NCBI RefSeq assembly: GCF_002258785.1
Contig: NZ_NOYI01000021.1
Span: 1-64,000, forward strand
From: Rhodococcus sp. 06-235-1A
Lineage (GTDB): Bacteria; Actinomycetota; Actinomycetes; Mycobacteriales; Mycobacteriaceae
Direction: 5' to 3'
Length of the DNA: 64,000 nt
Shown here one piece after another: positions 1 through 64,000 of this stretch. A model generated the notes under the pieces. The model ran no database searches, had not been told where the DNA came from, and saw only the letters and a program-made list of their open reading frames with translations. Every line of letters begins with the position of its first letter. The first letter of the stretch is position 1. The position numbers and the translations under genes were made by a program.

Positions 1-556
1 CGCGGCGGGAAACGCGGGCGCGGGTCTCGCGGTAGAGCGCATCGGTCGTCCAGGATCGGCCGGTGACGAAGTCGACTCCGGCGTCGGTCAGCACCGACTG
101 CAGCACGGCGACTCCCGCCGGATCGGCGTCGACCACTCGGCCGGGCGGTAGGTAGTGGAACGAGGTGCCCTCGTCGCGGACGGCGCTGTCGACGACCATG
201 ACGTGTCCCATGCCCAGGTCGTCGGACAGTGCCCCCGCGCCGCCGACCGCCACGAATTGGGTGCATCCCATCGCGATCGCTTCTTCCAGGAACAGCGCGG
301 CCAGCGGAGCGCCGACGCCGGGATGGAAGACGGCAAGCTTCTCCCCGTTCCGTTCGATCTCGTAGACGGGGTGTTCGCCGTGCTCGGAGCGCATGATCGA
401 CACGACTCGGGCGTCGCCTTTCGCGCAGATACTGTCGATCACTTCGGAGAAGAAGCAGACGACGGCCTTGGGCGGTACGTCGACTCCCTTGGCCACCATC
501 GACGGGTCGATGACGCCCGTTTCGTCCAGATCGTTCTCGGTCAGCGCGATGTCCAT
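1..556 (-). CDS. nucleoside phosphorylase family protein (C-terminus outside window)
   Basis: Reading leftward from an ATG at 556, an open frame runs off the left edge, so about 185 N-terminal residues are visible. The text (SIMRSEHGEHPVYEIERNG, then AMGCTQFVAVGGAGAL) matches the purine/uridine phosphorylase superfamily, whose glycine-rich loop and later segment bind phosphate and nucleoside; the inferred role is phosphorolytic nucleoside salvage in the cytoplasm. It is divergent from purL with a 113-bp gap that must hold both promoters. In-frame codons upstream of 556 contain no other ATG. The substrate (uridine, purine or methylthioadenosine-like) cannot be told from this fragment. Confidence 0.75.
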   Translation of the reverse strand, partial: MDIALTENDLDETGVIDPSMVAKGVDVPPKAVVCFFSEVIDSICAKGDARVVSIMRSEHGEHPVYEIERNGEKLAVFHPGVGAPLAALFLEEAIAMGCTQFVAVGGAGALSDDLGMGHVMVVDSAVRDEGTSFHYLPPGRVVDADPAGVAVLQSVLTDAGVDFVTGRSWTTDALYRETRARVSRR

Positions 557-669
557 CAGGTGATGTTCGCACGACAGAAGTTCGACCCCGCACGACCGAT
601 GCCGTACATGTCCGACGGTCCCGATAGACTCTCCCTGGCATTTCGCTCCATCGAAGGGACCTATTCCTC

Positions 670-2961
<2,292 letters not shown>

Positions 2962-2966
2962 CAGAG

Positions 2967-4790
2967 GTGGGGGGACAGGCATCCGTCGGGGAACAGACAT
3001 CGGAGCGGGACGGCGTCGAACCCGACGCCGCACTCGAACAGGACCAGCATCACAGATACCACCTGCCGACGCTCGAGTTCTCGGTCCCCTCACCGGACAA
3101 GCACCCGTTCGTCATGTGGGCCTGGGGTCTGCTGCGTCTGGACTTCGCCGGAATCGCGTTCAGTGCACTGTTCTTCTGCTGGTCTCTGACGCCGTCTCTG
3201 CTCCCTCGCGGATGGCTGTTCCAGGGCATCATCGGTGGAATCAACGCGGCCATCGGCTATGCGTTCGGCGTGGCAGTGGGATGGGCCGTCACCCGATGGT
3301 GGCTCTCCTCACGGTCGTGGTGGCCGTTGCCCCGCAAGGTCGAACTCACCGCCAAGGTCGCGGTACCGGTTCTGGCTGTCGCGGCGTCGATGATCATGCT
3401 GTCGATCTCCGCGGAATGGCAGCGTGAGCTTGCCGCACTGATGGACGCGGAGGGCACCACCACCACAGGTTACTTCCGCACCGGGGCTCTCAGTATCGCC
3501 ATTGCGGCGCTGTTGATTTCGGTGTGGCGGGTGTTGCGCGACCTCGTACGACTGCTGGCCCGTCAGATCAACCGCGTCGTGAAGATGCCACGGGAAGTGG
3601 CCAACGCCCTGGGGGTCGTCGTACTCGTCGTGCTGTCCGTCGCCCTGGTGCAGGGCGTGCTGCTGCGCGCGGTCTCCGAGGTCACCAACTCGGCCTTCAG
3701 TCTGCAGAACGACGAAACCCGTGAGGGCGCAGAACAACCCGTGGCCGACGAACGCTCCGGCAGCCCGAACTCGTTGGCACCGTGGGACACTCTCGGATTC
3801 GAGGGTCGCAACTTCGTCTCCAGCGGGCTGCGCGCCGACGAGATGGAACGGGCCACGGGCCGTCCGAGCCTAGAGCCGATCAGGGCCTACGCCGGGCTGG
3901 AAACTGCGGAGACCCAGGACGAGCGACTGGACATCGTGGTCGCCGAACTCGAACGCACCGGCGCATTTCAGCGCGCGGCACTGGTCGTCGTCCCGACCAC
4001 GGGCACCGGGTGGGTCAACCCGACCGCCATCGAAGCCGAAGAGCTCATGTTCGACGGCGACGTCGCCACCGTTGCGTCCCAGTATTCGTATCTGCCCAGC
4101 TGGATCTCGTTCATCGCCGAGGGCGACAAGGCCGCGCAGGCAGGCAAGGCGCTCATCGACAAGGTGCACGACCGATGGCTGCAGGAGCCCGAAGCCACTC
4201 GCCCCAAGTTCTACGTCTACGGCGAGAGCCTCGGTACCCAGGCCGGTGAGGGTGCGTTCGACGGTTTGGCCGATATCCGGGCCACCACCGACGGCGTGCT
4301 GTGGGTAGGACCGCCGAACAACAACCGCATCTGGAGTCAGTTCGTCAGCCGACGCGACCCGGGAAGTCCCGAGGTCCGGCCGGTCTACTCCGAGGGCCTG
4401 ACGGTCCGATTCGCCGACAACTCGTCGGGCATCCCGCCGGAGGATCAGCCCTGGTACGAACCGCGAATCCTCTACGTGCAGCATGCGTCGGATCCGGTGG
4501 TCTGGTGGTCACCCGACCTGCTGTTCGAGCGTCCCGACTGGCTGTCCGAGCCACCCGGTCCGGACCGCTTGCCGAGCATGCGCTGGTTCCCGGTCGTCAC
4601 GTTCTGGCAGGTGGCCGCCGACCTGACCAATGCTGCGGGTGTCCCCGACGGGCACGGCCACAACTACGGAACCCTGGTGCTCGACGGCTGGGTGGCCGTC
4701 GCCGCACCCGAGGGTTGGACCGACCGCGACACCGAGCGAGTGCGCGGAGTCATGGAGCAATTCGCCGGCCGAGACGGTCCCGAGAAGTGA
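2967..4790 (+). CDS. membrane-anchored alpha/beta hydrolase (Abhydrolase_9 family)
   Basis: About 607 residues from a GTG lying 5 bp after the purL stop. Four to five hydrophobic segments occupy roughly residues 50-240 (RLDFAGIAFSALFFCWSLT and following), then a soluble C-terminal domain carries the nucleophile elbow GESLGT near residue 420. This two-part layout is typical of the Abhydrolase_9 family of actinobacterial membrane hydrolases; the substrate is unknown. An ATG at 3114 is an alternative start that removes a poorly conserved-looking 49-residue leader. Close spacing suggests cotranscription with purL. Confidence 0.85.
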   Translation: MGGQASVGEQTSERDGVEPDAALEQDQHHRYHLPTLEFSVPSPDKHPFVMWAWGLLRLDFAGIAFSALFFCWSLTPSLLPRGWLFQGIIGGINAAIGYAFGVAVGWAVTRWWLSSRSWWPLPRKVELTAKVAVPVLAVAASMIMLSISAEWQRELAALMDAEGTTTTGYFRTGALSIAIAALLISVWRVLRDLVRLLARQINRVVKMPREVANALGVVVLVVLSVALVQGVLLRAVSEVTNSAFSLQNDETREGAEQPVADERSGSPNSLAPWDTLGFEGRNFVSSGLRADEMERATGRPSLEPIRAYAGLETAETQDERLDIVVAELERTGAFQRAALVVVPTTGTGWVNPTAIEAEELMFDGDVATVASQYSYLPSWISFIAEGDKAAQAGKALIDKVHDRWLQEPEATRPKFYVYGESLGTQAGEGAFDGLADIRATTDGVLWVGPPNNNRIWSQFVSRRDPGSPEVRPVYSEGLTVRFADNSSGIPPEDQPWYEPRILYVQHASDPVVWWSPDLLFERPDWLSEPPGPDRLPSMRWFPVVTFWQVAADLTNAAGVPDGHGHNYGTLVLDGWVAVAAPEGWTDRDTERVRGVMEQFAGRDGPEK

Positions 4791-4804
4791 GACGGTCCCG
4801 AGAG

Positions 4805-5395
4805 GTGAAGACCGCGCTACTGATCGGCTCCGCGACGACGGCGTGGAGCACGGTCGTGCTGCCGTCGACAGGTCTCGATGCCCGTGGACGGGCGGTGGCC
4901 AACGCCTCGTTCGCCGTGGCCGTCGCGGCGGTGTCGGGCCACAGCGCTGCGCAACTGGGATTGCGCAACACCGCTGTCGGACTGAAATGGGGTGCTGCGG
5001 CGTCGGCGATTCCGGTTCTCGGATCCGCCGTCGTCGCCGCGATTCCGGCGTTGCGACGCCGTGTCCGGCCGTCCGAGGACGAGCTGGCCGAGTGGGTGCT
5101 GTTTCGGATCCCGGTGGGAACGGTGTTGACCGAGGAGTTGCTCTTTCGCGGGGTGCTCGATGCCGCATCGCCGGTGCTGTCGCCGATCTTCTTCGGGCTC
5201 TGGCACATTCACCCGGCTCGCGCCGCCGGGGACACCGTGCCGGGAACCGTGATCGCGACTACGGCCGCAGGTGTGGTGTTCTCGTGGTTGCGGGCTCGCA
5301 GCGGGAGCGTGCTCGCCCCGGCCCTGCTGCACTACTTCCTCAATGCGAGCGGTGCCGTGCTGGCGCATCTCGCTGCGAACGACAGGAGTCGGTAG
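4805..5395 (+). CDS. CPBP family intramembrane metalloprotease
   Basis: A polytopic membrane protein of about 196 residues. It carries the CPBP/Abi signature: EELLFRG (EExxxR), then FFGLWHIHPA supplying metal-ligand histidines, and a late LLHYFLNASG segment with a further His and Asn. The family includes CAAX-type prenyl endopeptidases and bacteriocin-immunity proteins; the substrate here is unknown. The start is uncertain: a GTG at 4787 overlaps the stop of the preceding gene (GTGA), while the GTG at 4805 gives a more typical hydrophobic N-terminus. Confidence 0.8.
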   Translation: MKTALLIGSATTAWSTVVLPSTGLDARGRAVANASFAVAVAAVSGHSAAQLGLRNTAVGLKWGAAASAIPVLGSAVVAAIPALRRRVRPSEDELAEWVLFRIPVGTVLTEELLFRGVLDAASPVLSPIFFGLWHIHPARAAGDTVPGTVIATTAAGVVFSWLRARSGSVLAPALLHYFLNASGAVLAHLAANDRSR

Positions 5396-5397
5396 CT

Positions 5398-5784
5398 GTG
5401 CCGCCACACAAGGAAGTCGGCCCCGCAGAGGTTCGTGACGCGGTCCTGGCCGTTGCGGAGTGGATCAAGGGCGAGGCGGACAAACCGGCTCGTGCACAGA
5501 TCGCCGCGGCGGTACGCACCACCGCGAGGACTCTGGGCCAGAATGCGCCTGGATCCTCGGTCGAGGTGCGCGTGCCGCCGTTCGTCGCAGTCCAGTGCAT
5601 CGTCGGACCTCGGCATACTCGTGGAACTCCGCCGAATGTCGTCGAAACCGACGCCCTGACGTGGCTGCAGGTGGTCACCGGAACCCGCGATTTCGCCGAG
5701 GCTCTCGCCGACGGCTCCATCGATGCGTCCGGAAGCCGCGCGGCCGAGGTGGGCCGCTGGTTGCCGCTGCTGTCCATCACATGA
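5398..5784 (+). CDS. sterol-carrier-like family protein (Rv0807 type)
   Basis: A 128-residue acidic soluble protein resembling the actinobacterial SCP2-like family found next to purF (Rv0807 in M. tuberculosis). The segments VEVRVPPFVAVQCIVGPRHT and LTWLQVVTG are characteristic of these homologues. A GTG start sits 9 bp after AGGAG and 2 bp beyond the stop of the CPBP gene, so it is probably translated from the same transcript. No catalytic motif is visible; a hydrophobic-ligand pocket is inferred only from family membership. Confidence 0.75.
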   Translation: MPPHKEVGPAEVRDAVLAVAEWIKGEADKPARAQIAAAVRTTARTLGQNAPGSSVEVRVPPFVAVQCIVGPRHTRGTPPNVVETDALTWLQVVTGTRDFAEALADGSIDASGSRAAEVGRWLPLLSIT

Positions 5785-5905
5785 TCGGTACGAATCTCCG
5801 CACTCGTTCGCCTGCCGGGAATCTCCCGTCCACACGATGCGTTGACTCCGGCCGTGTGCCCGTAGACTTGGGCACGGCCCCCCGCCCCGTACCCCCAAGG
5901 GAGCA

Positions 5906-7474
5906 ATGCCCGTGACCAACGCCGATTTGTCGGTCGACAGTCCGAATCTTCTGCTAGGCAAACCCCTCGACGAACCGGAGAACGAGCCGCGCGAAGAGTG
6001 CGGAGTGTTCGGAGTATGGGCACCGGGCGAGGATGTGGCCAAGCTCTCGTATTACGGCCTCTATGCGCTGCAGCACCGTGGTCAGGAGGCTGCCGGCATC
6101 GCGGTGTCCGACGGTTCCCAGGTGCTGGTGTTCAAGGATCTCGGCCTCGTCAGCCAGGTGTTCGACGAGCAGACCCTGGGCGCGATGCCAGGGCATGTCG
6201 CCATCGGCCACTGCCGCTACTCCACCAGCGGGTCGGTCACATGGGAGAACGCGCAGCCGATCTTCCGCACCACCACGGCTGGTACCGGGATTGCGCTCGG
6301 TCACAACGGAAACCTCGTGAATTTCGCCGAGCTCGCCACCAAGGCTCGCGACGCGGGCCTGATCAGCGACCGGTTGCAGGGCAACGGCACCTCGGATTCC
6401 GACGTGGTGACGGCGCTGATGGCACACAAGGCTGCCGACTGCACCGTCGAACAGGCGGCGATGGAGCTGTTGCCGCAGCTCAAAGGCGCGTTCTGCTTGA
6501 CATTCATGGACGAGCACACGCTCTACGCTGCTCGCGACCCGCACGGTGTTCGCCCGCTGTGCCTCGGCCGCCTCGATCGCGGCTGGGTGGTCGCCAGCGA
6601 GACGGCCGCTCTCGACATCGTCGGTGCTGCGTTCGTCCGAGACATCGAGCCCGGTGAGTTGCTCGCGATCGACGCAGACGGTGTTCGGTCCTCTCGATTC
6701 GCCGCCCCCGAGCCCAAGGGATGCGTGTTCGAGTACGTGTACCTCGCTCGTCCCGACAGCGTCATCGGTGGCCGTTCGGTGCACTCGACGCGCGTCGAGA
6801 TCGGACGTCGGCTCGCGAAGGAGCATCCGGCCGAGGGCGATCTGGTGATTCCGGTGCCCGAGAGCGGAACTCCCGCCGCGGTCGGTTTCGCTCAGGGCTC
6901 CGGCATTCCCTACGGCCAGGGGCTGATGAAGAACGCGTACGTGGGCCGCACGTTCATTCAGCCGTCGCAGACCATTCGTCAGCTCGGCATCAGGCTCAAG
7001 CTCAATCCACTCAAAGAGGTCATTCGGGGCAAAAGGCTGGTGGTGGTGGACGATTCGATCGTTCGCGGCAATACGCAGCGTGCGCTGATCAGGATGCTTC
7101 GAGAAGCAGGCGCGCTCGAAATCCACGTCCGCATCGCGTCCCCGCCGGTGCGGTGGCCATGCTTCTACGGCATCGACTTCGCTTCTCCCGCAGAGCTGAT
7201 CGCCAACGGCGTCGACTCGGAGGACGGGATTCTCGAAGGCGTCCGCCAGGCCATCGGTGCCGATTCGCTGGGGTACATCTCCATCGACGGCATGATCGCG
7301 GCGTCCGAGCAGCCCGAATCACGTTTGTGCGCAGCATGTTTCACCGGTAAGTACCCGATCGATCTGCCCGCCGACAATGCGCTCGGCAAGCACGTTCTCG
7401 AGGGTCTACTGGCGTCGGCGGCCGGGCAGCCGGTGGCCAACGACGCAAATGTGAGCGCTCTCAGTCGCCCTTGA
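5906..7474 (+). CDS. purF: amidophosphoribosyltransferase
   Basis: A 522-residue PurF that makes phosphoribosylamine from PRPP and glutamine, the committed step of purine synthesis. The N-terminal nucleophile cysteine follows a short propeptide (PREECGVFGV, Cys32), so processing to expose Cys is expected. The glutaminase domain carries QHRGQEAAGI and GHNGNLVN, and the PRPP loop is VVVDDSIVRGNTQ near residue 380. A conserved RLCAACFTGKYP tail holds cysteines of the Fe-S type seen in many PurF proteins. ATG is preceded by GGGAG. Confidence 0.97.
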   Translation: MPVTNADLSVDSPNLLLGKPLDEPENEPREECGVFGVWAPGEDVAKLSYYGLYALQHRGQEAAGIAVSDGSQVLVFKDLGLVSQVFDEQTLGAMPGHVAIGHCRYSTSGSVTWENAQPIFRTTTAGTGIALGHNGNLVNFAELATKARDAGLISDRLQGNGTSDSDVVTALMAHKAADCTVEQAAMELLPQLKGAFCLTFMDEHTLYAARDPHGVRPLCLGRLDRGWVVASETAALDIVGAAFVRDIEPGELLAIDADGVRSSRFAAPEPKGCVFEYVYLARPDSVIGGRSVHSTRVEIGRRLAKEHPAEGDLVIPVPESGTPAAVGFAQGSGIPYGQGLMKNAYVGRTFIQPSQTIRQLGIRLKLNPLKEVIRGKRLVVVDDSIVRGNTQRALIRMLREAGALEIHVRIASPPVRWPCFYGIDFASPAELIANGVDSEDGILEGVRQAIGADSLGYISIDGMIAASEQPESRLCAACFTGKYPIDLPADNALGKHVLEGLLASAAGQPVANDANVSALSRP

Positions 7475-7648
7475 CCTGGTCTTTTCCTCCAGGGAACAAC
7501 AGGGTTTTCTCAATGCCACATATTGGAAACAGTCCATCGGTACTGTCCCGAGTTACATAGGACACACCGATTTGGATAGAGGCATCAGATGACCCTGTCG
7601 CCCGACGACGGACGCATGCAGCGCTACAGTGCCGCATCCAGGACAGCT

Positions 7649-9259
7649 GTGCGCAAGCACGGTAAGAAGACCGCAGCAGTGGCAGCACTGTCGGTACTCG
7701 CATTGACGGCCGCAGCCTGCGGCTCGGGACGCACCGACGCCGGCGGGTCCGGCGGCGACGGCGGCGGCGAGACCATCACGGTCGGCACCACCGACCAGGT
7801 GACATCGCTCGACCCGGCCGGCTCGTACGACAACGGCTCGTTCATGTTGATGAACCAGACCTACCCCTTCCTGATGAACTTCGCCCCGGGTAGCTCCGAG
7901 CTCGAGCCCGATGTCGCCGAGAGCTGTGACTTCGCCGAGCCGACCGTCTACAAGTGCACGCTCAAGGACGACCTGACGTTCGCGAACGGCAACCCACTGA
8001 CGAGCGAGAGCGTGAAGTACTCGTTCGACCGCATCGTCGCCATCAACGACCCCAACGGGCCTGCGTCGCTGTTGACCAACCTCGACAGCATCGCGACCCC
8101 GGACGAGAAGACCGTCGAGTTCACGCTGAAGTCCGCGAACGATCAGACCTTCCCGCAGATTCTGGCGACTCCGGCTGGCCCGATCGTCGATCAGACCGTG
8201 TTCCCCGCAGACAAGATCCTCGACGACGACGCCATCGTGGCGGGTACGCCGTTCGCCGGTCCGTACTCGATCTCGAGCTACGCCAAGAACTCCCTCGTGA
8301 GCTTCACTGCGAACGGTGACTACAAGGGCATTCTCGGAGCGCCGAAGACATCGTCGATCAACGCGAAGTACTACACCAGCTCGGACAACCTGAAGCTCGA
8401 CGTACAGAACAAGGCCATCGACGTCGCGTGGCGCTCGCTCACCCCCACCGACGTCGAATCGCTCGGAGCAGTCGACGGTTTGACGGTGCACGAGGGGCCG
8501 GGCGGCGAATCGCGCTACATGGTCTTCAACATGAACACGATGCCCGGTGACACACCCGATCAGAAGTTGGCCGTACGCAAGGCAATTGCGTCCTCGGTCG
8601 ATCGTCAGGCGTTGTCCGACGGCGTCTACAAGGGCACCTACACCCCGCTGTATTCCGTCGTTCCCACCGGCCTGGCCGGCTCGAACACCGCGTACGGCGA
8701 CGTCTACGGCACCACGCCCAACCGCGACGAGGCAGCCGGGTTCCTCTCTGCCGCAGGCGTTGCCACCCCGGTGCAGCTCAACCTGCAGTACAACCCGGAC
8801 CACTACGGTTCGTCCTCGAGCGAGGAATACGCCGCGATCAAGAGTCAGCTCGACGCGACGGGCCTGTTCAACGTGAACCTGCAGTCCACCGAGTGGAGCA
8901 CGTACACCAAGGAACGCGTCGCCGACGCGTACCCGGTGTACCAGCTGGGTTGGTTCCCGGACTACCCCGATGCCGACAACTACCTGACGCCGTTCTTCGC
9001 ACCGGACAACTTCCTGCAGTCGCACTTCGAGAGCCCGGCGATCACCTCGCTGCTCGATCTCGAGCGCACGACGGCCGACGAGAATGCTCGGATGCAGATC
9101 ATCGGCCAGATCCAGACCGAGCTCGCGACGAACTACCTGCCGACGCTTCCGTTGTTGGAGGGCAAGCAGATCGCCGTCGCCACCGATGCGATCAGCGGCG
9201 TGGACGAGACTCTCGACGCCTCGTTCAAGTTCCGGTTCGTCACTCTCGCCAAGAGCTGA
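7649..9259 (+). CDS. oligopeptide ABC transporter substrate-binding lipoprotein (family 5)
   Basis: A family 5 extracellular solute-binding protein of about 536 residues. The GTG at 7649 gives a textbook lipoprotein signal: charged RKHGKK, hydrophobic core, then lipobox LTAAAC. In-frame starts at 7589 and 7616 exist but would put 20 extra residues before the signal. The mature body shows the DppA/OppA pattern (DQVTSLDPAGSYD, and a late WFPDYPDADNY). It heads an operon with two permeases and a double ATPase, so peptide or nickel-type uptake is likely. This operon lies between purF and purM, a place where M. tuberculosis has none. Confidence 0.88.
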   Translation: MRKHGKKTAAVAALSVLALTAAACGSGRTDAGGSGGDGGGETITVGTTDQVTSLDPAGSYDNGSFMLMNQTYPFLMNFAPGSSELEPDVAESCDFAEPTVYKCTLKDDLTFANGNPLTSESVKYSFDRIVAINDPNGPASLLTNLDSIATPDEKTVEFTLKSANDQTFPQILATPAGPIVDQTVFPADKILDDDAIVAGTPFAGPYSISSYAKNSLVSFTANGDYKGILGAPKTSSINAKYYTSSDNLKLDVQNKAIDVAWRSLTPTDVESLGAVDGLTVHEGPGGESRYMVFNMNTMPGDTPDQKLAVRKAIASSVDRQALSDGVYKGTYTPLYSVVPTGLAGSNTAYGDVYGTTPNRDEAAGFLSAAGVATPVQLNLQYNPDHYGSSSSEEYAAIKSQLDATGLFNVNLQSTEWSTYTKERVADAYPVYQLGWFPDYPDADNYLTPFFAPDNFLQSHFESPAITSLLDLERTTADENARMQIIGQIQTELATNYLPTLPLLEGKQIAVATDAISGVDETLDASFKFRFVTLAKS

Positions 9260-9263
9260 CGGC

Positions 9264-10355
9264 GTGCCCACTACCGACAGCACGACGGTAGAGGGCGAGA
9301 AGCAAGCACAGCAGGCGAGCGCGCCGTCACGGTACGGCGCGCTCGCCCGTTATCTCGGGGTCAGATTTTTGCTGATCATTCCGACTGCCTGGATTCTCGT
9401 CACCGTCGTCTTCTTCCTGATGCGGGTGATCGGTGATCCGATCACGGCGGCCCTCGGTGGCCGCCTACCTGCCGAGCAGATCGCCCAGCGCAAGGCCGAG
9501 GCCGGCTACGACCGGCCGATCCTGACGCAGTACTGGGAGTACCTGACCGGCTTGCTGCGTGGCGATTTCGGCCGTTCCGCGACCGACAACCGCGCGATCA
9601 GCGACGTCCTGCTCGTCAACGGCGCAGCAACTCTGGAACTGGCGTTCTGGGCGTTGCTGGTGGCCTTCGCCGTCGGTATCCCGCTCGGGTTCTTCGCTGC
9701 CACCCATCGTGACCGGTTCGGCGACGCCTCGCTGCGAATCTTCGCGATCCTGGCGTATGCGGCCCCGGTGTTCTTCGTCGGCATGCTGCTCAAACTGCTG
9801 TTCGCAGTCAAGCTCGGCTGGCTGCCCGTCGCCGGTCGGGCCAGCACCAATGTGGAACTGGCCCTGCAGAACGTCTCGCCCAAGACCAACATCCTGATCG
9901 TCGATTCGTTCCTCTACGGCGAGACGAGCTACACCGTCGACGTGCTCGAGCACGCTGTGCTGCCTGCTCTCGCACTGGGACTGTTGACGGCCGGTGTATT
10001 CCTGCGACTGGTGCGCGTCAACCTGATTCAGACGTTGCAGGCCCCGTTCGTCGATGCTGCCCGCGCCCGCGGACTGAGCGAGGGCACCGTGACGAGGCGA
10101 CATGCATTCCGCAACGCCATGATTCCCATCGTCACCGTCATCGGTCTGCAGATCGCCGTGCTCCTGGGCGGTGCGGTACTCACCGAGACGACCTTCGAGT
10201 GGCAGGGCCTGGGCTACGAGCTCGCCCGCTATCTGCAGCAACGCGATTTCGTTGCCGTGCAGGGCATCGTGACGTTCCTGGCCGTGGTGGTCGCCGTCGT
10301 CAGCTTCGTCACCGACGCGATCGTCGCACTCATCGACCCGAGAGTGAGGTTCTGA
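9264..10355 (+). CDS. ABC transporter permease, OppB/DppB type
   Basis: 363 residues with the OppB layout: an N-terminal transmembrane helix followed by RVIGDPITAALGGRLP, a periplasmic segment, then five helices with the EAA coupling loop VDAARARGLSEGTVTRRHAFRNA. The start is a GTG 4 bp after the stop of the binding protein. Its stop TGA overlaps the ATG of the next gene. It forms the membrane channel with the OppC-like partner and is powered by the fused ATPase downstream. Confidence 0.92.
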   Translation: MPTTDSTTVEGEKQAQQASAPSRYGALARYLGVRFLLIIPTAWILVTVVFFLMRVIGDPITAALGGRLPAEQIAQRKAEAGYDRPILTQYWEYLTGLLRGDFGRSATDNRAISDVLLVNGAATLELAFWALLVAFAVGIPLGFFAATHRDRFGDASLRIFAILAYAAPVFFVGMLLKLLFAVKLGWLPVAGRASTNVELALQNVSPKTNILIVDSFLYGETSYTVDVLEHAVLPALALGLLTAGVFLRLVRVNLIQTLQAPFVDAARARGLSEGTVTRRHAFRNAMIPIVTVIGLQIAVLLGGAVLTETTFEWQGLGYELARYLQQRDFVAVQGIVTFLAVVVAVVSFVTDAIVALIDPRVRF

Positions 10356-11322
10356 TGAGCACCGAAGTCGTGCTGTCCGACGTCCTCCCACCCGCCCACA
10401 CCGTCGAGGATTTCCCGGCGTCGCGTTCGTCAAGTCCACCTCGGGATTGCAACGCGTCACGTTGATCGTCGGCTTGGCCCTGATGGTGGGGTTCGTCATC
10501 GCTGCGGTGTTCGCGCCGCTGCTCGCGCCGTACGGGTTCTCGCAGACCAGCGACGCCGGGCAGGATTTCGCCAGGCAGGCAGCTCCGTCCGCCGAGCACT
10601 GGTTCGGCACCTCGGTTCGCGGTGAGGATGTGTTCTCGCGGGTGATCTACGGTGCCAGAACGGCATTGATGGTGATCGCGTCGTCGTTGATTCTCTCGCT
10701 GATCATCGGAGTTCCTCTCGGGCTCGCCTCGGGCTACATCGGGCGCTGGTTCGACCGCGTGCTGGTGCTGTTCATGGACGCGATGTACGCGTTTCCGTCT
10801 CTGCTTCTCGCGGTGGTCATCTCGATCGTCGTGGCAGGCGGCCAGTCGTCGAGTTTCGGCGGTATCGCATCCGCGGCCATCGCCATCACGGCGATCTTCG
10901 TCCCACAGTATTTCCGTGTGGTCCGCAATGCCACGGTGGCGGTCAAGACCGAACCGTACGTCGATGCCGCTCGGGTGACCGGCGTCGGCACGCCGCGAAT
11001 CCTGTTCCGCCACATCCTCGCCAACGTGGTGCAGACGCTGCCGGTCATCATCACCCTCAATGGGGCCGAGGCCATCCTGACCCTGGCCGGGCTCGGGTTC
11101 CTCGGGTTCGGCATCGAGCCCACCTCCGCCTCGGAATGGGGCTACGACATCAACAAGGCCCTGCCGGATATCTCCAACGGCATCTGGTGGACGTCGGTGT
11201 TCCCGGGCCTCGGCATCGTGCTGGTGGTACTCGGTTTGACCATGGTGGGTGAAAGTGCAAGCGAGACACTCAATCCGCTGCTGCGCACCCGCAAGAAATT
11301 CAAGAAGGCGGTGAAGGTATGA
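10355..11322 (+). CDS. ABC transporter permease, OppC/DppC type, apparent N-terminal frameshift
   Basis: The expected start ATG at 10355 overlaps the oppB stop but its frame closes at 10465 after 36 codons. The permease core continues in another frame, where an uninterrupted stretch runs from before 10447 to 11322: six hydrophobic segments and an EAA-type loop (VDAARVTGVGTPRILFRHI). One extra C in the CCC run near 10416-10418 would join the two frames into one OppC of normal length (about 322 aa). In the other frame the codons just before 10447 read FVKSTSG, like a normal OppC N-terminus. Either a real recent frameshift or a sequencing error; a TTG at 10447 might allow a shortened product. 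Confidence 0.8.
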
Positions 11323-12956
11323 CCTCGAGTGTTGCAACTCCACGCGAGACCGCACTGTCGGTGCAGTCGTTGTCCGTCACGTTCCTCACCGATGCCGGCG
11401 AGGTCGATGCCGTCACCGAGGTCTCGTTCGAGGTGTTCCCCGGTGAGGTCTTGGCCGTGGTGGGGGAGTCCGGATCGGGTAAGTCCGTCAGCGTCCGATC
11501 CGCCATCGGCCTGTTGCCCGACACCGCACGCGTCGAGGGACACGTGGTGCTCGGTGGCCAGGACGTGACGAGGCTGAGCAACAAGGCGTGGGCGCAGTTG
11601 CGCGGCAACAAGATCTCGATGGTGTTCCAGGAACCGGGCAGTGCTCTCGATCCGCTCTTCACCATCGGGTACCAGATCGTCGAAGCACTGCGTGCGCACA
11701 CACGCGCGGACGGTAAGCGGATGTCGGCGAAAGATGCCAAGGCGCGGGCCGTCGAATTGTTGACGATGGTGGGTCTGCCCAACCCCGAGCAACGCTTCTC
11801 GTACTACCCGCACGAGCTCTCGGGCGGCCAGAAGCAACGCGTCATGATCGCGATCGCCATCTCGTGTGAGGCGAAGGTCATCATCGCCGACGAGCCGACC
11901 ACCGCCCTCGACGTCACGGTGCAGGCCGAGATCCTGGAGCTGCTCCGCGATCTCAAGGATCGGTTGGGTTGCGCCATCGTGCTCATCACCCACAGCATGG
12001 GCGTCGTGTCCGATCTGGCGGACCGCGTCGTCGTCATGCAGAACGGCCGCGTCGTCGAGGAAGCACCGGTGGCGCAGCTGTTCGACGCGCCCGCAGACGA
12101 CTACACCAAGAAATTGCTGGCCGCGGTGCCGACCCTCGCTGCGGTGGAGTCCGACAAGACCGTCGACACCTCGGGCGATCCGGTACTCGACGTCTCACGG
12201 CTTGTGGTGCAGTTCTCCGGTGGTGTCGGCTCACCGGCATTCCGGGCGGTCGACGACGTCTCGCTCACCATTCACCGCGGCGAGACCCTCGGTCTGGTCG
12301 GTGAATCCGGCTCGGGTAAATCGACCATCGGCAGATGTGTCGCGGCACTACAGAAGCCGACCAGCGGCAGCGTGACGGTGATGGGACAGAACATCGCCGG
12401 TGTCAGTGAACGCAAGCTCAAGCCTCTACGCAAGCGCTTCGGCTTCGTCTTCCAGGACCCGTCGGCGTCACTGAATCCGCGACTGACCGTCGGACAATGT
12501 ATCGCCGAGCCGATGATCGTGCACAAGTACGGCTCCAAGGATGCGATCGCCGCGAGGACGACCGAACTGCTCGACGCCGTGCAACTGCCGTCGGGCACCG
12601 ACAAGCGGTACCCGCACGAGCTCTCCGGTGGACAACGGCAACGCGTCAGCTTGGCACGGGCCTTGGTGCTGGGTCCGGATCTGGTGGTCGCGGACGAGCC
12701 GACCAGCGCCCTCGACGTATCGGTGCAGGCAGCAGTGCTGGACCTGTTCGAGGCACTACAGCAGGAATTCGGTTTCGCGTGCCTGTTCATCAGCCACGAC
12801 CTCGCCGTGGTGGACCGCGTCGCGCATCGTGTGGTCGTGCTGCGCAACGGGGGAATCGTCGAAGAGGGAACGCCGTGGAAGATTCTGCGATCCCCGGAGG
12901 CGGACTACACCAAGAAGCTGTTGGCCGCGATTCCCGGCAAGCGCCTGCACACGTGA
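11319..12956 (+). CDS. ABC transporter ATP-binding protein, fused OppD-OppF type
   Basis: 545 residues with two complete nucleotide-binding domains in one chain. The first has Walker A GESGSGKSVS, signature LSGGQKQRV and Walker B VIIADEPTTALD. The second has GESGSGKSTIG, LSGGQRQRVSLARAL and LVVADEPTSALD. This fusion is common in actinobacteria, where it replaces separate OppD and OppF. The ATG overlaps the oppC stop (ATGA), indicating translational coupling. It energises the OppB/OppC channel. Confidence 0.93.
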   Translation: MTSSVATPRETALSVQSLSVTFLTDAGEVDAVTEVSFEVFPGEVLAVVGESGSGKSVSVRSAIGLLPDTARVEGHVVLGGQDVTRLSNKAWAQLRGNKISMVFQEPGSALDPLFTIGYQIVEALRAHTRADGKRMSAKDAKARAVELLTMVGLPNPEQRFSYYPHELSGGQKQRVMIAIAISCEAKVIIADEPTTALDVTVQAEILELLRDLKDRLGCAIVLITHSMGVVSDLADRVVVMQNGRVVEEAPVAQLFDAPADDYTKKLLAAVPTLAAVESDKTVDTSGDPVLDVSRLVVQFSGGVGSPAFRAVDDVSLTIHRGETLGLVGESGSGKSTIGRCVAALQKPTSGSVTVMGQNIAGVSERKLKPLRKRFGFVFQDPSASLNPRLTVGQCIAEPMIVHKYGSKDAIAARTTELLDAVQLPSGTDKRYPHELSGGQRQRVSLARALVLGPDLVVADEPTSALDVSVQAAVLDLFEALQQEFGFACLFISHDLAVVDRVAHRVVVLRNGGIVEEGTPWKILRSPEADYTKKLLAAIPGKRLHT

Positions 12957-13042
12957 GTTCTTCTCCTGACCGGGCACTCCGGTACCGTTGGGGCCGCGCC
13001 GCACCGGGCGCTGACATGAACTAGTACACAGGCTGGAGCCGA

Positions 13043-14143
13043 ATGACCGAGGAATCCCAACCCACGAGCGCAACTCACTCGGGCGGTGCCTCCTACGCGG
13101 CGGCCGGGGTCGACATCGCCGCAGGAGACCGAGCAGTGCAGCTGTTCGCGCCGCTCGCCAAGAAGGCCAGCAGGCCGGAGGTCATGGGCGGTCTCGGCGG
13201 CTTCGCCGGCCTCTTCGCGCTCAAGGGCGACTACCGCGAGCCGGTTCTGGCGGCCTCGACCGATGGCGTCGGCACCAAGGTGGCCGTGGCACAGGCCCTC
13301 GGCAAGCACGACACCCTGGGCCTGGACCTGGTGGCGATGGTCGTCGACGATCTCGTCGTCTGCGGAGCCGAGCCGTTGTTCCTGCAGGACTACATCGCCG
13401 TGGGCCGTGTCGTTCCCGAGCAGGTCGCCGAACTGGTCAAGGGCATCGCCGAGGGCTGCATCATCGCCGGCTGCGCGTTGCTCGGCGGCGAGACCGCGGA
13501 ACATCCGGGACTGATGGCCGACGGCGATTACGACCTCTCGGCCACCGGCATCGGTGTCGTCGAGGCGGATTCGATCCTGGGACCCGAGCGGGTTCGTCCC
13601 GGCGACGTCGTCATCGGCATGGGATCGTCCGGCCTGCACTCCAACGGCTACTCGTTGGCTCGCAAGGTGCTGCTGGAGATCAACCACATGGACCTCGGCG
13701 GACACGTCGAGGAATTCGGCCGCACCCTCGGCGAGGAGCTGCTCGAACCCACCAAGATCTACGCCAAGGATTGCCTCGCGCTCGCCGCGGAGACCGATGT
13801 GCGCACGTTCTGCCACGTCACCGGCGGCGGACTGGCCAACAACCTCTCCCGGGTGATGCCCGAGGGCCTGGTGGCCGAACTGGACCGCACCACGTGGAGC
13901 CCGGCTCCGATCTTCTCGCTGATCGCTCAGCGCGGACGCGTGGAGCGGGCCGAGATGGAGCAGACGTTCAACATGGGCGTCGGCATGGTCGCCATCGTGG
14001 CACCCGAGGACGTCGACCGCGCCCTCGCCGTGCTCACCGCACGGCACATCGATTGCTGGACACTGGGCACGGTGAAGAAGGCGACCGGCAAGGACGTGGC
14101 CGACGAGCGCGCATTGTTGCTGGGGAACCACCCGAGGTTCTGA
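13043..14143 (+). CDS. purM: phosphoribosylformylglycinamidine cyclo-ligase (AIR synthase)
   Basis: A 366-residue PurM that closes FGAM to AIR with ATP, the step after PurL. Visible family motifs are SYAAAGVDIAAGD, the glycine-rich STDGVGTKV, LVAMVVDDLVVCGAEPLF, and LLGGETAEHPG. The start ATG is 86 bp after the transporter operon, which leaves room for its own promoter. It matches Rv0809. A strong hairpin lies 40 bp after its stop. Confidence 0.96.
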   Translation: MTEESQPTSATHSGGASYAAAGVDIAAGDRAVQLFAPLAKKASRPEVMGGLGGFAGLFALKGDYREPVLAASTDGVGTKVAVAQALGKHDTLGLDLVAMVVDDLVVCGAEPLFLQDYIAVGRVVPEQVAELVKGIAEGCIIAGCALLGGETAEHPGLMADGDYDLSATGIGVVEADSILGPERVRPGDVVIGMGSSGLHSNGYSLARKVLLEINHMDLGGHVEEFGRTLGEELLEPTKIYAKDCLALAAETDVRTFCHVTGGGLANNLSRVMPEGLVAELDRTTWSPAPIFSLIAQRGRVERAEMEQTFNMGVGMVAIVAPEDVDRALAVLTARHIDCWTLGTVKKATGKDVADERALLLGNHPRF

Positions 14144-14182
14144 CCGGCAAGGTTCTGATCGGGGCGTTATCGCACGAACAAA

Positions 14183-14213
14183 TGAGGGGGAGCCGCACTG
14201 CGGCTCCCCCTCA
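14183..14213. terminator. hairpin terminator between purM and the DUF3073 gene
   Basis: Perfect 13-bp inverted repeat (arms 14183-14195 and 14201-14213) with a 5-base loop, lying between the convergent purM and DUF3073 genes. The stem is GC-rich and symmetrical, so it could stop transcription from both sides. No long U-tract follows, which is usual for actinobacteria. Confidence 0.8.
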
Positions 14214-14231
14214 GTCGTTCAGTGCACAAAA

Positions 14232-14426
14232 CTAGCGTCGCCAGTCCTCGTACTCGTCTTCCTCGACTCGGGAATGCACGTCCGAGTCAGAGTGGATGCC
14301 ACGATGGGAGTTGGACGAACCACCGGAGAGTTCCTTCTGCAGACTCTCCAAGTCCGTTGTCGGCGAGCTGTACTTGAGCTCACGAGCGACTTTTGTCTGC
14401 TTTGCCTTAGCCCTGCCTCGGCCCAT
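14232..14426 (-). CDS. DUF3073 family protein (Rv0810c type)
   Basis: A 64-residue, strongly charged protein beginning MGRGRAKAKQTKVARELKYS, the hallmark of the actinobacterial DUF3073 family, and ending in an acidic tail EEDEYEDWRR. The basic N-terminus with KAKQTK suggests nucleic-acid or ribosome contact, but no function is established. It is convergent with purM, the same arrangement as Rv0809/Rv0810c. Confidence 0.88.
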   Translation of the reverse strand: MGRGRAKAKQTKVARELKYSSPTTDLESLQKELSGGSSNSHRGIHSDSDVHSRVEEDEYEDWRR

Positions 14427-14699
14427 GGCGGTGCCCCCTCGCGGACTTGCGGGGCGGCCTGGGGAAATTTGGCGGCCCCGTTAGAGTTGGTATTTCTTCC
14501 TGGCACACACTCTAGCGCGCGAATCGCCGCGATGCGCAGACGGCACCACGTGTCGGTGGCGGGCACGTCCACGCGACACGCCCGGGACAGGGGCCCGCGC
14601 TGCCTTTACCTGCAGATATCCATGCACAGGCAAACTATCTTCGCGAAACGACACGACGAGCGACGTGCCGGGCATCATGGGGAGCGGAGCCCGCAGGAG
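14427..14699. other. intergenic, promoter side of the DUF3073 gene
   Basis: These 273 bases separate two leftward genes. No convincing coding frame is present: short frames here show no ribosome site or family resemblance. The stretch should contain the leftward DUF3073 promoter and the end of the MOSC/ygfZ transcript. I see no strong hairpin. Confidence 0.5.
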
Positions 14700-15335
14700 T
14701 CAGTTCCGCACCGATTTCAGCGCAGCTGCCGCATCGCGGTAGACCTTCGGTGCCAAACCCGGCGCGTCCAGCAGAGTCTGCATTGCAGCTGTGTCCCTCC
14801 CCTCGAAGAGCATCCGCACCGTCACCCCGTGTTCGGGGATCGACTCCACGGTCACCCTGTCGCCGGCGGCGAAGACACCCGGTTCGAGAACTCGGAAGTA
14901 CGCACCCACATCGCCACGTGCCGTGAATCGACGGATCCAGCCGGGCTCGCCCATCCACCGCGCGAACGTGCCGCACGGCTTGCGAGCGATGGTCGCTTCC
15001 AGCGTCACAGTTCCGACTCGCCACCGTGAACCGATCACCGCATCGGTCACGGACACCCCGGTGGTCCGCAGGTTCTCGCCGAATCGTCCTGGAGGAACTG
15101 GCGTCCCCAGCTGATCGGCCCAGTACCTCGCCTCGTCCTCGTCGTATGCGTAGACGGCCTGATCGAGTCCGCCGTGGAACTTCGTGTCCCGACAGTGATC
15201 GCCGCCGATGCCGAGCTCGTGGACGTCCACCGGCCCCTCGACGGGCCGCTTGTCGATGCCGCTGTCGACCACCGCACGGCGTCCCAACGGAACATCGGCG
15301 TGCACGACGCAGACCGCGAGAACGGTCCCGGTCAC
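14700..15335 (-). CDS. MOSC domain-containing protein
   Basis: About 211 residues with the MOSC domain known from molybdenum-cofactor sulfurase C-termini. Visible: DHCRDTKFHGGLDQAVYAYD, then RFGENLRTTG, and the conserved cysteine in ARKPCGTFARWMG that in the family can carry sulfur. The C-terminus has a 3-alpha-like extension, as in YiiM-type proteins. The GTG start overlaps the ygfZ stop (GTGA), so the two are translationally coupled. Substrate unknown; YiiM homologues reduce N-hydroxylated compounds using molybdopterin. Confidence 0.88.
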   Translation of the reverse strand: MTGTVLAVCVVHADVPLGRRAVVDSGIDKRPVEGPVDVHELGIGGDHCRDTKFHGGLDQAVYAYDEDEARYWADQLGTPVPPGRFGENLRTTGVSVTDAVIGSRWRVGTVTLEATIARKPCGTFARWMGEPGWIRRFTARGDVGAYFRVLEPGVFAAGDRVTVESIPEHGVTVRMLFEGRDTAAMQTLLDAPGLAPKVYRDAAAALKSVRN

Positions 15336-16456
15336 CGGCCGCGCAGGCGGTCGACGGCAGCGCGACCGGCTTGAACGTCGTCGTACGACGGGATGGAATC
15401 GGGATCGATCGACGCAGCGCACGGACCCGCTTCGAGGGCGGTGTCCACCGGGATCGTCCTCTTGAGCAGAGCGAGAGCGATCGGGCCGAGCTCGAAATGA
15501 TCGATGACGGTACCCAGACGCCCCACGGACCGTCCGCCTGCGGTGACCGGGTCACCCGTGCTGGGCCGACCGTCCGCGGAGCCGTCGAGATGCAGCAACA
15601 CCAGGTGCCGCGGCGGGCGCCCGAGGTTGTGGACGCGTGAGACCGTCTCCTGACCGCGGTAGCAGCCCTTCTCCAGATGCACCGCGCCGAACTCGGCGAC
15701 GCTGCCGATCCAGCGAACCTCGTGCGGAATGGTCTTCTCGTCGGTGTCGACACCGACGCGCGGACGCAACGATTCCACCCGCAGCGCGTCGAACGCCCAG
15801 GTTCCGGCCGGGGCGGCCCCGGCGTCGCGCAACCGCAGGAACCACTCGTCCATGCTCGCGCGGGGGATCACCACGTCGTACGAGTTCCTGCCGGGCCACG
15901 GCATGCGCCGAACGAATCCGCCGCCGTCGATCGCCGACGCTCCGTAGATCTCGCTGGGAGCCGACACGCCGACCTTCTCGAGCACCGACGCCGCGTCGGA
16001 TCCGAGAACGGTGAGGACGGCGAGTTCGTCGGCTTCGCGGGGCTCGGCCTTGGCCCAGAACACCATCTTCCTCAGGAACGACAGCAGATCCGGTCCGGCC
16101 GCGCGCTCGGTATCGATGTACGTGACGCCGGCCAGGTCGGTCTGTACGAAGTGATGCTCGATGCGTCCGTTGACGTCCAGACTGAGGTTCTCCGCCGAGC
16201 TGCCGTCGGGCAGGTTCGTCACGAATTGGCTCGAGATCGTGTTCAACCAGCTCAGACGTTCGTCGCCGCTGATGGCGAGCACGAAGCGGTGGGACCGATC
16301 GATGACAGCGGCTGCGCTGACAGCATCGCGTTGCTCGCCGAACGGATTGCCGTAGTGCCAGGCCACCCCGGCGTCGACGCTGTCGTCCGGGGACGGGACT
16401 GCGTTGGGGAGAGTGAGAAGAGGACTCGGGGTGATCGTCACGGAATCGGACACCAC
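15332..16456 (-). CDS. ygfZ: YgfZ/GcvT-domain folate-binding protein
   Basis: About 374 residues. It carries the YgfZ signature KGCYRGQETVSR, whose cysteine is required in E. coli YgfZ for folate-dependent repair or assembly of certain Fe-S enzymes, plus the GcvT-like N-terminal fold (HRFVLAISGDERLSWLN). The homologue is Rv0811c. The start is one of two tandem GTG codons at 16456/16453. It is divergent from the symporter gene, with a 90-bp intergenic region. Confidence 0.88.
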   Translation of the reverse strand: MVSDSVTITPSPLLTLPNAVPSPDDSVDAGVAWHYGNPFGEQRDAVSAAAVIDRSHRFVLAISGDERLSWLNTISSQFVTNLPDGSSAENLSLDVNGRIEHHFVQTDLAGVTYIDTERAAGPDLLSFLRKMVFWAKAEPREADELAVLTVLGSDAASVLEKVGVSAPSEIYGASAIDGGGFVRRMPWPGRNSYDVVIPRASMDEWFLRLRDAGAAPAGTWAFDALRVESLRPRVGVDTDEKTIPHEVRWIGSVAEFGAVHLEKGCYRGQETVSRVHNLGRPPRHLVLLHLDGSADGRPSTGDPVTAGGRSVGRLGTVIDHFELGPIALALLKRTIPVDTALEAGPCAASIDPDSIPSYDDVQAGRAAVDRLRGR

Positions 16457-16546
16457 CCCATAGTAGGAGCCTGGGGAGCCGCACGTTTTACTCAGGCGCA
16501 ACGCGTCCGATATCGAGGGGCGATTTCCCCTGTCTAATTTCGAGCC

Positions 16547-17845
16547 GTGAAAGCTCTGAGACACCCAGCAGCGCAGATCGGCCTGGCGGCCATCGGCGGA
16601 ATCGTATTCGGTCTGATCGTCGGAGACTGGGCTGCGAACCTGAAGTTCATCGGCGATCTGTTCATTCGCCTGATTCAGATGTCGATCGTGCCACTGGTCA
16701 TGGCGTCGGTGATCGTCGCAACCGGATCGATGTCGGGCACGGGAACCGGCAAGATCGCGGTGCGGACCTTCAAGTGGATGATCGGCTTCTCGTTCGTGGC
16801 AGCGGTGCTGGCGTGGTTGCTCAGCATTCTCATCCAGCCCGGGGCAGGTATGGAGTTCACCCAGGAACTCGACCCGAGCCTCGAGGAATCCGCGAGCGAG
16901 GCGTTGGGCTGGCAGGACACACTGCTCAACTTCGTCTCGACCAATGTCTTCAATGCGATGTCGACGGCGACCATGGTGCCGATCATCGTGTTCTCGTTGC
17001 TCTTCGGAATTGCGCTGCGCAGCCACATCACCAAGACGGGCGACACCGGCGTGCTGACTCTGATGGATCAGATTCAGCAGATCGTTCTGACCATGATTCG
17101 CCTGGTGATGCACATCGCACCGGTCGGTGTGTTCTGTCTCCTCGCCGCTCTCGCGGGGGACGTCGGCTTCTCCGTCGTCTCGACCGCTCTGAGCTACCTG
17201 GGTACCACCCTGCTCGGCGTCCTCATCCTGTTCGCCCTGTTCGTGGTGGTCGTCACCGTGCGGACGCGGCTCGATCCGAGGAGCCTGCCGAGCAAGCTCA
17301 CCGAGCAAACGGCCATTGCCGTCACGACCACGAGTTCTGCCGTGACCTTCCCGACCGTTCTCAAGAACACCGTGGAGAAGGTGGGCGTCAGTCAGAAGGT
17401 CGCGAACTTCACGCTGTCGATCGGACTGACCATGGGATCGTACGGCGCGGTCCTCAACTACATGATCGTCGTGATGTTTCTGGCGCAGGCAGGCGACGTC
17501 GATCTGAGCGTCGGCCAGATCGCCCTCGGGATGGGTCTGGCGATCCTGCTGAACATGGGCACGATCACGGTGCCTGGTGGATTCCCGGTGATCGCGATGT
17601 TCCTGGCCACGTCGCTGGACCTGCCGTTCGAGGCAGTGGGCCTACTGATCGCCGTCGATTGGTTCGCCGGAATCTTCCGCACCTTCCTCAACGTCAACGG
17701 CGACACCTTCGTCGCGATGTTGGTGGCCAACGCCGACGACGAGATCGACCGTGACGTCTACAACGGCACCAAGACCGTCGTCGCCGAGGACATCGACCTC
17801 GACGAATACCGCGACGTGATGGCTCAAGCGGATCGGGCCGACTGA
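16547..17845 (+). CDS. dicarboxylate/amino acid:cation symporter (DAACS/SDF family)
   Basis: 432 residues with the SDF/GltP fold: six to eight hydrophobic helices, the serine-rich re-entrant loop TTTSSAVTFPTVLKNTVEK, and the unwound helix segment NMGTITVPGGFPVIA; the NVNGDTFVAM motif sits in the last helix. It imports glutamate, aspartate or C4-dicarboxylates with Na+ or H+. A GTG start lies 90 bp from the divergent ygfZ. The C-terminus is charged and cytoplasmic. Confidence 0.92.
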   Translation: MKALRHPAAQIGLAAIGGIVFGLIVGDWAANLKFIGDLFIRLIQMSIVPLVMASVIVATGSMSGTGTGKIAVRTFKWMIGFSFVAAVLAWLLSILIQPGAGMEFTQELDPSLEESASEALGWQDTLLNFVSTNVFNAMSTATMVPIIVFSLLFGIALRSHITKTGDTGVLTLMDQIQQIVLTMIRLVMHIAPVGVFCLLAALAGDVGFSVVSTALSYLGTTLLGVLILFALFVVVVTVRTRLDPRSLPSKLTEQTAIAVTTTSSAVTFPTVLKNTVEKVGVSQKVANFTLSIGLTMGSYGAVLNYMIVVMFLAQAGDVDLSVGQIALGMGLAILLNMGTITVPGGFPVIAMFLATSLDLPFEAVGLLIAVDWFAGIFRTFLNVNGDTFVAMLVANADDEIDRDVYNGTKTVVAEDIDLDEYRDVMAQADRAD

Positions 17846-17867
17846 CCGCTGCTCTACAGTGACGGCC

Positions 17868-18734
17868 ATGGTCGATTCGGTAGTGGTGACGTTGGACGGC
17901 CGAGTACACGACGCGGGACAGCCTTTGCTGTTCGCCGATGACCTGGCTGCCGTTCGCGGCGACGGAGTGTTCGAGACGCTGCTCGTTCGCGGCGGCGTCG
18001 CGTGCGCGGTGGACCTGCATCTTGCTCGTCTCGTGGAATCGGCGACGGCGCTCGCCCTGCCGGTTCCCGACGTCGACCAGTGGCGCGCGGTGATCGAGCA
18101 GGCCACCGGTCTGTGGACGCAAGGTTCACAGGACGAGGGAGTGCTCCGCCTGGTACTCAGCAGGGGGCGCGAGGGCGGCGGAGATCCGACGGCCTATGTG
18201 ACGGTGGGGCCGCTCCCCGAGCGGGTGCGGACAGTGCGTGACCACGGGGTGTCGGTGATCACGCTCGATCGAGGTTATTCGGTCGAGTTCTCGTCTCGTG
18301 CACCGTGGCAGCTCGCCGGCGCGAAGACGCTGTCGTACGCGACGAACATGGCCGCGCTGCGGCACGCGGCGGCGCAGGGTGCGGACGATGTCATCTATCT
18401 GAGCAGTGAGGGCCGGGTACTCGAGGGTCCGCGGTCGACGGTGGTGATCGCGCGCGGTAAGACACTCGTCACACCGTCCATCGAGCAGGGCATCCTGGCC
18501 GGAACCACGGTCGCCGGACTGTTCCAGGTTGCCGAGGGTGCCGGCTGGACGTGCGAGCGTGGACATCTGTATCCGGCGGATCTCATTGCTGCAGATGGTG
18601 TTTGGCTGATCTCGAGTGTCACGCTCGCGGCGCGGGTTACGGAGATGAACGGCGTCGTCCTCGGGTGGCCGAGTTGCGGTGACGAGCTGCGAGCGATGGT
18701 CGATCTCGCTGTGGAGACCGTCCCGACGGGATAG
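17868..18734 (+). CDS. pabC: aminodeoxychorismate lyase, class IV aminotransferase fold
   Basis: A 288-residue PLP enzyme releasing p-aminobenzoate and pyruvate from aminodeoxychorismate for folate synthesis. The PLP lysine lies in GAKTLSYATNM, and EGRVLEGPRSTVVI supplies the family glutamate loop. It corresponds to Rv0812. The start is the ATG at 17868; an in-frame GTG at 17859 is possible. A D-amino-acid transaminase or other class IV enzyme cannot be excluded from sequence alone, but synteny favours PabC. Confidence 0.85.
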   Translation: MVDSVVVTLDGRVHDAGQPLLFADDLAAVRGDGVFETLLVRGGVACAVDLHLARLVESATALALPVPDVDQWRAVIEQATGLWTQGSQDEGVLRLVLSRGREGGGDPTAYVTVGPLPERVRTVRDHGVSVITLDRGYSVEFSSRAPWQLAGAKTLSYATNMAALRHAAAQGADDVIYLSSEGRVLEGPRSTVVIARGKTLVTPSIEQGILAGTTVAGLFQVAEGAGWTCERGHLYPADLIAADGVWLISSVTLAARVTEMNGVVLGWPSCGDELRAMVDLAVETVPTG

Positions 18735-18766
18735 GAGCCGAACGACCCTGCCGAAAGACTCTTCCC

Positions 18767-18786
18767 TACTACTACTCGTAGTAGTA
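18767..18786. promoter_or_regulatory. palindromic operator upstream of cydABDC
   Basis: Perfect 9-bp inverted repeat (TACTACTAC, 2-base spacer TC, GTAGTAGTA) in the 131-bp gap before cydA, about 80 bp upstream of its ATG. The arms are themselves triplet repeats (TAC)3/(GTA)3. A dimeric repressor site is the simplest reading; ACTAC/GTAGT half-sites resemble those described for BlaI/CopY-type regulators in mycobacteria, but I cannot assign the regulator. Confidence 0.65.
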
Positions 18787-18865
18787 CATTCGAATCAGTC
18801 GCGGGCCAATGCCCTGACCTGCGGTGTTGCCCGTCACAGCTCGGGTGGAAGAGTTCGGAGTATCG

Positions 18866-20350
18866 ATGGACGCGTTGGATGTCTCGCGGTGGCAATTCGG
18901 TATCACCACCGTTTACCACTTCATTCTCGTACCCCTCACGATCGGCCTCGCGCCGATGGTGGCCGCTATGCAGACCATGTGGGTGATCACCGGCAAGGAC
19001 TCCTGGTATCGGCTGACCAAGTTCTTCGGCAAGCTGTTCCTCATCAACTTCGCCCTCGGCGTCGCGACCGGAATCGTGCAGGAGTTCCAGTTCGGGATGA
19101 ACTGGAGCGAATACTCGCGCTTCGTCGGTGACGTGTTCGGTGCGCCTCTCGCGCTCGAGGGGCTGGTGGCCTTCTTCCTCGAGTCCACGTTCCTCGGCCT
19201 GTGGATCTTCGGGTGGACCCGGCTCCCCAAACTCGTTCACCTGGCGACCATTTGGCTCGTCGCCATCGGCGTCAACGCCTCGGCCTTCTTCATCATCGCA
19301 GCCAACTCCTGGATGCAGCATCCCGTCGGCGCGATCTACAACGAGGAAACCGGCCGAGCCGAGCTGACCGACATCTGGGCGCTGCTCACCAACAACACTG
19401 CGCTGGCGGCATTTCCGCACGCCGTCGCCGGCGCATTCCTCACTGCCGCGACGTTCGTCGCCGGAATCTCCGGGTGGTGGATGGTGCGCGAGGCTCGAAA
19501 GAAGAAGGCGAAGGGCGAGCTCGGCACGCTCCCGGCCACCGACTCGCGCTCGATGTTCCGATCGGCCGCGCGCATGTCCTTCATCGTCATGATCGTCGCA
19601 GGAGGCGCGCTCGCCATCACCGGGGACATCCAGGGCAAGCTCATGTTCGAGCAGCAGCCCATGAAGATGGCATCCGCAGAGTCGTTGTGCGACACGGAGA
19701 CCGGAGCCAGCTTCTCGCTCCTGACCGTGGGGACGCACAACAACTGCGAATCCGTGGTGCACCTCATCTCGGTTCCCGGCCTCACCTCGTTCCTGGCGGA
19801 GAACGACTTCGGTGCCACCGTGCAGGGCGTCAACCAGTTGCAGGAGCAGTACGAGCAGCAGTTCGGTCCGGGCAACTACAAGCCCAACCTGTTCGTCACG
19901 TACTGGGCCTTCCGGATGATGATCGGACTGGCCGCAGGGTCGGCACTGCTCGCCATCGCGGGACTGTGGGTCACCAGAGGTGGGCGAATTCCCGACCAGA
20001 AGTGGTTCTCGTGGTTGTCGTTGTCGGCCATTCCGACGCCGTTCCTGGCCAACAGCGCCGGTTGGATCTTCACCGAAATGGGCCGTCAGCCATGGGTTGT
20101 GGCACCCAACCTCTCGGGAGTCGACCAGATCCGGCTCACCGTCGATCAGGGCGTGTCCGACCATCCCGTCGGCCTCGTCGTCGCCTCACTGGTGACGTTC
20201 ACACTGCTCTACGCCGCTCTCGGGGGCGTCTGGTTCTACCTGCTCAGGCGTTACGTCGTCGAAGGACCTCTCGACCACGACGCGCATCCGCACGTCGACC
20301 CACCGGAATCGGAAGACGAAGAGCCCAAACAACTCTCGTTCGCGTACTAG
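18866..20350 (+). CDS. cydA: cytochrome bd ubiquinol oxidase subunit I
   Basis: 494 residues, nine predicted membrane helices. Heme ligands are visible: an N-terminal His (TTVYHF), EGLVAFFLESTF with the b595/d glutamate, and a later Met in the central helix. The Q loop is short (no long C-terminal insertion), like other actinobacterial CydA. It oxidises quinol and reduces O2 without proton pumping, at high oxygen affinity. ATG at 18866 follows GGAG by 5 bases. First gene of cydABDC. Confidence 0.96.
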   Translation: MDALDVSRWQFGITTVYHFILVPLTIGLAPMVAAMQTMWVITGKDSWYRLTKFFGKLFLINFALGVATGIVQEFQFGMNWSEYSRFVGDVFGAPLALEGLVAFFLESTFLGLWIFGWTRLPKLVHLATIWLVAIGVNASAFFIIAANSWMQHPVGAIYNEETGRAELTDIWALLTNNTALAAFPHAVAGAFLTAATFVAGISGWWMVREARKKKAKGELGTLPATDSRSMFRSAARMSFIVMIVAGGALAITGDIQGKLMFEQQPMKMASAESLCDTETGASFSLLTVGTHNNCESVVHLISVPGLTSFLAENDFGATVQGVNQLQEQYEQQFGPGNYKPNLFVTYWAFRMMIGLAAGSALLAIAGLWVTRGGRIPDQKWFSWLSLSAIPTPFLANSAGWIFTEMGRQPWVVAPNLSGVDQIRLTVDQGVSDHPVGLVVASLVTFTLLYAALGGVWFYLLRRYVVEGPLDHDAHPHVDPPESEDEEPKQLSFAY

Positions 20351-20359
20351 GGGATAGCA

Positions 20360-21397
20360 ATGTCACTGCCCGAATTCTGGTTCCTCGTCATCGCCTTCTT
20401 CTTCGTCGGCTACTTCGTGCTCGAAGGCTTCGACTTCGGCGTCGGCATGCTCATGCCCATTCTGGGTAGGCACCCAGACTCCGCGACGGGTGAGAAGCGC
20501 AGGCGTGCGGTTCTGAACACGATCGGACCCGTCTGGGACGGAAACGAAGTGTGGCTCATCACCGCGGGCGGCGCCCTGTTCGCAGCGTTCCCCGAGTGGT
20601 ACGCCACGCTGTTCTCGGGCTTCTACCTGCCGCTGTTGTTGATCCTGGTGGCGCTGATCCTGCGTATCTGCGCCATCGAATGGCGCGGCAAGATCGACGA
20701 CCCGGTGTGGCGTCGACGCTGCGACATCGGCATCGGCATCGGCTCCTGGGTTCCGGCCGTGCTGTGGGGCGTTGCGTTCGCCAACATCGTGCGCGGAGTC
20801 GCGATCGACGAGAACAAGAAGGTCACCGCTGGATTCTTCGACCTACTGAACCCCTACGCGCTGCTCGGTGGAGCCACCATGGCGCTGGTGTTCGCATTGC
20901 ACGGCGCGGTGTTCATCGCACTCAAGACCTCCGGGGACGTACACGAGGACTCGGTGAGAATTGCGGCGCGACTGTCGGTTCCGGCGGTGCTCGTCGGCGG
21001 CGCTTTTGCACTGTGGACCCAACTTGCGCACGGTAAGCCGTGGACGTGGGTGCTCGTCGCCGTGGCCGCAGTGGCATTGCTTCTGGTCGTCGCACTGACG
21101 GCGAAAGTACGCGAGGGTTGGGCCTTCGTCTTCACCAGCATTGCCATCGTCGCCGTCGTCGTACTGCTGTTCGCGTCTCTGTTCCCCAACGTGATGCCGT
21201 CCAGCACGGACGCCGCCTTCGATCTCACCATCGCGAACGCATCGTCCAGCCCGTACACGTTGAAGGTGATGACGTGGGCTGCAGCGTTCGCGGCACCCGT
21301 CGTCATCGGATACCAGGCCTGGACGTACTGGGTTTTCCGGCAACGCATTTCGAGCGCGCAGATACCCGACTCGATCGGTCTGACGGTGAAGTCGTGA
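20360..21397 (+). CDS. cydB: cytochrome bd ubiquinol oxidase subunit II
   Basis: 345 residues and about nine hydrophobic segments. It starts MSLPEFWFLVIAFFFVGYFV, leading into the family motif EGFDFGVGMLMP, and carries GPVWDGNEVWL. It pairs with CydA in the membrane. It begins 9 bp after the cydA stop, and its own stop overlaps the start of cydD (GTGA). Confidence 0.96.
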   Translation: MSLPEFWFLVIAFFFVGYFVLEGFDFGVGMLMPILGRHPDSATGEKRRRAVLNTIGPVWDGNEVWLITAGGALFAAFPEWYATLFSGFYLPLLLILVALILRICAIEWRGKIDDPVWRRRCDIGIGIGSWVPAVLWGVAFANIVRGVAIDENKKVTAGFFDLLNPYALLGGATMALVFALHGAVFIALKTSGDVHEDSVRIAARLSVPAVLVGGAFALWTQLAHGKPWTWVLVAVAAVALLLVVALTAKVREGWAFVFTSIAIVAVVVLLFASLFPNVMPSSTDAAFDLTIANASSSPYTLKVMTWAAAFAAPVVIGYQAWTYWVFRQRISSAQIPDSIGLTVKS

Positions 21398-23091
21398 CCG
21401 CACCCGCTCCCGCGCGGACGCGGGCGAAGGGTCCGGTCGACCCGCGACTGTGGAAGTACTCTCGCTCCGCCCGCGGCTACGTGGGCGTGACGGTCGCGCT
21501 GTCGACCGTGATCACCCTGTGCATCATCGTCGGGGCACTGGCGATCGGACGCGTCCTGGCAGGCGTCATCACCGACCCGACGGCCAGGACGTTGTCCACC
21601 TGGACGACGGAACTGGCCGTGCTGGCCGGCGCGACCGTGGTTCGTGTGCTCGCGACCGGAGCTCAGTCTCGTTACGCCCATCGGTCCGCGTCGCGTGTGG
21701 TCGCAGAGCTCGAGCTCGAAGTCCTCTCGGCAGCAACGCGATTCGAACCCCGCGAACTCGACGCAGAACGAGAAGAATTGGCCGTCGTCGTGACCCGCGC
21801 CATCGGCGGACTGAGGGCATACCTGACCGGATACCTGCCGGCGCTGGTACTGGCCGTCCTCGTCACTCCGTTGGTGCTGATCGTCATCCTCACCCAGGAC
21901 GTGACGTCGGCCGTCGTCATCGCAGTGACCCTGCCGCTCATTCCCGTCTTCATGATTCTGATCGGCTTGCTGACCAAGGGGCGGGCGGCCGCGACGCTCA
22001 CCACGATGACCACATTGTCGGCGCAGTTGCTCGACCTGCTGGCCGGTCTACCGACCCTGCGTGCGCTGGGGCGCGAACGCGGACCCGCCGCCCGCATTCG
22101 CGCACTGGGCGACGCCCATCGGCGAACGACCATGCGCGCGTTGAAGGTTGCATTTCTGTCGTCGATGGTTCTCGAGTTGTTGGCAACCCTGTGTGTCGCG
22201 CTGGTGGCCGTCGGCATCGGGCTTCGGCTGGTGTTCGGGGAGATGACGCTCGAGGCAGGAATCATCGCGTTGATCCTCGCGCCCGAGGTGTACTTTCCGC
22301 TGCGCGCCGTCGGCACCCAATTCCACGCAGCAGAGGATGGGGTCGAGGCAGCGGACCGTGCCTTTCGGGTGCTGGATCGGCGCACGGTTCGGCCGACCGG
22401 CGGTCGGACCGTCGACGCTACGACCGCAGACATCGAACTCGTCGGCCTCACCGTCTCGAGTAGGGACGGTGAGGCACCGTCGGAACTGAGTGCGCGGTGC
22501 CGGGCGGGCACCATCACTGTCCTGACGGGTCCGAACGGCGCGGGTAAATCGACTGCGCTGCATGCCCTTCTGGGGCTGACATCGCCGTCGGCCGGCGTCG
22601 TTCGCATCGGGGGAGTGCCGGTGGCCGACCTCGACCTCGAGCAGTGGTGGGGGCAGGTCGCCTGGCTTCCGCAGCGACCGGTGTTGCTGCCCGGCACGCT
22701 CTACGACAACGTGACTCTGCACGGGGTTCCCGACTCGGAGGAGTTGGACCTCGCCTGCCGCGCGGCCGGGTTCGACGACGTTCTGCGAGATCGGGGCGGC
22801 TGGGACAGTCGCGTCGGCCAGGGCGGAGTGGGACTGTCTCTCGGTGAGCTGCAACGTCTCGCCCTGACGCGAACCTTCGTCTCCGGTGCTCCGGTGATGG
22901 TGTTGGACGAACCGACCGCACACCTGGACTCGGCGAGTGAAGCAACTGTGCTGGCGGCCATTCGAGATGCTGCCGACCGAGGTGTCACCGTGGTGATGAC
23001 CGGTCACAGGCGTTCGGTGGTGCATGCTGCCGACCGCGTAGTCGAGGTGCACAGTGCCTCGACCCCGAAGCAGCAGTTCGATCATGTCTGA
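21394..23091 (+). CDS. cydD: thiol reductant ABC exporter subunit CydD
   Basis: About 565 residues: a six-helix exporter domain (residues ~30-320), then an ATPase with Walker [10 protein letters not shown] (~378), signature [11 protein letters not shown] (~481) and Walker [13 protein letters not shown] (~502). CydDC exports glutathione or cysteine in E. coli, or works with heme, and is needed to assemble cytochrome bd. The GTG start overlaps the cydB stop. Without a partner the half-transporter is not functional; cydC follows with an 8-bp overlap. Confidence 0.93.
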
Positions 23092-24688
23092 TCTGCGGCG
23101 AGCTCTGGCCTTGTTGGAGCTCTCGCCACGGCGGATGGCGGCTGCCGTGGCGGCCGGAGTGGCGACACTGGGGAGTGCCCTCGCACTTGCCGCGCTGTCT
23201 GCGTGGTTGATCACCCGAGCCTGGCAGATGCCGCCGGTTCTCGACCTGTCGGTTGCGGTGGTAGCCGTTCGGGCGCTGGGCATTTCGCGCGGAGTGTTTC
23301 GCTATCTCGAACGATTGACCACACACGATGTAGCGCTGCGCGGAACGACGGCCGCCCGCACGAGTATCTACGAGCGGTTGGCGAACGGCAGTGGTGCGAT
23401 CGCTCTGCGGCGCGGTGACGTTCTGGCTCGCACCGGAGCCGATGTCGACGTACTCGGCGACGTCGTCGTACGGGCCGTCGTACCGATCTGTGTGAGCGTG
23501 GTGATGATGGTCGCGGCCGTGGGACTGCTCGCCGGTATCGCGCCGGCTGCTGCGTCGATTCTGGCGGTGGCGTTGCTGATCGCAGGCGTGGGCGCACCGA
23601 TCCTGGCGGCGCGTTCGGCGAGAATCGCCGAGGAGGCCGGAGCCGACGCCGATGCGCGGTTCGCCGAGACGGCCGTCCGCGCCCTCGATCACGCCGCGGA
23701 ACTGCGGGTTGCCGGGTGCCTCGACGCGACACTCGCCGAAGCCCGCAGTGCAGCACAGGATTCGGTGGTTGCCCGCGACCGCGCCGCGCGCCCGTCGGCG
23801 CTGGCCGATGCAGCTGGGCCCCTGTCGATCGGCGCATCGGTGATCGGGTCCTTGCTCGTCGGAATCGGGCTGTACGGACCGGACGGAGGCACCGCCGGCG
23901 GTATGACACCGATGGCACTGGCGATCATCGTGCTGGTTCCGCTGGCCGCCTTCGAAGCGACCGCAGCACTCCCCGGAGCGGCAGTAGCGCTGATGCGCGG
24001 CCGAATCGCGGCATCGCGAATCATGGCCATGCTCGATACGGCTCCGCCGCCCCACGTGAACAGAAACTCGACCCCTGCTACGAACTTTCGTGCACATGCG
24101 CGAAGCGCTCTCATCGGGCCGAGCGGGTCCGGGAAAACGACCATGCTGCGTGCTCTCGCCGAGGAGTACGGTTCGGCCGCAGCACTGTTCGCCGAGGACG
24201 CGCATCTGTTCGACACGTCGATTCTGGAGAATCTGCGGGTCGTGCGCGGCGATGTCGACGAACAGCAGGCGACGCAGGCACTGCAGAGAGTGGGTCTCGG
24301 CCCGTGGCTCGACGCTTTGCCCCTCGGCATCCACACCACGCTGGTCGGCGGAGCGCAGGCTGTCTCGGGGGGAGAGCGACGCAGACTGCTGTTGGCACGG
24401 GCCCTGCTCAGCACTGCGCCGATCGTGCTGCTGGACGAGCCGACCGAACATCTCGACCGAATCTCCGGGATGCGGATTCTGCGAGAGCTCCTCACCACCG
24501 ACGACGGCCTGTTCGGGGCCGATCGAATCGTCGTGGTGGTCACTCATCAATTGCCGGAGAACACCGACGCCGACCAGGTGATGGACCTCGGCCGACACGT
24601 CGCGAAAAAACACTTTGCCGACTCGGAATCTCGGGCGTACGTTGGGAGTACACGAGAGAGGAGGTGGTCTGAAGTTGATGAACTCTAG
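23084..24688 (+). CDS. cydC: thiol reductant ABC exporter subunit CydC
   Basis: About 534 residues beginning [15 protein letters not shown], with six hydrophobic helices followed by an ATPase: Walker [11 protein letters not shown] (~345), signature [15 protein letters not shown] (~427) and [10 protein letters not shown] (~448). The stretch between the membrane domain and Walker A is unusually short, and the usual A-loop strand motif is not recognisable. It overlaps cydD by 8 bp and forms the heterodimer with it. The C-terminal 20 residues are charged and divergent. Confidence 0.92.
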
Positions 24689-24778
24689 GACGCGTGAGGT
24701 GGCTGTCAGCTAGCCGCAATCGCTGACGGATTCACTGCGAAGACCGCGCGAGCGGCAGGCGAATCCCAGGCAGCTACC

Positions 24779-24839
24779 CGGCCCCCGAGCCCCCGACCTG
24801 TCCGGTCGGGACCTGAAACCAGGTATGGCTCGGGGGCCG
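24779..24839. terminator. three-way-junction RNA element / bidirectional terminator after cydC
   Basis: A perfect 13-bp outer stem (24779-24791 with 24827-24839) encloses two smaller perfect hairpins: a 7-bp one (24792-24798/24804-24810) and a 5-bp one (24811-24815/24820-24824) with loop AAAC. The result is a compact 61-nt cloverleaf-like fold between the convergent cydC and nitrobindin-like genes. It can act as a terminator in both directions. Nearly every base is paired, which is more than a simple terminator needs. Confidence 0.7.
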
Positions 24840-24868
24840 TTCGCGTGAAGTACCGAAGTGCTTGTGGC

Positions 24869-25597
24869 TCAGCCGATGTAGCGAGACAGGCGCGCAGACA
24901 ACCTCGGTGCCAGCGGACCGTCGGCCACGACGCGCTCCTCGACGTACGCAAGGTCCCCGCCGTCGACGATGCCGTAGAGCCGCTTCGCCCCGCCGACCAG
25001 CGCACCCGAGGTGCTGCGGATGACGACGTCGGTGGCGAGTTCCCAGGACGACTTGGTGAGAGCATGCCCGTAATACAGTTCGACGACGCCGGTGCTGTGG
25101 GTCAGCAGCAGCTCGACGACCTCTTCGTTCTCGGAACCTTTGAGCCCGTGGCCACCGCTGATGCGCCAGAACCCGGTTTCGCGGAGGTCGGGATGTGCGT
25201 AGTTGCCGTCGGAGTCGAGTCGCCACGAGCGCGACTCCCAACTCAGGTAGCTGCCGCCGTCGTGGGTGACGACAATCTGTTGTCCGAAGGGGTAGTCGTC
25301 ACCGGATTCGGGATCATGACCCTCGCCCTGGCCGCGCCAGACACCGACGAGCGGCAGCAGAGCCAGCATCGACGGGTGCAGATCGGGACCCAGACGGAGA
25401 TTGGCTGTGTCGTCGGGATGTGGAATGTCGGGCAGCACCGGAACATTGCGCGTCGACGCCTCGGCGAACTTCTGCTCGGCAGCCGCTATCGCTTCGTCAC
25501 CACTGGTGATCGGGGCGCCGCGCATCTCGTCGGCGCCGGCCTCGTCAGCCCTGGCCTCGTCGGAATCGTCGGGTTGCCCCGCAACCGGATCCGTCAC
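24869..25597 (-). CDS. ferric nitrobindin-like protein (FABP/THAP4 family, Rv0813c type)
   Basis: 242 residues. After an acidic 60-residue leader comes a lipocalin-like ten-strand barrel with the family motif GVWRGQGEG and [22 protein letters not shown]. Nitrobindins bind heme through a C-terminal histidine in a segment of type HLSARL; here the matching segment reads [13 protein letters not shown], so the ligand is replaced by Arg. It is thus probably not a standard heme peroxynitrite isomerase and may bind another hydrophobic ligand. The GTG start overlaps the stop of a small upstream membrane gene. Confidence 0.85.
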
Positions 25598-25692
25598 GAC
25601 TCGTCGTTGACCAGTCGGTAGACGACATACAGCGAGAACGCGATGATGGCAATTGCCGCAAGCGCTAGCAGAACCTCGAAGAAGATGACCAC
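25594..25692 (-). CDS. small single-pass membrane protein (32 aa), coupled to the nitrobindin-like gene
   Basis: A 32-codon frame from a GTG at 25692 encodes one long hydrophobic helix ([20 protein letters not shown]) followed by [11 protein letters not shown]. Its TGA overlaps the GTG of the nitrobindin-like gene in a GTGA junction, so ribosomes probably pass directly from one to the other. The predicted topology is N-out, C-in or the reverse; no function is known. The ribosome site is weak. Shorter than normal annotation cut-offs, hence usually missed. Confidence 0.55.
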
Positions 25693-25923
25693 GAGTGCGA
25701 GTTTAACCCGCAGCGATCCTCATCGAGAACAGTGGCCCGAATCCGTCCTGTGTCTTTGGTGACATCTACCCGACTTCGGGGTCGTAGGTGCGCTGGATCA
25801 CTCGTACTGGTGGAGAAATCCCGCACAACAGGTACCTTCTTCGGGGGGCGTCGGGCGCTCGTGAGCGAATCCCGACGTTTTTCACTGTGTTCTGTCACGA
25901 AGGCTGGGGAGGTCTCCGCAACA

Positions 25924-27441
25924 ATGCTGCGTCGTAAACGGGTTCTGACATCGTCGTTCGGATCCGTGCTGTTCAGGTCTGCGGTGGTGACTCTGGCGTT
26001 GGCGCTCGCGGCTCCCGCAGCTGTGCTCGCCGCTCCCGACTCCGGTTCGGCGGAGTCCGGTTCGGCCGACTCGGGGTCCGCCGATTTCGGGTCTTCTCAG
26101 GGCCCCAACATCGATCCCAACAATTACGCGCAGGACTGCCCGGACGTGCTGCTACTGGCAGTGTCGGGAGCAACCGACTCGGACGCGGATCGCAATCCGC
26201 TCAACGAAGAAGCACGGACGATCGCGTCGAACTGGGTCGGCAATGTCACGGTTCCGGTGGGCCAGGCGAACGCGGGCAGCCCCGGCACCGTCGGCTGGCT
26301 CTACGTCCCGTACACCTCCACCTACGGCTTCGACGTGCTCGACGACGTGGCGACCTACCAGCAGACGATCGACGACGGAGTGGCGTCGACCAACCGTCTC
26401 CTGGACGAGTACAAGACGAAGTGCGGTGCGAAGACCAAGTTCGTGCTTCTCGGATACAGCGTCGGCGGTGAGGTACTGCACCGAGTTGCCACCGATATCG
26501 GTCATCGCGACGCGAGTGCGCTCGTCACCGGCGACGACATCGCCGGAGTGATGATGGTCGGGTCACCCTACCGTCCGGCCGGAGTGCCGAACTTCGACGA
26601 CGAGCCGGGTCCGTCACTCGGCGGATTCATGAGTCAGTCGCCGCGGGAGTACGGTTCGTTGAACGACAAGGTCACCTGGTCGTGTCGGCCCTACGATCTG
26701 GCGTGCGATGCGCCGGACAAGATCGAACTACTGCAGCTCGCATTGGGTGTGCTGGGACAGATGCGGTTCACACTCGTCGATCCTGTACAGACAATTGCCG
26801 ACTTCGCTCGCACGATCTCGACGGTTGCCACGCGTGCGATCGTGGACATCGCGATGAACAAGTCGTGGCTCGAATCGGACGAGACGCTTCTGCAGGTGCT
26901 GGTGAAGGTCACCGAACAGGACTACCGGTCGGACGACAAGCAGGCCGTCCAAGCGTTGTCGCCCGAGCAGTTGCTCGCAGACCTGAACTGGGCTCTCGGC
27001 CCCGGTGCCGAGACCGTCGCGGCCAAGCTTCGCGCCGAAGGCGAAGGTCTGGTCGAGAACAACAAGGGCATCGTCGACATCGTTCTCGGGCCGTACCTGT
27101 TGATCGGATTCCTGCAGCATCTGTCGTACTGGTACAACGATCCCAACGACGGAGTCGAATGGGAGAGCGAGAAGATGGTTGCTTGGGTGACCGATCTTGC
27201 GCGCACCGAACGTGAGAAGAACGACGCACCTCCTGCCGTCGAACCGGCGACGCCCTCCGTGCCCGAGACTGCTCAGCCTGCTCCGGAGCCTCGACTGCTT
27301 CCCGAGCCGGGCACGGTCACCCGGGTGAGCGATCTCGGCGCGTTCCTCGAGTCCCAGGGCATCCCGCTCCCGGAGGGGCTCTTCCCGCCGCAGTACTCCA
27401 CGGTTCCCGAGCGCACCACCGCAGCGCCCGTGCCCAACTGA
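25924..27441 (+). CDS. secreted cutinase-family serine hydrolase
   Basis: About 505 residues. A signal peptide (RRKRVLTSSFG, then a hydrophobic core ending VLAA) is followed by a Gly/Ser/Asp-rich linker with repeated SGSA(E/D) units. The catalytic domain has cutinase features: CPDVLLLAVSGATDSD near its start and the nucleophile GYSVGG. The C-terminal 60 residues are proline-rich. Expected outside the membrane, acting on cell-envelope or environmental esters. ATG at 25924 follows GGGGAGG; an in-frame GTG at 25861 would disrupt the signal peptide. Intergenic 25693-25923 holds its promoter. Confidence 0.85.
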   Translation: MLRRKRVLTSSFGSVLFRSAVVTLALALAAPAAVLAAPDSGSAESGSADSGSADFGSSQGPNIDPNNYAQDCPDVLLLAVSGATDSDADRNPLNEEARTIASNWVGNVTVPVGQANAGSPGTVGWLYVPYTSTYGFDVLDDVATYQQTIDDGVASTNRLLDEYKTKCGAKTKFVLLGYSVGGEVLHRVATDIGHRDASALVTGDDIAGVMMVGSPYRPAGVPNFDDEPGPSLGGFMSQSPREYGSLNDKVTWSCRPYDLACDAPDKIELLQLALGVLGQMRFTLVDPVQTIADFARTISTVATRAIVDIAMNKSWLESDETLLQVLVKVTEQDYRSDDKQAVQALSPEQLLADLNWALGPGAETVAAKLRAEGEGLVENNKGIVDIVLGPYLLIGFLQHLSYWYNDPNDGVEWESEKMVAWVTDLARTEREKNDAPPAVEPATPSVPETAQPAPEPRLLPEPGTVTRVSDLGAFLESQGIPLPEGLFPPQYSTVPERTTAAPVPN

Positions 27442-27462
27442 GTAACTCGGGCCTGGACAGAG

Positions 27463-27498
27463 AAGAACCCCGCACCTGCTCATAGGTGCGGGGTTCTT
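27463..27498. terminator. rho-independent terminator between cutinase and sseC
   Basis: Perfect 15-bp stem (27463-27477 with 27484-27498), 6-base loop, followed on the + strand by TT. A-rich sequence before it gives a U-tract on the other strand too, so it serves both the rightward cutinase gene and the leftward sseC operon. Confidence 0.9.
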
Positions 27499-27523
27499 TT
27501 CTCGTTCGATACGAGCGGTGGAA

Positions 27524-27829
27524 TCAGACTCCGACGGTGACGTTCGCCGAGTGCACGCCTGCGCCCTCGGGGGCGATGACGGTGTCGCCGTTGCCCGATG
27601 CCGACAGTGCACGCAGCGTCCACTGTCCGGGAGCGGCGAAGAACCGGAAATCTCCGGTGCCCGACGCGACGACCTCTGCGGTGAATTCGCCGGTGCCGTC
27701 GAGCAGACGCACGAACGCGCCTGCCACCGGCTCACCGTCGCCGGCGAGGACGCGGCCGGTGATGACCGTTTCCTTCTCGACGTCGACGCCTGCGGGGATG
27801 GTCTGGCCTTGTACGGGTGCTCCACACAT
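27524..27829 (-). CDS. sseC: DUF1416 domain protein, SseC type
   Basis: A 101-residue protein starting MCGAPVQGQTIPAGVD, with a carboxypeptidase-regulatory-like beta-sandwich (FVRLLDGTGEFTAEVVASGTG, and FRFFAAPGQWTLRAL). The homologue in M. tuberculosis (SseC2, Rv0814c) always follows a CysA thiosulfate sulfurtransferase, and the N-terminal Cys2 is conserved. A role as partner of the rhodanese is inferred from context only. The ATG sits 1 bp after the cysA stop. Confidence 0.88.
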   Translation of the reverse strand: MCGAPVQGQTIPAGVDVEKETVITGRVLAGDGEPVAGAFVRLLDGTGEFTAEVVASGTGDFRFFAAPGQWTLRALSASGNGDTVIAPEGAGVHSANVTVGV

Positions 27830-27830
27830 A

Positions 27831-28667
27831 TCAGTGAACCTCCAGCTCGATGGGTGCTCCGACGAGAGAGCCGTATTCGACCCAGCTGCCGTCGTAGTTC
27901 TTGACGTCTTCCTTGCCGAGGAGCTCCTTGAGGACGAACCAGGTGTGGCTCGAACGCTCGCCGATGCGGCAGTAGGCGATGGTGGCCTTGTCGTCGTCGT
28001 AGCCCTTGGCCTTGTACAGCTCTTCGAGCGCCTCGTCGGACTTGAACGTGCCGTCCTCGTTGGCGGTGGTGCTCCACGGGATGTTGATCGCGGACGGCAC
28101 GTGGCCACGCTGCTGAGCCTGTTCCTGCGGCAGGTGAGCCGGCGCGAGGATCTTGCCCGAGAACTCGTCGGGAGAACGCACGTCGATCAGGTTCTTGTTG
28201 CCGATGGCGTCGATGACCTCGTCGCGGAAGGCGCGGATCGACAGGTCGGGAGCCTCGGCGCGGTACTGCGTGGTCTCGCGGCTGACGACGTCCTTCGACA
28301 GGGCGCGGCCGTCGAGTTCCCACTTCTTGCGTCCGCCGTCGATGAGCTTGACGTCCTGGTGGCCGTACAGCTTGAAGTACCAGTAGGCGTAGGCGGCAAA
28401 CCAGTTGTTGTTTCCGCCGTACAGGACGATGGTGTCGTCGTTGCTGATGCCCTTGGCCGACAGCAGGTCCGAGAACTGTTCCTGGTTGAGGAAATCGCGG
28501 CGAACCGGGTCCTGCAGATCCTTGCGCCAGTCGAGCTTGACCGCACCTTCGATGTGTCCGCCGTCGTAGGCGCTTGCGTCTTCGTCGACCTCGACGAAGA
28601 CGGTCTTCGGTGCGTTCAGGTTCTGCTCGGCCCAGTCGGCAGAGACCAGGACGTCGGAGCGAGCCAT
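27831..28667 (-). CDS. cysA: thiosulfate sulfurtransferase (two-domain rhodanese)
   Basis: 278 residues with two rhodanese domains. The C-terminal domain bears the active-site loop IAYCRIGERSSHTWF with the persulfide cysteine; the N-terminal domain (VLVSADWAEQNL to YGHQDVKLIDGG) is the inactive copy. It transfers sulfane sulfur from thiosulfate to cyanide or thiols. The homologue is Rv0815c (CysA2). It is the middle gene of a DUF4395-cysA-sseC operon preceded by a cysteine-rich leader peptide. Confidence 0.94.
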   Translation of the reverse strand: MARSDVLVSADWAEQNLNAPKTVFVEVDEDASAYDGGHIEGAVKLDWRKDLQDPVRRDFLNQEQFSDLLSAKGISNDDTIVLYGGNNNWFAAYAYWYFKLYGHQDVKLIDGGRKKWELDGRALSKDVVSRETTQYRAEAPDLSIRAFRDEVIDAIGNKNLIDVRSPDEFSGKILAPAHLPQEQAQQRGHVPSAINIPWSTTANEDGTFKSDEALEELYKAKGYDDDKATIAYCRIGERSSHTWFVLKELLGKEDVKNYDGSWVEYGSLVGAPIELEVH

Positions 28668-28705
28668 GGTGTTCCTTTCGGTGTTTCTCTATGGATCGGT
28701 GGAGG

Positions 28706-29182
28706 TCAAGCAGTGGTGCGCAGCCGCGCAGCGAGGGGATAGATCATGCAGCCGAGGCAGACGGCGAATGCGGCGTTGAGGAAGGCCGCGAACAACGCGA
28801 AGCCTGCCGCCACCGTGCCGACGACGGGAGCGCCGAGCGCGAAGCCGAGAACTCCCACGGCGGCGAACACGAAGCCCACGAGCTGAGCGAACTTCAACGG
28901 TGCTACCGGCTCGCGTTCGCTGGTGGGGGAGAGCCTCGGTGCGACGAACGTCGCGTAGATCGTGCCGTACGGACTGCGCTTGGGTCCGCGGACGGCTCCG
29001 ATTCCGAACACGATCGCCTGTAGCCCGAGCAGGATTGCCGCCGCGGGGACCGAGAACGTGGTCAGGAGGAGAACGACGACCAGGACGGCGGTGGTGATCC
29101 ATGCGGCGAAGCGCGGTCCGCGAACATCGACCTGGTCGACAGTGGTGGTGTGGGTGGTGGTTCTGGTGTCGGGTGTCGACAT
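28706..29182 (-). CDS. DUF4395 membrane protein
   Basis: 158 residues with four hydrophobic helices (WITTAVLVVVLLLTTFSV, ILLGLQAIVFGIG, VGFVFAAVGVLGFALG, FLNAAFAVCLGCMIY). The family is actinobacterial and accompanies thioredoxin and rhodanese genes; the last helix carries the conserved CLGC pair, a redox-type motif. A role in sulfur handling at the membrane is inferred. ATG at 29182 has AGGAG 9 bases upstream. Confidence 0.88.
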   Translation of the reverse strand: MSTPDTRTTTHTTTVDQVDVRGPRFAAWITTAVLVVVLLLTTFSVPAAAILLGLQAIVFGIGAVRGPKRSPYGTIYATFVAPRLSPTSEREPVAPLKFAQLVGFVFAAVGVLGFALGAPVVGTVAAGFALFAAFLNAAFAVCLGCMIYPLAARLRTTA

Positions 29183-29290
29183 CGAGATGTACTCCTGTGC
29201 GAGGCCGGGGCACGCCGCATCGGCAGTGCTCGGACGTGGATTTCGATCATCGGGCCGGACATCACGCTCGGGCGTGGCGGCAGAAGGAAA

Positions 29291-29356
29291 TCAGCAGCAG
29301 CGACAGCAACAACCGCCCAGTCGGCACAGATCAACCGTGCGTCGACTGGTGAGCAT
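29291..29356 (-). CDS. cysteine-rich leader peptide (21 aa) of the DUF4395-cysA-sseC operon
   Basis: A 21-codon frame read leftward from the ATG at 29356, beginning MLTSRRTVDLCR and ending in CCCRCC immediately before TGA: six Cys codons in 21, five of them in the last six. It lies 108 bp before DUF4395. A possible -10 element TAGGAT lies about 15-20 bp before the ATG. Actinobacterial sulfur operons, described in mycobacteria, have such poly-Cys upstream frames, where ribosome stalling at low cysteinyl-tRNA is thought to expose the downstream ribosome site. An in-frame ATG 10 codons upstream is possible. Confidence 0.75.
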   Translation of the reverse strand: MLTSRRTVDLCRLGGCCCRCC

Positions 29357-29435
29357 CAGCTCGTGGCGGGAGAACACGAAGAGCATCCTACCCGCTACCA
29401 GTGGCGTGGCACACCGCCGGTCCGGGCAGGGCTGG

Positions 29436-29855
29436 TCACAGGGCGTCGAGGGCGGACCGCAGGGCTGCCGCAGTCGGGACTCCCGCGATTCTCGAGCGCC
29501 GACGCAATTCGATGTCGAGTACGAATGTGGTGGGCAAGGACAGCACTCCCAGCTCGCGAGCGAGATCCGGATGGGCGTCGATGTCGAGTTCGACTTCGCG
29601 GGCTTCGCTGCGCTCGTTCAGTACTTGTTCGACCACGCGACGAACGGCGGCGCACGGGCCGCACCAGTCCGCGGAGAAGTGCAGCACGGTCGCGGTGTCG
29701 GCCGTAACGCCCGCGTCGAGCAGGAGCGGACGTAGAGCGTCGGTCTCGGAGTCCGTGTTCCGTACTGTCCGGACGGTCCCGGACCGGCTGCGAAGGTAGA
29801 ACCCGGTAGCAACCGCAAGGATCGCCACGACGACCAGCACTGTGATCCCTGTCAC
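29436..29855 (-). CDS. thiX: membrane-anchored thioredoxin-like protein (ThiX type)
   Basis: 139 residues: an N-terminal membrane helix (ITVLVVVAILAVATGFYL), then a thioredoxin domain with active site ADWCGPC and the cis-proline segment SLPTTFVLD. The orientation puts the domain in the cytoplasm or envelope depending on the anchor; the short charged N-terminus allows either. The homologue is Rv0816c. ATG overlaps the lmeA stop (ATGA). Confidence 0.9.
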   Translation of the reverse strand: MTGITVLVVVAILAVATGFYLRSRSGTVRTVRNTDSETDALRPLLLDAGVTADTATVLHFSADWCGPCAAVRRVVEQVLNERSEAREVELDIDAHPDLARELGVLSLPTTFVLDIELRRRSRIAGVPTAAALRSALDAL

Positions 29856-30631
29856 GGCTTTTCGATCTCGTTCAGGTCGATGGTCACATTGTCGCCCGAA
29901 CCCTCGACGACGATCTGCGACCCTTCCGCGTACACATCCGTCGGAAGAAGTCCGAAGGGCAGGCTCTGGCGTTCGATGGTCTTGGTGAACAGTCCGAGCA
30001 CGGTCGGCTTGGCGAAATCCGGAATCGTGAAGTCCGCTCGACCTTCGGGTCCGAAGTAGAAGTCCGACGCCACGATGGCGACGCTGTCTCCTTCGAGCAA
30101 CAGGTCGGCCTGCACGCTCACGGTCGTTTCGAGGGGACCGACCGGAACCGTCCCGGTCAGCACGACGCCACCGGTGGTGGTCTTGCCGGACCCGCCGGAG
30201 CCGCCCGTGCCGTCGGACTTGTCGGCCGGCGGTGCAGAAACCTGCAGGTCGACGATGCCGAGAAACCGTCCGAGGTCCGTCGCCTCGATGCGGACGCGGC
30301 CGTCGAGCTCGTCGACGGGGATGGCCCTGACGTTGTTGTCGATCAAGTCGGACAGTGCGATGTGCACGCCGCGAAGATTGGCCTCGATGGTGGTCGAGCC
30401 GACGTATTCGGTGGGCACGTCCTGGGCGCGAATTTCGATGTTCTGGTAGCGGCCGTCCGCCGCCTGCGTCAGGAAGGGGAAGCCGTGCACGATCACCTGT
30501 GGATCGGACGTGAGTTCACCGCCGGCGCGGATGGCGCGCGAGACTCGATATTCCGAGTACGCAGCAGCGCCGAAATCGACGACGAGCGCGAGGGCCAGCA
30601 GGCTGGCGAGTCCGATGAGAAGTGAGCGCAC
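29852..30631 (-). CDS. lmeA: LmeA family phospholipid-binding protein (DUF2993)
   Basis: About 259 residues. The GTG at 30631 gives a proper signal peptide (RSLLIGLASLLALALVVDFG), whereas the upstream TTG at 30688 would add an unlikely hydrophilic leader. The body is the DUF2993 beta-rich domain (VHGFPFLTQAADGRY, RIEATDLGRFLG) with an inserted Gly/Thr-rich loop near the middle (GTGGSGGSGKTTTGG). M. smegmatis LmeA binds phosphatidylinositides and supports mannan elongation on lipomannan in the periplasm; the homologue is Rv0817c. It overlaps thiX by 4 bp. Confidence 0.88.
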   Translation of the reverse strand: MRSLLIGLASLLALALVVDFGAAAYSEYRVSRAIRAGGELTSDPQVIVHGFPFLTQAADGRYQNIEIRAQDVPTEYVGSTTIEANLRGVHIALSDLIDNNVRAIPVDELDGRVRIEATDLGRFLGIVDLQVSAPPADKSDGTGGSGGSGKTTTGGVVLTGTVPVGPLETTVSVQADLLLEGDSVAIVASDFYFGPEGRADFTIPDFAKPTVLGLFTKTIERQSLPFGLLPTDVYAEGSQIVVEGSGDNVTIDLNEIEKP

Positions 30632-30761
30632 ACGTCCATTGTGACCGACGGGTCGTGCACTGCCCTCTTCGGCCAGTTGTACGGACAAGCTAGTCTGTGT
30701 CCTTGACGATCACTCGAATCCAGCTCGGGCTGGACCGGCCAGCAGTAAGAATGGAGACGCA

Positions 30762-31523
30762 GTGGAGCTCCTACTACTGACCTCCGATCCCAATCCGGAG
30801 GGCGTTCTACCGTCCCTTGCTCTGCTGGCGCATCACGTTCGCCCGGTGCCCACCGAGGTCTCCTCGCTACTCGAGGCAGGTTCGGCCGACCTCGCGCTGG
30901 TGGACGCCCGTACGGATTTGGCTGCGGCACGAGGCCTGTGTCGACTGCTCGGTAGCACCGGATCTGCCATTCCCGTGGTGGCTGTCCTCACCGAAGGTGG
31001 GCTCGTCGCGGTCAACTCCGATTGGGGGCTGGACGACATCCTGCTTCCGGGTACCGGCCCTGCGGAACTCGACGCGCGACTGCGACTGCTGGTCGGTCGC
31101 AGTGGCGGCGTTGCGAGCCCGGAGACCTCGGGCAAGATCACGCTCGGCGAACTGGTCATCGACGAGGGCACCTACACGGCGCGACTGCGAGGTCGGCCTC
31201 TCGACCTCACGTACAAGGAATTCGAGCTGCTCAAGTATCTGGCTCAACATGCGGGCCGGGTGTTCACCCGCGCACAACTCCTGCAGGAAGTGTGGGGTTA
31301 CGACTTCTTCGGTGGCACGAGAACCGTCGATGTGCATGTTCGACGCCTGCGCGCCAAGCTCGGTACCGAGTACGAGTCGCTGATCGGGACGGTGCGCAAC
31401 GTGGGGTACAAGGCAGTTCGGCCCGCGCGCAACTCCAAGGGCGGTCCCGCGGCTACCGACGCCGTCGGAGGGGATTCGGACGATGCCGATTTCGAGGCCG
31501 AGCAAGAGAGTACTCTTTCGTAG
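30762..31523 (+). CDS. glnR: OmpR-type nitrogen regulator
   Basis: 253 residues: a degenerate receiver domain (residues 1-115) and an OmpR/PhoB winged helix with [20 protein letters not shown] and [17 protein letters not shown]. The receiver lacks a full phospho-acceptor pocket, as in GlnR, the orphan regulator of glnA, amtB and nitrate genes in actinobacteria. Corresponds to Rv0818. The C-terminal 30 residues are a low-complexity acidic tail. GTG start; mshD begins at the next base after its stop. Confidence 0.9.
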
Positions 31524-32429
31524 ATGAATTCGGATACTGCGTTCGACGTCCACCCCATCGACGGCGACGCACCGTCTTCGCGCGTTTCCTACGAGATCCA
31601 CCGAATTCTTTCCCGTGCAACGGAAGTCGACGGTACCGCGCCGCTCTCCGAGCAGGCCGTCAAGGCCGTCGATGCGGGCGACGATGTCGTTCGGTTCGTC
31701 GCCACCGAGGGCGATCGCGTCGTCGGCTACGTCGGGATCGCCGACGGGATGGCCGAGGCGGTGGTCGATCCTGAATCCCGCGGCCGGGGTGTGGGTCGCC
31801 AATTGGTATCTCGTGCACTGGATCTCGGGCCGGACTTGCGAATATGGGCGCACGGCAACCTGCCTGCGGCGCAGTCGGTCGCGGCCCGTCTCGAGCTGCA
31901 GGTGGTTCGGGAGCTACTGCAGATGCGTCGGGCGGCCGACAGTCCGGATCTGCCGGATGTCGTTGTGCCGGAAGGTATTTCGCTGCGAACCTATCGTGGT
32001 CATCAGGACGACGCCGAGCTGCTGAGGGTGAACAACGCGGCATTCTCCTGGCACCCCGAACAGGGCGGCTGGACCGATCGCGACATTGCCTCGCGGCGAG
32101 ACGAGCCCTGGTTCGATCCGGCGGGCCTGTTCCTGGCGTTCGAGGAAGGCAGCGACCATCTGCTGGGATTTCACTGGACGAAAGTTCATCCAGCCGAGGG
32201 CACCGAGCCGGCCATCGGTGAGGTGTACGTGGTCGGTATCGATCCGCAGTCCCAGGGGCGTGGTCTCGGTCGAGTGCTGACGCTGGCGGGCCTGCATTAC
32301 CTGCGTAGCCGCGAACTGGGTCAGATCATGCTGTACGTCGAGGCGGACAACACTGCCGCGGTACACACCTACACCAAGCTCGGGTTCACGAATTACCACG
32401 TGGACGCCGCGTACGCGCGCACCGTCTAA
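31524..32429 (+). CDS. mshD: mycothiol acetyltransferase
   Basis: 301 residues with two GNAT domains in tandem. The C-terminal, active one has the acetyl-CoA loop VVGIDPQSQGRGLGRVLTL; the N-terminal one has a weaker version (VVDPESRGRGVGRQLV). MshD acetylates Cys-GlcN-Ins, the last step to mycothiol. Homologue Rv0819. It starts directly after glnR and reads towards the pst genes, with a 200-bp gap carrying the Pho box. Confidence 0.93.
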   Translation: MNSDTAFDVHPIDGDAPSSRVSYEIHRILSRATEVDGTAPLSEQAVKAVDAGDDVVRFVATEGDRVVGYVGIADGMAEAVVDPESRGRGVGRQLVSRALDLGPDLRIWAHGNLPAAQSVAARLELQVVRELLQMRRAADSPDLPDVVVPEGISLRTYRGHQDDAELLRVNNAAFSWHPEQGGWTDRDIASRRDEPWFDPAGLFLAFEEGSDHLLGFHWTKVHPAEGTEPAIGEVYVVGIDPQSQGRGLGRVLTLAGLHYLRSRELGQIMLYVEADNTAAVHTYTKLGFTNYHVDAAYARTV

Positions 32430-32449
32430 ACGGACATTTCCAGCGCGGT

Positions 32450-32471
32450 GTTCATCTTCCGTTCACCCACG
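32450..32471 (+). promoter_or_regulatory. Pho box upstream of pstS
   Basis: Two consecutive 11-nt direct repeat units, GTTCATCTTCC and GTTCACCCACG, match the GTTCACC-type repeats bound by PhoP/RegX3 in actinobacteria. The site is 160 bp before pstS, in the gap following mshD. It implies induction of pstSCAB under phosphate starvation. Confidence 0.75.
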
Positions 32472-32629
32472 CGGGGGTAAACGTCTACCACCTGCCCTTA
32501 CCTTTCTCTCTGGGCGGCAACCCACGCCGCCTGGTGCGAGGTTTCTTTCGAGCCGGCACCCACACAGTCACTGCTCGGCCGATCAGGCCCGAGGCGTGAA
32601 CACGGCCCAAGATTCCTCGGAGGAAACAG

Positions 32630-33730
32630 GTGAACCTCAAGCGCAACGGTGCTCTCATGAGTGCAGTGGCAGTCAGTGCCATGTTGCTGGCCGCATGCGG
32701 TAGCGACGCGAACGTCGCCACCACGGACGGCGCATCAGAGTCCTCGGCTACCTGCGAAGGCAAGTCCCCGCTGACCGGTGAAGGCTCGTCCGCTCAGCAG
32801 AACGCCATGTCCAACTTCACCTCGATCTACTCCGGCGTCTGCGCCGGCAAGGCCGTCGAGTACACCACCAGCGGCTCGGGCAACGGCCGCACGCAGTTCG
32901 TCGCGGGTCTCGTCGACTTCGCCGGATCCGACTCGTCCATCAAGGACGATCAGGCCGCGCAGGCAGCCGTTCGTTGCGCCAACAACCCGGCGTGGAACCT
33001 GCCGCTCGTCTTCGGACCGGTCGCGGTGGCCTACAACGTCGACGGTGTCGACAACCTGGTGCTGAACCCGGATGTCATCGCACAGATCTTCACCGGCAAG
33101 ATCACCACCTGGAACGACCCGGCCATCGCCGCACTCAACGAGGGCGCAACGCTCCCGACGACCGCGATCACCCCGGTCTACCGCTCCGACTCCTCGGGCA
33201 CCAGCGACAACTTCCAGCGCTTCCTCGCCGCATCCGCTCCCGAGGCCTGGACGCTGAACCACAGCTCCGACTGGGCCGGTGGCGTCGGTGAAGGTGCCAA
33301 CGGATCCTCGGGCGTCGCCCAGGCCGTGGCCGCAACCCCCGGCTCGATCACCTACGTCGAGAAGGGCTTCGCCGATCAGGAGAGCCTCGGCAAGGCTGCT
33401 GTCGACTTCGGCAACGGACCGGTCGAGCTGAGCAGCGAGACCGCGGGCAAGGCCATCGACGCCGCGAAGTTCAAGGGTGAGGGCAACGACCTCGTCATCG
33501 ACATCGACGGCCTGTACGCCAGCAACGAAGCCGACACGTACCCGCTGGTTCTGGCGACCTACGAGATCGTCTGCTCGAAGGGCTACGACGCCGACACCAC
33601 GGCAGCAGTCAAGTCGTTCCTGCTCAGTGCAGCCAACGAGGGCCAGCAGGGCCTCGAGGCAGCCGGCTACGTGCCGCTGCCCGATGCATTCAAGGAACGC
33701 CTGGTCACCGCTATCGAAGCGATCGCCTGA
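32630..33730 (+). CDS. pstS: phosphate ABC transporter substrate-binding lipoprotein
   Basis: 366 residues. A lipoprotein signal with lipobox MLLAAC is followed by the PstS fold: LTGEGSSAQQNAMSNF and YTTSGSGNGRTQF (phosphate-contact serines and arginine), FAGSDSSIKDDQ, and YRSDSSGTSDNFQRFL. It captures phosphate at the outer face of the membrane. A GTG start lies behind GGAGGAAACAG. First gene of pstSCAB. Confidence 0.96.
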   Translation: MNLKRNGALMSAVAVSAMLLAACGSDANVATTDGASESSATCEGKSPLTGEGSSAQQNAMSNFTSIYSGVCAGKAVEYTTSGSGNGRTQFVAGLVDFAGSDSSIKDDQAAQAAVRCANNPAWNLPLVFGPVAVAYNVDGVDNLVLNPDVIAQIFTGKITTWNDPAIAALNEGATLPTTAITPVYRSDSSGTSDNFQRFLAASAPEAWTLNHSSDWAGGVGEGANGSSGVAQAVAATPGSITYVEKGFADQESLGKAAVDFGNGPVELSSETAGKAIDAAKFKGEGNDLVIDIDGLYASNEADTYPLVLATYEIVCSKGYDADTTAAVKSFLLSAANEGQQGLEAAGYVPLPDAFKERLVTAIEAIA

Positions 33731-33808
33731 TTCAATGAGACGTAATCTTGCTTCGGCTCGCGGTGTCGCGAGCCGAAGCAGGACCGTCCTCGACCCCCAC
33801 ACGAGACA

Positions 33809-34855
33809 GTGAGCGGTATGAGCGACACCCACTCGATGACCGGCGTCCCCTCTGCGGCTTCCGTGCCCTCCACGGGTGCCGCGCACAAACCGGAAGAACC
33901 ACAATTGTCAGACACGAAAACATCGGGGACCGTCACACGTCCCGGTGACCGGATCTTCTCCGGCCTGGCCACGGGCGCGGGCATCTTCATCATCGCCTTG
34001 ATCGCCGCTGTGGGTATCTTCCTGCTCTGGCGCGCGATCCCCTCACTGTCGAACAACACGGTCAACTTCCTGACCTACAACGGTGCATGGGACACCTCCA
34101 ACACCTCCGCCATGGTGTTCGGTGTACTGGACCTCTTCCTGGTCACCGTCACCGTGTCTCTGTTCGCGCTGATTCTCGCGATGCCCGTCGCACTCGGTAT
34201 CGCCATCTATCTGACGAACTACGCACCCAAGCGAGTCGCAGGACCGCTCGGCTACGTCATCGACCTGCTGGCCGCGGTCCCGTCGATCGTCTTCGGTCTC
34301 TGGGGCCTGTACGTCCTCGCGCCCGCCATCAGCCCGTTCGCGGAATGGCTGAATTCGTCGTTGAGCTGGTTCCCGCTCTTCAGCACCGGCTCGGTCTCCA
34401 TCGCAGGCGGCGGCACCATTTTCACCGGTGGCATCGTGCTCGCGGTCATGATCCTGCCGATCATCGCCGCGGTCACCCGCGAGGTGTTCATCCAGACGCC
34501 GAAGGGTCAGGTCGAAGCTGCCCTCGCACTCGGAGCCACTCGCTGGGAGGTCGTGCGCACCACGGTCATTCCGTTCGGCAAGTCCGGCTTCGTCTCCGGT
34601 TCGATGCTAGGCCTGGGCCGCGCGCTCGGTGAGACCATCGCGCTCTACATCATCATCCGCAGCACCCAGGCAACCTTCGGCGGAACACTGTTCGACGGCG
34701 GTTCCACCTTCGCGACGAAGATCGCGCTGGCCGCAGGCGAGTTCAACAACCCGCTCCAAGCCGGTGCCTACATCGCCGCGGGTCTGGTGCTCTTCATCCT
34801 GACGTTCGTCGTCAACGCCGGTGCCCGCGCCGCCATCGCCGGAAAGAAGGACTGA
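33809..34855 (+). CDS. pstC: phosphate ABC transporter permease PstC
   Basis: 348 residues with a hydrophilic N-terminus of about 50 residues, then six membrane helices. The EAA-type loop is QVEAALALGATRWEVVRTTVIP, and LGETIALYIIIR follows. A GTG is at 33809; an ATG at 33818, three codons later, is an equally good start. It forms the channel with PstA. Confidence 0.94.
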   Translation: MSGMSDTHSMTGVPSAASVPSTGAAHKPEEPQLSDTKTSGTVTRPGDRIFSGLATGAGIFIIALIAAVGIFLLWRAIPSLSNNTVNFLTYNGAWDTSNTSAMVFGVLDLFLVTVTVSLFALILAMPVALGIAIYLTNYAPKRVAGPLGYVIDLLAAVPSIVFGLWGLYVLAPAISPFAEWLNSSLSWFPLFSTGSVSIAGGGTIFTGGIVLAVMILPIIAAVTREVFIQTPKGQVEAALALGATRWEVVRTTVIPFGKSGFVSGSMLGLGRALGETIALYIIIRSTQATFGGTLFDGGSTFATKIALAAGEFNNPLQAGAYIAAGLVLFILTFVVNAGARAAIAGKKD

Positions 34856-34858
34856 CCC

Positions 34859-35767
34859 ATGACCGCAACCATGGACAAGCCCGTCAAGGAACCTACGTTC
34901 CAGGGCGTCAGCGCTCGGCGTAAGGCATCGAACCTCACGGCGACGATCCTCGTCAGCCTCTCGGTTCTCGTCGCACTCGTGCCGCTCATCTGGGTGCTCT
35001 ACACGGTGATCTCCCGCGGTCTGTCCGCTGTGGTCTCACCCACCTGGTGGCAGAACTCGCAGGCAGGCGTCACCCAGTTCATTGCAGGCGGCGGTGCCTA
35101 CCACGCCATCGTCGGCACCCTCCTGCAAGGACTGTTCTGCGCCGTCATCTCCATCCCGATCGGCATCTTCGTCGCCATCTACCTCGTCGAATACGGCGTG
35201 GGTACCCGGCTGGCGCGAGTGACGACGTTCATGGTCGACATCCTCACCGGTGTGCCGTCCATCGTCGCGGCCCTGTTCATCTACGCGCTGTGGATCGCCA
35301 CCTTCGGCTTCCAGCGCTCCGGCGTGGCCGTCGCATTCGCCCTCGTGCTCCTGATGATCCCGGTGATCGTCCGTTCGGCCGAAGAGATGTTGCGCATCGT
35401 CCCGCAGGACCTGCGCGAGGCGTCCTACGCGCTCGGCGTGCCCAAGTGGAAGACCATCGCCAAGATCGTCATCCCCACGGCGCTGTCGGGCATCGTGACC
35501 GGCATCATGCTCGCCCTCGCTCGCGTGATGGGCGAGACGGCACCGGTGCTGATCCTGGTGGGATCTGCCACCGCCATCAACTTCAACATCTTCGAAGGGC
35601 CGCAGACGTCTCTGCCGCTCATGATGGTCGACCTGCAGAAAGCAGGAACCGGCGTGCTCACCGCTGAGCGCATGTGGGGAGCAGCCCTGACGCTGATCCT
35701 GATCGTCGCAATACTCAACATCGGCGCGAAGTTGGTCTCGAAGTTCTTCTCGCCCAAGAACTTCTGA
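34859..35767 (+). CDS. pstA: phosphate ABC transporter permease PstA
   Basis: 302 residues, six hydrophobic helices and the coupling loop [22 protein letters not shown], then [14 protein letters not shown], as in PstA. ATG three bases after the pstC stop, so the genes are cotranscribed. Confidence 0.94.
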
Positions 35768-35802
35768 CCCACCCGACTCCAGCGAATCTAAGGAACCAGA
35801 AC

Positions 35803-36579
35803 ATGGCAAAGCGTCTCGATCTCAAAGACGTCAACATCTACTACGGCAAGTTCCATGCCGTTTCCGACGTCACGCTGGCCGTCCCGCCGCGAAGCGTCAC
35901 CGCGTTCATCGGACCGTCGGGCTGCGGTAAGTCCACCGTCCTGCGTTCGCTCAACCGCATGCACGAGGTCACTCCCGGTGCCCGCGTCGAGGGCTCGGTG
36001 CTGCTCGACGGCGAGGACATCTACGGCAGTGGCGTCGACCCCGTGGGCGTACGTCGCACCATCGGCATGGTCTTCCAGCGCCCCAACCCGTTCCCGACGA
36101 TGTCGATCAAGGACAACGTCGTCGCCGGCCTGAAGTTGCAGGGCGGACGCGGCAAGAAGGAACTGGACGAGATCGCCGAGCGCTCGCTCAAGGGTGCCAA
36201 CCTCTGGAACGAGGTCAAGGACCGACTCGACAAGCCCGGTGGCGGCCTCTCCGGCGGTCAGCAGCAGCGTCTGTGCATCGCTCGCGCCATCGCCGTCTCA
36301 CCCGACGTGCTGCTGATGGACGAGCCCTGCTCGGCTCTCGACCCCATCTCCACCCTCGCCATCGAGGACCTGATCCAGGAACTCAAGCAGGACTTCACGA
36401 TCGTGATCGTCACGCACAACATGCAGCAGGCCGCCCGTGTGAGCGATCAGACCGGCTTCTTCAACCTCGAGGCCACCGGTAAGCCCGGCAAGCTCATCGA
36501 GATCGACGACACCGAGAAGATCTTCTCGAACCCGACGCAGAAGGCCACCGAGGACTACATCTCCGGCCGTTTCGGATAA
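35803..36579 (+). CDS. pstB: phosphate ABC transporter ATP-binding protein
   Basis: 258 residues: Walker [11 protein letters not shown]-loop FQRPNPFP (typical PstB), signature [15 protein letters not shown] and Walker [14 protein letters not shown]. The ATG at 35803 has AAGGAA upstream. It is the phoT homologue (Rv0820). Last gene of the operon, followed by a strong terminator. Confidence 0.96.
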
Positions 36580-36595
36580 CCACACACGAACGAAG

Positions 36596-36629
36596 AAGCC
36601 CCCGCCGAGCGAAAGCTCGGCGGGGGCTT
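36596..36629 (+). terminator. pst operon terminator
   Basis: Perfect 15-bp stem (36596-36610 with 36615-36629) capped by a GAAA tetraloop and followed by GTTTCG. It lies 16 bp after the pstB stop. Confidence 0.92.
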
Positions 36630-36698
36630 GTTTCGTATCTGCGCTCTCTGCCCCGATACGGCTGGTGACTCCACTGCGCTGGTGACTTCACTACGAAA

Positions 36699-36731
36699 GC
36701 CGAGTAGTGCTGCAGCGCAGCGCTACTCGGC
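36699..36731 (-). terminator. phoU terminator hairpin
   Basis: Inverted repeat GCCGAGTAG/CTACTCGGC (36699-36707 and 36723-36731) 19 bp beyond the phoU stop on the leftward strand. The loop is GC-rich. The adjacent 36661-36694 stretch holds an imperfect 17-bp tandem duplication (GCTGGTGACTCCACTGC type). Confidence 0.65.
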
Positions 36732-36749
36732 CTCGACGAGTACTGGGTT

Positions 36750-37424
36750 CTACGAGGTGGGGATGTTGTTGTGGCTCAGGTCGACGGGCAGCTCACCTGT
36801 CACCAGGAAGATCACTCGGCGACCCACCTCGACAGCATGGTCGGCGAACCGCTCGTAGAAGCGACCCAGCAGGGTCACGTCGACTGCAGCCGCGACGCCA
36901 TGGCTCCACTCGCGGTCCATCAGCACCGTGAAGAGGTGACGGTGCAGATCGTCCATTGCCTCGTCCTCCTCCTGCAGCTTTGCCGCGCGCTCGGGATCGC
37001 GGGTCTCGAGGACCTCGCGAGCCGAAGCGCCGATCTGAACGGCGAGGCGACCCATCTCGGCGAAGTACCCGTTGACCACCTCGGGGAGGGCATGGTTCGG
37101 GTGCCTGCGGCGGGTGATCTTGGCGACGTGCAACGCAAGTGCGCCCATGCGGTCGATGTCGGCAACGATCTGAATGCCGGCCACCACCGAACGGAGATCG
37201 CCCGCGACCGGAGCCTGCAGGGCGAGAAGCGTGAACGCCTTCTCCTCGCACACAGCGCTGAGCTCGGTGATCCTGTCGTGTTCGGAAATGACCTGCTCGG
37301 CGAGCACCAGGTCTGCTTGGAGGAGTGACTGAGTGGCCTTTTCCATGGCCGAACCAGCCAGGCTCGCCATTTCTCCGAGGAGATCGGCCAGCTCGTTCAT
37401 CTGTTCGTTGTAGGCGACGCGCAT
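36750..37424 (-). CDS. phoU: phosphate signalling protein PhoU
   Basis: 224 residues beginning [16 protein letters not shown], made of two PhoU three-helix repeats (metal-binding E/D-x3-D type positions in [13 protein letters not shown] and [16 protein letters not shown]). It couples Pst status to the SenX3-RegX3 type kinase and limits phosphate uptake. The homologue is PhoY2 (Rv0821c). It is convergent with pstB, separated by two hairpins. Confidence 0.94.
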
Positions 37425-37490
37425 AGGCGAAGTTTAGTAGGTCACACCGACCAGTTCTCTGTCCCGAGGGTTAACGGAGCATGAATGAAG

Positions 37491-39428
37491 TCAGGCGCAC
37501 GTGTCGTCGGCGGCATTGGTGAACGAGAGATCCTCCGGTAGAGGTGCGCTCTCGGTTGTGCCCTCCACCTGGGTGGGATCGATCTCGCTGCCGAACGCCG
37601 TCGGGTACTGGGTGTACCCGGGGTAGTTGGAGCCGAGCACCACCTCGACGACGTTGTTCAGGCTCGGTGCCAGCTCGATGGCGGCACCGGGGATCGCCGA
37701 TGCAACGGTCGCCGCAGCCGCTTCCTGATCCTGCGAGTAGCGCACCACCGTCTGGGCGGCGCTGCCGGAGAAGTTGCCCACCGTCAGGATCTGGAATCCG
37801 TAGGTCGCCAGCTCGTCGGACGCAGTTTGAGCCATCCCGGCGATGTCGGACGCGTTGGACACCTGCAACGACACGGTTCCCGGTTCGACGGCCAGCAGCG
37901 GCGCGTCGGGAGCGTCGGCGGGTGCCGAGGATTCGGGCGTCACCGGCTCGGCTCGTTCCTCACCGGGAAGTGGATCGTCGTCGATGATGGCCTGGAAGAT
38001 GGCCCCGATCGCCTCGTCGTTGGGTATCTCGTTGCCGTAGTCGTTGGTGCCGGTGGTGGGGATGGTCAGGAAGGTCACTGCTCCGGCATCGACGTTCTGC
38101 AGCGATCGGCCCAGCGTCACCAGATCCTGAGTCTTGACGTTCTCCACGAACGTGTCCGAGGTGAATGCGTTGACGAAGCCGTTCAACTTGCCCGGGTCGA
38201 GCAACACCTGGTTGGACAGCGCAGATCTCAGTAGGGACGACAGGAATCGTTGCTGCCGCTTGATGCGGCCGTAGTCACCGTTGCCCTCGGACTCGATGTT
38301 GCGTGCACGCACGTAGTTCAGTGCGGTCCGGCCGTCGATGCGCTGCGTACCGGGGTTGGGAAGAACGTCACCGAGTTCGTAGTCGAACAGCGGTTGCGCG
38401 GTGCACACCTCGACCCCGCCGACCTCGTCCACCATGGACTCGAAACCGGCGAAGTCCATCCCGACGAAGTGCCCGATGCGCAGTCCGGAGATCTTCTGGA
38501 TGGTCTTCACCAGGCACTTGGGACCACCGAGGGCATAGGTGGCATTGAGCTTGTCGCCGTATGCCTCGGGGAACATCTCTCCGGTGTAGGTATTGGTGGT
38601 GTTGTCGAACTGCTCGCATTCGGGTCGGGTCACGTCGAGATCGCGAGGGAACGAGACGGCGACGACGCGACTGCGGTCGGCCGGAATGTTGACCAGCATG
38701 ACGGTGTCCGAGCGGGATCCCTCCGCATCGGCGACGGTGCCCGCGCCCACCTCTCCGCTGGCGCCGGCACGGGTGTCGGTGCCCACGATCAGGTAGGTCT
38801 CGTCGCCGTACTGGCCCGCGGCGTCGACGACGTCCGTCGAGTCCGGATCGAGTGCGGCGACCTGAAGAAATCCTTGGTCGGTGTTGCGGAGGTATCCCCA
38901 TACGACTCCGGTCAGGGCGACCGACAGGATCGCGATCACGGACACCAGGCTCCGGCCGATCATCCGAACTCGACGGCGTCGTCTGACCCGGCTCATCGCC
39001 AACCTCGTCAGCGCCGGACGGTCCGTGGCAGGCGCGCCCACCGGTTCCGGTACGGCGTGCGGTGGTGTCGGTGGCACTGCCCGGGCGGGCGGGGGCGTGG
39101 AATCGGTGATCGGGGAGATGATCTCGGTGGGTTCATCGGACTCGGGGCGTTCGGTAGGTACCCGACGACTCGATCCCGACCGCGACATCTTGTCCACCAA
39201 CTCGGCCACCGAGACGGTGTCGGCATTACGCGGTGATCGTTTTCCGAGCCTGCCGCTGTCGCCGGGCTGCGGTGGTGAATCCTGGTCCGGTGTGGCGGGG
39301 CGTTCGGAGCGAGGTCGACGCTGTCCGGTTCGTCCGATTGCGCCGGGTTGTCTGATTGAGGACAGCGGGCGCTCCCATGGGGCGCGACCCTCGGGCACAG
39401 ACGGGCCCGACTCTCGATCGTCTCCCAC
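37491..39428 (-). CDS. LytR-CpsA-Psr (LCP) cell-wall ligase with C-terminal LytR_C domain
   Basis: 645 residues: a long, charged, proline- and arginine-rich cytoplasmic region (1-145), one membrane helix (SLVSVIAILSVALTGVVWGYL), the LCP catalytic domain (SDTVMLVNIPADRSRVVAVSFPRDL, RIGHFVGMDFAGFESMVDEVGG, TALNYVRARNIESEGNGDYGR with the catalytic arginines) and a LytR_C domain near 525-620. LCP enzymes ligate arabinogalactan or other polymers from lipid carrier to peptidoglycan. Homologue Rv0822c. GTG start. Confidence 0.92.
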   Translation of the reverse strand: MGDDRESGPSVPEGRAPWERPLSSIRQPGAIGRTGQRRPRSERPATPDQDSPPQPGDSGRLGKRSPRNADTVSVAELVDKMSRSGSSRRVPTERPESDEPTEIISPITDSTPPPARAVPPTPPHAVPEPVGAPATDRPALTRLAMSRVRRRRRVRMIGRSLVSVIAILSVALTGVVWGYLRNTDQGFLQVAALDPDSTDVVDAAGQYGDETYLIVGTDTRAGASGEVGAGTVADAEGSRSDTVMLVNIPADRSRVVAVSFPRDLDVTRPECEQFDNTTNTYTGEMFPEAYGDKLNATYALGGPKCLVKTIQKISGLRIGHFVGMDFAGFESMVDEVGGVEVCTAQPLFDYELGDVLPNPGTQRIDGRTALNYVRARNIESEGNGDYGRIKRQQRFLSSLLRSALSNQVLLDPGKLNGFVNAFTSDTFVENVKTQDLVTLGRSLQNVDAGAVTFLTIPTTGTNDYGNEIPNDEAIGAIFQAIIDDDPLPGEERAEPVTPESSAPADAPDAPLLAVEPGTVSLQVSNASDIAGMAQTASDELATYGFQILTVGNFSGSAAQTVVRYSQDQEAAAATVASAIPGAAIELAPSLNNVVEVVLGSNYPGYTQYPTAFGSEIDPTQVEGTTESAPLPEDLSFTNAADDTCA

Positions 39429-39535
39429 GAATTCGAACCTGGCCTTCCATCACACGCACGCATTGCCTACTCGGCAATCCCAGCCATAGTACTGACTCGA
39501 GCCGCATGGTCCACTTCGTGCGAGACGAGGGGAGG

Positions 39536-40675
39536 TCAGCCGCCGGAATGCATCAGGTCGGCACCGGCGGGAACGCACACGTCCTCCGGGTCGTCGAGCC
39601 AACCGTCGGGCAACGAAACGGCGCCCGGCGAGCCCTGTCGTCCCCGGGGGCCCTCGGCGTCCTTGGGAAACGGAACGGTCGGATCGAGTTGCGCCAGAAG
39701 ATCGTCCAGCTCGGCAAGCGTCGACACCAACGCCATCGAGACCCGAAGATCCGACCCCGCGGGGAACCCCCGCAGGTACCACGAGACGTGCTTGCGTAGC
39801 TCACGCAGGCCCTTCTTCTCACCGTGGTGCTGGGCGAGCAACTCGGCATGCCGAGCGATGATCGTGGCCACCTCGCCGAGGGTGGGTGGCGTGGGTTCGG
39901 GACGACCGTTCAGTCGAGCGCTGAGTTCGGCGAACAGCCACGGCCGGCCGAGACAACCCCGCCCGACGACGACCCCGTCGCAGCCGGTCTCGGCCATCAT
40001 GCGCACAGCGTCGGTCGCGGAGAAGATGTCGCCGTTGCCCAGTACCGGGATTCCGGTGACGTGTTCCTTGAGTCGAGCGATCTCGTTCCAGTCCGCGGTG
40101 CCCGAGTACCGCTGCGAGGCAGTTCGGGCATGCAACGCCACCGCTGCGGCACCTTCGTCGGCGGCGATTCGGCCAGCATCGAGATGAGTGTGATGGTTCT
40201 CGTCGATACCGACGCGGAATTTGACGGTGACGGGAATGTCGGTGCCCTCGGTCGCCTTGACGGCAGCGGCCACGATGCGACCGAACAGGTTTCGTTTGTA
40301 GGGCAGAGCCGCACCACCGCCCTTGCGGGTGACCTTCGGAACCGGGCAGCCGAAGTTCATGTCGATGTGATCGGCCAAGTTGTCGTCGACGATCATCTTC
40401 GCCGCGGCGTACGTGGTGTCCGGGTCCACGGTGTAGAGCTGAAGAGACCGCGGAGTTTCGGTGGGCCCGAAGGTCGTCATGTGCATCGTGGCAGGCTGCC
40501 GTTCGACCAGCGCGCGTGCTGTGACCATCTCGCAGACGTACAGACCCGACGTACTGCCGGCCCGCTCCAACTCCTGTTCCCGGCACAGAGTGCGGAACGC
40601 CACGTTGGTGACGCCGGCCATGGGCGCGAGGACGACCGGGCTGCGCAGCTCGAGTGAGCCGATCTGCAGTGTCAT
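39536..40675 (-). CDS. dus: tRNA-dihydrouridine synthase
   Basis: 379 residues from the ATG at 40675. TIM barrel with FMN: the start LELRSPVVLAPMAGVTN, the catalytic cysteine in MNFGCPVPKVTRKGGG, phosphate loop GNGDIFSATDA, and GCDGVVVGRGCLGRPWLF. It reduces uridines in the tRNA D-loop with NADPH. The homologue is Rv0823c. A 100-residue C-terminal helical domain completes it. Confidence 0.94.
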   Translation of the reverse strand: MTLQIGSLELRSPVVLAPMAGVTNVAFRTLCREQELERAGSTSGLYVCEMVTARALVERQPATMHMTTFGPTETPRSLQLYTVDPDTTYAAAKMIVDDNLADHIDMNFGCPVPKVTRKGGGAALPYKRNLFGRIVAAAVKATEGTDIPVTVKFRVGIDENHHTHLDAGRIAADEGAAAVALHARTASQRYSGTADWNEIARLKEHVTGIPVLGNGDIFSATDAVRMMAETGCDGVVVGRGCLGRPWLFAELSARLNGRPEPTPPTLGEVATIIARHAELLAQHHGEKKGLRELRKHVSWYLRGFPAGSDLRVSMALVSTLAELDDLLAQLDPTVPFPKDAEGPRGRQGSPGAVSLPDGWLDDPEDVCVPAGADLMHSGG

Positions 40676-40742
40676 GAAGAAAGCCTTTGGAACGGAGGGG
40701 CAGGTATCGATCGGTGAGATGTGCAATCAGGGTGAAAACAGT

Positions 40743-40774
40743 AGTGCCCGGCACCGAAGTCGGCACCGGGCACT
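40743..40774 (-). terminator. desaturase gene terminator
   Basis: A 9-bp inverted repeat (AGTGCCCGG/CCGGGCACT, 40743-40751 and 40766-40774), read leftward, is followed by TACTGTTTT. It lies 17 bp beyond the stop of the desaturase gene, before dus. Confidence 0.75.
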
Positions 40775-40790
40775 CCTACCGAGCGAAGGA

Positions 40791-41747
40791 CTAGGACGCG
40801 CGTGCTTCGGCCTTGGCGCGTTCGCGGGCCAGCGAGCGGTCTCGCATCTCCTCGAACTTGGTGGCCTGACGTTCGAGGTCTTCGAGGAACGCGGCGAGTT
40901 CCTCGCGCTTGTTCTCACCGCGGGCGGTGAAGTCGTTGCGCTCGAACACTTGCCACTTGCGCAGCACGGGCCAGACGACGTCTTCGAGGTGTTGGCGCAG
41001 GTCGTAGATGCCGTGCTTGGCCATCAGCACACCGTTGCGGCGGAAGTTCGGCATGCCGGCACCGGGCATGACGAAGTTCGTCACGATGTCCGAGACGGCC
41101 TGCAACGTCTGATCCGGCGAGATGTCCATCGCTGCGCCGGTGATGTTGCGGTAGAAGATCATGTGCAGGTTCTCGTCGGCGGCGATGCGCTGGAGCATGC
41201 GGTCGGCGATCGGGTCGTCGCAGACCTTGCCGGTGTTGCGGTGCGAGACGCGGGTGGCGAGTTCCTGGAAGGTGACGTACGCGACCGAGTGCAGCAGTCC
41301 GACCTGCGATCCGGCGGGGGAGGCGTAGCCGTTGGTCATGTGGATCATGCGGGCTTCTTCGAGGGCGACGGGGTCGACGCCGCGGGTGACGACGAGGTAG
41401 TCGCGCATGACGATGCCGTGGCGGTTCTCTTCGGCGGTCCAGCGGCCGACCCAGGTTCCCCAGGCACCGTCGCGGGAGAAGTTCTCGGCGATCTCGCGGT
41501 GGTAGGAGGGCAGGTTGTCCTCGGTGAGCAGGTTGGTGATCATCGCGGCTTGGGCGACGTCGGAGAGCTTGGACTGCTCGGGGTCGTAGTCCGTGCCGCC
41601 GAGGGCGGCGAAGTTGCGGCCCTCGTCCCACGGCACGTAGTCGTGGGGATGCCATTCGCGTGCCATCGTGATGTGACGGTTCACGTTGTCCTCGGCAGTG
41701 GGTACCAGCTCCTGCAGAAGCTCGAGCTGTGTCAGATCCCGTGCCAT
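40791..41747 (-). CDS. desA1: acyl-ACP desaturase (DesA type)
   Basis: 318 residues of the soluble di-iron desaturase family. The two iron-binding motifs are visible: EENRHG near residue 107 and DENLHM near residue 195, the E-x2-H pairs of the diiron site. DesA1 in mycobacteria introduces the double bond of mycolic-acid precursors. Homologue Rv0824c. The leftward ATG is at 41747, and the region upstream should hold its promoter. Confidence 0.93.
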   Translation of the reverse strand: MARDLTQLELLQELVPTAEDNVNRHITMAREWHPHDYVPWDEGRNFAALGGTDYDPEQSKLSDVAQAAMITNLLTEDNLPSYHREIAENFSRDGAWGTWVGRWTAEENRHGIVMRDYLVVTRGVDPVALEEARMIHMTNGYASPAGSQVGLLHSVAYVTFQELATRVSHRNTGKVCDDPIADRMLQRIAADENLHMIFYRNITGAAMDISPDQTLQAVSDIVTNFVMPGAGMPNFRRNGVLMAKHGIYDLRQHLEDVVWPVLRKWQVFERNDFTARGENKREELAAFLEDLERQATKFEEMRDRSLARERAKAEARAS

Positions 41748-42010
41748 TAGATCGCCTCCATAGATTGCGTACGACCGGTCCAGCTTACGGCACCGTAGGT
41801 TCGGTGTGAACCGTGTCGTACCTGTTCACTTGCTGTTCCGGCAGTTGTGATGTCCGTTGTCGATCGACGCGAATTTCCCCCACGCGTAGACCGCCGGTCG
41901 GCCTGTCGCGACTGGTGCAGTTCCCCCTGCACGTCGCTCGGTCTCGGCCGATCGTTACGTCCGAGTGTACGTACCGAGCAGGTGTGATCACCGTTACTCG
42001 AGTGGAGTGT
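41748..42010. other. chromosomal intergenic between desaturase and attL
   Basis: 263 bases that carry the leftward desA promoter and, before phage entry, the downstream flank of tRNA-Lys. The bases next to the attL core read CCA in tRNA sense, meaning the ancestral tRNA gene encoded its CCA end. No coding frame is convincing here. Confidence 0.6.
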
Positions 42011-42054
42011 GGTGCCCCCAGTAGGACTCGAACCTACGACCTGCGGATTAAAAG
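42011..42054. repeat. attL core (44 bp; 3' half of tRNA-Lys)
   Basis: Identical over 44 bases to 62334-62377; the flanking bases differ at both ends. It equals the tRNA-Lys segment from the anticodon loop to the discriminator base and two following C residues. Here it is only a tRNA fragment, with no 5' half attached. Confidence 0.97.
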
Positions 42055-42098
42055 ATCCATGGTTTAGCACCGTGACCACGCTGCGGGCCGTCGCATGA
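42055..42098 (+). other. orphaned 3' end of the virion-form repressor gene
   Basis: When the prophage ends are rejoined at the att core, the repressor frame from 62071 continues through the core into this segment. It encodes DPWFSTVTTLRAVA and a TGA at 42096-42098. In the lysogen this stretch is cut off from its gene and no start codon serves it. Its tail RAVA matches the end of the integrase. Confidence 0.8.
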
Positions 42099-42239
42099 CG
42101 AAACTGTTTTGCGCCGCCTGTGGCGAGTTCGCCTGCGAGGTATCCGGAAGCGCGCCGCCGGTTCCGGTTCGGCACCGAACGTGTATCGAGTCCGTGAACA
42201 AGCCCGACCACCCTGCCCGTTTTGGGGTAGTTGTGACGC

Positions 42240-43079
42240 ATGAGCAATAACGCGACAATCGAACAGTGGGAGATCTTTCAAGTCGGGACGCGTAAGTCGG
42301 ACGTGACGGTGTCCGAGCGCATTCGGGTACTCCAGCAGTTCGAGACCGACACCGGCGTCGACCCCACTCACGCCCTACCGATCGACATCGTTCGCTGGTA
42401 CCGATCGCACCGGGACATCTGGGGACCGTCCACCCTGTACACCTACCACTCGTACCTCAAGACGTGGTTCAAATGGCTACAGCTACAAGACATTCGGCTC
42501 GATGACCCCATGCTCAAGGTCGGCACCGTCAAGCAACCGAAGCGCAAGCCCCGACCCGTTGCCGACGAACACCTGATCACCTTGCTCAACGTCAACATGA
42601 TGCACCGGACGCGCGTGATGATCCTGCTGGCAGCTCTGTCCGGTATGCGGTGCATCGAGATCGCCAAGTTCCGCGGTGACCACATCGACCTACCTCGTGG
42701 CCGGATACTCGTCCTCGGCAAGGGCGGCGATGAAGAGTGGGTACCGATTCACCCGGTGCTCGCGACGACAGCCGAGACGATGCCGGCACGTGGCTACTGG
42801 TTCGTCAGCAACTCGACACGGCCGGGGCAACACGTGCGAGCCAAGAGCGTGTCTCAGATCGTCGGAGACGCATTCCGACGCGCGAACGTGCCAGGGTCCG
42901 CACACCCGTTGCGAGCCTGGTATGCGACGACGCTGCTGGCTGACGGTGCCGATGTTCGAACGGTGCAAGAGTTGATGCGCCAAAGCTCACTCGCGAACAC
43001 ACAGAAGTACCTGCTGGCATCGGAGGAGAACAAGCGGGCCGCAATCAACAAGCTCGACCTGTACCGTGCCGTAGCCTGA
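42240..43079 (+). CDS. int: tyrosine recombinase integrase with C-terminal RAVA tail
   Basis: 279 residues. A SAM-like core-binding domain (residues 1-105) precedes the catalytic domain with SGMRCIE (Arg137), HPLRAWYAT (His222, Arg225) and Tyr257 in NTQKYLL. The usual second His/Trp (LGHSS) is Gln here (MRQSS). It integrates the phage at tRNA-Lys. The last four residues are RAVA, identical to the tail of the predicted virion-form repressor, suggesting a shared proteolysis signal. In the circular genome it lies 141 bp downstream of the repressor, same strand. Confidence 0.93.
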   Translation: MSNNATIEQWEIFQVGTRKSDVTVSERIRVLQQFETDTGVDPTHALPIDIVRWYRSHRDIWGPSTLYTYHSYLKTWFKWLQLQDIRLDDPMLKVGTVKQPKRKPRPVADEHLITLLNVNMMHRTRVMILLAALSGMRCIEIAKFRGDHIDLPRGRILVLGKGGDEEWVPIHPVLATTAETMPARGYWFVSNSTRPGQHVRAKSVSQIVGDAFRRANVPGSAHPLRAWYATTLLADGADVRTVQELMRQSSLANTQKYLLASEENKRAAINKLDLYRAVA

Positions 43080-43100
43080 CCGCCGAACGAAGGAGATCCT

Positions 43101-43253
43101 GTGAGCGAGAAGCGCACGAAGACACCGGACGAGATTCACCGCGACATTGCCGCTGCCATGCAAGCCTTCGGTGATAGCGCTCGACGGTTCGGCGAGGCTT
43201 GGGCGTCGGGAGTACGTGCCGTGGGCGAATCGAGAAAGCAACCTCCCGCCTGA
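43101..43253 (+). CDS. small hydrophilic phage protein (50 aa)
   Basis: A 50-codon frame starting at GTG 43101 with AAGGAG six bases before it, only 21 bp after int. The product is a charged helical peptide (TPDEIHRDIAAAMQAFGDSA) with no recognisable motif. Probably cotranscribed with int. Confidence 0.6.
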   Translation: MSEKRTKTPDEIHRDIAAAMQAFGDSARRFGEAWASGVRAVGESRKQPPA

Positions 43254-43268
43254 TATGTCCGATGTGCT

Positions 43269-43496
43269 ATGAATCACGGCATGACGGTGTTCCAGGAAAT
43301 GGCGTGGATTCAGTTGCTGATACTGCTCACTTTGTGGGGCTTCGCGATCGACGTGCTGCTGCGTCGGAGGCGGTCCCGCAAGCCGACAGCGCCGAATCCG
43401 AACGCGCACCGAGCGACCACAGTCCTGCTGTGCATCTGCGCCGGCGTGGTCGTGTTCGTCGTGGTGATCATGTTCCTCTCGCAGGTCACAGGGTAG
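43269..43496 (+). CDS. small phage membrane protein with two helices (75 aa)
   Basis: Helix one (MAWIQLLILLTLWGFAIDVLL) is followed by a basic loop (RRRRSRK) and a second helix (TTVLLCICAGVVVFVVVIMFL). The arginine-rich loop should be cytoplasmic. It sits next to int on the strand likely to be active in the lysogen, so superinfection exclusion or another lysogen-expressed role is possible but unproven. Convergent with the last tail gene. Confidence 0.7.
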   Translation: MNHGMTVFQEMAWIQLLILLTLWGFAIDVLLRRRRSRKPTAPNPNAHRATTVLLCICAGVVVFVVVIMFLSQVTG

Positions 43497-43497
43497 G

Positions 43498-44358
43498 TCA
43501 GACCCGGGCGGGCGCTCTGGTGTTGCCCGTCGCTGCGAGCGCGTTGACGACGCACACAAAGTCATCGGTGCCGGCGTTCATCAGTGACTCCACGAATGCG
43601 AACCGGCCTGTCAGCGAAGCGAATCGAGCATCGTTGTGATACCGCCGCTCACCGTTCGGCAGTAGGAACGTGCCTCGGTCACCGGAGATCCACGCTTCGA
43701 GGTCGTACATCGTTTTCGCATCCCGCAGCAACGGCGTTGCGTAGTTGCCGTTGTCGATTACCACCTGCCCGGTGCCGGCCACCCACACGGTGATCGCCCA
43801 CGACTGCCACGTCGTGTAGAAGTGCACCGACATGTTCATGTTCGGCACGTTCGCCGGAGTCATCTTCTTATCCGTGATCGCCACGCACGCCGTGCCGCCG
43901 GCGGTGCCGCCGTTCGGGGCGAACACGAACCGGCCGGCGACGTGGGTGACGTTCGCGCCCATGTCCTCGGTGCACCAGTAGACAGCTCCACCGGGAGCGA
44001 GAGCGAGAAACGAACCGTTGGCGAAGTACGGGGCGGCACCGTACCCGGCAGCCCAGTGCACCGACTGACCGCTCGTCGCCACGGCAGGCGCGGCAGAACC
44101 AGGCGACGACAGACCTACGAAGTCGTGGAATATCTCGGGCACACCGGCGAACGTGAACCGCGCTCGATCCTCATCGGTGATCCCATCACCACCTCCACCG
44201 CCCGACCCGATCTCGGACAGGTCGAGCCAACGCTGGACACCGTCGCCGATCTTGAGTACTTCCGTGTCGATGTCGTAGCCAGGCTCACCGAGCGCGAGGA
44301 TCGGGTTCGATGCCGTCCACGCGGTTGTCGTGCCTCGTCGTACCTGTATCGCACGCAT
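43498..44358 (-). CDS. tail tip / receptor-binding protein with Mtd-like N-terminus
   Basis: 286 residues. It opens with the phage tail-fibre unit QVRRGTTTAWTASNPILALG followed by EPGYDIDTEVLKIGDG, seen at the N-terminus of major tropism determinant-like and other receptor-binding proteins. A Gly-rich hinge (GSGGGGGDG) separates it from a beta-rich head. It is the last late gene and so likely the adhesin. ATG 44358 overlaps the stop of the upstream gene. Confidence 0.8.
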   Translation of the reverse strand: MRAIQVRRGTTTAWTASNPILALGEPGYDIDTEVLKIGDGVQRWLDLSEIGSGGGGGDGITDEDRARFTFAGVPEIFHDFVGLSSPGSAAPAVATSGQSVHWAAGYGAAPYFANGSFLALAPGGAVYWCTEDMGANVTHVAGRFVFAPNGGTAGGTACVAITDKKMTPANVPNMNMSVHFYTTWQSWAITVWVAGTGQVVIDNGNYATPLLRDAKTMYDLEAWISGDRGTFLLPNGERRYHNDARFASLTGRFAFVESLMNAGTDDFVCVVNALAATGNTRAPARV

Positions 44359-46460
44359 CAGGGTGTACCTCCGTTGAGTGAACCGCTCGACGCGGGATAG
44401 GGGAAACCGCCGTCGACCGAATGCGACGCGGCAGAAAGAATCTGCGGCACAGGCGTATTGGGCAGCCAGTACACCTGCGAACCGGTCACATCGAACCGCA
44501 GCTTGACAGTCCACGAGCCCGGTTTGATGTTGTGTGAGATCCGGCGTATCCGTCGCACGTACGCGACACCGAGCCGGCGCACCACGATCGCGTCGAGCAC
44601 GTTCAGTTTCGACACGAGGGCACGCTGCTCGGCGGTGACGATCGGCAGGGTGATCGCACGAGGGCCGGTCTGTTCGCCGCTGTACTGGTCGAGGATCGCC
44701 GTCGCCCACGCTGCGAAGTTCGTGCCGTAGTTGCCTGCTGCGATGTCCACCCACGCACCCGACCCACGCACGACGGGGAAAGTGCGGGACGACAGCCCCA
44801 GCGCCTCGATCGAGGCGTCACGCCGGTACTCGGCGGTCTGAGTGCGGCCGGCGATGAAGTCCAGTTTGGCCGGCGGGTCGTCCGAGCCGACATACCGGTC
44901 GGTGAAGTCCTCCGAGTCGAGCAGGTTCTCGGTCACCCGCACGGCGTTCACGAGATCCTTTGTGTCGGAACCGAACTCGGCATCGATCGAGTACGACATG
45001 TCGGCCTCGCCAGGTTCGTCCGACACATCCAGCGCGACCGTCGCCGGCAATGCGGACAGAACCTCGAGGCGGTCCTCTCGGGTGATCCGCACGTAACCTT
45101 TGCGGGCGTTGCGGGCCATCACGAGCGACGTTAGGTAGGTCAGCTTCTCGTCGGCGTACGACGGGTAGGCACCACCCCACGAGGGCAGCGGTCGGGGCGG
45201 GCCGGACACGTCGACGCCGTCGATCGACACCGGGACACCGAGCCGGTTCAGTGCCGGCGCGTACTTCGCGAACGTGTCGAACGCGGCAGGGCAAGGCTCG
45301 CCTAGTCGGCCGTGACTGTCGTGCACGCCGATCTCCACCTGTGGCACTCGGCCGATGCCGGGGACGATGCGCCTTGACCGGACGCGGCCGGACGCGATGA
45401 CTGTCAGACCGACGCCATCGGGGTGTAGGGCGATGATCCGAACACGTTTGCCGGCAGTAACTTTCGGGTCGACGGTAGCCGACGCGAACTTGATCGTCTG
45501 CACTCCGAGATCGGCCTCGATCTTCTCCGTTTTCACCTCCACCACATCGTCGGTGATCGTCTCGTAGGTGTAGCGATAGATCCGGTTCTGCTCCTGCGTA
45601 CGCGTGTGCCACGTCGCCGCCGGCGCACCAGGATTGACTACCGGGGGTAGGACCGTGAGGGTGAGCGGGTTCGCATTGCTGAAGGTGAAGTAGTTCCACG
45701 TCATGCCGATGTAGAGAACGCCGGCCTTTTTCGCTGCGTACTGCACGGCGATGGGCTTGCCGGTGGTGTTCGCTCGCAGCCAGATCACCAGGTGCACCTC
45801 ACTGACGCCGGCAGGGACGACAGCCGGCGACACCGTGGGCAACGTGTGGGTGGTCTGCTGATACCCGACCGATGGCTGAAAGTTGCCGACGTACTCCAGC
45901 AGGGGTATCGCGACGGGGTCTGTGGTGCCGTACTCGTCCTCGGTGCGGCTGATGCCGAACAGGGTGCACACCACCGAGACGCCCGTCTGGTTGTCGTTCT
46001 CGTCCAGCGCCCACGATGTACCGCTGCGACGGATGCCGAACCGGCCGGCGAAGTTCACTCGATCACCGGGCACGACCGGTGTGGGCATGCGGGTCTGAAC
46101 GATCACCGGACCCAGGCTTGTCTCCGATTCGGCGCTGACGACGCTCGACGTGGTTCCGCTGATGTCCTTCACGACGCGGCTCGAGCCGGTTCCGGAATAC
46201 TCGACGTTCAGATTCAGCGACGTTGCCACCGAAGCGCCGGTGAGCGGCTTGTCGCGCCGGTCGGTCGCGAACATGCCCTTGCCGGCGAATGGTGTTGTGA
46301 CGTTGCGGATCTCGGCGTCCTCACGCTTGGCGAGCAGGTCAAGCAGAGCGATGCCGCCAGCAGGGTAGACGTTCGGTGTGATGCCGTCCTGCACCCACAC
46401 CTGCTCGCGTGCCGTCTCGACCTGCACGGCCACCATCGTGGCGTCGGTGAACTTAGACAT
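44358..46460 (-). CDS. minor tail protein / baseplate hub-like protein
   Basis: About 700 residues following the tape measure, as in other actinobacteriophages. It starts MSKFTDATMVAVQVETAREQ and contains an Ig/beta-sandwich middle and a C-terminal part with repeats of RRLGVAYVRRIRRISHNI type. The length fits a single hub protein replacing Dit and Tal. It overlaps the tape measure stop by 8 bp. Confidence 0.75.
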   Translation of the reverse strand: MSKFTDATMVAVQVETAREQVWVQDGITPNVYPAGGIALLDLLAKREDAEIRNVTTPFAGKGMFATDRRDKPLTGASVATSLNLNVEYSGTGSSRVVKDISGTTSSVVSAESETSLGPVIVQTRMPTPVVPGDRVNFAGRFGIRRSGTSWALDENDNQTGVSVVCTLFGISRTEDEYGTTDPVAIPLLEYVGNFQPSVGYQQTTHTLPTVSPAVVPAGVSEVHLVIWLRANTTGKPIAVQYAAKKAGVLYIGMTWNYFTFSNANPLTLTVLPPVVNPGAPAATWHTRTQEQNRIYRYTYETITDDVVEVKTEKIEADLGVQTIKFASATVDPKVTAGKRVRIIALHPDGVGLTVIASGRVRSRRIVPGIGRVPQVEIGVHDSHGRLGEPCPAAFDTFAKYAPALNRLGVPVSIDGVDVSGPPRPLPSWGGAYPSYADEKLTYLTSLVMARNARKGYVRITREDRLEVLSALPATVALDVSDEPGEADMSYSIDAEFGSDTKDLVNAVRVTENLLDSEDFTDRYVGSDDPPAKLDFIAGRTQTAEYRRDASIEALGLSSRTFPVVRGSGAWVDIAAGNYGTNFAAWATAILDQYSGEQTGPRAITLPIVTAEQRALVSKLNVLDAIVVRRLGVAYVRRIRRISHNIKPGSWTVKLRFDVTGSQVYWLPNTPVPQILSAASHSVDGGFPYPASSGSLNGGTP

Positions 46461-49224
46461 TGATCGTTGTCGATCCACCGGCAGCGGACACGTACGCCCC
46501 GACCGCGTCCACGATCTCGCGGCCGATGATCACAGGGTCGGCCATGAGGCCGGCCTCGACCGTCACGTGCACGACCTGCTGCACGCCGATGCCACCGGAC
46601 AGTCCGATGTTCGGCACCAGCTCCTCGTCGAACGTCTTCGTCACGGCCTTCGCCAGAGCCGACGCCTCGGTGATCAGCTCACTCCGATTGCTACCCAGCC
46701 CCTCGATGAAGCCCTTCACCATCGCCTGACCGTGCGGGATGAGCATGATCCGGTCGGCGGCAATTCCCTTGCGGCCTTTGTAGACACCCTTGTTGGCGGC
46801 AGCGGTTGCACCCAGCGCGGCGGCGGCGGCAGCGACGGCACCGGTCTGCGATGCGAGGCCGGCCGCGAAGCTGGCGCCCGCAGCGGCACCCTGGCCGGAC
46901 AGGTTCACCGAGACACCCTCGGCGGCGGCTGCCATCGACGCGGCAGCAGCGGCGACTGCGCCAGCGGAGCCGGCGAGACCGGACGCAAACGACTGGCCGG
47001 CTGCGGCACCCTGGCCGGACAGGTTCACCTTCGCGCCGGCGGTGTCGATCTGCACGCTCACCGGCACCGGTGCCGGCGGGGGAATGTTGATCACGGGCAG
47101 CGTCACGTTGAACGTGATCGGTACCGGTGGTGGTGGTGTCAGCACCAGCTCGGGTTGTGTGACGTCGAACGTGATCGGCACGGGGGCCGGCGGGGGCACG
47201 GTGATCGCTTCGCCTTCGACCACCTCGACGTCGACCTGCACCGGGGGAGGTGGAGTGACCTCGGGAGCGGGGATCGGCTCGGACGGAGCGACCTCGGGGG
47301 CCGGCACGACCGGCGCAGGGATGACTGGGGGCGTGATGTTCTCCAGCGCGCCACCGATGGCCGATGTGTCGGGAGGGGTCACCACAGGGGCCGGCAGCAC
47401 AGCGGGCGGCATAGCAGCGAACGGGTCGTTCACCGCTCCCGCATCGGGTGGGGTCACCACCGGGGCCGGCAAGACTGCCGGCGGCAGCATCGCGAATGGA
47501 TCGTTGATTGCTGATGTGTCCGGTGGAGTGACCTCGGGAGCCGGGATCACAGGCGGGTCGGTGTCCGGGAACATGGCGTCGAACAGTCCACTGGTGCTGA
47601 AGTTCGAGAGGCTGTCGAGCATCGAGCTCTTCATCCAGTCAGCAGCTTTCGCGCCCCACTCGATGGGGCCGCCGCCGGCGTCCTCCTGGTTGGACTGACG
47701 GAACGCCTCGTCCATGCGCTGGTACTCCGAGACCACCTTGTCAGCAACACCCGTCAGGTCCGCGACGAACTGGGTCATACCCTCGATGTTCGTGGCGAGA
47801 TTCTGAGTGTCGATGTTCGCCATGAAGTCACCGAACGCGTTGCCGGCATCTGCCAGTCCTGCTGTGACACCGGACCAGTCGGTGTTGCCCAGGTTCTCGA
47901 ACAGCTGGCCGATGCCGTCCGTGAACCCGTCGAGGTTGCCTTCATCGAGCCAGCCCATGATGCCGTTGAAGGCTTCGCCGGCACCGACCAGTGCATCGCC
48001 GGCACCGTCGATGATGCCGGGCAGTGCGCCGAATACTCGTTGTGCGCCTTCGACTATCGCGGGATCTCCGAGCTTGCCGGCGAAGTCACCGAACGCTCGC
48101 ACGTACTCGGGTATGTTGCCGATCAGGTTCTTGATGTGGGGCTCAGCGCCGGCGAACATCTTCTCGAGGGCGGGGCCGACCTCGTTCGCGATCGCCGGCA
48201 TGGAGCCGGACAGCTCACCGACCAGTCGGGCCGCGCCGGCGGTCACCACATCGAGGCTTGGCCGGATCGAGTGGAACGCGGCACCGACCGACGTGGCGAG
48301 GTCGATCAGTGGCTGCTCGACCGGCTGTGCGATCTCCTTCATGGTGGACACAACGTCGTCGGCCATGAACGAAAAGTGCTCCTGTACCTTCTCCGATGCT
48401 GCGGCTGCGGCAATAGGGAGGGCTGCGGCACCGAGACCGAACGCGACGGACATGCCGCCGGCGGCGGCGGTCACTGCACCGAGCGCGGCGGCGGTGCCGA
48501 GGATGCCGGCACCGGCCGCGCCGGACGCGAGCGGTGCGACGGCAAGCGCGAGGGCTCCGAGCAGTGGCAGCGAGGAGCCGGCCGATGCACCCATTCGTGC
48601 GATGCCCGATGCGGCGTTACCGCCGGTGCTGGTGCCGAGTCGGATCGAGTCGTCGTTGAGGGCGAGCATCGCCACACGGAATGCTGCGAGTTCGGCTGCG
48701 GCACCGGCGGTGTCGACGTCGAGGTTGATCGTCATCGATCGAGGGACGGCCGCGATGAATGCTGCGAGTTCGCCGGCGGCACCGGCGGTGTCGAGATCGA
48801 GATTGATCCGCGCGTTGGCGTTGCCGAGCGTCGATGCGGCAAGGGCAGCGCGGAACCCTGCGAGATCGGAGTCGATGCCCACATTGACGGATCGGTCACG
48901 GAGGCCGGCCAGCTCGGCCTTGAGAATGTTCAGCTCGGTCCGGTCGACATCGACCGTCACCTTCACACGAGTGTTGCGGAGGGCGTCCATCTTCGCCCGC
49001 AACGCTGCGAGTTTCGCGTCGTTGACCGCCACGTCCACTGTCACGTCACCGTCGCGTAGGGCTGCGAGCTTCGCCTTCAGGACGTTGAGTGCGCCGTCGT
49101 CCACGTCTACCGTGACAGTGGCTTTCGAGTCACGCAGCGAGGCAATCGCGGACTTCGTACGTTCGATCGCCTGAAGCAGATCCCGCTCGTGACCGTTGAT
49201 GTAGATATCGACGGAATTACTCAC
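46453..49224 (-). CDS. tape measure protein
   Basis: 923 residues. The N-terminus has several ~25-residue repeats with VTVDVD and LRD/LRA units (residues 20-200), helical in character. A hydrophobic segment (~220-290) follows. A proline-rich central region (~560-720) repeats PPVIPAPEVTPPD/PPAVLPAPVVTPPD-like units. The C-terminal portion has repeats LSGQGAAAGQSFASGLAG. Using 0.15 nm per residue, the tail would be about 140 nm. Confidence 0.88.
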   Translation of the reverse strand: MSNSVDIYINGHERDLLQAIERTKSAIASLRDSKATVTVDVDDGALNVLKAKLAALRDGDVTVDVAVNDAKLAALRAKMDALRNTRVKVTVDVDRTELNILKAELAGLRDRSVNVGIDSDLAGFRAALAASTLGNANARINLDLDTAGAAGELAAFIAAVPRSMTINLDVDTAGAAAELAAFRVAMLALNDDSIRLGTSTGGNAASGIARMGASAGSSLPLLGALALAVAPLASGAAGAGILGTAAALGAVTAAAGGMSVAFGLGAAALPIAAAAASEKVQEHFSFMADDVVSTMKEIAQPVEQPLIDLATSVGAAFHSIRPSLDVVTAGAARLVGELSGSMPAIANEVGPALEKMFAGAEPHIKNLIGNIPEYVRAFGDFAGKLGDPAIVEGAQRVFGALPGIIDGAGDALVGAGEAFNGIMGWLDEGNLDGFTDGIGQLFENLGNTDWSGVTAGLADAGNAFGDFMANIDTQNLATNIEGMTQFVADLTGVADKVVSEYQRMDEAFRQSNQEDAGGGPIEWGAKAADWMKSSMLDSLSNFSTSGLFDAMFPDTDPPVIPAPEVTPPDTSAINDPFAMLPPAVLPAPVVTPPDAGAVNDPFAAMPPAVLPAPVVTPPDTSAIGGALENITPPVIPAPVVPAPEVAPSEPIPAPEVTPPPPVQVDVEVVEGEAITVPPPAPVPITFDVTQPELVLTPPPPVPITFNVTLPVINIPPPAPVPVSVQIDTAGAKVNLSGQGAAAGQSFASGLAGSAGAVAAAAASMAAAAEGVSVNLSGQGAAAGASFAAGLASQTGAVAAAAAALGATAAANKGVYKGRKGIAADRIMLIPHGQAMVKGFIEGLGSNRSELITEASALAKAVTKTFDEELVPNIGLSGGIGVQQVVHVTVEAGLMADPVIIGREIVDAVGAYVSAAGGSTTINV

Positions 49225-49486
49225 CGCTCAAGTCCTCCCGTAGTTCGGCGGGAAGCGGCAAGGCCTCGATCCCGTTGTCTGCCAATTGGCCTCGCAGCCG
49301 GGCGATGTAGTAGCGGCCCGCGATCTTCCATTCGTCGAGTCGTGCGACCTGACTGTTCAGACTCTTGTTCGACTTCACCAGTGCCACAACGTTTTCGGTC
49401 TGGATTCGACTGGTTACCGAGACGACGGTGGCGACTGCCGTAGCGAGAGCGCCGATCGCGGCTACGACGATGGAGACGACGTCCAT
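49217..49486 (-). CDS. small phage membrane protein (89 aa), lysis-region
   Basis: ATG at 49486. One N-terminal helix (VVSIVVAAIGALATAVATVV) and a soluble, charged C-terminus. The start overlaps the stop of the 136-aa gene (TAATG) and the end overlaps the tape measure start. It may be a spanin-like or holin partner; no motif is decisive. Confidence 0.65.
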   Translation of the reverse strand: MDVVSIVVAAIGALATAVATVVSVTSRIQTENVVALVKSNKSLNSQVARLDEWKIAGRYYIARLRGQLADNGIEALPLPAELREDLSGE

Positions 49487-49896
49487 TACTTCACTCCGAG
49501 AGCCGCCCAGAGGCGCATAGTTCCGACGTTGGCTGCGAAGCAACAGGCGAAGGCGATGACGCCGACGATGATCGGTGTGGGTGGGACGCTGCGCAGTGGT
49601 GCGATGATGAGGCAGAGTCCCCAGAACGACCACGCGAACACCACGAGTCCGTGGGCCACGAGGATCTGTCGTTGCCGCCACGCGCACACCACGAGTACGG
49701 TGCCGCTGAGGCAGAACAGGAACGGCCAGACGGGGAACACCGATTCGATGAGGACCACGAGGGTTTCCTGGCCGGCGGGCAGTGGCCGGCGCACGAGGTT
49801 CTCAGGGCCGGCGTAGAGGAATCCGACTGCGATCGCGCCGAAGCCGAGCAGCGTCGACAACAGTCGAGCTGCTGCGAGCACGGCGCGTTCGTTCAT
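49486..49896 (-). CDS. four-helix phage membrane protein (136 aa), holin candidate
   Basis: Four hydrophobic segments (LLGFGAIAVGFLYAG; VFPVWPFLFCLSGTVLVVCAW; GLVVFAWSFWGLCLIIAPL; IIVGVIAFACCFAANV), short loops with few charges. It lies between endolysin and tape measure in a chain of overlapping frames. Size and topology fit a holin. Confidence 0.65.
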   Translation of the reverse strand: MNERAVLAAARLLSTLLGFGAIAVGFLYAGPENLVRRPLPAGQETLVVLIESVFPVWPFLFCLSGTVLVVCAWRQRQILVAHGLVVFAWSFWGLCLIIAPLRSVPPTPIIVGVIAFACCFAANVGTMRLWAALGVK

Positions 49897-50270
49897 CAGC
49901 GGCCGATCTTTCGTGCACCGAACGCGAGCACCGCCATGATGCCGGCGACGACTGCGCCGCTGCCGAGTCCTTTCCAGTCGGTGAGGTCGAACAGCTCGAA
50001 CTCGTCGCCGCCGATGGTCTCGGCTGCGTACGCGAGCACTGCCGAGAGTGGTAGCGCAATACCCGCCTGGATGGCTGTGCGTGCCGCTGCGGTCTTCGCG
50101 GGCACCGTGGCGGTAGGTGGAGGGATACGCACCTCATCGAGCGGCACGTTGTGATTGAGGGCCCGCGCGATGATCGGTGTCAGTTGCTCGAACCGGGCGT
50201 CGATCTCTGGACCCATCACGCGCATGATCTCTCGGCGTACCTGATCGAGGGGGCCTTGTGGTGCGGTCAT
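49896..50270 (-). CDS. holin-like phage protein (124 aa)
   Basis: A soluble N-terminal part (residues 1-60), then two helices (AGIALPLSAVLAYAAETIGG and SGAVVAGIMAVLAFGARKIG). The pattern matches many two-helix holins of actinobacteriophages. The gene start overlaps the stop of the 42-aa gene (ATGA). Confidence 0.65.
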   Translation of the reverse strand: MTAPQGPLDQVRREIMRVMGPEIDARFEQLTPIIARALNHNVPLDEVRIPPPTATVPAKTAAARTAIQAGIALPLSAVLAYAAETIGGDEFELFDLTDWKGLGSGAVVAGIMAVLAFGARKIGR

Positions 50271-50395
50271 GATTTCTCTTCCATGAGCTGTGCCTCGGTG
50301 GGCAGTTCGGTGCGGAGCAGGTAGGTCGCCGCTGCGGTGGTGCCGGCTACGACACCGATCACCACCGCAGTGGCGAAGGTGTGAAGCGCCCTCAC
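50267..50395 (-). CDS. 42-aa single-pass membrane peptide after the endolysin
   Basis: A 42-codon frame from GTG 50395, overlapping the endolysin stop (GTGA) and ending in an ATGA junction with the next gene. The product has one helix (TAVVIGVVAGTTAAATYLL) and an acidic tail (TEAQLMEEKS). Its place in the chain of overlapping starts supports translation. Confidence 0.6.
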   Translation of the reverse strand: MRALHTFATAVVIGVVAGTTAAATYLLRTELPTEAQLMEEKS

Positions 50396-51129
50396 AGTCC
50401 GAGAGCCTTGAGAGTGGCCGGCCCCGCGATGCCGTCCACGAGTAGACCGGCGCGTCGCTGGAACTCACGCACGACGTGCTCTGTCGCCGGCCCGAAGTCG
50501 CCGTCGGCTGCGAGGCGGGAGTACCGGGGGTAGTCCCGGTTAAGCCGTTCCTGTAGCCGGCGCACGGCATCGCCAGAGGTGCCACGCATTAGCAGTCCAC
50601 CGAACGGGTTGAGTGCCGGCGGGACCACGACCGGATCGAGCGTCGGTGCGGTCGCGCCATACAGCCCGAACAGGCCGGCGCGCAGCTCGTTCGCGAAGTC
50701 GACGTACGCCTGCATCGGCCTGCCCTTGGCAACCTGATAGTGCATCTCGTCCACCGGGTTGCCGCCCCAGCAGTCTCGACCCCAGTCGATCAATCCGCGG
50801 AACCCGACCTGGAGCTGCTTCACCCTGCCCACGCGCTCGGCCGGCATCGTCTTCTTTCGGAACGGGTACTTGTTCCAGTTCAGATCAATTCCGGTGCCGG
50901 ACTTGTGATTCGAGGTGTACACCGAGTTGGTCTCGGTGTAGCCGCCTTCATCGGATGCGCCACCGGTCAGCGGCTCGATGTCGCGGTTGTACATCGCCGC
51001 GAAGCTGATGAGCACGAATCCGCAGTCGTGCGGGTGCAGGGGCAGAACGATATTCGTTCCGGTGATGCCACGTCGTACGACCTTGCTCGGGGGGATCGAC
51101 TCCCATCCGTTCTCGGTGGTGACCATCAT
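50392..51129 (-). CDS. endolysin: M15-type peptidase with peptidoglycan-binding domain
   Basis: About 245 residues. The N-terminal half is a VanY/M15-type D-Ala-D-Ala or L-Ala-D-Glu peptidase: SNHKSGTGIDLN supplies the His and Asp zinc ligands, and DEMHYQV the glutamate and last His. The C-terminal half is a PG_binding_1 domain (MRGTSGDAVRRLQERLN, ADGDFGPATEHVVREFQ). It cuts cell-wall peptides at lysis. The start at 51129/51126 overlaps the stop of the extended tail chaperone (ATGA). Confidence 0.9.
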   Translation of the reverse strand: MMVTTENGWESIPPSKVVRRGITGTNIVLPLHPHDCGFVLISFAAMYNRDIEPLTGGASDEGGYTETNSVYTSNHKSGTGIDLNWNKYPFRKKTMPAERVGRVKQLQVGFRGLIDWGRDCWGGNPVDEMHYQVAKGRPMQAYVDFANELRAGLFGLYGATAPTLDPVVVPPALNPFGGLLMRGTSGDAVRRLQERLNRDYPRYSRLAADGDFGPATEHVVREFQRRAGLLVDGIAGPATLKALGL

Positions 51130-51559
51130 TTCCTCTTCTTCTTCGCTCGCTTGTTGGCGATCTCGATGAAAGCGTTGCGTTCGAGCAACGTCAGGCGGTA
51201 ATAGACCTTGTCGGATTGGCCGGTCAGCATGCAGAACTCGGCCAACCGGCGGGCCTCGAACTTGGCTAGTTCGTGAGCTCGTCTTTTGGGTCGGTGTCCT
51301 CGTCCTCGACGCCGGCCGCGATACGTGCGTGGTGGTAGCTGGTGTTGTCGAGGTAGTCGTTCCACCCGTCGACTTCGTTCTTGCCCCAACCCTTGATCGC
51401 CTCGGGATGCAGACCGGAGACATAGGCGACGGCGAAGATCAGCTGAATGTTCTCGCTCGCAGCGATTTCCGCGCCGGTGAGCGACTGCACGCGCTTGAGG
51501 GCACGGCCGCTGAGCGACTGGAGCTTGTTCTGAAACGGGGTGGTGGGTGTGGCGCTCAT
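51126..51559 (-). CDS. tail assembly chaperone, long form made by -1 frameshift (gpGT)
   Basis: The short chaperone frame (51559 to 51266) enters the slippery heptamer CCCAAAA (51284-51290 complement). A -1 slip replaces DELTN-stop by RRAHELAKFEARRLAEF and continues to 51126, ending AKKKRK. The result is about 144 residues. The C-terminal extension is helical and basic, like the T-part that recruits the tape measure in lambda. Confidence 0.8.
51266..51559 (-). CDS. tail assembly chaperone, short form (gpG)
   Basis: 97 residues without frameshift, ending DTDPKDELTN. It overlaps the previous connector gene by 4 bp and precedes lysis rather than tape measure genes. The body (GAEIAASENIQLIFAVAYVSG) resembles short phage chaperones. 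Ratio of the two forms would be set by the slippery site. Confidence 0.85.
   Translation of the reverse strand: MSATPTTPFQNKLQSLSGRALKRVQSLTGAEIAASENIQLIFAVAYVSGLHPEAIKGWGKNEVDGWNDYLDNTSYHHARIAAGVEDEDTDPKDELTN
51284..51290 (-). promoter_or_regulatory. slippery heptamer CCCAAAA for -1 ribosomal frameshifting
   Basis: In the chaperone frame the codons CCA AAA sit in C CCA AAA. A -1 shift reads CCC AAA, with good re-pairing of both tRNAs. The zero frame ends 15 bases later and the -1 frame stays open for about 50 codons. Confidence 0.8.
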
Positions 51560-51957
51560 AGTCCTGCGTCTCTCTTTCGTTGGATGACTTCGCGTTTGAC
51601 TCGGAGTACTGCGAAGGGGGTGACTCGTTCGAGGGTGATGAACATGAAGGGGTAGGGCGCTTGCGGATCCCAGCGCGTGCCGGCATGGTTCATGGCGACG
51701 TAGATGCCGCCACCGTGCGACTTCCGGCTAGCGCCACCGGCTTTCGCGTAGGCCCGCATGTTCGAGCCCTTGGCGCGGATCGACTTCTTAGTGCGACCGG
51801 AGTAGACCGGGGCGATGGTGTTCGCAATCAGGAACGTTCTCGCCGCGATCTGGTCGAACGCCGGCTTGAGCTGTCGAACCGTCTTGTAGAAGACCGTCAG
51901 CTTGTCGAGCAGAGGTTTCTTACCCTCGATCGACAGCTCGATCTTCATCGTGGCCAT
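51556..51957 (-). CDS. HK97 gp10-like connector / tail completion protein
   Basis: 133 residues starting MATMKIELSIEGKKPLLDKL and ending PFAVLRVKREVIQRKRDAGL. The NHAGTRWDPQAPYPFMF segment and basic end match gp10-family proteins. The family usually joins head to tail, though here it follows the major tail protein. Confidence 0.7.
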   Translation of the reverse strand: MATMKIELSIEGKKPLLDKLTVFYKTVRQLKPAFDQIAARTFLIANTIAPVYSGRTKKSIRAKGSNMRAYAKAGGASRKSHGGGIYVAMNHAGTRWDPQAPYPFMFITLERVTPFAVLRVKREVIQRKRDAGL

Positions 51958-51960
51958 CGG

Positions 51961-52383
51961 CTATGCGGTGACGCGCTCGGGTACGCCGGTGCACTCCCAC
52001 TCGACCTCGAACTCGAACTCTTCGTCGGCGTCGCCACCGAATCCGGGCTTGGAGGCGATGGTCGCGATACCGGCGAAGTGTGGCTTCTCGGCTGTGGGCA
52101 CTTCGTTGCCGTACGGTCGAGCGACGAACTCGACCTCTTCGCCGGCGTGTTCCCACACGAACGTCCAGAACGAGCTGGTCTGGAAGTCCTGGAATCCGAC
52201 GCCGCGCAGGAACCATGCCTTGGTGTCGCCGTCCTTCATTCGGGCGAACGTCTTGTACGCGATGTCCTCGCCGTCGTCGGGCTCGACGCGGAAGCCCTTG
52301 AGGTCGGTGTTGTATTCGGTGCCCTCGATCAGGATCGAGAGATCCTTACCCTTGGTGCCTTTGAACGGAGCCATTGTGGTCAC
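51961..52383 (-). CDS. major tail tube protein
   Basis: 140 residues, beta-rich, acidic (EGTEYNTDLKGFRVEPDDGEDI, then GFGGDADEEFEFEVEWECTG). The position before the chaperones and after the terminator fits the tail tube. GTG 52383 overlaps the preceding stop; ATG 52374 also possible. Confidence 0.75.
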   Translation of the reverse strand: MTTMAPFKGTKGKDLSILIEGTEYNTDLKGFRVEPDDGEDIAYKTFARMKDGDTKAWFLRGVGFQDFQTSSFWTFVWEHAGEEVEFVARPYGNEVPTAEKPHFAGIATIASKPGFGGDADEEFEFEVEWECTGVPERVTA

Positions 52384-52772
52384 TCTTCTTTCATGTCGAT
52401 AGCGATCGACGCTGCGATTTCAGCGCCGAGATATTGCGGCTTGCCCTCTTCGGGATCGGTCACCTTCGGGGTCTCGACCTCGATACCAATCATGAAGGGC
52501 CGGAGGGCGATCACCGTACGAGCAACCATGTCGTTGAGGGCATTTCGGGTTGCCGATGCGCTGCCTCGGCCGGCGACGATCTGGACCAGCCAGTGCGTCA
52601 TGAACGGCTTGCCGTGGGTGACACCGTTGACTCCCGTCTCGACGGCCGGCAGGGCGGGGCAAACCACGACTACGGGAGGTGCCGGGTCTTTGACCTCCCA
52701 CCCGACGACGTTCGGGAGGCCGGCCTCTTTGAGGGTGTCCATGATCGTGTCCGTCGTCTGAGTGAGGTCCAT
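52380..52772 (-). CDS. tail terminator protein
   Basis: 130 residues: DLTQTTDTIMDTLKEAGLPN, VVVVCPALPAVETG and THWLVQIVAGRGSAS follow the gpU-like alpha/beta fold used to cap the tail tube. Order (adaptor, terminator, tube) is standard for siphoviruses. Confidence 0.75.
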   Translation of the reverse strand: MDLTQTTDTIMDTLKEAGLPNVVGWEVKDPAPPVVVVCPALPAVETGVNGVTHGKPFMTHWLVQIVAGRGSASATRNALNDMVARTVIALRPFMIGIEVETPKVTDPEEGKPQYLGAEIAASIAIDMKEE

Positions 52773-53110
52773 CAGAACGCCGGCACGTATCTGCGGACCT
52801 GACGGATGATCACGTGCATCGGGTCACGTGAGGATCGAGTCTGTCGCGAGTTTCCGAACTGGTCGATGCTGGTGCTCGGACCGTTCGAGGCGTCGAACAT
52901 CTCGGCGGCCACGAGCAGATACCAACGCTTGCGGGTGGCCGGCGGGATGGGCTTGACGGGCTTCGCGCAGAAGTCGTCGATCCGCTCGATGGCGATGTCG
53001 AGATCGTCTTTCAGCTTCGCATCGTCGGACGCCTCGGCTTTGACGAAGTTGCGGAACTCTTCGACGGTGGGGTACACCACCGTCGAAGAGTCCTGCTCGG
53101 GCGCGGTCAT
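52772..53110 (-). CDS. head-tail adaptor protein
   Basis: 112 residues, mostly helical (YPTVEEFRNFVKAEASDDAKL, ERIDDFCAK, RYVPAF end). HK97 gp6-like. It follows the capsid gene by 3 bp and overlaps the terminator gene by one base. Confidence 0.75.
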   Translation of the reverse strand: MTAPEQDSSTVVYPTVEEFRNFVKAEASDDAKLKDDLDIAIERIDDFCAKPVKPIPPATRKRWYLLVAAEMFDASNGPSTSIDQFGNSRQTRSSRDPMHVIIRQVRRYVPAF

Positions 53111-53113
53111 GGA

Positions 53114-54808
53114 CTACGGCTCCACCGGGAAGGTGATGGCGGTCATGCCCTTCGGCTGCTCGGAGTAGATGCCCTGGTAGCCATACACCGAGAAGTCCTT
53201 GGTCAGGTTAATGATGTTCTCGTCCTGGAGCGAGAACGGCGCGCCGGCGCTTTCCATGGACGTGATGGCTTCACGCGAGGTGACGCGGAATGTGCCGGCC
53301 GGCAGACGATCTCCGACGACACCGGGGAGGCCGGCCATCGTGAAGCCGATCTCGACGTCGTCGGTCTGACTGACGTTGGCGCTGCCCCAGGTGTTCTGAC
53401 CGTCGCCGTTGACGTTGAAGATCGGTCGGCCGGTCGCGTCTTCGAGCAGTGCGATGTCCTTGTACACGTCGAAGCTGCACACGATGAGGTCGGCGCGCAG
53501 TCCCTTCGCGTTCTGGATGATCGAGTGTTTGGCGTCCAGGACGACGGCGATCCACTCGGCGGCGGTGGCCGGCTTCGCCTGCACGACGATGTTGTTGATG
53601 CCCTCAGCGCCGCCCTTGGGCAGTGCGAGCATGAACGCTTGCACGTAGTTCTCGTACGCCTCGGCGTACTGGATGCCCATCCACCGCAGGCCGGTGTCGA
53701 GGATCGGCACCTTGGCTCGCTCGATCGCCTGCCGGCTGAAGCTGGTGTAGCCGCCGACCGTACGGACGACGCCGCTTCCGGTGCCGAGCTTGATCTCGAG
53801 GTAGCCGAGATCGTCACCCTCGACGGCCTGGACGCCGATCGCGCCGCTCTCGGAGATCACCTTGGCGTACTCGAAACTGGTGCCGTCCGGTGGCAGCGAT
53901 TCACGGGAGAACATCGTGGAGATCGGCCGGCTGCGGTTGGTGAGTCGCAGCTGCTTCTCCAGCCATGCTGGTCGCTCGACGCCGTCAGCCATGACCTGGC
54001 CCTCGTAGGCGCGGGTCTCGATGCGCAGCGACTCCAGCTCGTCGTTGACGGTGCGGATCTCGGTGACGGCGTCCATGTCGCCGGCGAGCATGGCCTTGAG
54101 CAATTCGCCACCGGTGCGAACCTTGAACTCACGCCGACCGCGCGTCTGGGTGGTAGCGGGATCTTCGAGTACTCCGATCCGACGAACCATCTCGGCGTTG
54201 TCGGTGCGGAGCTGGACGACCTCGGGGTCGTCCTTGATGCCGGCGGCGATGAGGCGTGCGAGCTCTTCGGGGTCCATACGTGATTCCTGTTCTGTGTCAG
54301 CGTTTCTCACGCTATCGATGACCGCGCCTTTGTAGGCGGGGATTTCTGTGATGGACACTTCGCCGAGTGTCGCTGCGGTGCGGACGAGCACGCCGTCGCG
54401 CGTCTCGTGGGTGCCGGGGAGGAAGCCCACCGAGAAGTATTTGAGAACGCCGTCACGGGCGAGTTCGAGCACTTCGTCACCGCGTGCCGTGTTGGCGATG
54501 CGGCACTCGACGTAGTAGCCCTCGGGGCGGTTCTTGCCGGATACGACGGTGCCGATCGGGAGATCGCCGCGCGTCTTCCAGCTGTGGTTGGCGTGCACCG
54601 ATGCCGGCACGTCGTCCTCGAACACGCCCAGGGCGAACGATTCGAGGTAGCTGCCGTTCTTGGTGCGGATCTCGGTCGTCTGTCCGTAGGGGACTGCAAT
54701 ACCGGAGATGATGCGAGTCTGCTCGTCCACGATGTTGACCGGCGCGCTGCGGATCTCGACCTCGGTATCGACTGCTGCGGTGCGGGTTTCGAGCTGCGTG
54801 AATTTCAT
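53114..54808 (-). CDS. fused prohead protease and major capsid protein (HK97 type)
   Basis: 564 residues from the ATG at 54808. The first ~170 are a U35-type protease: SGIAVPYGQTTEI, the histidine VHANHSWKT, and the serine segment KYFSVGFLPGT. Linker SRMDPEELARLIAAGIKDD leads to a delta domain and the HK97 capsid fold (TSFEYAKVISESGAIG, NIVVQAKPATAAEW, DENIINLTKDFSVYGY). No stop or new ribosome site separates the two parts, so the protease must cut itself out. Confidence 0.88.
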   Translation of the reverse strand: MKFTQLETRTAAVDTEVEIRSAPVNIVDEQTRIISGIAVPYGQTTEIRTKNGSYLESFALGVFEDDVPASVHANHSWKTRGDLPIGTVVSGKNRPEGYYVECRIANTARGDEVLELARDGVLKYFSVGFLPGTHETRDGVLVRTAATLGEVSITEIPAYKGAVIDSVRNADTEQESRMDPEELARLIAAGIKDDPEVVQLRTDNAEMVRRIGVLEDPATTQTRGRREFKVRTGGELLKAMLAGDMDAVTEIRTVNDELESLRIETRAYEGQVMADGVERPAWLEKQLRLTNRSRPISTMFSRESLPPDGTSFEYAKVISESGAIGVQAVEGDDLGYLEIKLGTGSGVVRTVGGYTSFSRQAIERAKVPILDTGLRWMGIQYAEAYENYVQAFMLALPKGGAEGINNIVVQAKPATAAEWIAVVLDAKHSIIQNAKGLRADLIVCSFDVYKDIALLEDATGRPIFNVNGDGQNTWGSANVSQTDDVEIGFTMAGLPGVVGDRLPAGTFRVTSREAITSMESAGAPFSLQDENIINLTKDFSVYGYQGIYSEQPKGMTAITFPVEP

Positions 54809-55200
54809 GCGGTGATCCTCAGTCGGTACCATCGTCGGATTTGTTCTGCGGTCCAGTCGGGTCGGTTGTCCTCGGCGGCGCGTTCGAGGCAGGCGTCCAT
54901 GCCGGGGTCGAGCAGGACGATGTTCGCGCCGGCGCGGCGGTACTGGGACTGCATCAGTCGTGTGGGGTCGGTGTCGATGACCCATGCGTTTTCGACGCGG
55001 CCCATGAGGATCTGGTGGATGGCAGCGTGGCGTGCGGCCTGGACTACGCGGCGCATGGACAGTGGTGTGTCGTGGTGGCCGGTCGAGCCGAATGCTGTTG
55101 CGAGCTTGTCGAAGTCCACGATGGTGTCACCGGGTTCGGCGTTCTCGGTGATGTAGGTCGACTTGCCGGCGCAGGGTGGTCCGACGATGACGTTGATCAT
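54805..55200 (-). CDS. P-loop ATPase/kinase-like protein inside the head module
   Basis: 131 residues, opening MINVIVGPPCAGKSTYI with the Walker A loop. VVQAARHAAIHQI, VENAWVIDTDP and NIVLLDPGMDACLERA suggest a nucleotide kinase or AAA-type fold, with a LID-like RAAEDNRPDWTAEQIRRWY. It is coupled by ATGA overlaps to portal and capsid. Role unknown. Confidence 0.75.
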   Translation of the reverse strand: MINVIVGPPCAGKSTYITENAEPGDTIVDFDKLATAFGSTGHHDTPLSMRRVVQAARHAAIHQILMGRVENAWVIDTDPTRLMQSQYRRAGANIVLLDPGMDACLERAAEDNRPDWTAEQIRRWYRLRITA

Positions 55201-56405
55201 GCCTCGATCTCCTTCGGCTGGTCGACGCGCTCGGACGGGATCTGCTTCGGGGCCGGCTTGTCGTCGCCCCAGGGCAGGTCGGGATGGCCGTCGCGCCTGC
55301 GCAGTTCGTTGATGGTGCGGGTGCCGTTGGTGATGTTGGCGGTGTCGACCTCGGCGCGTGTCTTGCTGTCCATGCGTAGCAGGCCGGTCTCGTCCAGCTC
55401 GACCTTGTTGCCGCGCGGGATCACTTCGGTGAGGCCACGTTCGAAGGCGTTCATGTACTTCGCCAAGGTGGTGGTGAGGTACTGCAGGGTGGACTGTTCG
55501 AGGTTCTGATACGTCCGAGATTCGGTGCCGCCAGGAACGAGCAGGTCGAAAGCTGGTGTGCCGCATATTCGTACGATTTTCCGGTCGATGGCATCCTGCA
55601 CTTCGAGCATCTGTGCGTCGACAGGCTTGAGCTGAATCGACTCGTAGCTCAGGCCGGCCGCCATGACGACTGCCTGCCCGCGGTGCGATCGTAGGAAGTC
55701 GTTCCACCGGACCTGGAGTTCGTCCTGCTCGACGTTCGACAGGTGCATGTCGGTGGTGAGGATGCCGGACGGAATAACGGCCGAGTCGAACCACTCGCGC
55801 TGGAACTCGTCCAGTGTGAGCGCGGCGCGTAGCTGGGTCTGTGCGAGCTGGCGCGGCCCGATTCCGCGCGGCTCTCCGTTGATGGCAGTGTGCTTCTTGT
55901 GAACAATGCGGCTATTGGGGATCTCTCGACCCAAATGGCCGTAGCGAACTCGGCCCCACGTGCCATCGGTCAGGCGCTCGCGGACGATCGTCATCTCGCG
56001 AGGCGAGATCGGGATCAGGTTGACCGTCTGCGGATCTCCGACGCGTTTCCAGATGTATTCGCCGTGCAGGAACAGATCGTTGACCGTCGCCTGGACGAAC
56101 TCTTCGTAGTCCATATCGAGGTTCGGCTTGTTGACGATCGACGGGAATGCGCGATCGTCGAACGGGATCAGCTGCTTGCGCGCGTCGAGGACGGTGGCCT
56201 GCATCGAGGACATCATCGTGTTGGTCTGGTCCATCGAGCGGGAGAACGCCGAGACCTTGAGTGCTTCCTGCCAGGTTACGCCGAGATCCATTCGCGGAGG
56301 GGGCATTACGGCCGGTAGCGGTGAGTCGCCGCCTGCCGAGCCGACCGACCCGCTGCGTGTCTCCACGTCGGTGCCGAATCCGAAGAACCTGCCGATTGCG
56401 TTCAT
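55197..56405 (-). CDS. portal protein (HK97 family)
   Basis: 402 residues: VTWQEALKVSAFSRSMDQTN, LIPFDDRAFPSIVNKPN, GEYIWKRVGDPQTVNLIPI and CGTPAFDLLVPGGTESRTY are typical of the Phage_portal family. It forms the dodecameric DNA channel. It ends in charged EIEA overlapping the P-loop gene. Confidence 0.92.
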   Translation of the reverse strand: MNAIGRFFGFGTDVETRSGSVGSAGGDSPLPAVMPPPRMDLGVTWQEALKVSAFSRSMDQTNTMMSSMQATVLDARKQLIPFDDRAFPSIVNKPNLDMDYEEFVQATVNDLFLHGEYIWKRVGDPQTVNLIPISPREMTIVRERLTDGTWGRVRYGHLGREIPNSRIVHKKHTAINGEPRGIGPRQLAQTQLRAALTLDEFQREWFDSAVIPSGILTTDMHLSNVEQDELQVRWNDFLRSHRGQAVVMAAGLSYESIQLKPVDAQMLEVQDAIDRKIVRICGTPAFDLLVPGGTESRTYQNLEQSTLQYLTTTLAKYMNAFERGLTEVIPRGNKVELDETGLLRMDSKTRAEVDTANITNGTRTINELRRRDGHPDLPWGDDKPAPKQIPSERVDQPKEIEA

Positions 56406-56438
56406 TGCTGGGGAACGCTAATCCCATCCGTGTGATTC

Positions 56439-57956
56439 TCATGCGGTGGTTTTCGAAAAGATTCTCAGCTGCGACACGAACGGCTGCTGCTGCTCGGCCA
56501 TGAAAACGCCCATGACCGTGGCATACATCGCGTCGATGTCGCCGAGAGATTTGTTCATGTCGATCAGCACACCTTGGCCCACGTTCACGGTCACGGTCTT
56601 CGTTAGCTGAGTCACGAGCTCCTTCTGGCCGGCGTGCTTCGCGCGGCCATCCTTGATCATCGAGTGCACCGCAGATGTGGCGTTCGCGATGTTCCCTCGG
56701 GTCATGTACTCGGCCGGCAGATGGTGGGTCTTGTCGAGCGCCAGGATCGTCGGCTTCATCGTCTCGGCGTCGGTCACGAACTTCTCCACGCGCACCGTAC
56801 GACTGAGCTGCACAAGCTTTTTCAGCAGCAGCTCGTCGTTGCCGAACGTGATCGTCGCGATGAGCTGGGTGTACACGACGCCGTCGTACTTGGTCGACGC
56901 GACGATCGAGACATAGTTCCACGTGCGCCGAGACCGGGCGAACGAGATGATGAGCGGCTGCTTGCGCGCCGGCGCAGGCATGGGTCCGTACTCGGCAGCC
57001 AGCCATGCCGGCACCGGCATCCAGATGCTCTCGACGGAGACGAACTCGTTGCGCCGGTAGCGTCGGTACGACGACTCCAGACGGTTCTTGCCCTGTCGCA
57101 CTTCGTCTTCGAGGTCGAGGCGACCGGACGCGATCGCAGGGTTCGCCTGCACGAGGGCCTGCGGATCGTAGAGTTCGAGGTTGGGATCTGCCTCCCACAG
57201 GAAGAATCCGAACCTCGGATCGTGGCCCTCTTCCTTCTCCGCAGCGGCGCGGCCGATGCGGTACAGCAGCTTGAGCAGCTTCGAGTTGTCGTCACCGGCC
57301 GTGGTGAAGCCGGCTACGAGGGCTTTCGGCTGAGCCGATGCGCCGAGAGTGAGCGCGTCCCACGCCTCGGGTTTGAGCAGGTGCAGCTCATCGAGCAGCA
57401 TCAGACAGCCGGAGAAGCCCTGCAATCCGTCGCCATCGCCGGCCGCTTTGACGACGTAGGTCGCCGGCTTCCTGAGGTTCCGTGACTTGATACCGCTGCG
57501 GTCGGTGGTCTTGAATCGGCGTTTGAGCAGCGGCACGTTGTCGACGCAGTACCGGACCTTCGCGTACAGGTTCTTCGCCTGGTCCACGACGGCCGCGATC
57601 GAGATCACCTCGGGCGCACGCGGCACCATGAGGATGAGACCGTACAGCGCCATGACGGCACCGAGCACGGTCTTGCCGTTCTGCCGGCCCATCGAGACGA
57701 CGACCTGCTTGTACACGAGCTGGCCGCGCAACTTCTCGACCGGATAGTCCTCGGGATACTTCTGCAGGATCTCGCGAATGAGCCACTTCTGCCACATGTC
57801 CAGGCGCAGCTCGTCGCCCGCTGCGAACCGAAAGACTTTCTCCGAGAGCCGAATCAGCTTGTCGGCCTCGGAGTAGTCCGGGTTCTCGATCGGTTGCGTG
57901 TAGACGCGAGGCAGCCAGGGAGGGTCTTCGTCAGTCGTCGGGAGCGCCGCGTCCAT
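56439..57956 (-). CDS. terminase large subunit
   Basis: 505 residues with the ATPase loop VVSMGRQNGKT (near 90), Walker B CLMLLDELH (~180), and the nuclease-domain acidic residues later (VTDAETMKPTI and MNKSLGDIDAMYATV). It packages DNA into the prohead. TGATG junction with the upstream small gene. Confidence 0.95.
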   Translation of the reverse strand: MDAALPTTDEDPPWLPRVYTQPIENPDYSEADKLIRLSEKVFRFAAGDELRLDMWQKWLIREILQKYPEDYPVEKLRGQLVYKQVVVSMGRQNGKTVLGAVMALYGLILMVPRAPEVISIAAVVDQAKNLYAKVRYCVDNVPLLKRRFKTTDRSGIKSRNLRKPATYVVKAAGDGDGLQGFSGCLMLLDELHLLKPEAWDALTLGASAQPKALVAGFTTAGDDNSKLLKLLYRIGRAAAEKEEGHDPRFGFFLWEADPNLELYDPQALVQANPAIASGRLDLEDEVRQGKNRLESSYRRYRRNEFVSVESIWMPVPAWLAAEYGPMPAPARKQPLIISFARSRRTWNYVSIVASTKYDGVVYTQLIATITFGNDELLLKKLVQLSRTVRVEKFVTDAETMKPTILALDKTHHLPAEYMTRGNIANATSAVHSMIKDGRAKHAGQKELVTQLTKTVTVNVGQGVLIDMNKSLGDIDAMYATVMGVFMAEQQQPFVSQLRIFSKTTA

Positions 57957-58234
57957 CAGATATTGGCGATCTCATCATCGAAACCATCGTCGTCCGAGAA
58001 CGTCTCCGCTGGTTTACACTTGCGCAACTCGGAGAAAAGCATCCGAAATTCCATCGTGAGGCCGGCCGGAAGTGCCTGACCTGCCTTCACTTTCAGGTCC
58101 AGGAGCCGCGCAATGTGGAACAGCGACGCCAGATACGGGGCCTCCGAATCGCTCACCCACTCGTTCACGGACAAGAACGACTCGACCGAACCCTCGTATG
58201 ACTCGTTCGTCACGAAACCCACAACGACCTCCAT
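57956..58234 (-). CDS. probable terminase small subunit
   Basis: About 92 residues from ATG 58234. Helical core (APYLASLFHIARLLDLKVKAG, TMEFRMLFSELRKC) and an acidic C-terminus (FSDDDGFDDEIANI). Identity rests on position before TerL and size. The first gene of the late operon, directly behind the ATGCAT cluster. Confidence 0.65.
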   Translation of the reverse strand: MEVVVGFVTNESYEGSVESFLSVNEWVSDSEAPYLASLFHIARLLDLKVKAGQALPAGLTMEFRMLFSELRKCKPAETFSDDDGFDDEIANI

Positions 58235-58504
58235 CCGGCCATGCATAAAATCCGTCGAGCATTCATCCACCATCCACACCGCCTTGCATATTCATGCACG
58301 GTTTTCGTCCCATTCCGTGGAACTAGACCTCTGGCGGCACTGGGGGGTGTAAGTCCGGGAAGCCCCTCGGTGTCAACCGTCCCCTTTGCAAAAACCAGGG
58401 GCCGGTTGCCACCATGGATCATGCATGACAATGGATGATTATGCATGCATGAGTATGCAGCGTCATGCATTGACTTGTCGAGTTCGTCAATGCATCCTTG
58501 ACAC
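58235..58504. promoter_or_regulatory. late-operon head with six ATGCAT palindromes
   Basis: ATGCAT occurs at 58241, 58421, 58441, 58445, 58465 and 58490; the last five are 20-25 bp apart, and ATGCATTGAC/GTCAATGCAT (58465-58474, 58486-58495) forms a 10-bp inverted repeat. Extra TGCAT/CATGCA half-sites are interspersed. The region has no gene and separates the rightward HTH gene from the leftward late operon. Candidate uses are a packaging (pac/cos) site or activator sites. Confidence 0.7.
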
Positions 58505-58744
58505 GTGAAGAGGCCAGTGGACACAGCCGAGTACATCGCCTTCGTGCGCCGCATCGTGAGGGCAGCAGGGCGCAGAGCAGGCACCGACATAGAGTCACTG
58601 CCACACCTGATAGCACTGCGCTCAGAGCTGGATGGGCAGATCACCGAAGCAGTGACAGCAGTACGTGGCGATGGGTACAGCTGGGCCGACATAGCCAAGC
58701 GCACAGGCGGCACACGCCAAGCGGCACAACAGCGCTGGGGATAG
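58505..58744 (+). CDS. small helix-turn-helix phage protein (79 aa)
   Basis: 79 residues from GTG 58505: helical N-terminus and C-terminal HTH (YSWADIAKRTGGTRQAAQQRW). The only rightward gene within the leftward cluster. It begins 9 bp after the ATGCAT array, so it might bind it. Similar small HTH genes are usual in actinophages. Confidence 0.75.
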   Translation: MKRPVDTAEYIAFVRRIVRAAGRRAGTDIESLPHLIALRSELDGQITEAVTAVRGDGYSWADIAKRTGGTRQAAQQRWG

Positions 58745-58745
58745 C

Positions 58746-59009
58746 TCATACCGCAGTACCGAAGAACTCAGGATCGAACCACGTGCGCCGGCCGTCTGCC
58801 TCCACCTTGCCGCCCTTGCTGCGGTTGCACGGCAGACAGAGCAGCTGGAGGTTGTCCAGCTCGTGCACCTTCACGATGTGCCACGGCACGACGTGGTCGA
58901 TCTCGCAGCGGTCATCGCTACCGCACTTGCGGCACACGTAGCCGTCGCGCGCACGCACCGCCTTGGCCATGTCATCCGGTATCGGGGGACGACGATCAGC
59001 ACTTGCCAT
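58746..59009 (-). CDS. HNH endonuclease
   Basis: 87 residues: CRKCGSDDRCEIDHVVPWHIV and LLCLPCNRSKGG give two CxxC pairs and the His-Asn-His core. HNH proteins beside terminase genes often help DNA packaging. Convergent with the HTH gene and overlapping the WhiB-like gene by 14 bp. Confidence 0.9.
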   Translation of the reverse strand: MASADRRPPIPDDMAKAVRARDGYVCRKCGSDDRCEIDHVVPWHIVKVHELDNLQLLCLPCNRSKGGKVEADGRRTWFDPEFFGTAV

Positions 59010-59253
59010 ACAGAGCCACCTCGATCAGGAGGCGGCGCGCCTCGTGAGTGTTCTTGTTGTCGTGATCAGGGGGGATGGGCACACCGGCCCACACCATGCC
59101 GAGAGCGTGATGCTGCAACGCACGCTGAGCGCAACGAGACAGGACAGGGCAGCCAGCACACAGCTGCTCAGCAGCCTTACGCTTCGTACGCCACTGCCCA
59201 CCAGTCACATTCGCGTACTCGTACTCATCAGCACGCCCTCGGCACAGGCTCAT
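58996..59253 (-). CDS. WhiB-like Fe-S regulator
   Basis: 85 residues from ATG 59253. Four cysteines (Cys4, 32, 35, 41) follow the WhiB C-x27-C-x2-C-x5-C spacing, then GMVWAGVPIP replaces the usual GVWGG turn, and a basic tail ends LIEVALYGKC. Phage WhiB proteins can compete with host WhiB or sigma factor. Confidence 0.85.
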   Translation of the reverse strand: MSLCRGRADEYEYANVTGGQWRTKRKAAEQLCAGCPVLSRCAQRALQHHALGMVWAGVPIPPDHDNKNTHEARRLLIEVALYGKC

Positions 59254-59423
59254 TCGGCCGGCTCTTCGATTACCTCGGCCTCGGTGTAGACCCACGACAT
59301 CGAGCCCGTCACGTTGCCCTCGGCGTCATCGACCTGGACCACGATCATGCCGCGCTCAGCGTCGTACGACGTGGTAGCGAACCGACCCGGCAGGCCATCG
59401 AGCGGCACCAACTGGCCGGCCAT
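59250..59423 (-). CDS. 57-aa phage protein of unknown function
   Basis: 57 residues from ATG 59423: beta-rich core (GRFATTSYDAERGMIVVQVD) and acidic end (EVIEEPAE). ATGA overlap with the WhiB gene and TGATG with the upstream gene support translation. No homology recognised. Confidence 0.6.
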   Translation of the reverse strand: MAGQLVPLDGLPGRFATTSYDAERGMIVVQVDDAEGNVTGSMSWVYTEAEVIEEPAE

Positions 59424-59962
59424 CAGGACTGTCCATTGAGCGGGTAGGGGCAGCGGGACTCGTACTCGGCCATGCGTCGCTTCACACCTGTCAGATCAAC
59501 GCCGGCCGGACCAGTGACCACGCCAACTACGGGGTTCAGGGCCTCATCGTCGTTCCACTGGCATTCGTGGTCGTGATGCCAGCCCTTGTGGTCACCTGAA
59601 TCGGCGTGGCCGGCGTCGAGCCGGCAACGCCGTGGCTGGTCCCACTCGGTGTCGCCCGGTTCGACGTAGCGCGACGGGCACTGCGGCCGGTTCACGATCT
59701 CGCCGCCGTTCACTTCCACTGCGAGCATGTCGGCACCGTCCTGGGCGACGATGTGTAGCAACGCTTCAGCGGCCGACTCCAGCGACTTGCGCGCCGCCAC
59801 GATCGAGCCGAGCGCCTGCGTCACATTCCACCTGTGATCGTCGGTCTCGGGTAGCCGGGACAGCAGATGGTTCGCTGCGCCCTCGATCACGATGGCCGGC
59901 CCCACGAGATCCGCTACTTGGAACGATGTCGCGTCGAGCAACGTCGCTAGCTCCTTGTCCAT
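59423..59962 (-). CDS. 179-aa phage protein, Cys/His-rich C-terminal half
   Basis: N-terminal helical half (DLVGPAIVIEGAANHLL, LESAAEALLHIVAQDG), then CPSRYVEPGDTEWDQPRRCRL and GHADSGDHKGWHHDHECQW, a possible zinc-binding cluster. ATG 59962; function unknown. Confidence 0.65.
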   Translation of the reverse strand: MDKELATLLDATSFQVADLVGPAIVIEGAANHLLSRLPETDDHRWNVTQALGSIVAARKSLESAAEALLHIVAQDGADMLAVEVNGGEIVNRPQCPSRYVEPGDTEWDQPRRCRLDAGHADSGDHKGWHHDHECQWNDDEALNPVVGVVTGPAGVDLTGVKRRMAEYESRCPYPLNGQS

Positions 59963-60312
59963 CAAAACAGCACTCCTTCAGGTTGATTCGGTTCTGGGTA
60001 CGACCGCCGAACGTGGTCGGACCCGCACAATGTGAGGCCACGGGCGTAACGCACCGCAGCGGCCAGATACAGCTCAGCTTGGGGAAGGTGGATGACCTCG
60101 CACGTGCTGAGCGGAGTGCAGTACATGCCGGCCAGCAGCACCACGTCTCGGTGGTGAGCGGCCGTCGTCACCACGTACGCCGCCGTCACCGGTCGCTCGC
60201 CAAGGTCGATCGTCAGCTCGAAGTCGTATGCCTCGCAGAACTTCTCCACCGCACGATGAATCGACGGCGATCGACTGAACAACTTCACTGGCAAGCGGGC
60301 CGGAGACGACAT
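59962..60312 (-). CDS. 116-aa phage protein of unknown function
   Basis: Begins MSSPARLPVKLFSRSPSIHR from ATG 60312; alpha/beta pattern (RPVTAAYVVTTAAHHRDVVL, then LPQAELYLAAAVRYARGL). The longer open frame upstream looks like shadow sequence. TGATG junction with the next gene. Confidence 0.6.
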   Translation of the reverse strand: MSSPARLPVKLFSRSPSIHRAVEKFCEAYDFELTIDLGERPVTAAYVVTTAAHHRDVVLLAGMYCTPLSTCEVIHLPQAELYLAAAVRYARGLTLCGSDHVRRSYPEPNQPEGVLF

Positions 60313-60316
60313 CAGC

Positions 60317-60553
60317 TCACGCCCTCGGAGGCCAGGACCACTCGCCGGCCGCTGTGCCCTCGACAGCCGAGACGGTGTACTGCCCGCCACGCGGAGGGAA
60401 TACCGCCAGCTCCACCCATCCACTCTGCGGGTGGACGAACGTAACCAGTGCTGCGTGCTCCTCGAACTCACTGAGGTGTGGCGGCAGGCCGGAGTACCGA
60501 GCTTGCGTGGGGTGCGGGTGGTAGTGGACTACTCGTCCGATCGTGGGTTTCAT
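60317..60553 (-). CDS. 78-aa phage protein, GRVVHY type
   Basis: Opens MKPTIGRVVHYHPHPTQARY and ends EWSWPPRA, the outline of a small family common in actinophages (RVVHY ... ALVTFVHP ... LAVFPPRGG). AAGGAG precedes the ATG. Function unknown. Confidence 0.75.
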   Translation of the reverse strand: MKPTIGRVVHYHPHPTQARYSGLPPHLSEFEEHAALVTFVHPQSGWVELAVFPPRGGQYTVSAVEGTAAGEWSWPPRA

Positions 60554-60949
60554 TCAATCTCCTTGTTGTTGTTCGTCTCTCAGCGTTGCGCTGAGGGCCG
60601 TTGTGACGCTTCGTAGAGAGAGCAGAGGGAGTTGGGAGGGCAGGGCGTACCCCGTACCGCAAAGGCACGGGATCATCCGATCTCGGTTCCTTCGCGTCGG
60701 TCGCGTCGGTCGTCGGTCGGTTGGTGTGAACGCAAGCGCGGGAATTACTCGGCTTGCCGGGACTGGGATACTTCGAGTGCCTGATACACCAGCAACGGTG
60801 TTCCTGCCCGAGTCCGCCTTAACCAGGTCAGACACTCGAATCGGGATGGGTGCAGTGGCCCCTCTAACGGGCGACGACTGCGCTGGCTAAGCGCATCACC
60901 CGTACGTGAAAGATCCACGGGCGCAGGGACAAACGAGCAGAGGATCTAG
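60554..60949. other. non-coding interval in the early region with hairpins
   Basis: 396 bases without a convincing gene: the leftward frame 60554-60835 lacks a ribosome site and has biased composition. Hairpins: CTCAGCG/CGCTGAG near 60590; and at 60867-60903 an ACGGG/CCCGT closing pair around a perfect TGCGCT/AGCGCA stem. Promoter or terminator functions are likely. Confidence 0.5.
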
Positions 60950-61210
60950 TTACGGCATGTCATCACCGCCGTCAGGATCGAACAGAGTGGGTGGCACAGC
61001 GTCACGCTCAGCGCGTGCCCGTTCCTCCTGACACTCGGCGCAGATCTTGTCGACCGGCACCCATGCATTCGGATGGAACGGGCGTGCACACTCAGCGCAG
61101 TGCTGACGGTTCGCGTGAGGGTCGATCGGCCGGCCGCGCCGCCACCGCACCTGCGAGGCATCGACACGGCCCGGTACCGGTTTCCACGGGCCACGTACAA
61201 CATCGCCCAT
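60950..61210 (-). CDS. zinc-ribbon-like phage protein (86 aa)
   Basis: Two CxxC pairs (HCAECARPF and KICAECQEE) about 20 residues apart mark a zinc ribbon; a basic N-terminal part (GPWKPVPGRVDASQVRWRRG) precedes. It overlaps the 69-aa gene end. Perhaps a regulator or host-takeover factor. Confidence 0.7.
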   Translation of the reverse strand: MGDVVRGPWKPVPGRVDASQVRWRRGRPIDPHANRQHCAECARPFHPNAWVPVDKICAECQEERARAERDAVPPTLFDPDGGDDMP

Positions 61211-61419
61211 CACGAACTCGGCTTACCGAACTCGCGGGGCGTCAGCTTGTGGATCTCGTAGACGTTGATCTCGCTCTCGCCGAGCGCCCATGCGTGCGAC
61301 TGCGCATCCTCAGCAGCCTCACGGGTCTCGTAGACGACGCCGATCCAGTCAACAGAAACCCGCCCGGCTACATGCTCTTCCCCAAGCACGTAGCCGAGCG
61401 GGTAGTTCGTATCGCTCAC
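61210..61419 (-). CDS. 69-aa phage protein of unknown function
   Basis: Starts MSDTNYPLGYVLGEEHVAGR. Contains VYETREAAEDAQSHAW, an alpha/beta pattern seen in small phage proteins. Overlaps both neighbours by 1-4 bp. Confidence 0.6.
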   Translation of the reverse strand: MSDTNYPLGYVLGEEHVAGRVSVDWIGVVYETREAAEDAQSHAWALGESEINVYEIHKLTPREFGKPSS

Positions 61420-61598
61420 AGGAAATCGTCCTCGTGAACGACGACAGCGATCGTGATGTTCTCGGCTGCCTCAACAATCGGCGCGCTGTTGTGGTCCACC
61501 ACAGCCTTCGTGGCGTCCAGCAGTGAGCCGACCAGATGAAAGTCAGTGCCGAACTCGGGGAAGCCGAGCAGCTTGTAGCCCCACCGATCCGGGGTCAT
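61416..61598 (-). CDS. 60-aa phage protein of unknown function
   Basis: From ATG 61598: MTPDRWGYKLLGFPEFGTDF and an acidic end VVVHEDDFL. The ATG overlaps the upstream stop, and the stop overlaps the next ATG. No motif. Confidence 0.6.
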   Translation of the reverse strand: MTPDRWGYKLLGFPEFGTDFHLVGSLLDATKAVVDHNSAPIVEAAENITIAVVVHEDDFL

Positions 61599-61765
61599 CC
61601 CTGACCGCCAGCGAGGGCGTAGGCGTACAGCAGAACGAGCAGGACGCCCGCCACGCCACACGACGGCAGCAGCCACCACAGGAACGCCTTGCGGATCAGC
61701 TCACGCAACTGCGCGCCGGCCGGCCACTGCGGGCGGGCAGTCGGCGTCACGTACCGGGCGCTCAT
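61595..61765 (-). CDS. 56-aa single-pass phage membrane protein
   Basis: A 56-codon frame from ATG 61765. A basic N-terminus is followed by one helix (WWLLPSCGVAGVLLVLLYAY). ATGA overlaps on both sides show it belongs to the early operon. Too short for common annotation filters. Confidence 0.6.
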   Translation of the reverse strand: MSARYVTPTARPQWPAGAQLRELIRKAFLWWLLPSCGVAGVLLVLLYAYALAGGQG

Positions 61766-61959
61766 GCGTTCACGCCTTTGCGCTCTGCGGCTTTGGCTTC
61801 GATGTCGGCTCGGTTGAACAGTGCCGCGCCGGTAAGTCCGGGGAGCTTGGTTGCCGGCTCTAACTCACCCGACTGGACCCACCGAGTCATGGTGGCTCGG
61901 GATACGCCGATGATCGACGCCGCTTCGGGCGTACCGATCAAGTCGTCTGCATTTGCCAT
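61762..61959 (-). CDS. excisionase/Cro-like DNA-binding protein
   Basis: 65 residues of the MerR/HTH_17 type: IGTPEAASIIGVSRATMTRW, then ALFNRADIEA with the wing. It is the first gene transcribed divergently from the repressor, the place of Cro in related phages, but the fold is that of excisionases. Either or both roles are possible. Confidence 0.8.
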   Translation of the reverse strand: MANADDLIGTPEAASIIGVSRATMTRWVQSGELEPATKLPGLTGAALFNRADIEAKAAERKGVNA

Positions 61960-62070
61960 GGGAAGAACAATTACACGTTTGTAGTTCGATTGTCCATTGG
62001 ACAGTTACGAACAGACCGCGAGATTGTTTCGGTATTGCACCTTGTCGTACCTAGGTGTAATAGTTAGTAC
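61960..62070. promoter_or_regulatory. divergent promoters and operator of repressor and early operon
   Basis: Leftward: -35 TGGACA and -10 TAATTG, 17 bp apart, ending a few bases before the 61959 ATG. Rightward: TTGCAC (62035-62040), 17 bp, TAATAG (62058-62063), 8 bases from ATG 62071. Both messages look leaderless. The palindrome TGTCCATTGGACA (61991-62003) covers the leftward -35, so repressor binding would block the early operon. Confidence 0.6.
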
Positions 62071-62397
62071 ATGACGAACGCAGGGGAAGTGGACAGCGGC
62101 ATCATGGCCAAGCTGGCTTTCAACAAGCCTGACCGCATGAAGAAGTCGCTCAGCGTGACGGGTGTGACCGTGCAGGAGATGGCCGACTACCTCGGCGTGA
62201 CGCGAGGGTCGGTCGGAAACTGGATCAACGGGCGCATCGAGCCGTCGTTGCAGACCACGAGACTGTGGGCGCTGCGCACCGGCGTGCCGTTCGAGTGGTT
62301 GGAGCGTGGCGAAGTGCCAGCTCCAACCCCTCCGGTGCCCCCAGTAGGACTCGAACCTACGACCTGCGGATTAAAAGTCCGTAGCTCTACCAACTGA
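62071..62397 (+). CDS. phage immunity repressor, prophage form (108 aa)
   Basis: An HTH_XRE domain (VTVQEMADYLGVTRGSVGNW, then LWALRTGVPFEWL) is followed by a Pro-rich linker. From 62334 the frame enters the att core (GLEPTTCGLK) and ends VRSSTN, encoded antisense to tRNA-Lys. On the circular phage genome the same frame would end DPWFSTVTTLRAVA (116 aa). Integration therefore changes its C-terminus, as in integration-dependent immunity of BPs-type mycobacteriophages. Confidence 0.88.
   Translation: MTNAGEVDSGIMAKLAFNKPDRMKKSLSVTGVTVQEMADYLGVTRGSVGNWINGRIEPSLQTTRLWALRTGVPFEWLERGEVPAPTPPVPPVGLEPTTCGLKVRSSTN
62334..62377. repeat. attR core (44 bp) inside repressor and tRNA-Lys
   Basis: Same 44 bases as 42011-42054. 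It is shared by the end of the repressor frame (+ strand) and the 3' half of tRNA-Lys (- strand). The phage thus restores the tRNA and the tRNA supplies the repressor's last codons. Confidence 0.97.
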
Positions 62398-62408
62398 GCT
62401 ATAGGGGC
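62336..62408 (-). tRNA. tRNA-Lys (anticodon UUU)
   Basis: 73 nt. A 7-bp acceptor stem (GCCCCTA/TGGGGGC), D-arm, anticodon loop CTTTTAA, variable loop and T-arm GGTTCGAGTCC. The 5' part is host, the 3' part comes from the phage core. After the discriminator A the genome reads CCG, so CCA is not encoded; the original flank at attL reads CCA. Confidence 0.97.
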
Positions 62409-62477
62409 GCGGCTCGAAAGTGTAATGGGCAGGGCAGTGCCGACGGGCATGTACCCCCGGCAGTTGCGTGCGACAGG

Positions 62478-63731
62478 TCAACGTCCGAAGCTGCTGCATC
62501 CGCTGGGCGCGGGAATACCTGCCAGACGGTCGTCGATCCAGGCATAGGCGCCCGGGATGCCGCTGATGGCAACGATCAAGTGTTCACCCACGTACTCCTC
62601 CAATCGGACGCTCGCGCCGTTGGCGCACCACTCGTCGTACAGGGTCTCGGCCCCTTGCCGGGGAATCCAGAACTCCTGTTGCCCCTGGTAGATCATCGTG
62701 GGGATGGTGGGAGCGAGGTCGCCGCCGAGCCGGGTGGCGGCGATCACGCTCTGGGCGATCTCGGTGTTGTCGACGTTCGGAACGTCCGACAGTGCCTGTG
62801 CCGGGACCGGGGCCACCAGTCCGCCCGGTGCAAGCAGAGGCACGCACATGTCCTTCGCGACGGTGGCCAGGCGCAGACCGTCGGCGTTCATCAGTGAGAA
62901 CATTTCGGGGTACTCGCGGGCCACGCCGAGCGCTGCGGACAGGAACAGCGTCGACGCCACGGTTCCGTTCATCGACGTCAACAGAATCCGGTAGTCGGTC
63001 GGTGGGCCACCGAACGCCGCGCCGACCAGATTGACGTCGGGAGCGTACGTGGGTGCCAGTTGCGCGGCCCAGCCGGTGGCGATCGCCCCGCCCGAGTAGC
63101 CCGTCATCGCGATCGGAGACGACGCGGGCAGGCCGAGCTCGGGTAGTAGAACCATTGCGCGCAAGGCGTCGAGCACTGCGTGCGCAGCCATGCGTCCTGC
63201 CGCGTAGGCCTGCCTCGGACCCTCGTGATCGGTGACGACCACGGCGTAGTTCTTGGCCAGGAAGGCCTGTACCGCCGGGATCTCTCGGGCCAGACCACGA
63301 GGCAGGAGCCACGATGGCGCGCAGGTGTTGCCGAGCGAGTTGATGGCCATGTTGTACGCCACGACGGGCCGGCTTCCGGCACCCGTCCATGGAGCGACCG
63401 GCACGATGACGGTGGTTGTTGCCGCGACGGGACGGTCCTTGGAATCGTTGGTGCGGAACAGGACTTGCGTCGATCTGACGGGGGTGAACAGCGGCCCGAC
63501 GGTGACCTGTCGAGTTGCCAGGACCGACCCGGGAGGTTGCTGCTCGTAGCCGGCGGGCGGATCGAACCAGGGCTCGCCGAGCGGGGTGGGCAGGTACAGA
63601 GCTGGATCGGGAACAGGGGCCACGAGGTTGCCGAGGGGGTCTGCGATCGCCGCGTTGGTTGCCGAGAACATCAGCAGAGATACCGCGAAAAGTGTTGTGA
63701 TGGAACGAAGTATGCGGACCGATACCTTCAT
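62478..63731 (-). CDS. secreted lipase family protein (LIP)
   Basis: About 417 residues from ATG 63731. Signal peptide (RSITTLFAVSLLMFSATNAAIA), then the secretory lipase domain: GSRPVVAYNMAINSLGNTCA, the nucleophile GYSGGAIATGW, and a late histidine (YVGEHLIVA). Acts outside the cell on triacylglycerol or other esters. Chromosomal, not part of the phage. Confidence 0.88.
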   Translation of the reverse strand: MKVSVRILRSITTLFAVSLLMFSATNAAIADPLGNLVAPVPDPALYLPTPLGEPWFDPPAGYEQQPPGSVLATRQVTVGPLFTPVRSTQVLFRTNDSKDRPVAATTTVIVPVAPWTGAGSRPVVAYNMAINSLGNTCAPSWLLPRGLAREIPAVQAFLAKNYAVVVTDHEGPRQAYAAGRMAAHAVLDALRAMVLLPELGLPASSPIAMTGYSGGAIATGWAAQLAPTYAPDVNLVGAAFGGPPTDYRILLTSMNGTVASTLFLSAALGVAREYPEMFSLMNADGLRLATVAKDMCVPLLAPGGLVAPVPAQALSDVPNVDNTEIAQSVIAATRLGGDLAPTIPTMIYQGQQEFWIPRQGAETLYDEWCANGASVRLEEYVGEHLIVAISGIPGAYAWIDDRLAGIPAPSGCSSFGR

Positions 63732-64000
63732 GGCGTGCACTCGTTTCCGATCGGCCGAGCCGGTTGTGTGATGTGGTTCACAGTAAGCCGGTTCGATTGC
63801 CAGGACCGTGCGATACGTCGAAAGTGTCGAAAACGTTATCTACATATCTCGTGCGACATCCATTATCCGACATGGTATTTGGCTGCCGTAGCCGACGTCG
63901 TCCCCGTAAGGGGCTGGTGCGCAACAGTTTCTACCTGCTAACAAGCGTGGCGAATCAATCGACCTCGAGATGCGTTATGGCGAAATGTAATTCAGTGTTC
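63732..64000. other. intergenic upstream of the lipase gene
   Basis: 269 bases, more AT-rich than the rest, containing the leftward lipase promoter. I see no gene starting before the window ends. Confidence 0.5.

Follow-up and report, generated by a model that had tools for sequence, protein, structure and literature searches.

A probable integration-dependent immunity switch in a Rhodococcus prophage with its attachment core inside the repressor gene

In mycobacteriophage BPs (repressor gp33), and likewise in phages of clusters G, I, N and P, attP is located inside the repressor gene, and a longer, ssrA-tailed repressor is made in the virion form and a shorter one in the prophage form, as described in the accessible part of PMC4557955. 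According to the same text, the repressor and integrase genes of BPs are co-oriented, a Cro-like gene points the opposite way, and the repressor and the integrase both carry C-terminal proteolysis signals. In the available portions of PMC9635641, PMC9934374 and PMC6109161, the phage-form repressor and the integrase of the published systems are short-lived; integrase that escapes degradation inserts the phage, whereupon the repressor loses its tail, the host-terminated repressor persists and represses the early genes, and the integrase gene is separated from the repressor promoter. The small phages of Gordonia cluster CW (about 17 kb) have a tRNA-Lys attP inside the repressor gene (PMC5559632, available in part); Jeanie and McGonagall were considered through that paper, and GMA5 and GRU3, in which the repressor gene precedes the integrase gene and the products have [AV]A ends, were read by us from their sequences. 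In the Bifidobacterium prophages Bb423phi2 and 689b-1, the integrase gene lies beside attL and the repressor gene beside attR, and attP joined in silico adds 18 residues with an ssrA-like tag (PMC6109161, accessible part). The Mycobacterium abscessus prophages prophiT36-2a and prophiT36-2b use the same device, with two repressors that enter one core in different frames (PMC9934374, accessible part). By these partly available papers, the device is already known from phages of mycobacteria, Gordonia and Bifidobacterium, with a tRNA-Lys site in Gordonia cluster CW.

We analysed a stretch of 64,000 nucleotides from Rhodococcus sp. 06-235-1A (the window; contig NZ_NOYI01000021.1). A perfect 44-bp direct repeat was found in it, with the identity stopping at both edges of the repeat (Table 1). 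The right copy coincides with the 3' part of a minus-strand tRNA-Lys(TTT) gene, which is therefore still complete at attR. Genes for integrase, terminase, portal, head, tape-measure and endolysin proteins are present between the two copies, indicating a 20.4-kb prophage in the tRNA-Lys gene. No near-identical phage record was found for it in the phage collection searched. This would fit a decayed prophage whose switch is a relic, which is compatible with the anatomy described below. The repressor, integrase, core, tRNA and main virion genes are, however, open or intact, and the virion genes of a sibling (G037) are 91% identical over 13.6 kb, its integrase being 98% identical in amino acids. 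Decay is therefore very unlikely.

Table 1. Features of the prophage ends and the putative switch in the window
Feature	Position	Strand	Remark
attL common core, 44 bp	42011..42054	+	identical to attR core
3' remnant of phage-form repressor gene	42055..42098	+	encodes DPWFSTVTTLRAVA and TGA after attP join; putative degradation tag
Tyrosine integrase, 279 aa, ends ...LDLYRAVA	42240..43079	+	PF00589 match
Xis/Cro-like HTH_17 protein	61762..61959	-	divergent from repressor
Putative operator, palindrome TGTCCA-T-TGGACA (TGTCCATTGGACA)	61991..62003	.	gap between repressor and Xis-like genes
Putative promoter of a leaderless repressor message	62033..62070	+	invariant blocks before ATG, five aligned relatives
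Repressor gene, prophage form, 108 aa	62071..62397	+	HTH_3 / CI-like head, ends VRSSTN
attR common core	62334..62377	+	inside repressor gene
Host tRNA-Lys(TTT)	62334..62408	-	intact at attR

The CI-like repressor at the right end of the prophage (HTH_3, PHROG 2328) reads rightward into the core. Its residues 1-88 form the HTH_3 / CI-like head, which is followed by the core-encoded part and six host-encoded residues, after which a host TGA closes the frame. When position 62377 was joined in silico to 42055, as at attP, the frame stayed open up to a TGA at 42096-42098 and encoded a repressor of 116 aa. The attP core therefore lies inside the reading frame, and the prophage form is the shorter one by virtue of the host stop. 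Of the remaining two frames through the core at attP, one gives an end of -RSMV and the other stops immediately. An earlier interpretation of this DNA (the sequence-only reading) had claimed that the core is in frame with the repressor, that the prophage form has 108 aa with six host residues, and that the attP join keeps the frame open to 42098 and gives 116 aa; the repeat, the frame reading and the in-silico join bore out all three, with coordinates and lengths right. Its general statement that BPs-group phages place attP inside the repressor also agrees with the accessible part of PMC4557955.

The attP-form repressor ends in -RAVA, an end that resembles the AA/VA type of ssrA tags, in line with the ssrA-like end proposed earlier, and AA/VA ends are common in the relatives. 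The integrase also ends in -RAVA, a point absent from the sequence-only reading, and this C-terminus is a putative degradation signal as well. The integrase end near R-A is conserved in many relatives, thus the RAVA common to the two proteins may be in part coincidence. The host tmRNA tag, ADSNQRDYALAA, ends in -ALAA, and the -AVA end may be recognised like this tag.

The locus differs from BPs in sequence and target. Here 14 phage-coded residues are replaced by 6 host-coded ones, whereas BPs loses 33 (PMC4557955, accessible part); the repressor end is -AVA, and the switch itself is predicted from sequence. With respect to cluster CW, no match to the core of the window was found within 12 of 44 mismatches in GMA5 and GRU3, the integrases are 30-35% identical, and GMA5 has an extra ORF between the repressor and integrase genes. 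Bb423phi2 and 689b-1 differ in host and sequence. The target of prophiT36-2a and prophiT36-2b is tRNA-Thr, and prophiT36-2a is about 40 kb. The suggestion that the same device exists here with its own tail and tRNA-Lys target was supported by layout and tail, with the qualification that the tRNA-Lys target is not new, as the available part of PMC5559632 makes clear.

The sequence-only reading would be contradicted by a free phage whose attP junction closes the repressor frame. A record bearing on this was found in a relative, G042, whose two ends carry an identical 74 bp, in which the core is joined by 30 bp from its integrase-side flank. A terminal repeat of this kind means that the record crosses an attP junction, in a circular molecule or a tandem. 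The repressor frame of G042 is open to the last base of the record (…NPVTAL); where this sequence recurs at the start of the record, it continues to RAVA and TGA; closed at the 74-bp repeat, the repressor ends in -LRAVA. The frame is thus kept open in a relative, which is not the phage of the window itself.

We consider it probable, at roughly 0.85, that the 20.4-kb prophage carries a BPs-like switch of integration-dependent immunity, and as far as sequence can tell, integration-dependent immunity is well supported here. In the circular genome the repressor and integrase genes are adjacent and in one direction, with the Xis/Cro-like gene divergent, and repressor gene, attP and integrase gene would form one rightward unit. 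The 116-aa repressor would be degraded by a host protease that reads ssrA-like tags, by analogy ClpXP, and the integrase, with the same end, would be unstable too. If the integrase persisted long enough, it would recombine attP with the tRNA-Lys gene. Integration would remove the tail, and six host codons and the host stop would substitute for it. The resulting 108-aa form, presumably stable, would silence the divergent Xis/Cro-like early gene via the operator between the two genes. Integration would also part the integrase gene from the repressor promoter, which is consistent with lasting lysogeny.

The palindrome proposed as the operator is the sole such site in the 64-kb window; when the window was shuffled 100 times, at least one such palindrome turned up in 39 of the shuffled sequences, so by itself it is unremarkable. 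G040 has the same palindrome, and G039, G041 and G042 carry TGTGCAATGCACA (TGTGCA-A-TGCACA), thus both arms are altered together between close relatives. This covariation is consistent with repressor binding at 61991-62003. Promoter scans, including the segment 62033-62070 upstream of the repressor gene, gave no consensus match, and the promoter placed there in Table 1 is a candidate from the conservation of blocks before the ATG.

The core-repressor overlap may instead have another cause, such as recombination near tRNA genes or the uncoupling of the integrase gene from the repressor promoter, with C-termini that are functionally equal and an AVA end that is chance or a weak signal. An [AV]A end can arise by chance in about 1.3-1.9% of random frame ends: among six-frame, stop-ended stretches of at least 4 residues, it was found in 25 of 1912 in the window (1.3%) and in 13 of 691 within 42055-62333 (1.9%). 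None of 49 minus-strand ORFs of at least 70 aa between 43000 and 62000 had such an end, many of the 49 being spurious.

The tails at the same core in relatives were then compared with this level. In IMG/VR, 18 records at the same tRNA-Lys core were read, and in ten of them (20.7 to 59.6 kb) both ends could be rebuilt at attP, giving 11 forms with the window. Those not rebuilt were G037, G039, G043, G047, G048 and G052 (no integrase-side core), G065 (repressor end not retrieved) and G059 (other core without a repressor). The repressor frame was defined as the frame whose long open stretch contains the HTH head. The attP form ended in -RAVA in the window prophage, G042 and G044, the tails of G042 and G044 resembling that of the window; other ends were -KSVA (G049), -LRAA (G051), -REAA (G062), -LDAA (G061) and -KTAA (G055). 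Ends outside [AV]A were found in three of the 11: -RLAS in G041 and -RPTG in G050 and G054. An [AV]A end was thus present in the repressor frame of 8/11 and in the other open frame of 1/11 (G051; Fisher p 0.004), the 11 forms not being independent because the tails of the window, G041, G042 and G044 are related. When the tails were sorted into kinship groups, 6/7 groups fit, with the related four scored by majority. G050 (L155/L156) and G054 (L161/L162) have the same tail, ...HELRPTG, despite different heads and base changes; the tail has no Ala end, the layout is retained, and the integrase ends in -FRAVA.

One region (G004) was excluded from the 11 because its span of about 60 kb resembles two elements; its outer ends give -ERNL, and its inclusion would make the count 8/12. 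The outer integrase of this region ends in -GVTV. In the middle of the stretch of about 60 kb, flanked by tRNA-Lys cores, a repressor-integrase pair was observed (L052, G004:C7:2861800-2864200, 612-1972), whose repressor stops in a core-like stretch (...NPRTLD); the next tail, in another frame, ends in -LRAAS, and the integrase in -RAIA. Such an arrangement suggests that two prophages meet here, or that the element is a hybrid.

Annotated phages were also compared. The repressor matched 151 phage records (E up to 0.01) and the integrase 285 (E up to 1e-10), and 15 annotated loci were chosen by the author from these match lists. BlueFeather and Berka were set aside, having no integrase in the stretch examined, which left 13 loci. 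In all 13 the repressor gene precedes a tyrosine integrase gene, with an intervening ORF in GMA5 and Bunker. The C-termini at such loci had been proposed earlier as a check, and the repressor ended in AA or VA in 12/13, the exception being Whack, a Rhodococcus phage with an integrase 29% identical to that of the window, in which the repressor gene likewise comes first and the ends are -SDS (repressor) and -DDL (integrase). The integrase ended in AA or VA in 11/13; that of Butters ends in -AAS. Papers on integration-dependent immunity give terminal AA as the tag end in their accessible parts, and among annotated members Phayonce and Butters, for instance, have repressors ending in VA. A copy of the core with 5-7 mismatches was found inside the repressor gene in four of the seven loci searched (Meyran, Rem711, Bunker and IdentityCrisis); EricDab, like GMA5 and GRU3, had no copy within 12 of 44 mismatches. 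In Arthrobacter phage BlueFeather (L002, 2207-2518) the repressor is 70% identical to that of the window over the HTH part; with no integrase in the stretch examined, this type of head is also found outside the switch.

Another cause for the overlap would account for G050, G054 and G041, which retain the layout without an [AV]A end. It does not account for the frame-specific enrichment in the rebuilt forms or for the AA/VA repressor ends of the annotated loci, and a stability difference is published for BPs (PMC4557955, accessible part). We therefore regard it as unlikely.

Integrase ends and a wider sample were also read. The integrase ended in [AV]A in 13/17 IMG/VR records read, the four exceptions being G043 and G062 (-RAIA), G047 (-RSIA) and G059 (-DSA). 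For the wider sample, the best 80 of 550 relatives from the integrase alignment were taken, none of these 80 being above 46% identity. The region upstream of the integrase gene could be scanned at 58/80 loci, the other 22 having fewer than 100 bases before it, and 36 candidate ORFs were found in 33 loci, with an [AV]A end in 27/36, or in 16 of 25 distinct tails. Among the candidates with other ends are alternative frames and repressor-less prophage ends, and since the scanned loci overlap the named phages and rebuilt records, they do not form a separate sample.

The stretch after the core might instead be conserved as DNA, for example as arm-type or other integrase-binding sites, with the open frame incidental. 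The tail DNA is similar among relatives with no clear synonymous bias: differences between the window tail and its homologues are mostly non-synonymous, and variation is spread almost evenly over the three codon positions (8, 6 and 9 of 14), so base conservation is no proof of a coding constraint on the tail. On the other side, integration-dependent systems are reported without arm-type sites in the accessible parts of PMC9635641 and PMC6109161, and an [AV]A-ended repressor tail was also found in 5/7 records that use the other open frame of the core. PF00589 was the sole Pfam match of the window integrase (E up to 10), and three other integrases likewise gave no arm-domain match, so this comparison had no positive control. 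Conservation as DNA with an incidental frame is thus hardly probable, and the immunity switch remains the preferred reading.

The core is entered in the same frame as in the window by twelve heads and in the other open frame by eight; where the host flank is included, the two frames end at different stops, after KVRSSTN or KSP. Sorting by eye at about 70% identity divided these 20 heads into 12 groups. Counting unrelated repressor heads was attempted and dropped, since BLAST unites 19/20 in one family. The twentieth, at the right end of G004, had no Pfam match at E up to 0.01, thus it is not established as a repressor.

Between the window and its sibling G037 (L337), most of 59.9-62.3 kb (59920-62296), including the repressor head, was unaligned as DNA, and the two heads are 38% identical as protein. 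It looks as if immunity specificity was exchanged beside a fixed core; divergence of the heads in place would be the alternative to exchange. We also considered that the integrase-side tail at this tRNA-Lys core could be a reusable tag cassette, with the integrase side re-tagging divergent heads in either frame. A tag-like tail in both open frames was found in 1/11 rebuilt forms, and we hold this idea to be doubtful. If it were true, head exchange would alter immunity specificity with the switch retained. The one form concerned, G051 (L157/L158), has Ala-ended tails of -RLRAA in the repressor frame and -LRSVA in the other.

In full-text searches naming Rhodococcus, no Rhodococcus prophage with such a system was described in the titles and abstract openings among the matches listed, and the accessible part of PMC10023795 does not mention integration-dependent systems. 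The prophage of the window and its relatives extend a well-studied type of genetic switch by one more group of prophages, which confirms the type and is no surprise for the field. They also form a natural series at one core: the integrases are related, the heads are divergent, two frames are in use, and the usual tail is missing from three members. Such a series could reveal what the tail contributes to the lysis-lysogeny decision.
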